Virus record (IMG/VR): IMGVR_UViG_3300025289_000058
Span: 1-40,031 of that record
Length of the DNA: 40,031 nucleotides
Strand: one strand, 5' to 3'
Source of the DNA: a virus
Shown here: positions 1-40,031 of the stretch, in pieces
How the letters are laid out: every line of letters starts with the position of its first letter
How positions within the stretch are numbered: position 1 is the first letter of the stretch
Program-made: the position numbers and the translations under genes
Notes under the pieces: generated by a model
Seen by the model: only the letters and a program-made list of their open reading frames with translations
Databases searched by the model: none
Told to the model about the DNA's origin: nothing

Positions 1-80
1 TCCGGACCTCTGAATCTATTAAAGTAATTAATATATTCAAGATTTTCTATTGGTTTAGACGTAAATAATATACTGCACAT
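1..80 (-). CDS. Class II glutamine amidotransferase / asparagine synthase-like, N-terminus only
   Basis: Only the first 26 codons are inside the window; the gene runs off the left edge. The protein begins Met-Cys-Ser-Ile-Leu-Phe and reaches Arg-Gly-Pro followed by a codon starting GA. Class II (Ntn) amidotransferases such as asparagine synthase use Cys2 as the nucleophile after Met removal and carry an RGPD motif about 25-30 residues in, so both hallmarks fit (canonical start is MCGI; here Ser replaces Gly). AsnB-like enzymes occur in glycan clusters, where they amidate sugar acids, which suits the sugar genes upstream. The start lies 8 nt after the methyltransferase stop, so it is the next gene of the same operon. 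Confidence 0.6.
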   Translation of the reverse strand, partial: MCSILFTSKPIENLEYINYFNRFRGP

Positions 81-88
81 ATCTGTTA

Positions 89-826
89 TTAATTAAAAAA
101 ACACATTAAAATTTTTCTTCTTTTAAAATTTTCTTTCCAATCCTGAATATTGTTTTTAAAATCAAAATTTTTCTTTTTATGAACAAATGTCATTCCTAAT
201 GATGAAAAATTCGTTTCTATTTTTACATATTCATCTTCATGAATTAAAATTAATTCATCATTATTTATATTTCTTGATTCGGGTAATAAATTTATTTTAA
301 AAAACTCGCTAACTGCTTTATCTGGAGTTTCCCAATCAATTCCTCCATAATGGTCAAATCCAAGTCCTGTATTGCCGGCGAACTTACCTGCACAATTATG
401 GTCTGATTTATGTATGTAATTTTTCCAGCTAGTATCATGGAAAACGGCATATCCACCTTCTTTTATTAAGTCATACCAAAAATAAAGTTCACATAAAACT
501 TGTTCTTTTGCATGAACAGAATCAAAAAAAACAAAATCAACTTGACCACCTTTCCAATTTTCTCCAACCTTAACAGAGTCCATTTTCATATAAGTATAAT
601 TAGGATGATTAGTTTGAAAATATGGTATTGGATCAATTCCATATATTCTATTGTTATTTTCTGTTGCATAATTCAACATTAATAAAGAACTTTTACCTTC
701 TTCTACTCCTATATCTACTATTGTTCCATTTTTAATTGAATCAAATATTTCCATCAATTTTTCAGTAGACTTACATCCAAGTTCTGAATTTTTTATGTAA
801 TTTATTTTTTGCTCTGTTAAATACAT
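89..826 (-). CDS. SAM-dependent methyltransferase, Methyltransf_24-like
   Basis: A 245-residue class I methyltransferase. The glycine-rich SAM loop is VDIGVEEGKSS (37-47), followed by the acidic strand end GIDP (63-66), the FVFFDSVHA segment (98-106) and HDTSW (130-134). The order matches Methyltransf_24 / cephalosporin-hydroxylase-like enzymes, often found in sugar or natural-product clusters, where they methylate hydroxyls. There is no membrane segment. It lies 5 nt downstream of the DUF616 gene and 8 nt upstream of the asparagine-synthase-like gene, so it belongs to the glycan operon. A sugar O-methyltransferase is the best guess; the substrate cannot be read from sequence. Confidence 0.75.
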   Translation of the reverse strand: MYLTEQKINYIKNSELGCKSTEKLMEIFDSIKNGTIVDIGVEEGKSSLLMLNYATENNNRIYGIDPIPYFQTNHPNYTYMKMDSVKVGENWKGGQVDFVFFDSVHAKEQVLCELYFWYDLIKEGGYAVFHDTSWKNYIHKSDHNCAGKFAGNTGLGFDHYGGIDWETPDKAVSEFFKINLLPESRNINNDELILIHEDEYVKIETNFSSLGMTFVHKKKNFDFKNNIQDWKENFKRRKILMCFFN

Positions 827-831
827 TTTAT

Positions 832-1542
832 TTATATTATAAATGATGAATGATGTCTTGTTTGAGGGATTAAATCATTATACCCTATATTGTTTGTTTT
901 TGGATTTATCCCATTCGCATAACCTGGCATAACAGAAAATTTTATACCTGTTTTCCACAAACAAAAAGGAAAACTTATTTGGTCTCTGGAGCTATATTTG
1001 CAAATTTGTTCCCACCACATTAAATTAAAAGTAGTTGTTTCAAAGCAATTACGTCTAACTATTACCGGTAACTCAAAAAGTCCAAAGTCAAATGGAAAAT
1101 CCAATTTTTGATATTCTTTAATTTGATTAGTTACATTCACCGTGTGGTCATAATTCAATTTTATAATCTCATTAGCTTCACTATAAGCACACCCTCTTTG
1201 ATTGTGTTTAAACACGGCTAAACAAGAATCTTTTAAGTATTTATCTGCTAATTCTTGAGGATTAGCAACAACATCATGTGTAGCATCAGTCCAAAAATAA
1301 AAATCATATCCCGGAATAAATAATTCAGGCATTATTTTATAAGGCTTTGCTTTTCTCCTGTTTGAAAAACGTTCATCATTTGTAAAAGGAAAAATTTTCA
1401 ATTGTTTCCACGGATAAATCTGTTCTTCGATAGGTTCATCAACAAAAGCAAAATAATCAGCATTTTCATGAACCACCGTTGGAACTGAAAGTTTATCTCT
1501 GTTTCCAGACATAGCTGTTAATATAGCAATTTTATTTTTCAA
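832..1542 (-). CDS. DUF616 (TOD1/MUCI70-like) glycosyltransferase-type protein
   Basis: A 236-residue protein with the N-terminal strand IAILTA, the basic segment RRKAKPYK (62-69) and an aromatic/acidic YFWTDATHDV block (82-91). This is the pattern of the DUF616 domain (TOD1/MUCI70 family), a GT-A-like fold in which the Trp-x-Asp segment sits where the metal-binding DxD lies. CAYSEANEI and a C-terminal His-rich tail complete the usual domain length. The start codon overlaps the end of the epimerase gene by 4 nt, so the two are probably translationally coupled. Likely role: sugar transfer onto a phage or host-surface glycan; acceptor unknown. Confidence 0.65.
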   Translation of the reverse strand: MKNKIAILTAMSGNRDKLSVPTVVHENADYFAFVDEPIEEQIYPWKQLKIFPFTNDERFSNRRKAKPYKIMPELFIPGYDFYFWTDATHDVVANPQELADKYLKDSCLAVFKHNQRGCAYSEANEIIKLNYDHTVNVTNQIKEYQKLDFPFDFGLFELPVIVRRNCFETTTFNLMWWEQICKYSSRDQISFPFCLWKTGIKFSVMPGYANGINPKTNNIGYNDLIPQTRHHSSFII

Positions 1543-2477
1543 TTGTTGTTTAAATTAGCTTTTAGTTTCTCCATATTCAAAATTCCATCCACATATTCTT
1601 TAGATATTGCAACTTTTGGTTTCCATCTAAGAATTGTTCTTGCTTTATAATTATCAGCCAATGTTTCTTTTGGTTCTAAAACATTACCAATATATTTTTT
1701 TTCTCCTCCAAAATAAGAAGCAATTTCGTTTATTGAAGTGTTTTTACCAAAACCAATATTAAAACATTGACCATTTAATGGTATGTTTTTATTATATTTC
1801 ATTGCAAGAATATTAGCATTAACAACGTCTGAAACATGGGTAAAATCCCTCTTTTGTTCTCCATCATTTGTTATAGTTAATGCGTCACCGGCCATATGTT
1901 GTCTTGTGAATATTCCAAGGATTGTACAATATGCTCCCGATGTTGGTTGTCTATTTCCAAAAACACTAAAATATCTCAGACAAACAGTATCAAGACCATA
2001 AATTTTACTATAAAGCTGACAATATTGTTCTCCAATTAATTTTTGTAAAGCATATGGACTAATTGGGTCTGGAGTCATAGTCTCTTCAAATGGTAATTTG
2101 TCTCCGTTTCCGTACACTGAAGATGATGAACTAAATATAAATCTTTTTACAGTTTTTGCTCTTGCAGCTGAATCAAGAAGTTTTAAAGTAGCTTTAACAT
2201 TATTATCATTAAAACCTAATGGATCAATAATTGATGGTTGTACTCTTGCTTTAGCTGCTACATGGAAAACATAATCAACATTTTTCATTATCATATCAAG
2301 AGCATCCGTTGGTATTGTTACCAAATCTTCATTTATGAAAGTGCATTTGAAATTTAAATTTTCTTTTTTTCCAGTTGAAAGATTGTCAATGCCAATCACA
2401 TTATGTCCTTGTTCTATTAATTTATCAGCAAGATTACTTCCAATAAAACCAGCTATACCCGTAATTAGAATTTTCAT
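1539..2477 (-). CDS. NAD-dependent sugar-nucleotide epimerase/dehydratase (GalE-like)
   Basis: An extended short-chain dehydrogenase of 312 residues, normal for the family. The NAD-binding GxxGFIG lies at 7-13, DNLSTG at 31-36, the catalytic serine region SSSSSVYG at 116-123, and the Tyr-x3-Lys pair is Tyr142/Lys146 in PYALQK. The C-terminal half has the substrate-binding FNIGFGK segment. It should interconvert or dehydrate an NDP-sugar for the neighbouring glycosyltransferases. It has its own host-type promoter (2482-2512) just after the inserted GIY-YIG gene, so it stays expressed despite that insertion. UDP-glucose/UDP-GlcNAc C4-epimerase is the closest guess. Confidence 0.85.
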   Translation of the reverse strand: MKILITGIAGFIGSNLADKLIEQGHNVIGIDNLSTGKKENLNFKCTFINEDLVTIPTDALDMIMKNVDYVFHVAAKARVQPSIIDPLGFNDNNVKATLKLLDSAARAKTVKRFIFSSSSSVYGNGDKLPFEETMTPDPISPYALQKLIGEQYCQLYSKIYGLDTVCLRYFSVFGNRQPTSGAYCTILGIFTRQHMAGDALTITNDGEQKRDFTHVSDVVNANILAMKYNKNIPLNGQCFNIGFGKNTSINEIASYFGGEKKYIGNVLEPKETLADNYKARTILRWKPKVAISKEYVDGILNMEKLKANLNNN

Positions 2478-2481
2478 AAAA

Positions 2482-2512
2482 CAAATCTATGTGATTTTTA
2501 TTTAAAAGTCAA
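2482..2512 (-). promoter_or_regulatory. Bacteroidota-type promoter before the epimerase gene
   Basis: Read on the minus strand: TTG (2510-2512), 20 nt spacer, TAGATTTG (2482-2489). This fits the Bacteroidota primary-sigma consensus TTTG/TTG-N19-21-TAnnTTTG. The -33 element lies inside the last codons of the GIY-YIG gene. The start codon follows 4 nt after the -7 box, so the leader would be very short. Confidence 0.6.
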
Positions 2513-3527
2513 CAGTCTGTAAATTATTCTTGAATTTTAAAAATGTATTATTTAATATTTTATGATTTTTAAATCTTAAAATTGTTTTTTTGTTATTATT
2601 ACATAATTTTTTTATGGCTCTCCTTGTTATCTTTAATAATTTCTCTGCCTCACTTAAACTTTTCCATTCTTTTAAAATATTTCCACATAAATCAACTTGA
2701 ATTATTGCTTTACAATCCTTTCTTATGTTTTTTGTCTTTTGAAATGTGATGTCTTTTTCATTTTTAAATTTGAATATAAATTCATTTTTATAAACCTTAT
2801 TATTTATGCAATAATTTTTAAGTGTAACGTATGTGCTTTTTAATTCTCTCACCAAATCACCCATAGACTTCCATTCTTTTATAAGAACTAACTTTATATC
2901 ATATTGGCATATAATTTTAGCTCTTTTTATATTTGAATTTATTAATATTTCATTGCGTTTACCAAAAAAATGATTTTTTTCACCACTTATAGATTGGCTA
3001 TTTTTAAAATTTCTTTCTTCTTGTCTTTTGTTTGCTTCTTCAGTGCCATATTTTTCTGTCCATAAACTATATAAACTTCTACCATACATAGAGTTGCTAT
3101 CACCAGCATATTTACCTTTTCTAATAAAAGAAGCATTTGCTTTTTGTTCACTTGTCAGCGTTGCCCCTAATGAACTTGAAGCAACTCTTCTAATATTATA
3201 TCCTAGTTTTTGAAATTTATTATTATCTTCATTTGCAAATAATAAAGCATTTAAATAAAGCTGTTCTATAAAAACTAATTCTTTTCTTAATTCTTCTTTG
3301 TTAAATATTTCTGCAAATTGTAATGTGTGAATTATTTCAAAATTAAAACTTTCTTTTTTATATTTATTCCAAGCATTTTGTAATTTTTTTGAATGATGTT
3401 CGTTTTTTAATAATTCCCTTTTATGTATAATGTATCTTCCTTCTAAATCATAAGAACTTCCGATATAAAGTTTTCCATTAATTTCATTCGTTATTTTATA
3501 AACTCCAGCTATAATTTTATTTTTCAT
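2502..3527 (-). CDS. Free-standing GIY-YIG homing endonuclease with NUMOD DNA-binding modules
   Basis: A 341-residue homing endonuclease. The GIY-YIG nuclease domain opens the protein (GVYKIT at 8-13, YIGSS at 21-25, Arg31). NUMOD3-like GKYAGDSNSMYGR and GEKNHFFGK segments follow, then two NUMOD1-like repeats, the second at about 275-315. I chose the start at 3527 because a strong Shine-Dalgarno (GGAGG at 3533-3537) precedes it; an upstream in-frame ATG at 3560 has none. Such enzymes cut a phage target site and spread their own gene. The start overlaps the RHH gene by 11 nt. A Shine-Dalgarno is otherwise rare in this window, which may hint at foreign origin. Confidence 0.9.
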   Translation of the reverse strand: MKNKIIAGVYKITNEINGKLYIGSSYDLEGRYIIHKRELLKNEHHSKKLQNAWNKYKKESFNFEIIHTLQFAEIFNKEELRKELVFIEQLYLNALLFANEDNNKFQKLGYNIRRVASSSLGATLTSEQKANASFIRKGKYAGDSNSMYGRSLYSLWTEKYGTEEANKRQEERNFKNSQSISGEKNHFFGKRNEILINSNIKRAKIICQYDIKLVLIKEWKSMGDLVRELKSTYVTLKNYCINNKVYKNEFIFKFKNEKDITFQKTKNIRKDCKAIIQVDLCGNILKEWKSLSEAEKLLKITRRAIKKLCNNNKKTILRFKNHKILNNTFLKFKNNLQTVDF

Positions 3528-3684
3528 TTTTACCTCCACTTTCATTAAAATAATTAACAAGAATCCAATTAATAAGTTTAGATTTATTTAAATTATATTC
3601 AGATAATTTTTTAAATTGATTATCATCAATGGTAATTGATAATTTTATTTTGGATTGGTCTATTGTTTTGTTATTTATACTCAT
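3517..3684 (-). CDS. Small ribbon-helix-helix (RHH) DNA-binding protein coupled to the GIY-YIG gene
   Basis: A 55-residue reading frame below usual length cut-offs. It has a basic N-terminus, a strand KIKLSITIDD, then two short helices around NLNKSKLINWILVNYF. This strand-helix-helix layout is that of MetJ/Arc-type RHH proteins, which bind operators as dimers. Its 3' end overlaps the GIY-YIG start by 11 nt in another frame, and its Ser-Gly-Gly codons contain that gene's Shine-Dalgarno. It resembles the 53-residue protein just upstream (SIT-D...NKSKLIN). Inference: a repressor or targeting partner for the endonuclease. Confidence 0.6.
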   Translation of the reverse strand: MSINNKTIDQSKIKLSITIDDNQFKKLSEYNLNKSKLINWILVNYFNESGGKNEK

Positions 3685-3694
3685 TTATTTGTTT

Positions 3695-3706
3695 TTAAAT
3701 AAATAG
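3695..3706 (-). promoter_or_regulatory. CTATTTA motif upstream of RHH gene
   Basis: Minus strand reads CTATTTATTTAA, ending 10 nt before the RHH start at 3684. One of eight CTATTTA-plus-A-rich motifs found just before starts in this window; candidate phage-specific promoter. Confidence 0.35.
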
Positions 3707-3734
3707 AGATAAATAATCAAAAATCATATTTATA

Positions 3735-3896
3735 TTACTTTTTCCTTAAAAAATTTTTCAACATATCCTCTTCATTTTTAATAAAATTATCTATTAAAAA
3801 ATTAATAAGTTTGGATTTATTAATTTTCTTTTCTTCCATAATGTTATTTATTGCTCTGTCTAAAGTAATTGATATTATTTTTTTATTTTTTTTCAT
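3735..3896 (-). CDS. Small ribbon-helix-helix (RHH) protein
   Basis: A 53-residue protein starting MKKNKK. A strand KKIISITLDRAI is followed by helices containing EEKKINKSKLINFLIDNFI, as in Arc/MetJ-type RHH repressors. An upstream in-frame ATG (3947) exists but would overlap the GT10 gene; the internal start lies 10 nt after that gene's stop. It is clearly related to the next RHH protein (3517-3684), with SIT(L/I)D and NKSKLIN shared, so the pair likely arose by duplication. Both sit directly before the GIY-YIG gene. A DNA-binding role is inferred from fold pattern only. Confidence 0.6.
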   Translation of the reverse strand: MKKNKKIISITLDRAINNIMEEKKINKSKLINFLIDNFIKNEEDMLKNFLRKK

Positions 3897-3906
3897 TATA
3901 ATTATT

Positions 3907-4707
3907 TTATTCAGAAAATTTTTTAATTTTAATCTGTTCAAGTACATCCTTTACTCTTTTCTGCCAATCATAATATTCTAATGCTTTATTATAGTTTTCT
4001 TCTATGGTTGGTAACATTTCTTGATATGTATTCTCATTTACGTTTTTACAAATTTCAATACACTCCTTAATGTTAGAAAATTTTATTATCCCTTTTTCAT
4101 TAAAATATTCACCAATATTTGGACATCCACAATAAATCGGAATAGTTTTAGAAATGAAACAATCGAGTAATTTTTCTGAAAACCAGTTTGCTTTTACATC
4201 ATTTTCAATCGCTATATGAAATTGTGAATTAAACAATTCATCTTTATCATTACCTATGATTGGATTTCCTAAAAGCTCACCTGGTTGTCCAAATGAACTC
4301 GCAAAGAATTTTTTATTAGGAATTTTATCTTGTTCATACCACAATTCCTGTCTCATAACTTGGTATTTTGTCCAAATTTTATGACCTACAATCGTTGATA
4401 TACTAAAATCTTTAATATATTCCTTGTTTGATGCCCATATAGAATTGAAAGTAAATAATATTGCGTTGTCATATTTTTCAATAACATCTTGGTTATGAGT
4501 TAAAATATAATCAAATAATTTATCATATTTTGGGAGGTGTTTACAAATTCCAGAAATAACATCAGGCTCAGATAACATTAAAATATTAACTTCATCACTA
4601 TTGATTACCGGCGGAATTGTATCTATATATAGATTATATTGAATTTTTGAAGAAAAATCTATTCCTTGTACATAACTTCCTTCTGGGAAAATTTTTATTG
4701 GTTTCAT
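3907..4707 (-). CDS. Glycosyltransferase family 10 (fucosyltransferase-like)
   Basis: A 266-residue protein whose C-terminal half carries the GT10 signature at about 163-202: FHIAIEN, then WFSEKLLDCFISKTIPIYCG and PNIGEYF. In alpha-1,3-fucosyltransferases this Glu-Lys segment binds the GDP-sugar (GT-B fold). The N-terminal acceptor half is shorter than in eukaryotic enzymes, as in bacterial and viral members, and there is no membrane anchor, so it should be cytosolic. It overlaps the upstream GT2 gene by 4 nt. GDP-fucose or a similar donor is likely; the acceptor is unknown. Confidence 0.8.
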   Translation of the reverse strand: MKPIKIFPEGSYVQGIDFSSKIQYNLYIDTIPPVINSDEVNILMLSEPDVISGICKHLPKYDKLFDYILTHNQDVIEKYDNAILFTFNSIWASNKEYIKDFSISTIVGHKIWTKYQVMRQELWYEQDKIPNKKFFASSFGQPGELLGNPIIGNDKDELFNSQFHIAIENDVKANWFSEKLLDCFISKTIPIYCGCPNIGEYFNEKGIIKFSNIKECIEICKNVNENTYQEMLPTIEENYNKALEYYDWQKRVKDVLEQIKIKKFSE

Positions 4708-5411
4708 TTTTTATAAGAGTTTAAAGCTTCATCACTATTTGCATCATGATATAAATAATTATTCCAAAACGCAGAAAATTCACCCATGTTTGGTTGAGCC
4801 ATCCAACTCAAAAATTGATTAGAAGCATCATTTGTATTATATCCGGTGCCTTCTCTGTGGAAAATATTTATAGAATCGTCGATTACACATCTTAATTTAT
4901 TTTTAAGACACATAAACCCCTTAAGAGCGTCAACGCCGTGTCCGAGCTTATTAATATTAACATCTACAGGATAGATTTGTTCAATTATTTTTCTGCTTGC
5001 AGCAAATAAAAAACCTTCAACAAAAAGGACATCTCTAAGTCCTCCTGATTGTCTATTTTTACAATGTTTATGAGATTGTCCGGTTGATGATGGTGAATAA
5101 ACTCCAACATCCTCTGGTAATGCATCAATATTAATTTTCAATTTTTCTACATCTGATTTTTTCATAACAATATCAGAGCAAATTAAAAATAACCAATCAT
5201 AATTTTTTTCAAGCATTTCTTGAGAAGCTCTATTGAACAATCCTGAATATCCTACGTTTTCTAACTTTATATCAAAATCATCAGGTTGTTCTTTTGAGCC
5301 ACTATCGATAATTAAAACCGATTCAAAATGTTCTTTAAATATGTTTTTTAAATTAATGGCTTCATCATTTAAGTTGTAATTTACAATTGTTACTAATATA
5401 TTTTTACTCAT
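4704..5411 (-). CDS. Glycosyltransferase family 2-like protein
   Basis: A 235-residue GT-A-type protein. LVTIVNYN (6-13) is the usual nucleotide-binding first strand of family 2 and ICSDI (77-81) is in the position of the DxD-type metal site. The later GHGVDALKGFMC segment with FHREGTGYN fits the acceptor-side region of rhamnosyl/galactosyl transferases. It overlaps the GT10 gene by 4 nt and starts 12 nt after the 106-residue gene, so it is in the same operon. Donor sugar not determinable. Confidence 0.75.
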   Translation of the reverse strand: MSKNILVTIVNYNLNDEAINLKNIFKEHFESVLIIDSGSKEQPDDFDIKLENVGYSGLFNRASQEMLEKNYDWLFLICSDIVMKKSDVEKLKINIDALPEDVGVYSPSSTGQSHKHCKNRQSGGLRDVLFVEGFLFAASRKIIEQIYPVDVNINKLGHGVDALKGFMCLKNKLRCVIDDSINIFHREGTGYNTNDASNQFLSWMAQPNMGEFSAFWNNYLYHDANSDEALNSYKK

Positions 5412-5423
5412 ATCGTTATGTTT

Positions 5424-5744
5424 TTAAAATTTTTCTACAATCACTTTTCTTGTTTCAGCTACTGCATTTATGTGAGATGTTATTCTTTCAAGATTTCTAT
5501 TAGTGGCTTCTATTTTCTTCATTATGTCTTCTGAAATTGTTTCAGAAGTTATAAACATTGGTGCATTAATACACTCTACGCGAGTTTCTTGATCACAAAC
5601 TGGTATTACATATTGTATAACTTTATCCTTATCATCTTCTTTTAGCTCAATCATTCTTTTGACATTAGCCATATATTCAGTCATTTCATAATTTTCTACA
5701 TTACCAACATTTATATAGAATACAAGTATTGTTTTATCAAGCAT
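5424..5744 (-). CDS. Conserved phage protein of unknown function
   Basis: A 106-residue soluble protein. The N-terminal ILVFYINVGN strand, a central VIQYVIPVCDQETRVECINAP segment and a charged C-terminal helix resemble a small family I associate with T4-like phages (VGN ... PV...TRIECIN), which has no assigned function. The end overlaps nothing; the start overlaps the end of the ART-like gene (5737) by 8 nt, showing tight coupling. No catalytic motif is evident. Confidence 0.6.
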   Translation of the reverse strand: MLDKTILVFYINVGNVENYEMTEYMANVKRMIELKEDDKDKVIQYVIPVCDQETRVECINAPMFITSETISEDIMKKIEATNRNLERITSHINAVAETRKVIVEKF

Positions 5745-6537
5745 TTGTTTGAAATTTAATGTTTTGTTTTAAAACTGTGATAGCAATAGGAGGCACATTT
5801 TCTATTAAATATACTCCTGGAATCTTTTTTTCTCTATCCTCAAGAATATATAAATTTTCTTTTTTTAAGTCTTTAATCTTTGACGTTTCTATTTCTAAAA
5901 TCACATAAGTATTTTCTTTATTTACTTTAAAAATGTCTTTCATTTTTTTAACACTATTTTTGGTTAGTCCGAAATATAATCTTTTCTTATTAAGTGTTTC
6001 ATCTGGGTATTTTTTAGGGCTCAAACCCATTTGTAATATATTTTCAACATCATTTTTATCACAAAGATGATATAATTTTTCTGGATTTTTATTTAATTGG
6101 GTATCAAATCTCGGTTCTATAAAAAAAGTAAATTCTTCTATATCTTTTAATTTTCTACCTAAATATCTTTCTAATGAATGGCGAGAACGATATTCTATAA
6201 AATAAGGGGTTTTTATGTTTTTTTGTTTAATTCTTATTTCGGATATATAACAAGAATCATCATCCGAATGTGACTCTAATCTTTCCACAAAACGTCTATT
6301 AAAGTGAGTAATATAAATAATAATCGTATTTGTTTTTTTATTTATCTTCACTTTAAACTCCTCATCATTGTTAGGTTTAAAGTAATGATAAAAAGAATTT
6401 TTAACTTCCAACAATGACTTTGATTTATATATTAAAGATTCAGAATTAACAAGCATTCTTTCGTAAATCCTGATTTGATTAAATATAATAGGTTTATATT
6501 CTTCTTCTTTCAATTCTTTTAAATTATTTTCTTCCAT
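5737..6537 (-). CDS. ADP-ribosyltransferase-fold (Tpt1/DarT-like) protein, copy 1
   Basis: A 266-residue protein. The C-terminal domain (about 140-262) has EPRFD..LNKNPEKLYHLC with His157, then ILQMGLSP, RLYFGLT (186-192), a hydrophobic TYVILEIE strand and GVYLIENVPP (241-250). The order (LYH..., I..GL.P, R-x-Y strand, late V/I-PP) matches Tpt1/KptA and DarT-type ADP-ribosyltransferase folds, which use NAD or ADP-ribosylated intermediates. The N-terminal 135 residues are unrecognised. The next gene upstream is a diverged copy with His157 at the same position. Possible target: host RNA polymerase, DNA or RNA; assignment rests on motif pattern alone. Confidence 0.5.
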   Translation of the reverse strand: MEENNLKELKEEEYKPIIFNQIRIYERMLVNSESLIYKSKSLLEVKNSFYHYFKPNNDEEFKVKINKKTNTIIIYITHFNRRFVERLESHSDDDSCYISEIRIKQKNIKTPYFIEYRSRHSLERYLGRKLKDIEEFTFFIEPRFDTQLNKNPEKLYHLCDKNDVENILQMGLSPKKYPDETLNKKRLYFGLTKNSVKKMKDIFKVNKENTYVILEIETSKIKDLKKENLYILEDREKKIPGVYLIENVPPIAITVLKQNIKFQTNA

Positions 6538-6543
6538 TTGTGT

Positions 6544-7359
6544 TTATTTAAAAAATTCAATTTTTTGTTCTAACACAGTTATTGCATCTGGAGGAATATT
6601 CTCTAAAGAAAAAACTCCTTTGTTTTTAAAATTAGGGTCATCAAAAAATCTTAAATTACTTTTATTTAAATTTTTTTCTCTTAATTGTTTTAATTTTTCA
6701 ACATCTATCTCTAATAAGCAAAATACATATTCATTCTCTTGGTCGTATTTTTGAATTTCACTTCCGATTCCTTTTGCACCTTCTCTTGAAAAGGCTAAAT
6801 AAATTCTATCTGGATGATTTGATATTTTAGAGCCACTTCTTGGTGTTAAACCAATTTTTAATATTTTAGAAAGATTTACTTGTGGACATAAATGAAAAAG
6901 TTTATCTGGTATTTTATTTATTTCTTTATCAAATTTAGCTTCTATTACAATAGATAACGATACTAATTTATCTTTTTCTTTAAATATTTTTTCAAAATCT
7001 TCTATACTATATTTTTTGTAACCAACTTTTCTATCTATTTCTGTACTATATCCAAATTCAGATATAAAATAACCAAGATTATTTAAAATAATAAAGAAAT
7101 TTTCTAATATCTTATTATCAAACCACAATATATCATTAACAACAATGGTATCTGTTGTTTTGTCAATTTTTACATCCAATTTTCTTGGATATTCTTCTCC
7201 GTCATAAATAAATTTCTGTTTTTGAGACCAGAATTTTAATCTACTCACAGCAACATCCAATGGAACAGTTTTTGTAAGACCCTCATCAATTAATAAATCA
7301 TCTTCATTCATCACTTTCTCTACTACTTTTTTTACTATTTTTCTTATTTTATCACTCAT
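6544..7359 (-). CDS. ADP-ribosyltransferase-fold (Tpt1/DarT-like) protein, copy 2
   Basis: A 271-residue paralogue of the next gene. The shared C-terminal domain has EAKFD..INKIPDKLFHLC (His157), ILKIGLTPRSGSK, HPDRIYLAFS (182-191), EYVFCLLEID (210-219) and GVFSLENIPPDAI (248-260). It keeps more of the canonical Arg-Ile-Tyr strand than copy 1. The N-terminus differs: a basic helix KIRKIVKKVVEKV, then a beta-rich part. The copies are 6 nt apart and co-transcribed. T4 itself carries ADP-ribosyltransferases (Alt, ModA, ModB) that remodel the host, but those are different families; function here is inferred. Confidence 0.5.
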   Translation of the reverse strand: MSDKIRKIVKKVVEKVMNEDDLLIDEGLTKTVPLDVAVSRLKFWSQKQKFIYDGEEYPRKLDVKIDKTTDTIVVNDILWFDNKILENFFIILNNLGYFISEFGYSTEIDRKVGYKKYSIEDFEKIFKEKDKLVSLSIVIEAKFDKEINKIPDKLFHLCPQVNLSKILKIGLTPRSGSKISNHPDRIYLAFSREGAKGIGSEIQKYDQENEYVFCLLEIDVEKLKQLREKNLNKSNLRFFDDPNFKNKGVFSLENIPPDAITVLEQKIEFFK

Positions 7360-7372
7360 GTTTCAAATTTCT

Positions 7373-8176
7373 TTAAGCATTTGTTTCAGTTTTTTCTATT
7401 GTTTTTACTTCCCTTGTAGGTTTTGGAATGTATGCCCAGCAACCATCAACATTCGAAAAATCCATTTCAGACAATTCTATTTGTTTGTCATTCTGATACA
7501 TTTCGTTTATTTGTTTTTGGTCAGGACCTGCAACATCTTTAACTACAACACTATGATTAAATGAGCACATTTCATTCCTTGGAAATGCTTCGAATACTTC
7601 AAAAAGATTTTCTTCAATTTGGTCAGGATTTTCGAAAGAAACTTGTTTAAGCATTTTAAGTAATTCTCTTGTTCTGAATATGTGCGCCTCAGTTGAAAAC
7701 GGGAATCCAAAATCAAGGTAGAGCTTTGACCAGTTCCACTTCATTGTTTTTCCATCTTCTCTGTCAACAATATCAACCAAACTATTAGCAGTGTTCATAT
7801 TTCTGCATAATTTAGTATTTTTACCTAACCTCAAAGAAAAACACAATGCATTTTGTTCAGATTCCATAATTGAGTTAATAGATTTAAAATCTTCTGAATT
7901 ATAAAAAATATTATCATCTCTCAAAAACATACTCAGTTCGGAGTTATTTTGTAATATCCTCAATACAGCTTCTTTAAAATTTGAATAGCCTGTCCAATTG
8001 ATATTTAAATCAGAAAATTCTGTTTTTAAATTTTCATACAATGGTTCATAATCAGATTTAAATGACCTATGAAGTACATGGAAATTAAACTCATTAACAT
8101 AATTTTTTCTTATGCTCTGAAGAAGTATTCTTAATCTGGCCGGATTATTTTCGCTAAAAATTATTGTGTTTATCAT
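7373..8176 (-). CDS. GT-A-type glycosyltransferase-like protein
   Basis: A 267-residue protein that starts INTIIFSENNPARLRILLQS, the typical first strand and helix of GT2-like enzymes. FLRDDNIFY has an acidic pair (87-88) where the metal-binding DxD is expected. The rest, with KWNWSKLY and a conserved FNHS segment, resembles a group of phage and bacterial glycosyltransferase-like proteins, but the usual ED/QxxRW motif is absent. It sits between the ART pair and the gp21-like gene with 13-17 nt gaps. Activity is uncertain. Confidence 0.5.
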   Translation of the reverse strand: MINTIIFSENNPARLRILLQSIRKNYVNEFNFHVLHRSFKSDYEPLYENLKTEFSDLNINWTGYSNFKEAVLRILQNNSELSMFLRDDNIFYNSEDFKSINSIMESEQNALCFSLRLGKNTKLCRNMNTANSLVDIVDREDGKTMKWNWSKLYLDFGFPFSTEAHIFRTRELLKMLKQVSFENPDQIEENLFEVFEAFPRNEMCSFNHSVVVKDVAGPDQKQINEMYQNDKQIELSEMDFSNVDGCWAYIPKPTREVKTIEKTETNA

Positions 8177-8193
8177 ATTTGTTTTTTATTAAT

Positions 8194-8658
8194 TTACATT
8201 AGTATGTCCCAAGTTATTATTTCATCAACCTCTGTTGAATTTTCTGCATTTATATGACCAGTAGCTCTAATTCTAAATTTCATTTCAAATTTATTTTTAG
8301 TAAGCTCTTTCACTATTCTTCCGGAAGGAGTATCAAATACTGTTATTTTGCCATATATTTTTCTATCTTTCAAAAACACATTTTCTATTGAGTGGCTTAC
8401 GTTTGACAAGTGAATATCTAACGAAACATGTTCTGTTCCATGCAAAAACTCTCCAACAAACCTTTTTTTTTCTATTTTATCTTTCAAATATTCAATCGAT
8501 TTATCTACAGAACCAACATCTATGTTTGGATAACCCCAAGTATTTAAATCAGTTAACATAACAGCAGTTAAATATGGATTATATTTTTCAAATAAAACTT
8601 CCCGAGTACAAACCCTATCTGATTTATTGCAACAATCTATTATATTAAACTTATCCAT
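8194..8658 (-). CDS. Prohead protease (gp21)-like protein, catalytic serine apparently missing
   Basis: A 154-residue protein with the layout of the T4 gp21 / S80 prohead protease family: GEFLHGTE with His73, NVSHSIENVF (86-95), a KIYGKITVFDTPSGRIVKEL core (100-119), and a C-terminal VDEIITWDIL. In active family members the next strand reads like GxSSRG and supplies the serine; here it reads KFRIRATG (127-134), with no serine. It may therefore be an inactive structural or core homologue, with the active protease elsewhere. It is shorter than gp21 (about 210) and lies inside the glycan operon. Start overlaps the epimerase-like gene by 8 nt. Confidence 0.5.
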   Translation of the reverse strand: MDKFNIIDCCNKSDRVCTREVLFEKYNPYLTAVMLTDLNTWGYPNIDVGSVDKSIEYLKDKIEKKRFVGEFLHGTEHVSLDIHLSNVSHSIENVFLKDRKIYGKITVFDTPSGRIVKELTKNKFEMKFRIRATGHINAENSTEVDEIITWDILM

Positions 8659-9334
8659 TTATATATTTTTTCATTGTATTAAATATGTAAAGCTCATTTT
8701 TGTAATATTTAGACTTAATTAAGGACAAAAACTCTTTATTATCTACATTATAATCATATCCGGCATCAATAATTCTTTTTTTGGCATTAATATTCATAAT
8801 TCTTTCAAAATTCTCAATTAGGTCAATCATTTTAATTTTTTCACTAAAACAAACATTAATTGTTTTGTTTTTTAACTCAGAATCAATTAACGGAGTAAGA
8901 TACTTTGACACATCTTCTATATCTATTATATATCTTGATGCGTTTTTCTGTATCTCTATCTCTTCGTTGTTTTTAATTTTATTTAAAAAGAAATTAAAAA
9001 ATGTATTTTTATTTTCTGCATTTCCAATAATGTTAGGTAATCTAAAAATAATATAGTTATTAAAATTCTTAGATATTATGTTTTCAATATTGATTTTATG
9101 ATTTATATATTTTGAATTAGATAAACTTTTATCTTCAATACTTATGGTGCTAAAATATATGAATTTTTTTTCTGGATTTTTAGAATTTATATCAAGCAAC
9201 ATTTTTTCTTCTCTTTCAAAACAAAGAACACTTTCTTCTTTTGAATTGGAAACACCGGATGCAAAAATTATAACATTGTCATTATTAATATAATGACTAA
9301 ATGCTTTTGCTATCATTCCTGAACCTATGACCAT
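8651..9334 (-). CDS. NAD(P)-dependent epimerase-like (atypical SDR) protein
   Basis: A 227-residue Rossmann protein. VIGSGMIAKAF at the very start is the nucleotide-binding loop; FSTISIED holds the serine (62) and SKYINHK supplies the Tyr-x3-Lys pair (Tyr76/Lys80). FRLPNIIG is the usual SDR strand after the active site. I start it at 9334, 1 nt after the preceding stop; the longer in-frame start at 9385 would overlap that gene by 50 nt and place extra residues before the Rossmann strand. It is shorter than GalE and lacks much of the substrate domain. Likely a sugar-nucleotide reductase or epimerase of the cluster. Confidence 0.65.
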   Translation of the reverse strand: MVIGSGMIAKAFSHYINNDNVIIFASGVSNSKEESVLCFEREEKMLLDINSKNPEKKFIYFSTISIEDKSLSNSKYINHKINIENIISKNFNNYIIFRLPNIIGNAENKNTFFNFFLNKIKNNEEIEIQKNASRYIIDIEDVSKYLTPLIDSELKNKTINVCFSEKIKMIDLIENFERIMNINAKKRIIDAGYDYNVDNKEFLSLIKSKYYKNELYIFNTMKKYING

Positions 9335-9335
9335 A

Positions 9336-9536
9336 TTATAAAGCAGTTTTGGTGGTATTAAGTTGTTCGTCAACATAATCAGCAACCAAATTTCTTGCTT
9401 TGTCCAAAAAATTTACTGCATCCGTTAATCTTACGTCGCATCCTATTTTTTCTACCTCTTGCATTACATCGAATATTGATTTTTCTGCTGATGTATTTAA
9501 ATCCAATCTATTTCGTCTTGGGAATTCGTTTTTCAT
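9336..9536 (-). CDS. Small hypothetical phage protein
   Basis: A 66-residue, highly charged, mostly helical protein (NRLDLNTSAEKSIFDVMQEV, then KIGCDVRLTDAVNFLDKA). I do not recognise a domain. It sits 9 nt after the GT2 gene and 1 nt before the epimerase-like gene, so it is a regular operon member and probably real. Confidence 0.55.
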   Translation of the reverse strand: MKNEFPRRNRLDLNTSAEKSIFDVMQEVEKIGCDVRLTDAVNFLDKARNLVADYVDEQLNTTKTAL

Positions 9537-9545
9537 AGTTTGCCG

Positions 9546-10394
9546 TTACTTATAACTTTGTATTTGTTTTAAAGGCACCTTATTACTCACTTCTCTATGA
9601 ACTGCCCATTGAGCTTCTTGATTTATTTTATCTTCTGAAATAGGGTTATCTCTATTATACATATATAGAATGGTTTCATTGAATTTCAATTTTTCAAAAG
9701 GAGTTAGCTCTAAAAGACAAAACATCACAGCTGTATCCCAACTCCATTTATACATTTCAAAATCCTTGTCTTTTAAATATAGGAAATCTGGGTCTTGTTC
9801 AGCTATTTTATGATATACTCCAGCTCTCCAAGTTCTAAGGTGAGAAATTCTAAAAGGTGCTTTTCTTACATTTTTATATTCTTCCATAGAATAAGCAGAA
9901 GCACATCCTTTTTTTCCGTCTGTCCATCTGGCTTGACCATAAGTAATCCAACAGTCATTTTCATTGTAAAGGTTATTTATGTGAGATAATACTTTTTTGT
10001 TTATTAAAAAATCATCACCATCAAGTAAAACAACAATATCATCAGGGTCAGTACAAAAATTCATAACCGCATTGTGAATGTTTGGTAAAGCAGTGTTTTG
10101 CTGACTAGCTCTCCATGCAACAATGTTTTTGCATTTTGTTATTTCTAAAATTGCGTCTTTTTTTTCTATGATTAAATTACCATCAGAATCTTTCTCTGGG
10201 GAACCATCTTCTTTCATTTTATAAATGCATCCAGGTATTTTAGAAAAAGAGGAATCGGTCGAGGAATCATCAATAAATAATACTTCATAATTTTCATAAT
10301 CCTGTGTTAATACTGAATTTATAGACAATTCGAGAAATCTGCCTGGGTTATAAAAAGGTACAATTACCTTTATTTTGTTAAGTTTCTTCTCCAT
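9546..10394 (-). CDS. Glycosyltransferase family 2
   Basis: A 282-residue GT-A enzyme: KVIVPFYNPGRFLELSINS opens the nucleotide-binding domain, VLFIDDSSTDSS follows, and VVLLDGDDFL is the metal-binding DxD. YGQARWTDG and a C-terminal DPDF...KWSWDTAVMF segment fit the acceptor side. I chose the ATG at 10394 (MEKKLNK) rather than 10412 because the promoter -7 box covers 10410-10417, so the upstream ATG would not be within the transcript. First gene of the long minus-strand operon. Confidence 0.85.
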   Translation of the reverse strand: MEKKLNKIKVIVPFYNPGRFLELSINSVLTQDYENYEVLFIDDSSTDSSFSKIPGCIYKMKEDGSPEKDSDGNLIIEKKDAILEITKCKNIVAWRASQQNTALPNIHNAVMNFCTDPDDIVVLLDGDDFLINKKVLSHINNLYNENDCWITYGQARWTDGKKGCASAYSMEEYKNVRKAPFRISHLRTWRAGVYHKIAEQDPDFLYLKDKDFEMYKWSWDTAVMFCLLELTPFEKLKFNETILYMYNRDNPISEDKINQEAQWAVHREVSNKVPLKQIQSYK

Positions 10395-10409
10395 TATTAT
10401 GTTTTTCAA

Positions 10410-10440
10410 CAAATTAAACCTATTTATTCGAGAAAGTCAA
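10410..10440 (-). promoter_or_regulatory. Bacteroidota-type promoter of the glycan operon
   Basis: Minus strand: TTG (10438-10440), 20 nt spacer, TTAATTTG (10410-10417), close to TTG-N20-TAnnTTTG with T for A at the second base. It heads the long minus operon and fixes the GT2 start at 10394. Confidence 0.55.
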
Positions 10441-10476
10441 CAGGTAAAAAAATTGTTGATATTTTAATTTTTCTTT

Positions 10477-10490
10477 CTATTTAATTAAAA
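10477..10490 (+). promoter_or_regulatory. CTATTTA motif upstream of the 10502 gene
   Basis: Reads CTATTTAATTAAAA, ending 11 nt before the start at 10502. With the divergent promoter at 10410-10440 it makes this 107-nt gap (10395-10501) a two-way control region. Confidence 0.35.
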
Positions 10491-10501
10491 AGCATTTAAA
10501 A

Positions 10502-10924
10502 ATGGCTACAAGTAAAATAAATAAAAATAAGGTTCTTGAATTAATAAAAGAAGAGGCCTATATTATAACCAGAAAAAAAGAACTTTTCGAGGAAGTTAAA
10601 AAAATCGAAGAAGAACTTAAAAAAATTAACGAATGCATGGGTCTTGTAGGTCAAGGATTGGTTGGAACCATGGGTTTTGCAAGTCCAAATGATGCAACAA
10701 AAAAATCACATTCTGGTTTTGTAAATCCAATGAGCATTTCACATATTGAACAATTGGCAAAAGACATGGGAATTGATAATCCATATAATTCTAAAGAGTC
10801 AGAGGGTTTTGGAGATGAATTTAATACAAAAGATTCCGAAGGAGACGATTCAATTAAACAAGAAAACGAACTTCTTAAAAAAGAAATAGAGCAATTAAAA
10901 TCAGCGCTCAGCAACAAACAATAA
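10502..10924 (+). CDS. Small coiled-coil phage protein
   Basis: A 140-residue protein with two helical, coiled-coil-prone ends (KKELFEEVKKIEEELKKINE near the start; KQENELLKKEIEQLKSAL at the end) joined by a Gly/Ser/Asp-rich middle. The first 45 residues resemble those of the next gene (K-x-x-x-L-x-x-x-IKEE...K-EL...LN-E), so the two share an N-terminal helical module. It follows a CTATTTA motif and precedes an acidic protein by 34 nt. A structural or scaffold-associated role is possible; no homologue recognised. Confidence 0.6.
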   Translation: MATSKINKNKVLELIKEEAYIITRKKELFEEVKKIEEELKKINECMGLVGQGLVGTMGFASPNDATKKSHSGFVNPMSISHIEQLAKDMGIDNPYNSKESEGFGDEFNTKDSEGDDSIKQENELLKKEIEQLKSALSNKQ

Positions 10925-10958
10925 ACAAACAACCAAAAATAATCTAAAAAACATCAAA

Positions 10959-11759
10959 ATGGCAAAAATTAAAATCAAAAAATCAGATTTAGATAGAATT
11001 ATCAAAGAAGAAACTACTAAATTCAAAAAAGCTATTATTCTTAAAAAAGAATTAGCTTCTATTAAAAAACAACTTAACCAACTTAATGAAGTTGAAGCCG
11101 GTGGAAGTGAAGAACCTACTGGAGGAAGCAATCTTACACCTGCAGAAACACAGTTTGTTAAAGATAAATTCCAACATAAACCAAAATTTCATAATCCATC
11201 AAAAAATCCTAATACGATGATGGAAGATGACGAAGAAATTGAAGATACTGAAATCGAAGATACTGATATGAATTTAGATACTGACGGTGACACAGAAATG
11301 GATATTGACACAGACGTTGATGATGATGGAAAAATAGATAAAGCTGCTGTACTTAGTGCAATTGAAGACCTTAAAATGGCTCTTAATTTATCCGGAGATG
11401 CTGGTGATGAAGGCTTAGAAGATGCTGGAAGCGTAGAAGATTTAGGTAGCGAAGAAGGTGTTGAAGAACCAGAAGAAGGAGAAATTGAAGGTTCAGAAGA
11501 AGCTGAAGTAACTGATAAAGAATCTGATGAAGAAAACACAGAAGATAATGAAGAAGGTGATGAATCTTTCGAATTTGAAGAAGAAGGTGTTCAAGAAAAC
11601 CTTGAGGAGCCTATCGTTGGAAAAACTCCTGTTCAAAATGCTCAACAAGATAACGTTAATGATAACATGGAAAAAACCAACGACCCAAAGGCTGGTGGTA
11701 CATTAATGGAATCAGAAAAGAAAAGAATGGCAGTACTTGCCGGAATCATAAAAGGTTAA
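10959..11759 (+). CDS. Very acidic protein with an EF-hand-like loop, possible scaffold/core component
   Basis: A 266-residue protein. Residues 1-45 are a basic helix similar to the start of the previous gene; about 85-225 are extremely rich in Asp and Glu. Within it, DTDVDDDGKIDKAAV has the DxDxDGxID spacing of dockerin/EF-hand calcium loops. The C-terminus (SEKKRMAVLAGIIKG) is a short basic helix. Acidic, low-complexity phage proteins are often scaffolds or internal head proteins (for example T4 gp67/gp68), which would fit, but there is no direct family match. A strong terminator-like hairpin follows. Confidence 0.6.
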   Translation: MAKIKIKKSDLDRIIKEETTKFKKAIILKKELASIKKQLNQLNEVEAGGSEEPTGGSNLTPAETQFVKDKFQHKPKFHNPSKNPNTMMEDDEEIEDTEIEDTDMNLDTDGDTEMDIDTDVDDDGKIDKAAVLSAIEDLKMALNLSGDAGDEGLEDAGSVEDLGSEEGVEEPEEGEIEGSEEAEVTDKESDEENTEDNEEGDESFEFEEEGVQENLEEPIVGKTPVQNAQQDNVNDNMEKTNDPKAGGTLMESEKKRMAVLAGIIKG

Positions 11760-11780
11760 TTTAGAATGTTGTTTGTTATA

Positions 11781-11817
11781 AAATGGCTCTGGAACAATAT
11801 TTCAGAGCCATTTATTT
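11781..11817 (+). terminator. Rho-independent-type terminator
   Basis: Perfect 11-bp stem: AAATGGCTCTG (11781-11791) pairs with CAGAGCCATTT (11803-11813), with an 11-nt loop, followed by a short TATTTAATT run. It ends the 10502-11759 unit. Confidence 0.75.
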
Positions 11818-11863
11818 AATTAAAAAAAATTTTTAAAAAAGTTCAATTTTACATTTAATAAAA

Positions 11864-11878
11864 CTATTTACTCTAAAA
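11864..11878 (+). promoter_or_regulatory. CTATTTA motif upstream of the 11892 gene
   Basis: Reads CTATTTACTCTAAAA, ending 13 nt before the start codon, right after a terminator, which is where a new promoter is expected. Confidence 0.4.
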
Positions 11879-11891
11879 CCAACAAACTAAA

Positions 11892-12554
11892 ATGATAATA
11901 TTATATAACCCAAACACAACTAATCCATTTAGCGTACAATACGTTAATAGTGAACAAGTATTTAGAAAAGAAATTCTTCCAAATCATCTTGTTGGATTCA
12001 GACACTTAACAGGAGCTACTCAAATTGTTAATTCGCAAGCATTAATAAATGAAGGAGTTTCTATTTTTGACCCTATAAATAATATTGTAACTAATTTAGG
12101 AAGTTACACAACTGGTTATACAGGATTTATTGTACATAGTGGCTTAACAATAACTAAAACATTAGTAACAACACCAACTGGATATACATTCATAACTTCT
12201 GCATCAACTGGAACCACATTAGCTAACAATACTGCATCATCTGTAGCGGTTGGTAATTCTGGATATACTGAATTTAGTGGTTCAGTATCAACATTAGCTT
12301 GGTTTAATTCTGTGTTTACAGCAACAGCATTTAGTGGTTACGGAATAACTGTTTCTGGACAAAGTGCATTAGTGTCTGCAACCGGTGATACAACAATAAT
12401 TTTCTCAATATCTTCTAGTACATTCAGTTCAAATGTTGCAAATACATTATTTGTTGACAATAACGTAAAAAGAGAAAATTATTTAACAGCTAGTGCGTTT
12501 AGTGCTAATACAGCGTTTACGACATTAAATGGTTTTGTTCTTTCAGGAAATTAA
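11892..12554 (+). CDS. Thr/Ser-rich virion structural-type protein
   Basis: A 220-residue protein, rich in Thr, Ser, Gly and Asn from residue 75 on, with alternating hydrophobic pattern suggestive of beta structure, as in phage fibres and head decorations. It begins MIILYNPNTTNPFSVQYVN with no signal peptide or membrane segment. It is a single-gene unit between two terminators (11781-11817 and 12575-12607). No specific family recognised; the virion assignment rests on composition and context. Confidence 0.45.
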   Translation: MIILYNPNTTNPFSVQYVNSEQVFRKEILPNHLVGFRHLTGATQIVNSQALINEGVSIFDPINNIVTNLGSYTTGYTGFIVHSGLTITKTLVTTPTGYTFITSASTGTTLANNTASSVAVGNSGYTEFSGSVSTLAWFNSVFTATAFSGYGITVSGQSALVSATGDTTIIFSISSSTFSSNVANTLFVDNNVKRENYLTASAFSANTAFTTLNGFVLSGN

Positions 12555-12574
12555 TTCAAAATAATTTTATTATT

Positions 12575-12607
12575 AAACCCTTGGATTTAATTATTCAAGG
12601 GTTTTTT
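12575..12607 (+). terminator. Rho-independent terminator
   Basis: Stem AAACCCTTG (12575-12583) pairs with CAAGGGTTT (12596-12604), 12-nt loop, then continuing T residues to 12607. Confidence 0.8.
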
Positions 12608-12609
12608 GT

Positions 12610-12617
12610 TATATTTG
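12610..12617 (+). promoter_or_regulatory. Partial Bacteroidota -7 box (TATATTTG)
   Basis: A perfect TAnnTTTG lies 4 nt before the start at 12622, directly after the terminator. No TTG at 19-21 nt upstream is present, so it is only half a promoter; if used, the transcript would be almost leaderless. Confidence 0.3.
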
Positions 12618-12621
12618 TATT

Positions 12622-13170
12622 ATGGAATTTACATTAGAAGAAGATAAAAACTATAGTTACGTACCAAGAACTGTAGTTAATGCCAAAGAAGCAGATATAA
12701 CTTTTGCTATAGCAATTAATTTCAAATCACCAGGAGAATTGTTAACTAAAAAGTTGGTTCTAAAACATAACAATCTTTATGTTCCTGTGGCTCCAAATGG
12801 TGACATTAATTTAAAAGCAGATAAAATAGTAAATTTTATTAATAAAAGATTTTTAGGGGTTAAAGATGTATTAACTTTCAATATTGCCGGAAATGGTATC
12901 TTTACGATGAAAGGAATAATGACACAAGAAGAATGTGATGATTTTACTTATAATCTATTATACAATATAATTAATCATAAATCTTTTTTAATAAAAGTAA
13001 AATCCATTCGTTCTGGTGGCCAAACAGGATTTGACGAAAGTGGAATAAGAGCCGGAATTAAATTAGGAATAGATACAATAGCTTATTATCCAAAAGATTT
13101 TAGAATAAGAGACATAAATGGAGACCGAACCCAAACAAGAGAAGATGTGTATAAGCAATTTATTATTTAA
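12622..13170 (+). CDS. SLOG (YpsA/molybdenum-carrier-like) nucleotide-binding protein
   Basis: A 182-residue protein. The C-terminal part has SIRSGGQTGFDESGIRAG (128-145), the glycine-rich loop of SLOG-superfamily (DprA/LOG/'putative molybdenum carrier') Rossmann domains, followed by LGIDTIAYYPKDFRIRD. Many phages encode this motif fused to an N-terminal part with ADITFAIAINF...GE and NIAGNGIFTM, both present here. Members are thought to bind nucleotides or nucleotide-derived ligands; no enzymatic role is established for the phage forms. Monocistronic between a terminator and convergent genes. Confidence 0.65.
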   Translation: MEFTLEEDKNYSYVPRTVVNAKEADITFAIAINFKSPGELLTKKLVLKHNNLYVPVAPNGDINLKADKIVNFINKRFLGVKDVLTFNIAGNGIFTMKGIMTQEECDDFTYNLLYNIINHKSFLIKVKSIRSGGQTGFDESGIRAGIKLGIDTIAYYPKDFRIRDINGDRTQTREDVYKQFII

Positions 13171-13318
13171 CAAAAAATCATCAATTAAGATGACTTTTGT
13201 AAGACTTGCTCAGAGTATTGTCCTGTCTTTTTTAAAATTAAAGACTTATCAAGTTCAACCCAGTCCTTTTCGGAATTTCCAGTTCAACCCCTGTCTTTAA
13301 ATAACTGTTTAATATTAT
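13171..13318. other. Convergent intergenic gap with possible gene remnant
   Basis: Gap between convergent genes. Minus strand carries a 5-bp hairpin (TCATC/GATGA) followed by six T near 13172-13190, a weak terminator for the 14238-13319 unit. The same strand also has a 27-codon open stretch without a start (contains DWVELDKSLILKKTGQYSEQ) preceded by an in-frame TGA, and a near-repeat of GGGTTGAACT. It may be the tail of a decayed gene. Confidence 0.3.
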
Positions 13319-14026
13319 TCAGATTTTTTCTCTCATTTGTCGCATGTGTTCTTCCATTATTTTCTCTGCTTCAGCATCATGTCTTTTCCAATATTCCTCA
13401 TCTTTTATTCGTTGTTTATTGAAAATTAAATTATCTTGAATTTTTTCTTCTTCTGTTAACGGCGGAAGAGAATTTCTTTTTAAAAACTTCCAAGCATATT
13501 TTTTTGTTACAGGATTAACACCTTGTTTTTCTATTACATATCCATGATTCATAATAATGGCAACAAGATTATCATAATATTCTTTTTGTTTTATATTTTT
13601 ATGGTCTTCAAAAGTTTCCATAAAAAATTTATCTGGCGTTTCCATTTTTAATAATTGTTTAAGCATTTCCTTTAATTTTGGCATAAAAATATTTTTTCCA
13701 ACTAAATCTTTTGGTAAATATTTTTTAGCTATCTCTCTATCATATATAGATTTCGGTTTTGATGTTATTCTTGAATTGTCTATATCAGTTAAGTTAAAAT
13801 AAAAAACAAGTTCTAAATAACCGCTCGGAGAGCCAAAAGATAAAATCAAATTCATCCTATGTTGTTCATTGTTTTCTAAATCAATTCCAATCTCAAGAAC
13901 AATTGCATTTTTTTGTTCTTGCCATTCATTATTGTTAAATTTAGCAGAAACCTCCATTTCTTCATTTAAGAATGGATATTTAACCAACGCTTTCATTCTT
14001 TTTATTTCATTTAAAAACTTTTTCAT
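13319..14026 (-). CDS. Hypothetical phage protein
   Basis: A 235-residue soluble protein. The N-terminal half is a beta-type region (ALVKYPFLNEEMEV, MNLILSFGSPSGYLELVFYF); the middle has a helical, Lys-rich part; residues about 150-180 (AIIMNHGYVIEKQGVNPVTKKYAWKFLKR) look like a small winged-helix-like element; the C-terminus is a long charged helix. I do not recognise the family. It starts 2 nt after the Zn-ribbon gene, and both lie downstream of PhoH and the homing cassette. Confidence 0.5.
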   Translation of the reverse strand: MKKFLNEIKRMKALVKYPFLNEEMEVSAKFNNNEWQEQKNAIVLEIGIDLENNEQHRMNLILSFGSPSGYLELVFYFNLTDIDNSRITSKPKSIYDREIAKKYLPKDLVGKNIFMPKLKEMLKQLLKMETPDKFFMETFEDHKNIKQKEYYDNLVAIIMNHGYVIEKQGVNPVTKKYAWKFLKRNSLPPLTEEEKIQDNLIFNKQRIKDEEYWKRHDAEAEKIMEEHMRQMREKI

Positions 14027-14028
14027 CT

Positions 14029-14238
14029 TTAAATAACCATTCTACTATTAGAAGGTTGATGTGTTTCAAAACTTCCTCCGCAGCAACTACAAGTATACAC
14101 TTTTACGATTTCAGTAACTGGTGCAGTGAACTTAGAGGAGTCAAGCAATAAATTTGAATTGCCGGCAACAACTGTTTTTATTGATTCTGATAGTTGTCCT
14201 ACGCAACCATGTGGGCATATTTTTTTTTCTATAAGCAT
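14029..14238 (-). CDS. Small Cys-rich (zinc-ribbon-like) protein
   Basis: A 69-residue protein with CPHGC near the N-terminus and YTCSCCGGSF near the C-terminus, spaced like two knuckles of a zinc ribbon with a beta strand between. Small zinc-ribbon proteins are common in phages and may bind DNA or host polymerase. An ATATTTATTATAAA sequence lies a few bases before the start. It is 2 nt upstream of the next gene. Function unknown. Confidence 0.5.
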   Translation of the reverse strand: MLIEKKICPHGCVGQLSESIKTVVAGNSNLLLDSSKFTAPVTEIVKVYTCSCCGGSFETHQPSNSRMVI

Positions 14239-14263
14239 GATATTTTATTTATAATAAATATGG

Positions 14264-15586
14264 TTAAGAAATATTATAATCTCTACATCTTTTTAAACCA
14301 TTCAATAAGTGCTTATATTTTTCTGTTTGTCTTGCTGTTTCATAAGCTTTTGGATATTTTGTCGATAATTCTTTTATTGTTTTACACTCACTTATACATT
14401 GTATTAATTTTTCTTCTGTCCACTTTTCCCTTTGTTCTAAGTGTGCATATAAATGTTTTAAATCATGTTTATAACAATAGTTATAAACACCGCATTTTTC
14501 GTCTTTAATAAACTCTGTCAATGTGCTATATTTACTTATACAATTCATACAAGATTCAATTGTATAATCACCTTCTCTAATTATAGTATATCCTGCTTTC
14601 CGTTTCCGCTTTAAATCATTTAATAAATAATCTAATCCCATTCTCATTACGGCGCTATAACAACTGTCTGAATTTTTATGAAAATCAGTATAAAATTCAT
14701 ATTTTTTTATTTCTGCTATTATTGTTTCTAAATTCCATTCTTCTTTTTGTTCTCTGAGGTGTTCTAACAAATGAGATAAATTGTGGCTATTAATATAGCC
14801 ATAAATAGTTGCTTGCTCTTTTGAGAATTTTGAGATATTACCTTTGAAATTTTTGATAATTTCTTTTATATTATTAATAAAATTTTCATCATATACATAT
14901 ACACGATATTTTCTCTTCATATGAGAGGTTAGTTCATATATTATTTTATTACTCCTCAACAATGTTACTATGCTTGGTTCTTTTTCTCGAAATTCTTTAT
15001 AATCGTCATATTTCAAGCATATATTTCTTATATCTTCTAAATTAGGAACTATTTTAATATAATCTACTTTAAAATTTAAAATCATATCTTTTGTTATGTT
15101 TTTATAACTCATTTTATTTATAACATCCAGATTATTAATAAGTTGATTTTTAACATCTTCTTCATATTTTCTGTTATTTTCTTTTATGGTTATTAAAAAA
15201 ACATTTTTTTCTTTACATAATTCAAATTTATTTACTTCATCATTTCTGTGCCATCTTTCTCCATTATATTCAATGGCTAAATTATATTGTTCAAATAAAA
15301 TATCAATTTCGTAAGGTGTTATTAGTTTTCTGTCGTTATATTTACATCGAACATCAAATAATCCTTCCATTATTTGTCGTATTATTAATTGTGGCATACT
15401 GTAACTTTTAATTAACATATGTTCACAAGCTTTTTCAAGAATTCCCATTCTAATAGCTGCGGCACGAGCTCCTGGAAATTTATTCATAAATTCAGTTCTT
15501 GTTTTGCAGGTTATACTTTCTTTTAAAACGTCATCTTCGGTAAAGTATTTTCTCTTATAGTATTTTTTATTATATTTTTTTATCAT
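14264..15586 (-). CDS. Free-standing Vsr-like (EDxHD-type) homing endonuclease with DNA-binding repeats
   Basis: A 440-residue protein. The nuclease core is PYEIDILFEQYNLAIEYNGE (91-110) followed by RWH (His113) and Asp116: Glu93, Asp95, Glu106 and the His/Asp fit the Vsr-like EDxHD homing endonuclease fold. The remainder is built of repeated modules of about 55-60 residues (for example CKTRTEFMNKFPGARAAAIR at the start and YSAVMRMGLDYLLNDLKRKR later), each looking like one helical DNA-reading unit. The gene separates PhoH from the Zn-ribbon gene and its start lies within the end of an RHH gene (17-nt overlap). Confidence 0.75.
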   Translation of the reverse strand: MIKKYNKKYYKRKYFTEDDVLKESITCKTRTEFMNKFPGARAAAIRMGILEKACEHMLIKSYSMPQLIIRQIMEGLFDVRCKYNDRKLITPYEIDILFEQYNLAIEYNGERWHRNDEVNKFELCKEKNVFLITIKENNRKYEEDVKNQLINNLDVINKMSYKNITKDMILNFKVDYIKIVPNLEDIRNICLKYDDYKEFREKEPSIVTLLRSNKIIYELTSHMKRKYRVYVYDENFINNIKEIIKNFKGNISKFSKEQATIYGYINSHNLSHLLEHLREQKEEWNLETIIAEIKKYEFYTDFHKNSDSCYSAVMRMGLDYLLNDLKRKRKAGYTIIREGDYTIESCMNCISKYSTLTEFIKDEKCGVYNYCYKHDLKHLYAHLEQREKWTEEKLIQCISECKTIKELSTKYPKAYETARQTEKYKHLLNGLKRCRDYNIS

Positions 15587-15737
15587 TTTGCAATTCTTTT
15601 ATTATAAATTCTCTTATGTGTGTTGTTGGGTTTATTTTCCTTTTTTTACAAAAAAAAATATGTTCCTCCTTCAGAAGAGGTTCAACCCTACATTTTATAT
15701 AAACATTTTTAGTTATTATTTTTTTATGTCTTCCCAT
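15570..15737 (-). CDS. Small ribbon-helix-helix (RHH) protein coupled to the Vsr-like endonuclease
   Basis: A 55-residue frame: a basic start MGRHKKIITK, a strand NVYIKCRVEP, then helices LLKEEHIFFCKKRKI and NPTTHIREFIIKEL. This is a classic Arc/CopG-type RHH pattern (R-V-P-x-x-K-E... then S/T-x-x-IRE-I-x-x-L). Its last 17 nt overlap the endonuclease start in another frame. The same arrangement precedes the GIY-YIG gene, although the two endonucleases are unrelated. Likely a dimeric repressor or DNA-targeting partner (inference). Confidence 0.65.
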   Translation of the reverse strand: MGRHKKIITKNVYIKCRVEPLLKEEHIFFCKKRKINPTTHIREFIIKELQNDKKI

Positions 15738-15750
15738 TTTCGAGTACTCA

Positions 15751-15761
15751 TTTATAAATAG
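15751..15761 (-). promoter_or_regulatory. CTATTTA motif upstream of RHH gene
   Basis: Minus strand reads CTATTTATAAA, ending 13 nt before the RHH start at 15737. An AT-only inverted repeat lies just before it (about 15768-15797). Confidence 0.4.
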
Positions 15762-15798
15762 TAAAATTTTTTATAAAATCATTATAAAAAATAAATTT

Positions 15799-16518
15799 TT
15801 ACTTATACCTATCTAATATTTCTTTTATCACAGAATTTCTAACAACATCTTTATTCTCAAAATGAAAAATGCCTATTTTATCAATACCCTCTAACTTATT
15901 TAGTGCATCATATAGACCACTCTCTTTACTGTTCTTAAATTTGTCCGATTGTTCTAAGTCCCCGCTCATAATAAATTTTGAATGATGTCCTATTCTGGTA
16001 AGTATCGTTTTAACTTGTCGTGGCGTGGCATTCTGCATCTCTTCGAAAATTAAAATTGTTGAATCTATATTAATTCCTCGAACGAAGCCAAGAGGTAATA
16101 TTTCTAAAAACCCTTGTTCTTGCAGTTGTTTAACCTTTGCTTCACCTATTATTTTTCTAAATAAATATAGTGTTGAAAAAACATATGGCGCCAGCTTTTC
16201 CTCTAATGAGCCCTTCAAAAAGCCTATGGCTTCGTCTGCTTCAACAGCTGGAGTACATATTAAAATCTTATAAAATTCATTTTTATCTGACTTCAAAAGT
16301 TCAAGAGCTTTTACGACAGAAATTAAAGATTTTCCAACACCAGCAGGTCCGGAAGCTATTATAATTTCTTTCTGGTCTAAAAGTTCATAGAATATTTTTT
16401 GATTTTCTGTTTTTGGATTGAAGTGGATTTCTCCTATTAAAAGTTCCAATACTCTTTTGGTTTCGTTCTTGTAGTCAGAACTGCCATTTTTGTTTTTTTT
16501 GTTTTTATTAACTGCCAT
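15799..16518 (-). CDS. phoH: PhoH-family ATPase
   Basis: A 239-residue P-loop ATPase. Walker A is GPAGVGKS (57-64); the PhoH-typical ICTPAVEADEAIGFLKGSLEEK follows Walker A, and the Walker B region is STILIFEEMQNAT (153-165), then FIMSGDLEQSD. The usual Walker B Asp (LDE) is Glu here (FEE), a conservative change also worth checking. PhoH proteins are widespread in marine phages; some act as RNA helicase-like ATPases, but the phage role is unsettled. First gene of the 16518-13319 unit; an ATATTTACATAAA sequence precedes it (16527-16540). Confidence 0.85.
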   Translation of the reverse strand: MAVNKNKKNKNGSSDYKNETKRVLELLIGEIHFNPKTENQKIFYELLDQKEIIIASGPAGVGKSLISVVKALELLKSDKNEFYKILICTPAVEADEAIGFLKGSLEEKLAPYVFSTLYLFRKIIGEAKVKQLQEQGFLEILPLGFVRGINIDSTILIFEEMQNATPRQVKTILTRIGHHSKFIMSGDLEQSDKFKNSKESGLYDALNKLEGIDKIGIFHFENKDVVRNSVIKEILDRYK

Positions 16519-16554
16519 TATCGAGGTTTTATGTAAATATGTTGTTTTTTTAAT

Positions 16555-16569
16555 CTATTTATCATTAAA
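16555..16569 (+). promoter_or_regulatory. CTATTTA motif upstream of the 16586 gene
   Basis: Reads CTATTTATCATTAAA, ending 16 nt before the start at 16586, at the head of the long plus-strand structural unit. Confidence 0.4.
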
Positions 16570-16585
16570 GGAAAAATCCTGCATC

Positions 16586-17476
16586 ATGAGTGAAAAAATT
16601 AACCAGACTGAATTAGAAGAACTGATAAATAAAAAAATCAGAGAAAAAGGTCTTACCAATGATATTAGCCAAGAAACAATATCTAAGATTAAAAATAATA
16701 TCTGTTCACAATTAAAAAAGCCAGAATTATCAGAAGCAGCTCCTGTTGAACAACCTGTAGTAAATACAGCACCAGTTACTAATCCGGTTCCGGAAAAATC
16801 CATTACTTCTCCAGAGTCAATAACAAAAACCACAACTATAAGCAAAGATACTATCGACTTAGCAAAAAGAGAAGGGGAGTTAGAAGAAAAAGAAAAAGAA
16901 TTTGCTCAAAAGCAATCTGAATTAACTTTAAAAGAAAAAGATTTATTAGAAAAAGAACAAGCATTATCATATAAACCTCAAATTCCTGCAATTTTAGAAG
17001 GAATTGGTAATGAAAAACTATTTGTATTTGACGAGAACGAAATAAGCTTAGGAGCAGAAGCTCTTTCTACTACACCATTTAGATTAATGTCTAATCCGGA
17101 CGACAAACGTTCTATGATAGAATTATGGGCAACCGAGGGTAAAAAAGGAGCCGATTTATATATAGTTAAATTTGAAAAATCAGGAGAAATAGTATTTAAT
17201 CCATTTGAAGGTACTGCTACTTTTACGAAAAAACCATTTGAAGATGGTGAAGTTCCGGAAAGCGTTCCTGAAAATTTAGGTTTAACCCCAGCAGAGGCAC
17301 AAGCAAGCCAAGAATCGACAGAACAAATGAAAGATTCTATTGAACCAAAAATAGACGCAACATTACCAGCATCTGATAATATGGGATTAAATTCCACTGA
17401 TTTAGATCAACTAATTAAAGATAGACTTGATTCTATAATCAGAAGTCACTTTTTAGAAAAATATCCCAAGGCTTAA
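16586..17476 (+). CDS. Coiled-coil structural-type phage protein
   Basis: A 296-residue protein starting MSEKINQTELEELI. Residues about 45-85 are Pro/Thr-rich and probably disordered, about 93-128 form a Glu/Lys coiled coil, and 130-215 look globular (PAILEGIGNEKLFVFDENEI, MIELWATEGKKGADLYIVKF). A second acidic linker is followed by a C-terminal helix LDQLIKDRLDSIIRSHFLEK. I start at 16586 because the longer reading frame would run over the CTATTTA motif and the PhoH gene start. No family recognised; possibly head or tail assembly. Confidence 0.55.
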   Translation: MSEKINQTELEELINKKIREKGLTNDISQETISKIKNNICSQLKKPELSEAAPVEQPVVNTAPVTNPVPEKSITSPESITKTTTISKDTIDLAKREGELEEKEKEFAQKQSELTLKEKDLLEKEQALSYKPQIPAILEGIGNEKLFVFDENEISLGAEALSTTPFRLMSNPDDKRSMIELWATEGKKGADLYIVKFEKSGEIVFNPFEGTATFTKKPFEDGEVPESVPENLGLTPAEAQASQESTEQMKDSIEPKIDATLPASDNMGLNSTDLDQLIKDRLDSIIRSHFLEKYPKA

Positions 17477-17477
17477 T

Positions 17478-17954
17478 ATGATTATTTCAAAAAAATATAA
17501 AAATAACTTACAAAGACTAGCGGGATTAGTTCAGGAAAACATTGAATTTAATTCAACTAATGGTCGTAGTGAAACTGGAACATTGAGTTGGTATGCAGAA
17601 GAATATATTTTAAACTTAGCTAAACAAATTGTTAATTCATTAGATATAGAAATTTCAAAAGTAGAAGGTTCAATATTGCAAATAAGCAAAAGTGCTACAA
17701 AAATAGCTTCTAATACTTTTACAACAAAATTAAATGTAAGAAATACAAATCAAATTGAAGAGCCGGTAGAATTCTTACTAACCATATCAGTTAATTTTGA
17801 ACAAAATTCAAATACATCATTATCAGTTACTCTCAAAGGAGTAACAAATAAATTCACAATGAATTCAAAACATTCATTATCTGACCTTGAAAACCTAAAA
17901 AATGAGGTAATAAATTCTTTTTTAAATTCCTTAACTCTTCTTAAAAAAGTTTAA
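17478..17954 (+). CDS. Hypothetical phage protein
   Basis: A 158-residue protein that starts 1 nt after the preceding stop. It has an N-terminal helical part (KYKNNLQRLAGLVQENIEF), then a beta-rich half (FLLTISVNFEQNSNTSLSVT) and a C-terminal helix. The composition is soluble with no membrane or signal segment. I do not recognise it; the position in the structural run suggests a virion or assembly role. Confidence 0.5.
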   Translation: MIISKKYKNNLQRLAGLVQENIEFNSTNGRSETGTLSWYAEEYILNLAKQIVNSLDIEISKVEGSILQISKSATKIASNTFTTKLNVRNTNQIEEPVEFLLTISVNFEQNSNTSLSVTLKGVTNKFTMNSKHSLSDLENLKNEVINSFLNSLTLLKKV

Positions 17955-18029
17955 ATTATAATAAAACTTTACTTTTTCTTTTCAAAATTCTATTTTTATA
18001 CAAATCAAATCTATCTAAAATAAACAAAC

Positions 18030-18380
18030 ATGAAAATCTGGAAAATTGAACACGTAAACAAAAGTAGCGAAGGCGTTAAAATAGCTATTGCTTTATCTTC
18101 TAACGAATCAAAAGGAATTATATTAAAGCCAGGCGAATTTGTTCTTGCTCAAGAACAACCAACAGCATCACTTGATTCTCAAACAAGAAGAGGCTATGTA
18201 AAGGTTGAATCATTTGATAATTCAATTTTACATCTCAATCTTGGAGAAGCTTATAAAATTGCTGACCTTTTAAAAGAAAATGAAACAGCTATTAAAGCAC
18301 AAGAAGAACCATTTTTATCTAAATTACAAGAAGCAGAAAAAGATGCCTCAGATTATATAAACGACAAAAAAGAAGAATAA
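18030..18380 (+). CDS. Small conserved phage protein
   Basis: A 116-residue protein. The core SSNESKGIILKPGEFVLAQE, then LDSQTRRGYVKVESFDN, resembles short T4-like-phage proteins with a PGEF...RRG pattern and no assigned function; the last 35 residues are a charged helix. Upstream (17990-18004) is a CTATTTTTATACAAA sequence, a weaker relative of the CTATTTA motif. It starts a new sub-unit after a 75-nt gap. Confidence 0.5.
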   Translation: MKIWKIEHVNKSSEGVKIAIALSSNESKGIILKPGEFVLAQEQPTASLDSQTRRGYVKVESFDNSILHLNLGEAYKIADLLKENETAIKAQEEPFLSKLQEAEKDASDYINDKKEE

Positions 18381-18381
18381 T

Positions 18382-18978
18382 ATGCCGGTAGAAAATAATA
18401 CAGCAAGCACTTATAATGGTACAGTTACAACAACAACAGGACAACTATTAACTTCTGCATCTTGTAGCAATGTAACATTATGGGCAAGCGGTACCTCATC
18501 CATTAATTCTTATATAACACCTACATATACTATTAATAATAATTTTAAATATCCCAAAGATGGAGAAGTACGTATAGACCCTGAAACTGGAGATTTTACA
18601 ATATTTTTATCTGAATATAATGAATGGATTGATTGTGATGTTGAATTTAAAAAGATAAAGGACGAAAATGGAAACAAGAAAAATGTTTTATCTATCTCTT
18701 TTGAGTTTAGTGTTGTCAGAATGAAGAATAAACAAAAAGAAAGAATGGTTTTAACTGAAAAGATTAAAAAAGTTGAGATGCTGGATTTTACAAGTGGTTT
18801 AATTACAGGAGCATGGACTACAACAACAATTGAAAATCCTTTAATAATGAATGATTACATTTACCCATTTTATAACTATGTAACAGGAACTGACCCCGTT
18901 TATTTAGCAAATACAACGATTACAGGTGCAACTTATATAAATGTTACCGGAGCAAATAATTTAATTAATACATCATAA
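18382..18978 (+). CDS. Structural-type protein, duplicated domain copy A
   Basis: A 198-residue protein. The Thr/Ser-rich N-terminus is followed by a core at about 54-130: GEVRIDPETGDF, WIDCDVEFKKIKDENGN, then ERMVLTEKIKKVEML. The next gene repeats this core (see copy B). The C-terminus is Thr/Asn-rich. It begins 1 nt after the previous stop. Likely a virion or tail protein, judging from composition and neighbours; no family recognised. Confidence 0.5.
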   Translation: MPVENNTASTYNGTVTTTTGQLLTSASCSNVTLWASGTSSINSYITPTYTINNNFKYPKDGEVRIDPETGDFTIFLSEYNEWIDCDVEFKKIKDENGNKKNVLSISFEFSVVRMKNKQKERMVLTEKIKKVEMLDFTSGLITGAWTTTTIENPLIMNDYIYPFYNYVTGTDPVYLANTTITGATYINVTGANNLINTS

Positions 18979-18979
18979 A

Positions 18980-19405
18980 ATGGAATATAATTATAAACTC
19001 ACATCTCCAAATATTATTCGAATTTCAAAAAGTGGAAATGTTGGAATAGGAACAACAACGCCAAATGCTTCATTATATATTCACTCACCCATAGATGATG
19101 GAGAAATAAGAATTAAACCCAAAAACTTTGAAATCAGAAATATGTTGTCTAATTTTAATACATGGATTGAATGTAATTTGGAATTTAAAAAAGAAATAGA
19201 TGAAAATGGAAATGAAATAATTATCACATCTGCAGATTTTGAACTTAGTGTTTTTTTATTAAAAAGAAGACAAAACGAAAGAAAAGTTTTAACTGAAAAA
19301 TTATTCAAGTGGGAAAAAATGAGAATTACATGTTCTGGCAATGTTGGATTAGGATCAACAACTCCAAACACAACATTATATAATAATTTAATTAAAATAG
19401 CGTAA
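18980..19405 (+). CDS. Structural-type protein, duplicated domain copy B
   Basis: A 141-residue protein sharing with copy A the core GE(V/I)RI.P, W(I)(D/E)C(D/N)(V/L)EFKK, DENGN, then ER(M/K)VLTEK. It is flanked by two near-identical short segments, GNVGIGTTTPNASLY and GNVGLGSTTPNTTLY, which read like the NVGIGTTxP repeats of phage tail-fibre proteins. That makes a fibre-related role plausible. It lies 1 nt after copy A and 13 nt before the GT4 gene. Confidence 0.5.
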   Translation: MEYNYKLTSPNIIRISKSGNVGIGTTTPNASLYIHSPIDDGEIRIKPKNFEIRNMLSNFNTWIECNLEFKKEIDENGNEIIITSADFELSVFLLKRRQNERKVLTEKLFKWEKMRITCSGNVGLGSTTPNTTLYNNLIKIA

Positions 19406-19418
19406 ATATATCAAAATT

Positions 19419-21812
19419 ATGATCGAAAACAAAAAAACAAAAATACTCTTCTTGCCCAGTGATAATGCAGGAGTCGGACACATTAGATCTATCTGGATAG
19501 CTCAAGAAATTAATGAAAAATTTTCTAATGATTTTTATGTTGAAATAAATCTAACTCCAGATTTTAATGACATAGAATATTTTAAAAAATTTGATATTAT
19601 TCATTTTCATAGACAACTTGGACCATATGAAAAAATGGATGAATTTTTTAAAACATTAAAAGATGCTGGTGTAATTCTTATTATGGATTTAGATGATTAT
19701 TGGGCACCGCCTCAAACACATCCGCTATATGGAATTGCTATAAAAGAAAAATTAGCAGAAAAGATAACTAAAACATTAAGAAAATCAGATTATGTCACCA
19801 CGACTACTGATATTTTTGCTAAACATATCATGCCTTATAATAAAAATGTATTAGTAATGCCAAATGGTGTAGATGTTTCACAGAAAATGTGGAAAGACGA
19901 AAACACAAAATTAAATGATAGAGTAAGGATATCGTGGATCGGTGGTAGCTCTCATTTTCATGACCTTATGCTACTTAAACCATCTATGAAATTATTACAT
20001 AATGATGCATCATTAAAAGATAAATATCAAATGATTATGTGTGGATACGATGTACGAGGCACAATAACAACAATTAATGAAGATGGAAGCCAGCACACAA
20101 GAAAAATCCTTCCACAAGAGACAATATGGAATAGATTTGAAGAAATATTCACAGATAATTACAATCCAAACATAGTTTCCGCAGAATATCAAAAATGGTT
20201 AAAAAAATGTAAAAATGAACCATATCCTAATGAAAACATTCTAAATGAAGCATATGTTAGAAGGTGGACTCTTCCATTAACTCAATATGGAAAACACTAT
20301 AATTATTGTGATGTTAATTTAGCTCCATTAACTGATAATACATTTAATGAGGTTAAATGTATTGTTGGAGATTCTTTAATATCAACAGTTAATGGAATTT
20401 TTAACATTAAAAATATTGTTGAAAATAAAATTAAATCTTCAATAGAAATTAATGGTATACAACATAAAATTGTAAATTATTTTGAATACAAAAATGTTCC
20501 TACGATAAAAATAAAAACATATAATGGATACGAAATTGAGGGAACGCCTCATCATAGATTTTTAATTAATGATAAATGGATTATGTTACAAGATTTAAAA
20601 GAAAATGACATAATACAATTAACATCACCTATTTTTTTACAAAAAAAATATCAAGAAATGTCTTATCCTATGTTATTAACAAAAAACATAACTGCTGATA
20701 AAATATTAAATAGTGATGAAAGTATGATTCCTAAAATAAAAGTAAATGAGACTTGGGGTAGATTTATTGGCTACATGTTAGGTGATGGTCATTATGGAGG
20801 GGCATCACTAATTAAAGTCGCATGTGATAAAAGACATACTGATGTTGTGGAAGATGTTGTTTCTATAATGAAATCAATGGGATTAAATCCCAAAATTTGT
20901 GAGAAAAAACCTGATAAAAGATGTCAAAACTCTTTACAAAAAGAAGGGTTTGGCGTTGAGGTCGTATGTACCTGTGTTACATTTTTGAAAATTGCAAAAA
21001 AATATAACCTATGTGGTTCTCACGGTAAAACATTTAGGGTACCAGATTTAATTTTTCAATCACCAAAATCAGTTATTAAAGAATTTATAAGAGGTTTATT
21101 TGAGGCGGATGGTACCGTTGAAAATACTGGGTGTTCTTTATGTAGTAAAGACCTAAAATTAATACAACAAATTCAGTATTTATTACTTGGATTTGGTATA
21201 ACTTCTCACATTTCGCATTCGTATAATAAAATTTATAGAAAATATTATTACAGATTAAATTTAAACAGAGATGCAAGTGATATATTTTTTAAAGAAATAA
21301 ACTTCATTTCTCACACAAAACGAAGTAAACTAAAATTAATAACAGAAAAAAATCATAGCAATGCATTTAAAAAACAAATATTTGAAGATAAAATAGTATC
21401 CATTGAACAATTCCACAATGATGTATATGACATGGAAATTAATGATGTGCACTCTTATAATGCTAATGGAATAATTAATCATAATTCAGAGCTTAAGGTC
21501 ATAGAATCTGGAATGAAAAAGAAAGTTCTTATAGCACAAGATTATAGTATTTATAAAGAGATTTTAACACACGGTGAAACTGGACTTTTAATTTCTAAAG
21601 CCGCCAACGAAAAAGGATGGTATGTTCAAATTAAAAAATTAATAGAAGATAAAGAATTAAGAGAAAGATTAGCAACAAATCTTCATGAATTTATTAAAGA
21701 CAAATATAGTTTAACAAATTTAACACAAGAAAGAATCAATATTTATCTTGATATGATTGAAAAAAAGAAATTAACCACAAGAGAAGAGCTTCTCGAGTTA
21801 GTTAAAAAATAA
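19419..21812 (+). CDS. GT4-type glycosyltransferase interrupted by an intein
   Basis: A 797-residue precursor; removing the intein (residues 314-689) leaves a 421-residue GT-B glycosyltransferase. The N-terminal domain starts KILFLPSDNAGVGHIRS, with MDLDDYW (89-95). The C-terminal domain has SWIGGSSH and LAPLTDNTFNEVK; after the intein the sequence continues SELKVIESGMKKKVLIA, then GLLIS. Joined, this gives FNEVK-SELKVIESG, the conserved donor-sugar motif of GT4-like enzymes, so splicing is required for activity. It may glycosylate a virion protein or host glycan. It sits among structural genes rather than in the minus-strand glycan operon. Confidence 0.85.
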   Translation: MIENKKTKILFLPSDNAGVGHIRSIWIAQEINEKFSNDFYVEINLTPDFNDIEYFKKFDIIHFHRQLGPYEKMDEFFKTLKDAGVILIMDLDDYWAPPQTHPLYGIAIKEKLAEKITKTLRKSDYVTTTTDIFAKHIMPYNKNVLVMPNGVDVSQKMWKDENTKLNDRVRISWIGGSSHFHDLMLLKPSMKLLHNDASLKDKYQMIMCGYDVRGTITTINEDGSQHTRKILPQETIWNRFEEIFTDNYNPNIVSAEYQKWLKKCKNEPYPNENILNEAYVRRWTLPLTQYGKHYNYCDVNLAPLTDNTFNEVKCIVGDSLISTVNGIFNIKNIVENKIKSSIEINGIQHKIVNYFEYKNVPTIKIKTYNGYEIEGTPHHRFLINDKWIMLQDLKENDIIQLTSPIFLQKKYQEMSYPMLLTKNITADKILNSDESMIPKIKVNETWGRFIGYMLGDGHYGGASLIKVACDKRHTDVVEDVVSIMKSMGLNPKICEKKPDKRCQNSLQKEGFGVEVVCTCVTFLKIAKKYNLCGSHGKTFRVPDLIFQSPKSVIKEFIRGLFEADGTVENTGCSLCSKDLKLIQQIQYLLLGFGITSHISHSYNKIYRKYYYRLNLNRDASDIFFKEINFISHTKRSKLKLITEKNHSNAFKKQIFEDKIVSIEQFHNDVYDMEINDVHSYNANGIINHNSELKVIESGMKKKVLIAQDYSIYKEILTHGETGLLISKAANEKGWYVQIKKLIEDKELRERLATNLHEFIKDKYSLTNLTQERINIYLDMIEKKKLTTREELLELVKK
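20358..21485 (+). mobile_element. LAGLIDADG intein in the glycosyltransferase gene
   Basis: A 376-residue in-frame intein. Cys1 (codon 20358-20360) opens CIVGDSLISTVNGIFN; block B is GTPHHRFL (Thr-x-x-His); two LAGLIDADG-type motifs are FIGYMLGDGHYGG and FIRGLFEADGTV; block F is VYDMEINDVHSYNANG; the end is GIINHN with Ser as the first downstream residue. All class 1 splicing residues are present, so it should be active. Confidence 0.9.
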
Positions 21813-21813
21813 T

Positions 21814-22020
21814 ATGGCTGGATATTCAAATATTATAATTGAAGGAGGTAATAATGTTGTTTTAATTGGGTATTCAAGTAATATTGGACGTTATATAAAC
21901 CCCAATACACTAACAAGAACTGTAATTACTGAAAAATTTATTCCTTTTTCATCAGGAGAAAGAGCACCGGTTATATATGGCACTTATTCTAATTATGTCG
22001 CTCAAAATTATAACATTTAA
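21814..22020 (+). CDS. Small hypothetical protein
   Basis: A 68-residue protein starting 1 nt after the GT4 stop. It is Asn/Ser/Gly/Tyr rich. A short element NPNTLTRTVITEKF recurs in the next gene as NPNLSTRTVLMEKY, so the two may share a binding or assembly motif, or the small gene arose by partial duplication. No known domain. Confidence 0.45.
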   Translation: MAGYSNIIIEGGNNVVLIGYSSNIGRYINPNTLTRTVITEKFIPFSSGERAPVIYGTYSNYVAQNYNI

Positions 22021-22034
22021 GAAATCTTTAGATA

Positions 22035-22541
22035 ATGTCAGATTTTAACCCAAATTTATCCACAAGAACTGTTCTTATGGAAAAATATAAAGAAAAACTT
22101 GAGTCAAGATTCAGATTTCCAAAATTTGAATTTTTCGAACCAATTGTACAAAATAGATTTTGTGTGTATTTTCCAGATATATTTGAAATGGAAAGTTTTT
22201 TAATACAAAAGATAACAGCTCCAAAACTTAGATTAATTAACAATAATTATCAATGGAATGATATCACAATATCTTTTGTTGATAATGTTGGACGGTCAAT
22301 ATCGGATAAATTACTTAAAATAATAGAATTTTGCAAAATTCAGAAAGGAATTCATCAAATCGATAAAATTTTGTTTTCTTTTAGAATAAATAATTTAGAC
22401 CCGACAGGAAAAGTGATTCAGAGTGTAATTGTTGATGTGGAAAATGTAATATCGATAGATTTAGGAAAAAATGATTATGCAAGCACTGATTTTAAAATAT
22501 GTAAACTAATTTTAAAGCCACTAAACTGCAGAATTGAATAA
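22035..22541 (+). CDS. Putative tail tube (gp19-like) protein
   Basis: A 168-residue protein. NRFCVYFPDIFEMESFLIQK, a central ISFVDNVGRSIS segment, then NNLDPTGKVIQSV and VISIDLGKNDYASTDFKICK follow the order of T4-like tail tube and related proteins (NRF.V.FP, LDPTG, IDFG..DY). The length matches gp19 (about 163). It starts 14 nt after the small gene. A paralogous baseplate-tube protein is an alternative. Confidence 0.5.
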   Translation: MSDFNPNLSTRTVLMEKYKEKLESRFRFPKFEFFEPIVQNRFCVYFPDIFEMESFLIQKITAPKLRLINNNYQWNDITISFVDNVGRSISDKLLKIIEFCKIQKGIHQIDKILFSFRINNLDPTGKVIQSVIVDVENVISIDLGKNDYASTDFKICKLILKPLNCRIE

Positions 22542-22565
22542 CCGTCGGCATTCAATTTTTAGAAA

Positions 22566-22580
22566 CTATTTATTATAAAA
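22566..22580 (+). promoter_or_regulatory. CTATTTA motif upstream of the 22588 gene
   Basis: Reads CTATTTATTATAAAA, ending 7 nt before the start at 22588. Confidence 0.4.
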
Positions 22581-22587
22581 ACATATA

Positions 22588-23409
22588 ATGGCACAAATAA
22601 AACAAATTAGCTTAAACTACGGAGCAATTAGAGATACTATCCTAAAATACGCTAGTAAACAGCTTATGTCTGAAGGTGAACAATCTTCAATTCTTAACTC
22701 TTTTTTAAAAAGCGTAAAATCCAATCCAGCACTTAAAATTCAAAATATTGTATTTAAAAATCTTGAAGAAGGTAAATTCATTAAAGAAAGACTTGCAGAA
22801 AGATATATTGCACAGAATTTGAAATTAATTGAAGGTACCAGCTGGGATAAAATTATTGATTCTAACAGAAATGTAAGAATAAGTCTTTTAGAAAATGCTC
22901 ATGTAGAAGGTCAAGATAATAAAAGTGAGCTTTATGAAAGTGTTCACACTCTTATTGAATCTGTTTGCAGAAAGGGTTTTACTGATATAGATAAATCAAA
23001 CCAGGCTTATGAATTTGTTTTAAATTATCTTTTAAGAGAAGATGTTTCCAATAACTTAGAAACAGAACAAGAAACCGAAGAATATCCAAAACTTCTTTCT
23101 TGGAAATTTATTACAAATCTTGCAGTAAATAATTTCAATCAAAGATATTCTCATTTAAATGAAGGTGAAAAAAATCTTTTAAACATTTTGCTTTCAACAG
23201 AAGAAAACAAAGTGAATTATTTAGAAGACCTTAAAAAAGAAAATTTCGAATTAATTAATTCTATTTTAAAAGAAAATACAGATGAGGAAAATGAGGAAGT
23301 TCTTATTGGATTCAAAAACAGAATTTCAAATAAACTTGATGAAAATATTGATGAGAATATCATACATTTAGTAGAATTAAAAGAAACTCTTGTTGATTTT
23401 AAAAAATAA
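22588..23409 (+). CDS. Helical structural/assembly-type phage protein
   Basis: A 273-residue, mainly helical, charged protein (AIRDTILKYASKQLMSEGEQ, ending with LKETLVDFKK). Many Glu/Lys-rich helices without a clear coiled-coil core suggest an assembly or scaffold-like protein. It has its own upstream CTATTTA motif and ends 10 nt before the convergent 23420 gene, with no terminator visible between. No family recognised. Confidence 0.5.
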   Translation: MAQIKQISLNYGAIRDTILKYASKQLMSEGEQSSILNSFLKSVKSNPALKIQNIVFKNLEEGKFIKERLAERYIAQNLKLIEGTSWDKIIDSNRNVRISLLENAHVEGQDNKSELYESVHTLIESVCRKGFTDIDKSNQAYEFVLNYLLREDVSNNLETEQETEEYPKLLSWKFITNLAVNNFNQRYSHLNEGEKNLLNILLSTEENKVNYLEDLKKENFELINSILKENTDEENEEVLIGFKNRISNKLDENIDENIIHLVELKETLVDFKK

Positions 23410-23419
23410 ACAAGGATGG

Positions 23420-23839
23420 TTATGCCGGAGTTATTATTTTGCTAACAATCCAATAGTTCATTATAGAAGAGCCAGAATAAGAAATTTTTACTTCGTATTG
23501 TTTTTTATATAAAAGTGATTTTTCAAACAAAACTTTTCTTGTAAGTGGTTTTATATATAAATCATAACTTTGAAATATATGTTTAGTATTTTTTAAACTC
23601 CACATATTTTTTATCCTAACAACGTATTCTATTTTTCCATCTTTTTTATATTTATAAGAATCAATTATTCCTTCTTCGTTTTGGTAAAAATATCTAAAGC
23701 TAACAGTTTCTCCTATATCGAAAACAGGCTTTTCATATTTAATTGGAAAAAATGATTTTATTCTATATGATTTTATTCTATTATTCCCTTTAAAAAATTT
23801 ACTTTTGATGTTGTTATTTTTGTTTTCGTAGAATTTCAT
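23420..23839 (-). CDS. Hypothetical protein
   Basis: A 139-residue basic protein. After a Lys/Asn-rich start, FDIGETVSFRYFYQNEEGII and KKDGKIEYVVRIKNMWSLKN look like a small SH3/KOW-like beta barrel. Similar 'GDEV/GETV' barrels occur in the nearby 79-residue protein (24295-24534). It follows Pth2 by 3 nt. Function unknown. Confidence 0.5.
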   Translation of the reverse strand: MKFYENKNNNIKSKFFKGNNRIKSYRIKSFFPIKYEKPVFDIGETVSFRYFYQNEEGIIDSYKYKKDGKIEYVVRIKNMWSLKNTKHIFQSYDLYIKPLTRKVLFEKSLLYKKQYEVKISYSGSSIMNYWIVSKIITPA

Positions 23840-23842
23840 AGT

Positions 23843-24307
23843 TTAAAGCAAAGATAAATGACCTGTAATGCTATCAACATCATTGTTCCATGCTGGTCCG
23901 ATGGCAACGGCGGTTAATGTCGGAATTCCACCAAATTCAGTAAGTCCAGCGTCAGTTATTAAAGAACATAACAAACCTTTTTCTTTTGCCTTATTATAAA
24001 CTTCTACAAGCTCCGCTTCAGAATTGACACTTACTGTTATTTTTGTAAACATCTCACCGAATAACCAATCATTTAATGCACTTCCTGCTTGTATATGAAG
24101 ACTCATCATTACTTCTCCATCACTACCTTTAGATGTTATATATTTAAAATTTGGAGTAAGCCCAAATTGGTCTAATATAGCTTTTAATGCAGAGTGCGCA
24201 CCTTGACTCACGATTTTTCCAGTACGAATTTTTTCTCCTTTTGAGTTTCTCAAATCTTTCCGGATTACAATTACTTGTTTAGAGATTCTTTTTTTTATTT
24301 CTTCCAT
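23843..24307 (-). CDS. Peptidyl-tRNA hydrolase 2 (Pth2)
   Basis: A 154-residue Pth2-family protein. KQVIVIRKDL opens the fold; GKIVSQGAHSALKAI is the catalytic QxxHA-like helix; KITVSVNSEAELVEVYNKAK matches the strand-helix unit; SLITDAGLTEFGGIPTLTAV and AIGP are the C-terminal DAG.T...T..AIGP signature. It frees tRNA from peptidyl-tRNA. An insertion at about 50-75 (LTPNFKYITSKGSDG) is larger than in the archaeal/eukaryotic enzymes. Start overlaps the previous gene by 13 nt. Confidence 0.85.
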   Translation of the reverse strand: MEEIKKRISKQVIVIRKDLRNSKGEKIRTGKIVSQGAHSALKAILDQFGLTPNFKYITSKGSDGEVMMSLHIQAGSALNDWLFGEMFTKITVSVNSEAELVEVYNKAKEKGLLCSLITDAGLTEFGGIPTLTAVAIGPAWNNDVDSITGHLSLL

Positions 24308-24534
24308 TTTTCTGTTATTACAATTCTCATTAAAGGCATAGCTCTTAAATGTTCATCAACCATAAATTCCGTTTGTGTTGAACTATTTAATAAAAAATCA
24401 GATATTCTTTCAGCATGAACAAAATGGCAAGCATCAGGATGTTCATGTGTTTTTAAAATTCTGTATTTTGTTGCACAAAGTTCATTTTTGCCAACATAAT
24501 AAACCTCATCTCCTATATCAAATTTCTTCGCCAT
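24295..24534 (-). CDS. Small SH3/KOW-like hypothetical protein
   Basis: A 79-residue protein with KFDIGDEVYYVGKNEL followed by a short beta pattern and a VDEHLRAMPL segment, as in small SH3-like barrels. It overlaps the methyltransferase gene by 17 nt and Pth2 by 13 nt, so it is part of one translation-coupled run. No known function. Confidence 0.5.
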   Translation of the reverse strand: MAKKFDIGDEVYYVGKNELCATKYRILKTHEHPDACHFVHAERISDFLLNSSTQTEFMVDEHLRAMPLMRIVITEKWKK

Positions 24535-25249
24535 GCTCTCTAAAAAATTCTTGAAGGATGTATTTTGAATACACCGGTGGAATTGATTCGGCCAATGTTT
24601 TTTTATTTTTCATCCAATGTATTTGCATACCATCTTGCCAAGCTTTTAAAGAGGCAATTCCATCACCTCCGTGACCTGCAACGGTTACATAATGGCCAGC
24701 TTTAACTGAACCTCTATGTTTTATATGAGTGGGTTGTTTTGCTTTAAATCCACTTAATTCAAATATACGATGCCGGATAACTTTAATACCGAACATTTCT
24801 CCACACAGCATCAAATCTTTTCTTATTGGTGCTGTAGTAACATTTTCCATACAAAATGGCACACCAGCCTCTAAAAGCATGTTTCTTGTCGGTTCTACGA
24901 GGTCTGGATAAGTTTTTCCAAGGTTCCTCCACCTAGCAGAAGCAAATGTGTAACTTTGACAAGGAGGAGACGCCCATATAAAATCGAAGCTTCTTAAAAA
25001 TTCCAAATCAAGTTTTGTGGCATCTGCCTGAATAAATGTAAAATCCTCTGATGTCAGCGAAGGATATTCTGGTTCTGGTTTAATGTCAACACCAACCACT
25101 TTTGCAGCTCCGGCAAGATAAATACCCATACTTACACCTCCACCACCACAATATAAATCAAGTACACGATATTCTTTCGAAAGTTTGTTTCTGCCCAACA
25201 TCTGAACAACCTCAGCAACGGTGGCTAACTGAATTATTTTCTTTCCCAT
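24518..25249 (-). CDS. DNA (cytosine-5) methyltransferase-like protein
   Basis: A 243-residue Dcm-family protein. Motif I is LDLYCGGGGVSMG (30-42), the catalytic Pro-Cys is in ASPPCQSY (93-100, Cys97), and the ENV motif is at 135-137. YSKYILQEF near the C-terminus is close to motif X. The protein is shorter than typical 5mC methyltransferases because the target recognition domain is reduced, as in many phage members. It could methylate phage DNA against restriction, or act in base hypermodification. Start overlaps the exonuclease stop by 1 nt. Confidence 0.8.
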   Translation of the reverse strand: MGKKIIQLATVAEVVQMLGRNKLSKEYRVLDLYCGGGGVSMGIYLAGAAKVVGVDIKPEPEYPSLTSEDFTFIQADATKLDLEFLRSFDFIWASPPCQSYTFASARWRNLGKTYPDLVEPTRNMLLEAGVPFCMENVTTAPIRKDLMLCGEMFGIKVIRHRIFELSGFKAKQPTHIKHRGSVKAGHYVTVAGHGGDGIASLKAWQDGMQIHWMKNKKTLAESIPPVYSKYILQEFFREHGEEI

Positions 25250-26079
25250 TATCTTTGAACTGGGTTATTCTGTTCAATAAACTCATTCTTTAATCTCGTA
25301 ATTATTCTTTTGGTGTCAGAAGCAAAATCACCATTTAAAATCCATTGCATATATTTTGAGTCCCCAGCAAGTGAGCGACCAACGGGAAGATTTTGATATT
25401 TTCCAAACGTAAAGCAGGGTACTCCTTCTGCGTTAAGTTTTACTTTTCCTTGAAAGTCAAGCTCATTTTTGTCATTTGTAAAATCATGAAGAGCTTGTAT
25501 ATCATTTTTCACCGGAGCTTTTAAAATATTTCCATCTTTTTCTTCAAAATCAACATCTTTGTATTTTTCGAGTTGAGCTTCAAGAACTTTTAATGTTGCT
25601 TTTGTATCAACCATTGCATTGTGAGCGTTCTCTATTTTTTCATCACAATAGAATCGCATCGCACCAGCAAGAGTACGTTGCTCCATCTTGTGAAACACAC
25701 GAAGTACGTCGACACATCTTCTTTCAGACATATCAAGTTGCATTCCACAACGTTCAAATTCCTCCATTAACATAACAATGTCGAATCTATTAGAGTTAAA
25801 ACCGGCCAAATCAGAATTCCCTATAAGTTCAAGTAATCCTTTTGCTACTTTAGCGAATGTCGGTTGGTCTTTGACCATTTCATCTGTAATTCCATGAATG
25901 GCAGAAGATTCAATTGGAATTGGAATTTCAGGATTTATTAATCTTGTTTTTTCTAAATTTGGCCTGCCATCAGCAAAACACTTTATAATTGCCAATTGAA
26001 CAATTCTATCTTTAGAAGTGGATAAGCCAGTTGATTCGATATCAAAAAATATAATATCTTTTTCGAGTTTTAGTTTCAT
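25249..26079 (-). CDS. DnaQ-like 3'-5' exonuclease with C-terminal DUF3820-like domain
   Basis: A 276-residue protein. The DEDDh exonuclease residues are visible: Asp13 and Glu15 in FDIESTG, Asp100 in FNSNRFDIVML, His153 and Asp158 in AHNAMVDTK. After a linker, TFGKYQNLPVG and YMQWILNGDF (about 222-262) form a DUF3820-like 'quorum-sensing virulence factor' type domain often fused to exonucleases. Likely a proofreading or DNA-processing nuclease of the phage. It starts a translation-coupled run through the methyltransferase to Pth2. Confidence 0.85.
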   Translation of the reverse strand: MKLKLEKDIIFFDIESTGLSTSKDRIVQLAIIKCFADGRPNLEKTRLINPEIPIPIESSAIHGITDEMVKDQPTFAKVAKGLLELIGNSDLAGFNSNRFDIVMLMEEFERCGMQLDMSERRCVDVLRVFHKMEQRTLAGAMRFYCDEKIENAHNAMVDTKATLKVLEAQLEKYKDVDFEEKDGNILKAPVKNDIQALHDFTNDKNELDFQGKVKLNAEGVPCFTFGKYQNLPVGRSLAGDSKYMQWILNGDFASDTKRIITRLKNEFIEQNNPVQR

Positions 26080-26140
26080 TTGAATACGTTTTAGGTTTTA
26101 ACAAAAATAAGAAATATAATAATACAACATATAATATTTA

Positions 26141-26521
26141 CTATTTTTTTTCAGTTTCTGGAGAAGATACGATTTTTTTAACAATCTTTTCTGCTACCAG
26201 CTGCAGTTTATTTAGTTCGAAAGATGTTTTTGGATTTTTATCTTTTTTATCTCCGGTATCAACAAACGTAGAAAGCGAGTATTTATAAACGCCATTACTT
26301 ATTTTAAAGCATTTTTCATTATTAACAAATCCTTCCCAAACTAAAAGGGTACCTTTTCTTTTCCAGGTTATAAGTCCGGTAGAATGTTCTTTTAATCTTT
26401 CTAACTCAAGTTGATTGTTTAAAATTTCAGCTCTCTTTTTGTCTTTCCTTTTGGCACGACTTACTTTTGCTTGTTCTTCTTCTGCTTCAACTCTTTTTTT
26501 GTATTCTTCTCTATAATCCAT
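26141..26521 (-). CDS. Hypothetical protein
   Basis: A 126-residue protein. The first 45 residues are a highly charged helix (EEYKKRVEAEEEQAKVSRAK), followed by a beta-type part (TGLITWKRKGTLLVWEGF) and a basic tail. It overlaps the next gene by 61 nt, an unusually long overlap, so its start could be later; the 5' helix is the least certain part. No domain recognised. Confidence 0.45.
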   Translation of the reverse strand: MDYREEYKKRVEAEEEQAKVSRAKRKDKKRAEILNNQLELERLKEHSTGLITWKRKGTLLVWEGFVNNEKCFKISNGVYKYSLSTFVDTGDKKDKNPKTSFELNKLQLVAEKIVKKIVSSPETEKK

Positions 26522-26829
26522 TTTTCTCTTATTGCTTTAATATGCCTTTTTACATCATCAGAATACCATTCTTCTACAGATGGATTAATTGAAATTATTT
26601 CATCTGGCATAACCCAAAAATATGTATAATAATTTCCATCAAAATTGCAAACATTAATCATTCCAGTTTTTTCACAAATGCCGACACCATAAAGTCGTTC
26701 ACTTGTCATTATAGTGTTGTCTCCAATAATTTTATCTTTTTTTAAAACAAAACAAGATACGTCTACAGATACCATGTCAGTGTCCCAGTTGATGTTAGTT
26801 TGGAATAATATTTTATCAACATTATGCAT
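26461..26829 (-). CDS. Hypothetical protein
   Basis: A 122-residue protein with beta-rich residues (KILFQTNINWDTDMVSVDVS, LYGVGICEKTGMINVCNFDG, YFWVMPDEI) and a Lys-rich C-terminal helix. It overlaps the sigma-factor gene end by 8 nt. It is not recognised; the conserved-looking Trp/Tyr pattern supports a real gene. Confidence 0.45.
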   Translation of the reverse strand: MHNVDKILFQTNINWDTDMVSVDVSCFVLKKDKIIGDNTIMTSERLYGVGICEKTGMINVCNFDGNYYTYFWVMPDEIISINPSVEEWYSDDVKRHIKAIREKWIIEKNTKKELKQKKNKQK

Positions 26830-27691
26830 TAAGATGTTGTCTTAATATAGAACTATTGTTGCGACATTTTAATAATCTTATTGCACTGTCTTTTATTTGA
26901 CGAACCCTTTCTCTTGTGAGCTCAAATTCTTTTCCAATTTCTTCTAACGTCATTGCTTTATGTCCTAACATACCAAAATACATACATATTATTGATCTTT
27001 GTCTCGGTGTAAGTTTTTCTAAAACTTTTACAAAATCAGATTGCATTGATTCCATATTTAACTCATTATCTGGACTTAGACTATTTTTATCAGCAGTACA
27101 ATCAAGCAATGTTAAAGAACTATCATCATCTCCCATTGGAGAATCAAGTGATACGGTACGACCCATAATTAACTTTAAGTCTCCGACATTAACTTCAATA
27201 CCTTCCAGAGCTTCTTCCAATTCTTCGTTTGTTGGCTCTCTTTCGAGCTGTTGTTCAAGTTTAGAAGCTGTTTTATTTATTTTAAAAAGGGAAGAAGTCT
27301 GATTGGTTGGAATCCGTATCATTCTGGATTGCTCCGCAAGTGACTGTAATATTGATTGACGAATCCACCAAACTGCATATGAAATGAATTTAAATCCGCG
27401 ATTATTGTCGAATTTTCTTGCTGCTTTTATTAAGCCAACATTTCCATCATTTATAATATCTTCAAGAGGGAGCCCTCTGTTTTGATACTGTTTAGCTACA
27501 GTTATTACAAATCGAAGATTGCTTTTAACGAGCTTATCTAATGCAACTTCATCTCCGGAAGAGATTTTATTAGCAAGTTCAATTTCTTCTTCATTTGTTA
27601 AAAGTGGTATTTTATTAACTTCATTAAAATACTTTGTTATAGATTCACTTTCTCTATTAGTTATCCTCTTACTTATTTTCAGTTGTCTCAT
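26822..27691 (-). CDS. Phage RpoD-like sigma factor 1 (Bacteroidota type)
   Basis: A 289-residue sigma-70 factor that begins MRQLKISKRITNRES, nearly the same as host Bacteroidota RpoD, and is about its length (about 287). Regions 2.1-2.4 include LRFVITVAKQYQNRGLPLED and FKFISYAVWWIRQSILQ; region 3 has EQSRMIRIPTN; region 4.2 keeps LTRERVRQIKDSAIRLLK (around 257-274). It should pair with host RNA polymerase and recognise host-like promoters. It is likely self-controlled or early, as a TTG-N21-TACATTTG promoter precedes it. Confidence 0.9.
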   Translation of the reverse strand: MRQLKISKRITNRESESITKYFNEVNKIPLLTNEEEIELANKISSGDEVALDKLVKSNLRFVITVAKQYQNRGLPLEDIINDGNVGLIKAARKFDNNRGFKFISYAVWWIRQSILQSLAEQSRMIRIPTNQTSSLFKINKTASKLEQQLEREPTNEELEEALEGIEVNVGDLKLIMGRTVSLDSPMGDDDSSLTLLDCTADKNSLSPDNELNMESMQSDFVKVLEKLTPRQRSIICMYFGMLGHKAMTLEEIGKEFELTRERVRQIKDSAIRLLKCRNNSSILRQHLNA

Positions 27692-27717
27692 TAAAGTGGT
27701 TTTTATTTGCTCTTACA

Positions 27718-27749
27718 CAAATGTAACACTTTAAGAAACTACAAACCAA
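27718..27749 (-). promoter_or_regulatory. Bacteroidota-type promoter of sigma 1
   Basis: Minus strand: TTG (27747-27749), 21-nt spacer, TACATTTG (27718-27725). ATG lies about 26 nt after the -7 box, leaving a normal leader. Confidence 0.6.
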
Positions 27750-27778
27750 CTTTTAGCTCAAGAGAAAAGTGGATATAA

Positions 27779-28654
27779 TTAATTTAAATAGTTTTTAAGT
27801 AGATTAACCTTTTTTTGAGTTCTCATTTGTCTTAATGCTTTTCTAATTATAACGCGAATTCCTTCTGAAGAATAATTAATTTCTAACGCAATTTCACTCA
27901 AAGACATTTCTTTGCTTCCATTTAATCCAAAATGCTTTTCTAAAACAAATCTTTCAGTATTATTTAATGTAGATATACTCCTTTGCATGTCAAATCTTAA
28001 AGATTCATCAATTGCTAAAAAACTATCTGGAGAATTTTTTTCTCCATCAGATGATCTTAAAATTTCTAATAATGATTCAGAATCTTCATCATTTGATAGT
28101 GGAGCATCATAAGATTGTATTCTTCCCATAGAAAACAACAATTCTTTTATTTCTTTTTCAGAAAGCTCCATTTCTTCCATTATTTCTTCATCACTGGGCT
28201 GGCGATTTAATTTTTGTTCAAGTTTTGAGTGTGCTGTTAAAAAACTTTTTTGAAGTCCTATTTTATTTAACGGAACTCTAATTAACCGGCCATGATTTGA
28301 AATAGCTTCCAAAACAGATTGACGAATCCACCAAACTGCAAAAGATATAAATTTAAAGCCTCTGGTTTCGTCAAATTTTCTTGCGGCTTTAATTAGACCT
28401 AAATTGCCGTCATTAATAAGATCAATTAAGGGAACACCACGATTTTGATATTGTTTTGATACAGATACAACAAAACGTAAATTGGAATTTACAAGCTCAT
28501 CAAGAGCTTTTTCACTCCCTTTCTTAATCATAACAGCAAGCTCTATCTCTCTTTCTTTGGTAATTAACTCATATTTAGATATTTCAGCCAAGTATCTATC
28601 AACTGCTTTTGTGCTTCTTTCTGTAATTGAGTGGGTAATTTTTAGTTGTCTCAT
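27779..28654 (-). CDS. Phage RpoD-like sigma factor 2, region 4.2 diverged
   Basis: A 291-residue paralogue of sigma 1, starting MRQLKITHSITERST. Region 2 is strongly kept (LRFVVSVSKQYQNRGVPLID and FKFISFAVWWIRQSVLE). In region 3 EQSR is NHGR. In region 4.2 the host helix RERVRQIKEKAIR has become SSEGIRVIIRKALR (262-275), losing the residues that usually contact the -35 DNA. It should therefore still bind core polymerase and melt a -10 element while reading a different or no -35 element. A weak promoter (TTG-N18-TTCGTTTG, 28683-28711) precedes it. Confidence 0.9.
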   Translation of the reverse strand: MRQLKITHSITERSTKAVDRYLAEISKYELITKEREIELAVMIKKGSEKALDELVNSNLRFVVSVSKQYQNRGVPLIDLINDGNLGLIKAARKFDETRGFKFISFAVWWIRQSVLEAISNHGRLIRVPLNKIGLQKSFLTAHSKLEQKLNRQPSDEEIMEEMELSEKEIKELLFSMGRIQSYDAPLSNDEDSESLLEILRSSDGEKNSPDSFLAIDESLRFDMQRSISTLNNTERFVLEKHFGLNGSKEMSLSEIALEINYSSEGIRVIIRKALRQMRTQKKVNLLKNYLN

Positions 28655-28715
28655 ATTTGTTATATTGAATTATTTTTCAATTCAAACGAATATAAAGGCT
28701 ATTTGTTGCAAATAA

Positions 28716-29519
28716 TTATTTTGTTTCTAAAAAAAACAATCTATCTCTGATTTTAGCACAAAATTCATAGTTTTCTTTATCTAATGCTTTGTTTAACAAT
28801 GACTTTAAAAAATCGACACTGGTAATCCTTTCTATGTTTTGACTAAACGCATCTTCCATTTTAAGAGTGGTATATCCACTTAACAGCTCATTATCTTTAT
28901 TTAATTCAGAAGAATAAAAAAACTCAACAGAGCCAGAATTTGCATTTTGAAGTATATTTTGAAGTATAATATCTTGTTCCTCAAAACTCAATTTGTTAAA
29001 TCTATTAAATTCCTCTTGTTCTTTTTTGGTTATTTCAATTTTAATATCATGATATTCGCTACACATTTTAGATATTTCTTTTGGAAGAAACAAATTTCTA
29101 ATTCTTATTGAAATAGTGTTTTTAGTGTTTTTTGTGGAAATATTATTAATATTTTCTTTCCTAGTTGCAATAAGAAAACATCCAGTAACTTCATGTATCA
29201 GTCCAAGTTTATGAAATATTTCAGGATAATCTTTTTTTCTTTTATTAATATGTTGAATGACTTTATCCTGTTCGTTCAATAAGCCTTCTATATCTACAAT
29301 AAAATCATCATTTGGGAATATTTTTTCATAATTTATTTTATCAGCCATATTAACATATTCTATGACAATAAAATAGTTTAATTTAGAAACAGAACTTATT
29401 CTCTCAATCCCTTCTTTATCTCCTTCGTTTTTTAATTCCAAAAATTTTTCCTGAATTAATTTAAATTCTTCAGATAAAGATTTTGCTCTTCTGAATGTGA
29501 TTTTTTTAATTATTTTCAT
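28716..29519 (-). CDS. UVR-motif protein, function unknown
   Basis: A 267-residue protein. Its last 30 residues (FLKSLLNKALDKENYEFCAK then IRDRLFFLE) form a UVR motif, the helix pair through which UvrB and UvrC, and ClpA/McsA relatives, interact. The N-terminal 230 residues (long helices around EEFKLIQEKFLELKNEGDKE and FNRFNKLSFEEQDIILQNIL) are unrecognised. It lies upstream of the two sigma genes and has a CTATTTATAA motif 17 nt before its start. A partner-binding or adaptor role is inferred. Confidence 0.55.
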   Translation of the reverse strand: MKIIKKITFRRAKSLSEEFKLIQEKFLELKNEGDKEGIERISSVSKLNYFIVIEYVNMADKINYEKIFPNDDFIVDIEGLLNEQDKVIQHINKRKKDYPEIFHKLGLIHEVTGCFLIATRKENINNISTKNTKNTISIRIRNLFLPKEISKMCSEYHDIKIEITKKEQEEFNRFNKLSFEEQDIILQNILQNANSGSVEFFYSSELNKDNELLSGYTTLKMEDAFSQNIERITSVDFLKSLLNKALDKENYEFCAKIRDRLFFLETK

Positions 29520-29536
29520 GACTAAGAACTTTGTGC

Positions 29537-29546
29537 TTATAAATAG
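29537..29546 (-). promoter_or_regulatory. CTATTTA motif upstream of the UVR-motif gene
   Basis: Minus strand reads CTATTTATAA, ending 17 nt before the start at 29519. Confidence 0.4.
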
Positions 29547-29560
29547 TGCGAAAAAGCATC

Positions 29561-29803
29561 TTAACCGTTCCAGTCAAGTTGTTTAAAGAATGATTTTAAA
29601 GTATTGAAAGATTCTTCATCAAGAGATAATGAAACAGTACTTTCTTTTGAATCGATGAAGCTAACAGATAAATACTTTACTTGTTTCCCTTTTTCTCTAA
29701 ATGTTATTAAATCCACCTCAAACTTAGTATTGTCTTCATTGCTTAAACAAATGTAAGTTTGCCCTGGTGTAATTATATTTTTGGTTTTTTCCAACTCTTC
29801 CAT
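29561..29803 (-). CDS. Small conserved phage protein
   Basis: An 80-residue protein with a beta-rich middle (TYICLSNEDNTKFEVDLITF) and an amphipathic end SFNTLKSFFKQLDWNG. This LKxFFxQLDWN ending is one I associate with small T4-like-phage proteins; no function is known. It lies between the capsid-like gene and the UVR-motif gene. Confidence 0.5.
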   Translation of the reverse strand: MEELEKTKNIITPGQTYICLSNEDNTKFEVDLITFREKGKQVKYLSVSFIDSKESTVSLSLDEESFNTLKSFFKQLDWNG

Positions 29804-29858
29804 GGCTTAATTTTTTATAAATTTAACATTATTGAAGAAAAAGTAAATAAATAATCCT

Positions 29859-30485
29859 TTAAAGAGTTTGTTTGATAATTAAATCAGGGAATGATATAGG
29901 GTTGTAATAATTAAAATTAATTCGATTGGTTGCATATCTTGAAACGAGAGGAATATTTGCGGCAAAATCCTGAACATTTATTATTGCCGGCTCTAAAAAA
30001 GCCGGAACATAAGGAGCAAAAATATATCCAGATTCTAAAAAAGCTTCTCCTTTACGTCCTATAATAAATTGTTTTAAATCAAGTGAACTATTAGCATCAT
30101 CAACCCTAATTGTTTTTCCGTTTTTATCATACCAATATTTTAATCCATTCTTTTCTAAATCACACTTACGGCATTTTTCAAACAACACAATACGAGTGAG
30201 CGTCGTTTCCTCTTTTTCACTTTTTATCAATTCTTGAATTATTTCTCTATCAATTTTTTTAGCTATTTCTTGGGAAAGCATTGCTGTTAATTCTGCTTCG
30301 ACATCTATTCCATACATCTGCAGGTCTTGCTCAAGCTCTCTACTAAATGTGCGTTTTGGATTGCCGTTAACATCTTCTGCTTTAATAATGTCATCATATC
30401 TATTTGTCCAAATATAATATCCGGAATTATCAATATAATTCCATTTTTTATATTTTTCAATTATGACTTTAGGTTTATGCTTCAT
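29859..30485 (-). CDS. Capsid-like short protein (gp23 C-terminal motif)
   Basis: A 208-residue protein. The C-terminal third has FIIGRKGEAFLESGYIFAPY then VPAFLEPAI, DFAANIPLVSRYAT and NYYNPI. This is like the end of T4-like major capsid proteins (IFYAPYVPL...FKTRYG..NPF). The rest (KHKPKVIIEKYKKWNYIDNS, a central helix) does not resemble the capsid core, and the gene is far shorter than gp23 (about 520). It may be a minor capsid or vertex-type relative. It has a host-type promoter. Confidence 0.4.
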   Translation of the reverse strand: MKHKPKVIIEKYKKWNYIDNSGYYIWTNRYDDIIKAEDVNGNPKRTFSRELEQDLQMYGIDVEAELTAMLSQEIAKKIDREIIQELIKSEKEETTLTRIVLFEKCRKCDLEKNGLKYWYDKNGKTIRVDDANSSLDLKQFIIGRKGEAFLESGYIFAPYVPAFLEPAIINVQDFAANIPLVSRYATNRINFNYYNPISFPDLIIKQTL

Positions 30486-30489
30486 TATT

Positions 30490-30520
30490 CAAATTAAAAG
30501 TATTTTTATTCAAAAATCAA
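30490..30520 (-). promoter_or_regulatory. Bacteroidota-type promoter of the capsid-like gene
   Basis: Minus strand: TTG (30518-30520), 20-nt spacer, TTAATTTG (30490-30497); the box differs from TAnnTTTG at one base. The start codon begins 5 nt later, so the transcript would be leaderless or nearly so. Confidence 0.5.
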
Positions 30521-30726
30521 GTTAATGTTTTTTTAATGATAATGTCTTCACACAATTTTATTGCTCTTTTAATTGCTATTTTTGAATATTTGAGCATTTT
30601 AAAATGGAATCCATATGAAATTTCTTCAGTTTTTTCAAAAAGAACAATTCTTGTTTCTCCATGTATGACAAAATCATAATCTTCTGGCTTATTTGTATTA
30701 GAAAAATCAAAGAAACTACCTTCCAT
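30517..30726 (-). CDS. Small hypothetical phage protein
   Basis: A 69-residue protein: a beta part (DYDFVIHGETRIVLFEKTEE) and a C-terminal basic helix (KYSKIAIKRAIKLCEDIIIK). The phrase TRIVLFEK also occurs in the next, capsid-like gene, which might indicate a shared segment. Start overlaps the preceding stop by 1 nt. Function unknown. Confidence 0.5.
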   Translation of the reverse strand: MEGSFFDFSNTNKPEDYDFVIHGETRIVLFEKTEEISYGFHFKMLKYSKIAIKRAIKLCEDIIIKKTLT

Positions 30727-30941
30727 TAATATTCACCTTTATTATCCTGCCTTTGCATTTGTATGCTCTCTCTTAGTGGAATTATTAATTTTTCTATTTC
30801 TTTTAAAACTTTTCTAGCTCTTACTGCTGCTGTATCGTTTTTTGTTCTCCCTAAAAATTTATATAAATCACCCTCTGTATTTAACAAAAGTTTTCTAAGG
30901 TTCTGATACTGTTCGTCTATATTGTGTTCGTCGTAAAACAT
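30726..30941 (-). CDS. Small helical phage protein downstream of portal
   Basis: A 71-residue, helical, basic protein (NLRKLLLNTEGDLYKFLGRT, then AAVRARKVLKEIEKLIIPLR and IQMQRQ). It resembles small 'histone H1-like' or KTxxAxRARK phage proteins that lie beside head genes. It begins 3 nt after the portal stop. A DNA- or head-associated role is possible but not shown. Confidence 0.5.
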   Translation of the reverse strand: MFYDEHNIDEQYQNLRKLLLNTEGDLYKFLGRTKNDTAAVRARKVLKEIEKLIIPLRESIQMQRQDNKGEY

Positions 30942-30944
30942 ATT

Positions 30945-33900
30945 TTAATCAATTATTAAATTTTTATCATCGTCTTTTTTATTTATTCCATCATTAAGAC
31001 TTTTTAGATGTTTTTCAATATTTTCCATCATTGTCTTAGTTCTGAAATTTACTGCAGCATTATTTTTTTGTAAGCTGTTTTTTGGTTTTTTGTTTTCTGA
31101 AAGTGGTTCTTCGGTTCCTAAATCTTCTGCTCCAGATTCATCACCTGTTTCTCCTTCTGCACCGGCATCTAAACCACCTGCACCTGCATCCATTCCTCCA
31201 GCACCAGCATCTAAACCACCACCTAATCCTCCACCCATATCCATACCTCCACCAAGTCCACCGCCTCCACTACTCATTCCTCCACCACCAGCATCAGCTC
31301 CCGCATCAGCACCTTCTGCTCCGGCAACTTGTCCAGGAACAAATCCAGGTTTTCTAAACTTTCTATCAAGCTCATTAAATATCCCGGTTTCAATATATTC
31401 ATCTGCAGCACCTTCGATTTCAGCAAACATTTTACGTTCAATTTTCTTTTGTCTAAGAATTTGTTTAATTTCAGATTCAGAAAATCCCATAATATATTGC
31501 ATTGCCCAAGTATAAGAAACTGGAGAAGTTGGTTCGTTTGTAAATAATTCTTTAAATACTTCAAGCCTCGATTTCATTGTTTCGAGCTTTAGTAACTCTT
31601 GTTGAGTAGAAGGATTTGTTAATGTTAATTCAAAATTATTTATATCATCTTCAAAACCCAAGAAATACAAGTGTATATTTGCAATTCTTCTTAATTCTAT
31701 AACTAAAAATTGTTGAAGTCTGTTTATTGTTCTTGAAAATCTTAAATCCGCTTGAGATAAAGCTGAACCTCCCGGAATTGTTTCTGCATAATTTAAATAT
31801 GGTTTTGGAACTTTAAGAGCTGCAAATAATTTGTTCTGGAGGTATTCTATATCTTGGATATCCCCGAGATTGGAATTCGAAGTAAAGACGCCACTTGTAA
31901 GAGCAAAATTATGAAAATTATGATATAATTCATTTCCATCAATTGTTATTGTTCCTGTATCTTGTTTTTCTTCAAGCCATTCTATAGATATGATTTTGTG
32001 ATTAAAAAATTCTACTTTACTTTTAAAATCTCTCCAATTAGAATACCCAAAATGTTTCATCATTTTATCAAGATTATTATGGGTAAAACCATTTTTCATC
32101 TTTTTTAGTTGTTTATTTTCCTCATTTAACAAATTAAATTCAATCATAAATAAAGAACATTCTGAATTAATATTTTTTAATATTTCTTCTGCTGATAAAC
32201 CTTCCTTAAATTTACCTACAACAAACTGTAGCATGGTGTTAGAATACTTTATTGTTTGTTTTTCAATGACTGCATTTCTAAATGAATAATCCTTCCATAA
32301 CTCTGATGAAATTTTGCTTTGCTTAATTTTATATTCTGGAGTATTTTTTACAATTTTTAAAGTCGCACTTGTTTTTTCATAAAATGCTTTTTTATAATCT
32401 TCGTCTTTTAATAATTCTTGTAATTTATCAGAACCTTTTTGTGCATTATTTGCACTAATTTTTGCCCTTATTGATTTATCGTCAATACTTAAAGAATTGA
32501 AATATTTATTAATCCCATCAGAAATAGATTGATTGTGTTTAATTTCTTGTTCTTCAGTTCTGTTTAAATAATATTCTTCGCGAGCTATTTTTAATTTTTT
32601 TAGAACTTCATTTCTAAAATTTTCATTATTATTGTATTTATTTAACCAAGCTTCTACTCCTATTTTTGACCATTCTTTACTCATATTTTGATGAAATTCA
32701 TAATGGTCTTTATTATTCATCCAAAATAAATTTTCAGGAGAATTATTAAATCTATCAAAATTATAATGGTGAATTGTTTTTTTATCGCAATCAGAATATT
32801 TTTCATTAAAAACCATACTTCTTTCTTGGTCTGTTTCTTTAAAATAATTAGCTACCATCCTATGAGAAAAAATCCAATCATTTTTTAAATGGTCATATAT
32901 CATTTCATAATCATTTCTCTTTTTTCTTATATCATGAGAAGCTGGTGTGAATTTTTTATTAAAAGACCACAAAGACTCTCCTATTAATAAATCTTTTGCT
33001 TCTTTTTTGCCATTAAATTTAGTTGGAAATTTATGGTCAGGTGTTACTGTAATTGTCTCTCCGTTATCTAAAGTTATTTTTACAACTTGTGTATTTTTTC
33101 TTGTAACTCCCGCCCATGTTATGAACCCCGGAACAATTTCTCCTGTATTTGGATTTATAGAATAAGACCATAAATTTTTATTTCCATTGTCCCATTCCCT
33201 TATTATTTCAATCAATTCCAAACTTCTACCATCAAGAAGCTCTATTTTAGTATCTAAAGCGAGGCATGCACCCGGCAAAGTCTCTATACGAGAACTTTTA
33301 TCGCCGCGAATAGGGAGCCAGTAATCTTCTTCAAATGTGTTTTTCACAAAAACTCCACTGTTAGTGCGGTTTCCAGAGGTATCAAAAGAATACAATGCAA
33401 AATTATGTCTATCATGTTGACCATCATTTCCAACAACAGTCATACAATAAACATCATCATCTTCAAATATTGTTTCTGTTCTTAAAACTTTATGATTTTT
33501 ATATTCATATTGTCCTTTTTCGTTTTGAATTAAATTGTTTTTATTCCATTCTATTCTTAAATTTCTATAATTTTCTTTTTTTAATTCCAACAATAAAGGA
33601 TTATGTTTTTGTAAAAATTCTGTATAATTATCTATACCATTTTCACGTAAAATCCTTCTTAAATTTCCTTTACTATTAAAAAAAGTATCTACATTTCTTT
33701 TTGAATATTTATTTAATTCTTTTATTAAAAAATAAACCCCTGTATTTTTTAGATTATAAATAAAATCTTCTGCATTTACAAAAGTTTCATATTTTTTAAT
33801 TTCTTCTACAATTAAATCAAAACAATTTTCATCAACCTTAATAGTCATAGAACTTTTTAATTCTTCTCTACTTTCTTCATTTTCCCAACGAGCAGTTAAA

Positions 33901-35462
33901 CTTTTACTTCTTATCTCATCATGTTCTTTATGTAAATCAGAAGAATTATACCAAGCCATTGCCGAAACTGAATTTCTTTCAATATTTTGTTTTATTAATT
34001 TTTCTACAAAATCAGGATTTTGCCATTTGACTTTATTTAACTCACCATGCATTTTTTTATGTTCCTCAAAATCTACCCATTTTAAATTGCTAAAAATATT
34101 ATTATATCGATTAAAGTCCCTATGGTGTAATGTGTTGTGTTTTTCATTTGTTTTTTTAATTTCTTTGCCAATTAATCTATGAACATATTCGTATTTTCCA
34201 GAATTTGGATTATAAACTCTTTTGTAAGTTATGTTTTTATTTTTATTTCCTCCAAGTGTTTTAAAATCTTCATAATATGGCATTAAAGCATCTCCATCAC
34301 ATAATTCGCTTGCCATTTTTTCAGAGCCGTCACGGAGCACAAAAGGGTGTTCTGGTGCAGTCAAAACCCAAGTATTATCATCCAACCAAACTTTTGTTAA
34401 TTTATTTGCAGTGTAATTTTTCCCACACCAAATAACTTTTCCACCAACAACTTGATGCGTTTTGTCTTGAATTGAATACACAAAATTTTCTTTTCCTTCT
34501 TCAAATTCTTTTGCCAATTCTTCTATTGTTATTGTTCTTCCATCCAATAATGGAATAGGCGTATTTTTCCAAACCGGCATCGGAGCATATTTCAAATTCA
34601 CATTACCAGTTGATTGTTCAACCATAGGAGTTTTTTTAACAGAAGCCTTTGCTTTCTCCATGTATTGAGGAACATCTGCGGGGTCTATATTCCCTACCTC
34701 AATATAATAAACTCTTCTTTCTGGAGCTCTAATTGCTCTATAAACAAGCATAGCATCTTCTGCTAATTGTAATTGTCTCCAAAGTTTTCTTGCTGGTTCC
34801 AAAATTGATCTTCCATAAGGAAGTCTGTTGCTATCTGTTAATATTCTAAAATGAGCTACTTGCCATTCTTCAAAAAATAAATTATTATTATCCCACTTAA
34901 ATTTACTTGTTCCACTTTCTTCGTCTTTATTTTCTATTCTATGAACTTCACCAACTGGCAACATAATAACATCAAAAATTCCATTTTCTTGGTCAACTTC
35001 CAATTTAACAAAAGCATCTCCAAATTTTATTAATTCTCTTGTCCAAAATCCAAGGTTATAATTTATATTTAACACATTGTAGAATAGGTCTTTTAAAGTA
35101 TTTTTAACTCTTGAATTATCGCTATAAATTTCAAGTATGTTTCCTTTTTCTGATTTCGTAACGCATTCATCTGAAAGGATATCGAGTGCTGCTGACACTT
35201 CCGGAGAATTATCCATTGCTCTATAATCTTGATAGGCAGTAAATCTATCAGCTTCATAATACATAGACCTTGTATAAAGGTCTTCATACATTTTTTTAGA
35301 TTGTATATTTAAAAAATCTTGCTGTTTCTGTTGTTTTGAAGCAAACGGATTTGCTACCGGTGTATTTGTTAAAATACTTTTGTCTGTTTCTTTATTATCT
35401 CTTCCGCCTCTTTTTAAAGCTTTAAAAATTCCAGAAAATACACTTTCATCTTGTTCTGCCAT
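30945..35462 (-). CDS. gp20-type portal protein precursor with two inteins
   Basis: A 1505-residue precursor. Removing inteins at residues 296-708 and 733-1196 leaves 628 residues. The exteins show the T4 gp20 core: ALDILSDECVTKSEKGNILE, NLGFWTRELIKFGDAFVKLE and PYGRSILEPARKLWRQLQLA; then TFEEDYWLPIRGDKSSRIET and LPGA joined to SNLGDIQDIEYLQNKLF and ALKVPKPYLNY. These are hallmarks of the portal ring that seats at the packaging vertex. The C-terminus carries an extra Gly/Ala/Asp low-complexity region, making it about 100 residues longer than T4 gp20 (524). It follows TerL as in T4 and has its own host-type promoter. Confidence 0.9.
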   Translation of the reverse strand: MAEQDESVFSGIFKALKRGGRDNKETDKSILTNTPVANPFASKQQKQQDFLNIQSKKMYEDLYTRSMYYEADRFTAYQDYRAMDNSPEVSAALDILSDECVTKSEKGNILEIYSDNSRVKNTLKDLFYNVLNINYNLGFWTRELIKFGDAFVKLEVDQENGIFDVIMLPVGEVHRIENKDEESGTSKFKWDNNNLFFEEWQVAHFRILTDSNRLPYGRSILEPARKLWRQLQLAEDAMLVYRAIRAPERRVYYIEVGNIDPADVPQYMEKAKASVKKTPMVEQSTGNVNLKYAPMPVWKNTPIPLLDGRTITIEELAKEFEEGKENFVYSIQDKTHQVVGGKVIWCGKNYTANKLTKVWLDDNTWVLTAPEHPFVLRDGSEKMASELCDGDALMPYYEDFKTLGGNKNKNITYKRVYNPNSGKYEYVHRLIGKEIKKTNEKHNTLHHRDFNRYNNIFSNLKWVDFEEHKKMHGELNKVKWQNPDFVEKLIKQNIERNSVSAMAWYNSSDLHKEHDEIRSKSLTARWENEESREELKSSMTIKVDENCFDLIVEEIKKYETFVNAEDFIYNLKNTGVYFLIKELNKYSKRNVDTFFNSKGNLRRILRENGIDNYTEFLQKHNPLLLELKKENYRNLRIEWNKNNLIQNEKGQYEYKNHKVLRTETIFEDDDVYCMTVVGNDGQHDRHNFALYSFDTSGNRTNSGVFVKNTFEEDYWLPIRGDKSSRIETLPGACLALDTKIELLDGRSLELIEIIREWDNGNKNLWSYSINPNTGEIVPGFITWAGVTRKNTQVVKITLDNGETITVTPDHKFPTKFNGKKEAKDLLIGESLWSFNKKFTPASHDIRKKRNDYEMIYDHLKNDWIFSHRMVANYFKETDQERSMVFNEKYSDCDKKTIHHYNFDRFNNSPENLFWMNNKDHYEFHQNMSKEWSKIGVEAWLNKYNNNENFRNEVLKKLKIAREEYYLNRTEEQEIKHNQSISDGINKYFNSLSIDDKSIRAKISANNAQKGSDKLQELLKDEDYKKAFYEKTSATLKIVKNTPEYKIKQSKISSELWKDYSFRNAVIEKQTIKYSNTMLQFVVGKFKEGLSAEEILKNINSECSLFMIEFNLLNEENKQLKKMKNGFTHNNLDKMMKHFGYSNWRDFKSKVEFFNHKIISIEWLEEKQDTGTITIDGNELYHNFHNFALTSGVFTSNSNLGDIQDIEYLQNKLFAALKVPKPYLNYAETIPGGSALSQADLRFSRTINRLQQFLVIELRRIANIHLYFLGFEDDINNFELTLTNPSTQQELLKLETMKSRLEVFKELFTNEPTSPVSYTWAMQYIMGFSESEIKQILRQKKIERKMFAEIEGAADEYIETGIFNELDRKFRKPGFVPGQVAGAEGADAGADAGGGGMSSGGGGLGGGMDMGGGLGGGLDAGAGGMDAGAGGLDAGAEGETGDESGAEDLGTEEPLSENKKPKNSLQKNNAAVNFRTKTMMENIEKHLKSLNDGINKKDDDKNLIID
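31120..31335 (-). repeat. Gly/Ala/Asp-rich low-complexity repeat in portal C-terminus
   Basis: The portal tail codes for about 70 residues of Gly, Ala, Asp and Met in units such as GGGLGGGMD and DAGAGGMDAGAGGLDAGA. DNA repeats with a GGT/GCA codon pattern result, giving a local GC rise. Such repeats can change in length by slippage. Confidence 0.6.
31875..33266 (-). mobile_element. Portal intein 2 (HNH-type)
   Basis: A 464-residue intein. Cys1 starts CLALDTKIELLDGRS; block B is ITVTPDHKF (Thr-x-x-His); an HNH nuclease core lies in TIHHYNFDRFNNSPENLFWM; it ends HNFALTSGVFTSN with Ser as +1. The penultimate residue is Ser rather than His. Its insertion, between LPGA and SNLGDIQD, is in a conserved portal motif. 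Confidence 0.85.
33339..34577 (-). mobile_element. Portal intein 1 (HNH-type, class 3-like)
   Basis: A 413-residue intein homologous to intein 2 but starting with Pro (PVWKNTPIPLLDGRT), without Cys1. Block B reads LTAPEHPF, Ala replacing the usual Thr; block F has Cys in DDVYCMTV; the end is GVFVKN with Thr as +1. Lack of Cys1, block F Cys and Thr+1 point to class 3 splicing. The HNH core is TLHHRDFNRYNNIFSNLKWV. Confidence 0.75.
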
Positions 35463-35481
35463 TTTATTTTTATTTATTATT

Positions 35482-35512
35482 CAAATTAATCGTTTTTTTT
35501 ACTTAAAGTCAA
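35482..35512 (-). promoter_or_regulatory. Bacteroidota-type promoter of the portal gene
   Basis: Minus strand: TTG (35510-35512), 20-nt spacer, TTAATTTG (35482-35489), identical in layout to the promoters at 10410 and 30490. It lies just after the TerL stop; the start codon is 19 nt downstream. Confidence 0.55.
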
Positions 35513-35515
35513 TGT

Positions 35516-38422
35516 TTAACCTTTTGATATTGGTCCATATAACCAACTTAAATCTGAGTCAGGAGTTTGAATGTTCCTTTGACCATCCTCTTTTTGTGTG
35601 TTTGTTGGTATTCCTCTGCTATTTGATTGAAAACTTATTGAATCTAACATTGCTTTAAAAAATTCTTTACTTTTAAATACATTATCAAATTCCGTGTCTC
35701 TCATAAATAAAGCTATAGCAAAAGCAAAAATAAGGTCATCGTGATATCCATCAGCGTGCTCAGGCTTATCACCTTTGTTTATAAATGTTCTAAATTCGCT
35801 AAGTAATCTTTTTGAATTTATCTTTACCTGAGTTTCTCTCATGTATTTTGCAAGACAACTCATAAGTAATGGCCTTGTTTTCGTTGTTGTTTGAAATCCT
35901 GGTATCTCACTATCTTGGTCAACATAGTCAACACCACCGTGACGAACATAAATTTTCTTTATTGATTTGGAATGATGTATTTTTTCTGTTGGATATTTTA
36001 AGACGTTTTTAAGAGCCAGAGTTGTTGCCAAACCGTGATTATTACATTCAGCTGCAACAAAAGCCATATTATAATCTGTGGCTACTTTATAAATCAATTC
36101 AGCAAAAATGTCTGGCGGAATTTTGCCTTGATATTCTGCAACTTGATTAAGTGTATCAGCATCAATAACTTCAACTGTTGAAAAATCCTCGCCATCTCCC
36201 CTTGAGATATCACAATTATGAGTAGTAATATTTTTACATAAAAAAGTATGATTTTCCGTTTCAAAATTGTAAACATTTCCTTTGTATAGTATTTTATTTA
36301 CATCTTTTATTTTGAAATATATATTTTCTAAATCTTTACTAAAAAAACAGTCCTTAATTATTCTATTGTTTTTAAGTATAAATTCATGAGAATACTTTAA
36401 TTTATCAGCTAATTTAACACTATCAAAATGACACAAATTTAATTGGTATGTCTTTTGAGTATTACACTCTCTTATTTTTCCATCTCTTTTAAAATATGCT
36501 TTCGATTCATTTCTTAATAATTGTAAACTAGATATTAATCCAATTGAAAATAAAATATCTTGTATTCCCTCTAATAACTCCAATGAAATGCTAACAAATG
36601 ATATTCTTGAGTCACCTCTAAGCCCTTCTTTGAACCAACATCCATCACCTTCTAAATAACCTTTTATTAATTCTAATTTATAGTTTTCAGGTAAAAATTT
36701 AACCCATTCAGGTAATATTTTATTTTTTGCTCCTTTTCCAAAATTTTCATTTATAAATTCAAAAATCTGTTTAGATGTAAATTGTGTGCTTATTGAATTT
36801 TCTATTTCTTTAATTGTTGTGCATACACTTTTATTATATTTACTAAATATATTTTTTATTTTTTTAACAAAATATTGTTCTGTTTTATTATTATGTGAAG
36901 TACATATATTGTAAGAATTTTTGTTTTTTATTGTCCAACCTTCTGCCAGCCACATTCCAATAAACCACCAGAATTCCTCATCTAATAATGGATTTTTTAT
37001 AATAAAATCTTTTCTCGTTGAATTTTCATATTTATTCCATTTTTCTTTTATTTCAGAAGATTCCAGTATATTGTTTTTATAAATATTTGGATAAATTAAC
37101 CAATCTCCAATTTTAATATCTTTGGCTTCTAAAAATTCTAATGGAACATCCCAATACCTCTCATTAAATCTATATATTTCATGATTTAGTTTATAGTTTC
37201 TTTTCAATTTTACTTTGTTTGATGATAAGATTGGATGATTTGCTGTGAATTTTGTTTTTCTATAAACATTAGAAGGTTTTATTTCATAAACACAATCTTC
37301 TATATCGCTTGTAATTTGTATGTTTTTAATATTTACATATTCTCCATTTTTATCAACTAATAAATCATTAAAATCAATGTCTTCTATATTTTTTAATCCA
37401 CTATTTGTTAAAACTTTTTCTCCTGTTGGTAAACACCCTATTATATAATTCCTTTTAGGTTGTGGTTTTTCCCAAACATAAAATTTTGTTTCTCTTGAAA
37501 CAAATCGTTCTGAAGGTTCTTTATAATCATAATAACATACCGGTTTAATATCAGCACAATGACTATCATATTTATCTATAATCCAGCTTTCAATAACAAC
37601 TGCAGCAGAACCTTCAAATGATAAATCTAACTCTTGTGCAATTTTCACCTTATCCCATTTTAAGAGCTCACACTGTTTTTCATACCAAGGACTCCACCAG
37701 AATTTTTTTCCATGTTCATCTGTTCTTTGTTCTAAATCTTTAGCATAATATGGGTGACGATTCCAATGTACTTCTGTTCCAACAAAAGCATTTTTATCAG
37801 TTTTTTGTTTTTTTATTGTTTCCGTCCATGTAGCATGATATAATCCTGAACTTCCGTTTGGCGTTGAAACCATTATACACTTAGCACTTTCAGCAGATAA
37901 AGCTAAACCAGCTGCCATCCATATTTCTTCTGCATTATCAATAAATGCTGTTTCATCCAAAATTAGCATAGTTAAAGTTTCTCCTCTACCGGCGTTACCG
38001 CCTGATGCTACAGCTTTACACCAGCTTCCATTAGAAAATATAATTTGTTGAGTGTTGTTTGTTGGAACTACATCTGGCCTTAAAAATGCCGGAAGATAAT
38101 CCAAAAATTGTTTTACTGAACCCAAGAATCTTCTTGCTCCAGCACCATCATTAGCAACAATAAGTATTCTTTCATTTTCATTAAAAAGCATTTTCCAACA
38201 AACATATCCTGATGTTATGACAGAAATTCCGGTCTGCCGCGATTTTAAGATAATATTATTTTTGTTTGACACATAATTTTCAAGAACTTCTTTTTGAATA
38301 TCGTAAAGAGTTAATTTATCAATAGTGCTTTTAGTAATATCAAATATATACCCATAGTTATTTAAAAAATAAATGGGATTTTTTGCACATTTAATAAATT
38401 CAATTGTTTCTTCTTGTGTCAT
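35516..38422 (-). CDS. Large terminase subunit (TerL, gp17-like) with intein
   Basis: A 968-residue precursor; without the intein (residues 330-736) it is 561 residues, normal for TerL. Walker A is KSRQTGIS (60-67), Walker B is LTMLILDE (150-157) and the coupling Ser-Thr-Pro is VSTPNGSSG. The nuclease domain begins at the splice junction: YIIG joined to CDISRGDGEDFST, with catalytic Asp directly after the +1 Cys. Later DGYHDDLIFAFA supplies further acidic residues. The enzyme packs DNA into proheads with the portal coded next. A CTATTTATAAAA motif precedes it by 4 nt. Confidence 0.95.
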   Translation of the reverse strand: MTQEETIEFIKCAKNPIYFLNNYGYIFDITKSTIDKLTLYDIQKEVLENYVSNKNNIILKSRQTGISVITSGYVCWKMLFNENERILIVANDGAGARRFLGSVKQFLDYLPAFLRPDVVPTNNTQQIIFSNGSWCKAVASGGNAGRGETLTMLILDETAFIDNAEEIWMAAGLALSAESAKCIMVSTPNGSSGLYHATWTETIKKQKTDKNAFVGTEVHWNRHPYYAKDLEQRTDEHGKKFWWSPWYEKQCELLKWDKVKIAQELDLSFEGSAAVVIESWIIDKYDSHCADIKPVCYYDYKEPSERFVSRETKFYVWEKPQPKRNYIIGCLPTGEKVLTNSGLKNIEDIDFNDLLVDKNGEYVNIKNIQITSDIEDCVYEIKPSNVYRKTKFTANHPILSSNKVKLKRNYKLNHEIYRFNERYWDVPLEFLEAKDIKIGDWLIYPNIYKNNILESSEIKEKWNKYENSTRKDFIIKNPLLDEEFWWFIGMWLAEGWTIKNKNSYNICTSHNNKTEQYFVKKIKNIFSKYNKSVCTTIKEIENSISTQFTSKQIFEFINENFGKGAKNKILPEWVKFLPENYKLELIKGYLEGDGCWFKEGLRGDSRISFVSISLELLEGIQDILFSIGLISSLQLLRNESKAYFKRDGKIRECNTQKTYQLNLCHFDSVKLADKLKYSHEFILKNNRIIKDCFFSKDLENIYFKIKDVNKILYKGNVYNFETENHTFLCKNITTHNCDISRGDGEDFSTVEVIDADTLNQVAEYQGKIPPDIFAELIYKVATDYNMAFVAAECNNHGLATTLALKNVLKYPTEKIHHSKSIKKIYVRHGGVDYVDQDSEIPGFQTTTKTRPLLMSCLAKYMRETQVKINSKRLLSEFRTFINKGDKPEHADGYHDDLIFAFAIALFMRDTEFDNVFKSKEFFKAMLDSISFQSNSRGIPTNTQKEDGQRNIQTPDSDLSWLYGPISKG
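36215..37435 (-). mobile_element. LAGLIDADG intein in TerL
   Basis: A 407-residue intein inserted at the nuclease active site. Cys1 opens CLPTGEKVLTNSGLKN; block B is FTANHPIL (Thr-x-x-His); LAGLIDADG-type motifs are FIGMWLAEGW and LIKGYLEGDGCW; the end is NITTHN with Cys as +1. All class 1 residues are present. Splicing is needed before TerL can cut DNA. Confidence 0.9.
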
Positions 38423-38426
38423 AGTA

Positions 38427-38438
38427 TTTTATAAATAG
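38427..38438 (-). promoter_or_regulatory. CTATTTA motif upstream of TerL
   Basis: Minus strand reads CTATTTATAAAA, ending 4 nt before the TerL start, the closest of the eight. If this is a promoter, transcription would begin at or inside the start codon. Confidence 0.35.
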
Positions 38439-38447
38439 GTAATTATT

Positions 38448-38472
38448 TGGCATTTTCACACACAAAATGCCA
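38448..38472 (-). other. Hairpin between the 38487 gene and TerL
   Basis: A perfect 9-bp stem TGGCATTTT/AAAATGCCA with a 7-nt loop (CACACAC on the plus strand). There is no T run after it on either strand, so it may be an mRNA processing or stability element rather than a terminator. Confidence 0.5.
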
Positions 38473-38486
38473 GACAATCAACTATT

Positions 38487-38960
38487 CTATCTTTCAGGAA
38501 TTAGATATGAGAAAAATTTAATAGAAATAAGTGGTAGGTTATCACAAAAAGACACAGATTCAAGAATACACCCTCTTAAAGACATTATTGTACTATTATT
38601 TGAGGTATTATAATTAAAAAAGGATATATCAGCTCCTCCGGAATATGGCTTTCCTTTAGAAAAACATTCAACCCATTTTAAAAATTCAGATGAAGAATTA
38701 TTGTCTACAGAAGAACAAATTTGAATATCAAATGAATCAAAATTCATTACAAATTGTCCATAATCATCAGATGACATTTTTCCTTTTACATTTGGAAAAA
38801 TACTATCGTTAAATGTTTTGAATTTTACAATCAATTCAGAATTTTTTTTAGATTTTGGAAAATGAAATTTCATTCCGAAACAATCATTTTTTAACTTATG
38901 TGGAAATTTTTCAATAATAACTTGACGATTGTTTACGTTCTCTAAAAATTTTCTTATCAT
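38487..38960 (-). CDS. Hypothetical virion/tail-type protein
   Basis: A 157-residue, beta-rich protein (KNDCFGMKFHFPKSKKNSEL, NFDSFDIQICSSVDNN, LRGCILESVSFCDNLPLISI). It lies between an appendage protein and TerL, the place of late genes in T4. The size is close to that of tail tube proteins and ISIKFFSYL is compatible, but a real match cannot be shown. The hairpin at 38448-38472 follows it. Confidence 0.4.
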   Translation of the reverse strand: MIRKFLENVNNRQVIIEKFPHKLKNDCFGMKFHFPKSKKNSELIVKFKTFNDSIFPNVKGKMSSDDYGQFVMNFDSFDIQICSSVDNNSSSEFLKWVECFSKGKPYSGGADISFFNYNTSNNSTIMSLRGCILESVSFCDNLPLISIKFFSYLIPER

Positions 38961-39010
38961 TACAATCCTACATATACAATTACTCCACTTGTCAACTCAC
39001 TATCAGGTTT

Positions 39011-39052
39011 AACAACATATATAAATATGATTTTTTTATTATATTGTTGTTG
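39011..39052 (-). other. Imperfect inverted repeat in a 100-nt gap
   Basis: AACAAC followed by ATATA (39011-39023) pairs with TATAT plus TGTTGTT (39041-39052), with one bulge. It follows the appendage gene; no T run, so not a clear terminator. A weak TTG-N22-TAGGATTG sequence (38963-38995) lies just ahead of the 38487-38960 gene start. Nothing else is seen in this gap. Confidence 0.3.
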
Positions 39053-39060
39053 TTTTAATT

Positions 39061-40031
39061 TTAATATTCCTTCAAAGAAATAACTCCATTCAAAGTTATC
39101 GTTGCTGTTATTGGTGTCACGCATAATACCAATTCATCCATAACATTGGTTAATGAACATCCAAGATAAGATAGAAAATCGGTTTCAAATAAATTCTGCG
39201 GCATTAAGGTACCTTGTGTAACTATACCTCTTGCAATCACTTTTCCAGGGATAGTAACTGTTTTTGAAATAGTGGCAGCTGTAGTTGAACCATCAGCTTC
39301 TTGTATCGAACTATTTGCAACATCAGTATAAGTCAATGGTGATGATAATGTAGGATTTAATTGAATACTCCAATGTAAAATATCAGTATTACTACCAACA
39401 AATACTTGAGCTCCTGTTACTTTTATTGATATGTCTCTATGAGTTGTTTTTTTTCGAACTGATTTTAGCGGATATGTTGTCCCAATAGTTGCAACTGTAT
39501 TTGATGGAACAGATGCTGTTATTGGTGTCGCAACGGCAATATTATAACCACATTCGTTTATACTTCCTTCAGTGGCCACTTGTGAACAAATATATCTAAA
39601 CGAACCAGTGGTACCACTACTTCTAATCGAATAGCGAATAGGCTGATTAGGACTCGAAAGAAACACATCTTGTGCTACTCCAGTGTAATTTATAGTATGA
39701 CATAATACAAATCCTTGGTTTGTCTTTAAAAAAAATCTAAGCACAGCCCCGCCAAGCCATAAAAAATCAAACACAACTACAGTAAAATTATTCCAAGAAT
39801 AACCAGAAACCAACGCATAATTATCCCAACTTGTCCAAGGCACGTTGACAGTTTCAACACCCAATCTTTCTACTTTAAGTTTATATGTTGTTCCATCATT
39901 TTCTAAATAAAATCCATCTGTACTTGCAGTGAATGGTGCCACAGCACTTGTACTAAAATAACCAACTCTTTTAGTCACTCCAGATTCAAGACCAAAAGTA
40001 TCGAATGTACATTCAACTAATTGTGACTTAC
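39061..40031 (-). CDS. Virion appendage/fibre-type protein, 5' end outside window
   Basis: At least 323 residues; the frame is open to the right edge. A GTG at 39978 can be read as a start but the frame continues upstream (QLVECTFDTFGLESGVTKRV), so this is a partial gene. It has repeated beta-type segments: FYLENDGTTYKLKVERLG, VVFDFLWLGGAVLRFFLKTN, GFVLCHTINYTGVAQDVFLS and PNQPIRYSIRSSGTTGSF with YICSQVATEG. This order (DFLWLGxGxVRF, PxxPIRY, CSxVxxEG) fits a structural protein common in marine T4-like phages. Exact virion location unknown. Confidence 0.55.
   Translation of the reverse strand, partial: KSQLVECTFDTFGLESGVTKRVGYFSTSAVAPFTASTDGFYLENDGTTYKLKVERLGVETVNVPWTSWDNYALVSGYSWNNFTVVVFDFLWLGGAVLRFFLKTNQGFVLCHTINYTGVAQDVFLSSPNQPIRYSIRSSGTTGSFRYICSQVATEGSINECGYNIAVATPITASVPSNTVATIGTTYPLKSVRKKTTHRDISIKVTGAQVFVGSNTDILHWSIQLNPTLSSPLTYTDVANSSIQEADGSTTAATISKTVTIPGKVIARGIVTQGTLMPQNLFETDFLSYLGCSLTNVMDELVLCVTPITATITLNGVISLKEY

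Follow-up and report, generated by a model that had tools for sequence, protein, structure and literature searches.

Class 3 inteins are operationally defined by the absence of an N-terminal cysteine together with a cysteine at position 4 of block F (F:4, also C2:4; PMC7891396), and their signature, WCT, stands for a Trp at B:12, the Cys at F:4 and a Thr at G:5, a position two residues ahead of the terminal Asn (PMC5222942, PMC7891396, PMC3196547). The literature treats them as monophyletic and as the product of a single event (PMC3196547, PMC4031507). Beyer et al., whose conversion of a class 1 into a class 3 intein failed, argued a direct class 1 origin to be unlikely (PMC7664689). Two splicing chemistries within one protein are known from M. 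smegmatis DnaB, which carries the class 3 intein DnaBi1 and the class 1 intein DnaBi2 (PMC6195587), and closely neighbouring inteins are known from haloarchaeal MCM (PMC10643990).

Here we describe a T4-type portal gene with two inteins in a 40,031-nucleotide stretch of viral DNA (IMG/VR record IMGVR_UViG_3300025289_000058, positions 1 to 40,031), referred to as the window. The portal pair resembles the M. smegmatis DnaB inteins in joining two predicted chemistries in one protein and differs from them in insertion sites and lineages; it resembles the MCM inteins by closeness. Given these precedents, we claim novelty neither for the combination nor for the proximity. Judged from the sequences, what appears to be new is a clade of portal inteins with Pro1 and Cys F:4 that lacks the W and T of WCT, and the kinship of this clade with class 1 inteins; a search of the open-licence literature returned no description of such a clade.

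Two inteins in a T4-type portal gene

The portal gene (30945..35462, minus strand) is a single 1505-aa ORF with two inserts, intein 1 (33339..34577, minus strand; aa 296-708, 413 aa) and intein 2 (31875..33266, minus strand; aa 733-1196, 464 aa). The exteins total 628 aa and match Pfam Portal_T4 (6e-61) and the PHROG portal family (1e-50), and a PDB search of the portal returned gp20. Between the inteins lies a middle extein of 24 aa, TFEEDYWLPIRGDKSSRIETLPGA (33267..33338, minus strand), a stretch that is uninterrupted, upstream of intein 2, in the homologues L045, L013 and L056. TIGR01445 matches both inteins above its cut-off (40.5 bits for intein 2), and Pfam Intein_splicing passes its cut-off on intein 1 and on the whole ORF, with intein 2 alone reaching 33.0 versus a cut-off of 35.8. 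AF2 models had a pLDDT of 90 for intein 1 and 83 for intein 2, and the former showed a Hint fold matching the Ssp DnaB mini-intein (Z 20.9) and NrdJ-1 (Z 20.8). Splicing-domain profile, Hint fold, C-terminal Asn and +1 nucleophile (Asn413/Thr+1 and Asn464/Ser+1, respectively) thus characterize both as inteins. Each also contains an HNH region, at 34008..34229 (minus strand) in intein 1 (PHROG 21964 HNH, 4e-7; HNH homing endonuclease 1u3e, E 0.005) and at 32646..32789 (minus strand) in intein 2 (PHROG 21964, 5.5e-6; PHROG 7545, 9.7e-6; Pfam HNH_3 sub-threshold at 0.0002), and motif and family match together assign a predicted HNH homing endonuclease domain to either intein.

The N-splice junction of intein 1, YAPM|PVWKN (Pro1 codon at 34575..34577, minus strand), was placed by means of empty-site homologues, fold alignment and Cys1 inteins at the same junction. 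At this site, L045, a homologue free of the intein, reads KYDPENVTEDYWIPIRGDKSSKIETLPGA, and KYAPMTFEEDYWLPIRGDKSSRIETLPGA is the product predicted for the window. The two are identical in length, which agrees only with an intein 1 that runs from Pro to Asn and confirms Pro1 as the true first residue. Indeed, in an AlphaFold model of intein 1 with six-residue flanks, residues 7..419 (P1..N413) aligned to residue 1 through the end of solved inteins, and a Cys1 intein at the same junction in L009 reads NPM|CLTMD. The terminal Asn413 is encoded at 33339..33341 (minus strand) and the +1 Thr at 33336-33338. The intein boundaries are shown by sequence, and the joined exteins are predicted to read YAPM-TFEEDYWLPIR at the intein 1 site and ETLPGA-SNLGDIQDIEYLQNK at the intein 2 site. 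Intein 1 recurs at 100% identity on three other IMG/VR contigs, and relatives at 35-60% identity share the arrangement seen in the window, so that the two-intein locus is no assembly accident. The best explanation of these data is that a 628-aa portal would need both HNH inteins to be spliced out. An earlier note on this DNA had proposed two HNH inteins with 24 extein residues between them, a product of 628 residues and an intein 1 starting with Pro; coordinates, TIGR01445 and the PHROG HNH families agree on the first, the summed exteins give the second, and the L045 empty site together with the model alignment to solved inteins bears out the third.

Residues and predicted chemistry of the portal inteins

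Intein 2 has Cys1, a block B reading TPDH (Thr B:7, His B:10), Thr F:4, a penultimate Ser, Asn464 and Ser+1. With Cys1, the B:10 His, the C-terminal Asn and the +1 nucleophile all present, its residues identify it as an ordinary class 1 intein, which would splice by the class 1 route starting with an N-S acyl shift at Cys1. Intein 1 has Pro1, a Cys at F:4 (VYCMTV; intein residue 378, 33444..33446, minus strand), a penultimate Lys, Asn413 and Thr+1. Its block B reads A-P-E-H, with Ala at B:7 and, at B:10, a His (His77; 34347..34349, minus strand) that is invariant across the Pro1, Cys1 and canonical class 3 sets. At the three WCT positions it has Phe B:12, Cys F:4 and Val G:5. Intein 1 hence falls under the operational definition of class 3, having no nucleophile at position 1 and a Cys at F:4, and departs from the WCT signature by Phe for Trp and Val for Thr.

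A proline at position 1 is unable to form a thioester, from which we infer Cys F:4 to be the attacking residue of an active intein 1. In the proposed route, Cys378 would attack the Met-Pro junction in place of an N-terminal nucleophile, resulting in a branched thioester at block F; Thr+1 would take over the N-extein, and after cyclisation of Asn413 an acyl shift would restore the peptide bond. The earlier note had read the block F Cys of intein 1, Cys1 with Thr-x-x-His in intein 2 and the lack of a penultimate His in both (Lys and Ser, respectively), and these readings hold, as does its expectation that the predicted initiating nucleophiles differ (Cys F:4 versus Cys1). Its likening of intein 1 to class 3 stands as to the missing Cys1, the Cys F:4 and the Ser or Thr+1 typical of that class, but not as to the T of WCT, for which it had taken Thr+1: the Thr of class 3 belongs to the intein itself, at G:5 (PMC5222942, PMC7891396), where intein 1 has Val.

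IMG/VR scans and one scan of bacterial genomes yielded 28 distinct Pro1 splicing domains, 27 of which were included in trees. All Pro1 inteins of the clade (at least 27) reside in T4-type phage portal genes, at three sites: 22 at the intein 1 site, four at a second site (RN|..|CKYGD, with Cys at +1) and one at a site adjoining that of intein 2. At pairwise identities of 38-88%, Cys F:4 is present in 28 of 28 and Ala B:7 in 26. None of the 28 has Trp at B:12 (F, V, I, L, M or Y instead), Thr at G:5 (V, L or C instead) or a penultimate His. The portal Cys1 kin have Thr B:7 throughout (26/26) and T, D, C or S at F:4, and all of ~20 related inteins in Patescibacteria genomes start with Cys1. Several Pro1 inteins lack an endonuclease and measure 157-173 aa (L027, L036, L039 and L046, with Ser or Cys at +1); such mini-inteins would be starting points for engineering. 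In L022, two Pro1 inteins lie 27 residues apart, so that a need for differing chemistry at adjacent sites in tandem splicing is rejected.

Conservation across this clade bears on whether intein 1 splices at all. As a decayed or cleaving-only element it would leave the portal to work as associated fragments, and decay has been documented for one class 3 intein (PMC3196547); Pro1, Ala B:7 and the absent penultimate His do deviate from the class 1 consensus. However, at least 27 diverged copies, all in open frames and in an essential gene, have kept the terminal Asn, the His residues at B:10 and in block F and the Cys at F:4, and a penultimate residue other than His is common in phage inteins, one of which was shown to splice (PMC5050341), which makes decay highly improbable. 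The +1 residues (Ser in 14, Cys in 10 and Thr in three of 27) speak to a further alternative, namely a class 2-type intein, likewise without an N-terminal nucleophile. Cys+1 in 10 of the 27 would suit this class, but 17 have Ser or Thr, and Cys F:4 is invariant across the Pro1 clade; the KlbA orthologues that make up the known class 2 have Asp at F:4 and Cys at +1 (PMC4031507), and intein 1 differs from the KlbA type, which starts with Ala1, in its portal host, Pro1, Thr+1 and Cys F:4. We consider a class 2 assignment quite unlikely.

A second cysteine, Cys51 (WCGKNY; 34425..34427, minus strand), is likewise invariant across the Pro1 clade and is replaced by Ala in all portal Cys1 kin. Its invariance is partly due to ascertainment, as one search pattern (V[IK]WCGKN) included it, yet not to ascertainment alone, since four Pro1 members read WCD and fall outside that pattern. 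By analogy, Cys51 could serve a structural role or pair with Cys F:4 in redox chemistry. We rejected it as the counterpart of Cys48 of Msm DnaBi1, a redox cysteine (PMC6195587), because the alignment puts the two at different positions; the likeness is a lead only.

Kinship with canonical class 3 and portal class 1 inteins

Phages were the source of the canonical class 3 sequences; the set was built outward from mycobacteriophage Big3, whose TerL intein has P1, W, C and T, the mycobacteriophage TerL inteins being reached via Bxb1 TerL. Canonical members (mycobacteriophage TerL and DnaB, Msm and Mch DnaB, Bvi IcmO) share with intein 1 the lack of an N-terminal nucleophile, Cys F:4, a conserved B:10 His, frequent Ser or Thr at +1 and the lack of a conserved Thr at B:7; Pro1 is common to intein 1 and the Big3 intein. 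Unlike intein 1, they have Trp B:12, Thr G:5, a penultimate His and mostly a LAGLIDADG endonuclease (82.5%, PMC7891396), and their class 1 kin occupy Walker-A sites. The split class 3 intein AceL NrdHF is similar to intein 1 in its block F branch Cys, in having no WCT Trp (Met instead) and in being without the usual His at C1:6 and C2:13, but it keeps Thr G:5, is split and starts with Ala1 (structural match to the intein 1 model at Z 17.3, 9% identity). The portal class 1 HNH inteins (L009, L035, L041, L059, L060, L113 and intein 2) occupy the same gene as intein 1, mostly at the same site, and have homologous splicing and HNH domains; they differ in Cys1, Thr B:7 and an F:4 residue that is Cys, Asp, Thr or Ser.

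Profile scores of the Pro1 splicing domains had a median of 131 bits against portal Cys1 inteins, 93 against other class 1 inteins and 7 against canonical class 3. The corresponding hhalign scores were 310, 216 and 31, and canonical class 3 scored 97 versus other class 1 inteins. The B:10 His is residue 77-79 in Pro1 inteins, 76-78 in portal Cys1 inteins and 63-65 in canonical class 3. The alignment comprised ~130 columns, and long branches meet in it. In a tree from which the diagnostic columns had been removed, the Pro1 inteins formed a clade (support 100/99) that joined the portal Cys1 inteins (95/97), and canonical class 3 grouped with Walker-A-site inteins of the Cys1 LAGLIDADG type (L103, L175 and L177; 100/98). 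The Pro1 clade and canonical class 3 stood apart in every tree built. Endonuclease regions, a line of evidence separate from the splicing domains, matched between Pro1 and portal Cys1 inteins in 405 of 460 comparisons (best 8e-42) and between class 3 and Walker-A Cys1 inteins in 24 of 24 (best 2e-25), with none matching across the two groups. Splicing-domain tree and endonuclease kinship therefore give each nucleophile-less group Cys1 relatives of its own. Inteins can swap endonuclease domains, however, and such exchange could mimic the evidence that does not come from trees.

Initial trees, built without the Walker-A Cys1 inteins, could not separate one origin from two. When Pro1 and canonical class 3 inteins were forced into one clade, the AU test gave p values of 0.28, 0.52 and 0.39 on the earlier sets and of 0.093 (lnL 19.3 lower) and 0.151 (lnL 19.1 lower) after the Walker-A Cys1 inteins had been added, its power being limited by the ~130 columns and long branches. 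Canonical class 3 chains were missing, up to E 10, from the hits of a PDB sequence search with the splicing profile, an absence that carries no evidential weight since structural comparison of the intein 1 model listed such chains at Z 15-17.

These data have to be weighed against descent of intein 1 from the single canonical class 3 lineage, as a divergent branch that gained an HNH endonuclease while its Trp B:12 and Thr G:5 were lost. Both core changes, loss of Cys1 and Cys at F:4, are shared, Big3 supplies a canonical Pro1, WCT can vary as in AceL NrdHF (PMC7891396), and the AU test is not significant. Still, the median of 7 bits as opposed to 131, the differing B:10 position, the tree and the separate endonuclease kinship all point the other way, and we regard such a branch as unlikely. 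One origin for the Pro1 clade and canonical class 3 is thus disfavoured by the sequence comparisons, albeit with no formal rejection by the AU test.

Forms at the intein 1 site and inteins elsewhere

The intein 1 site is occupied in other phages by Cys1 inteins with Asp at F:4 (L059, L060), with Cys at F:4 (L009, L035/L050, L041, L113 and, with Thr+1, L068) or with Ala or Ser at F:4 (L117, L052), alongside the 22 Pro1/F4-Cys members. For 23 of 27 Pro1 inteins, the nearest Cys1 kin by identity were the same-site inteins L035, L050, L059 and L060; in the tree, the Cys1/F4-Cys forms do not come out as the immediate sister group of Pro1. In the order of steps that we infer, a class 1 portal HNH intein would first have exchanged Asp for Cys at F:4 and would then have lost Cys1 and Thr B:7. 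The first step would be easy, given that Cys F:4 is known from class 1 inteins of polyphyletic origin (cited in PMC3196547). We consider it likely that class-3-type chemistry appeared in this class 1-derived portal HNH lineage, probably via Cys1/F4-Cys forms and apart from the WCT inteins. Likewise, we lean towards a second class-3-type origin in which Cys F:4 was gained first and Cys1 lost later, with the same-site alleles as steps and the Trp and Thr of WCT dispensable. This runs against the published single-origin view. The portal lineage with its apparent same-site intermediates would represent a natural, testable route from class 1 to class 3-type splicing, and it supplies residues that were absent from the grafting experiment of Beyer et al. 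(Ala B:7, Cys51 and a block F of YCM..VG..DRHNF).

The earlier note had taken the two portal inteins for sisters that diverged from each other within this gene. Their splicing domains are 36% identical, which makes them cousins instead, and each has its closest relatives at the same site in other phages; for this reason we also reject a local duplication by which intein 1 gave rise to intein 2. What the note did not see is that intein 1 is, by its sequence relationships, a member of a Pro1/F4-Cys clade most closely related to class 1 inteins, and the main interest of the locus shifts to a probable second origin of inteins with a block F nucleophile.

Inteins also accumulate elsewhere. Up to four occur in T4-type portals of metagenomic phages (L057, L066, L069, L021, L027, L022, L104 and L117), and such portals look like intein hot spots. 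The L057 portal ORF, from position 1641 on a contig of a Wolfebacteria MAG, contains a Ser1, a Cys1 and two Pro1 inteins, in this order. In Aphanizomenon phage CL131, the dCTP deaminase gene (L105, 943-2610) has a Cys1/F4-Cys HNH-type intein related to the portal family; the gene table of L105 names only the dCTP deaminase and leaves the intein unlisted. Within the window, the TerL ORF (35516-38422, minus strand) contains a Cys1 intein of LAGLIDADG type ending in HN|C (36215-37435, minus strand), so that the adjacent terminase and portal genes hold three inteins in all. A further Cys1 LAGLIDADG intein (Pfam Intein_splicing 2e-19, LAGLIDADG_3 7e-19) interrupts a 797-aa glycosyltransferase ORF (19419-21812, plus strand). 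Other genes in the window include two adjacent sigma-70 family factors downstream of the portal (26822-27691 and 27779-28654, minus strand), both with regions 1.2, 2, 3 and 4, a PhoH-like protein (15799-16518, minus strand) and a GIY-YIG domain ORF (2502-3560, minus strand), which is possibly a mobile endonuclease.
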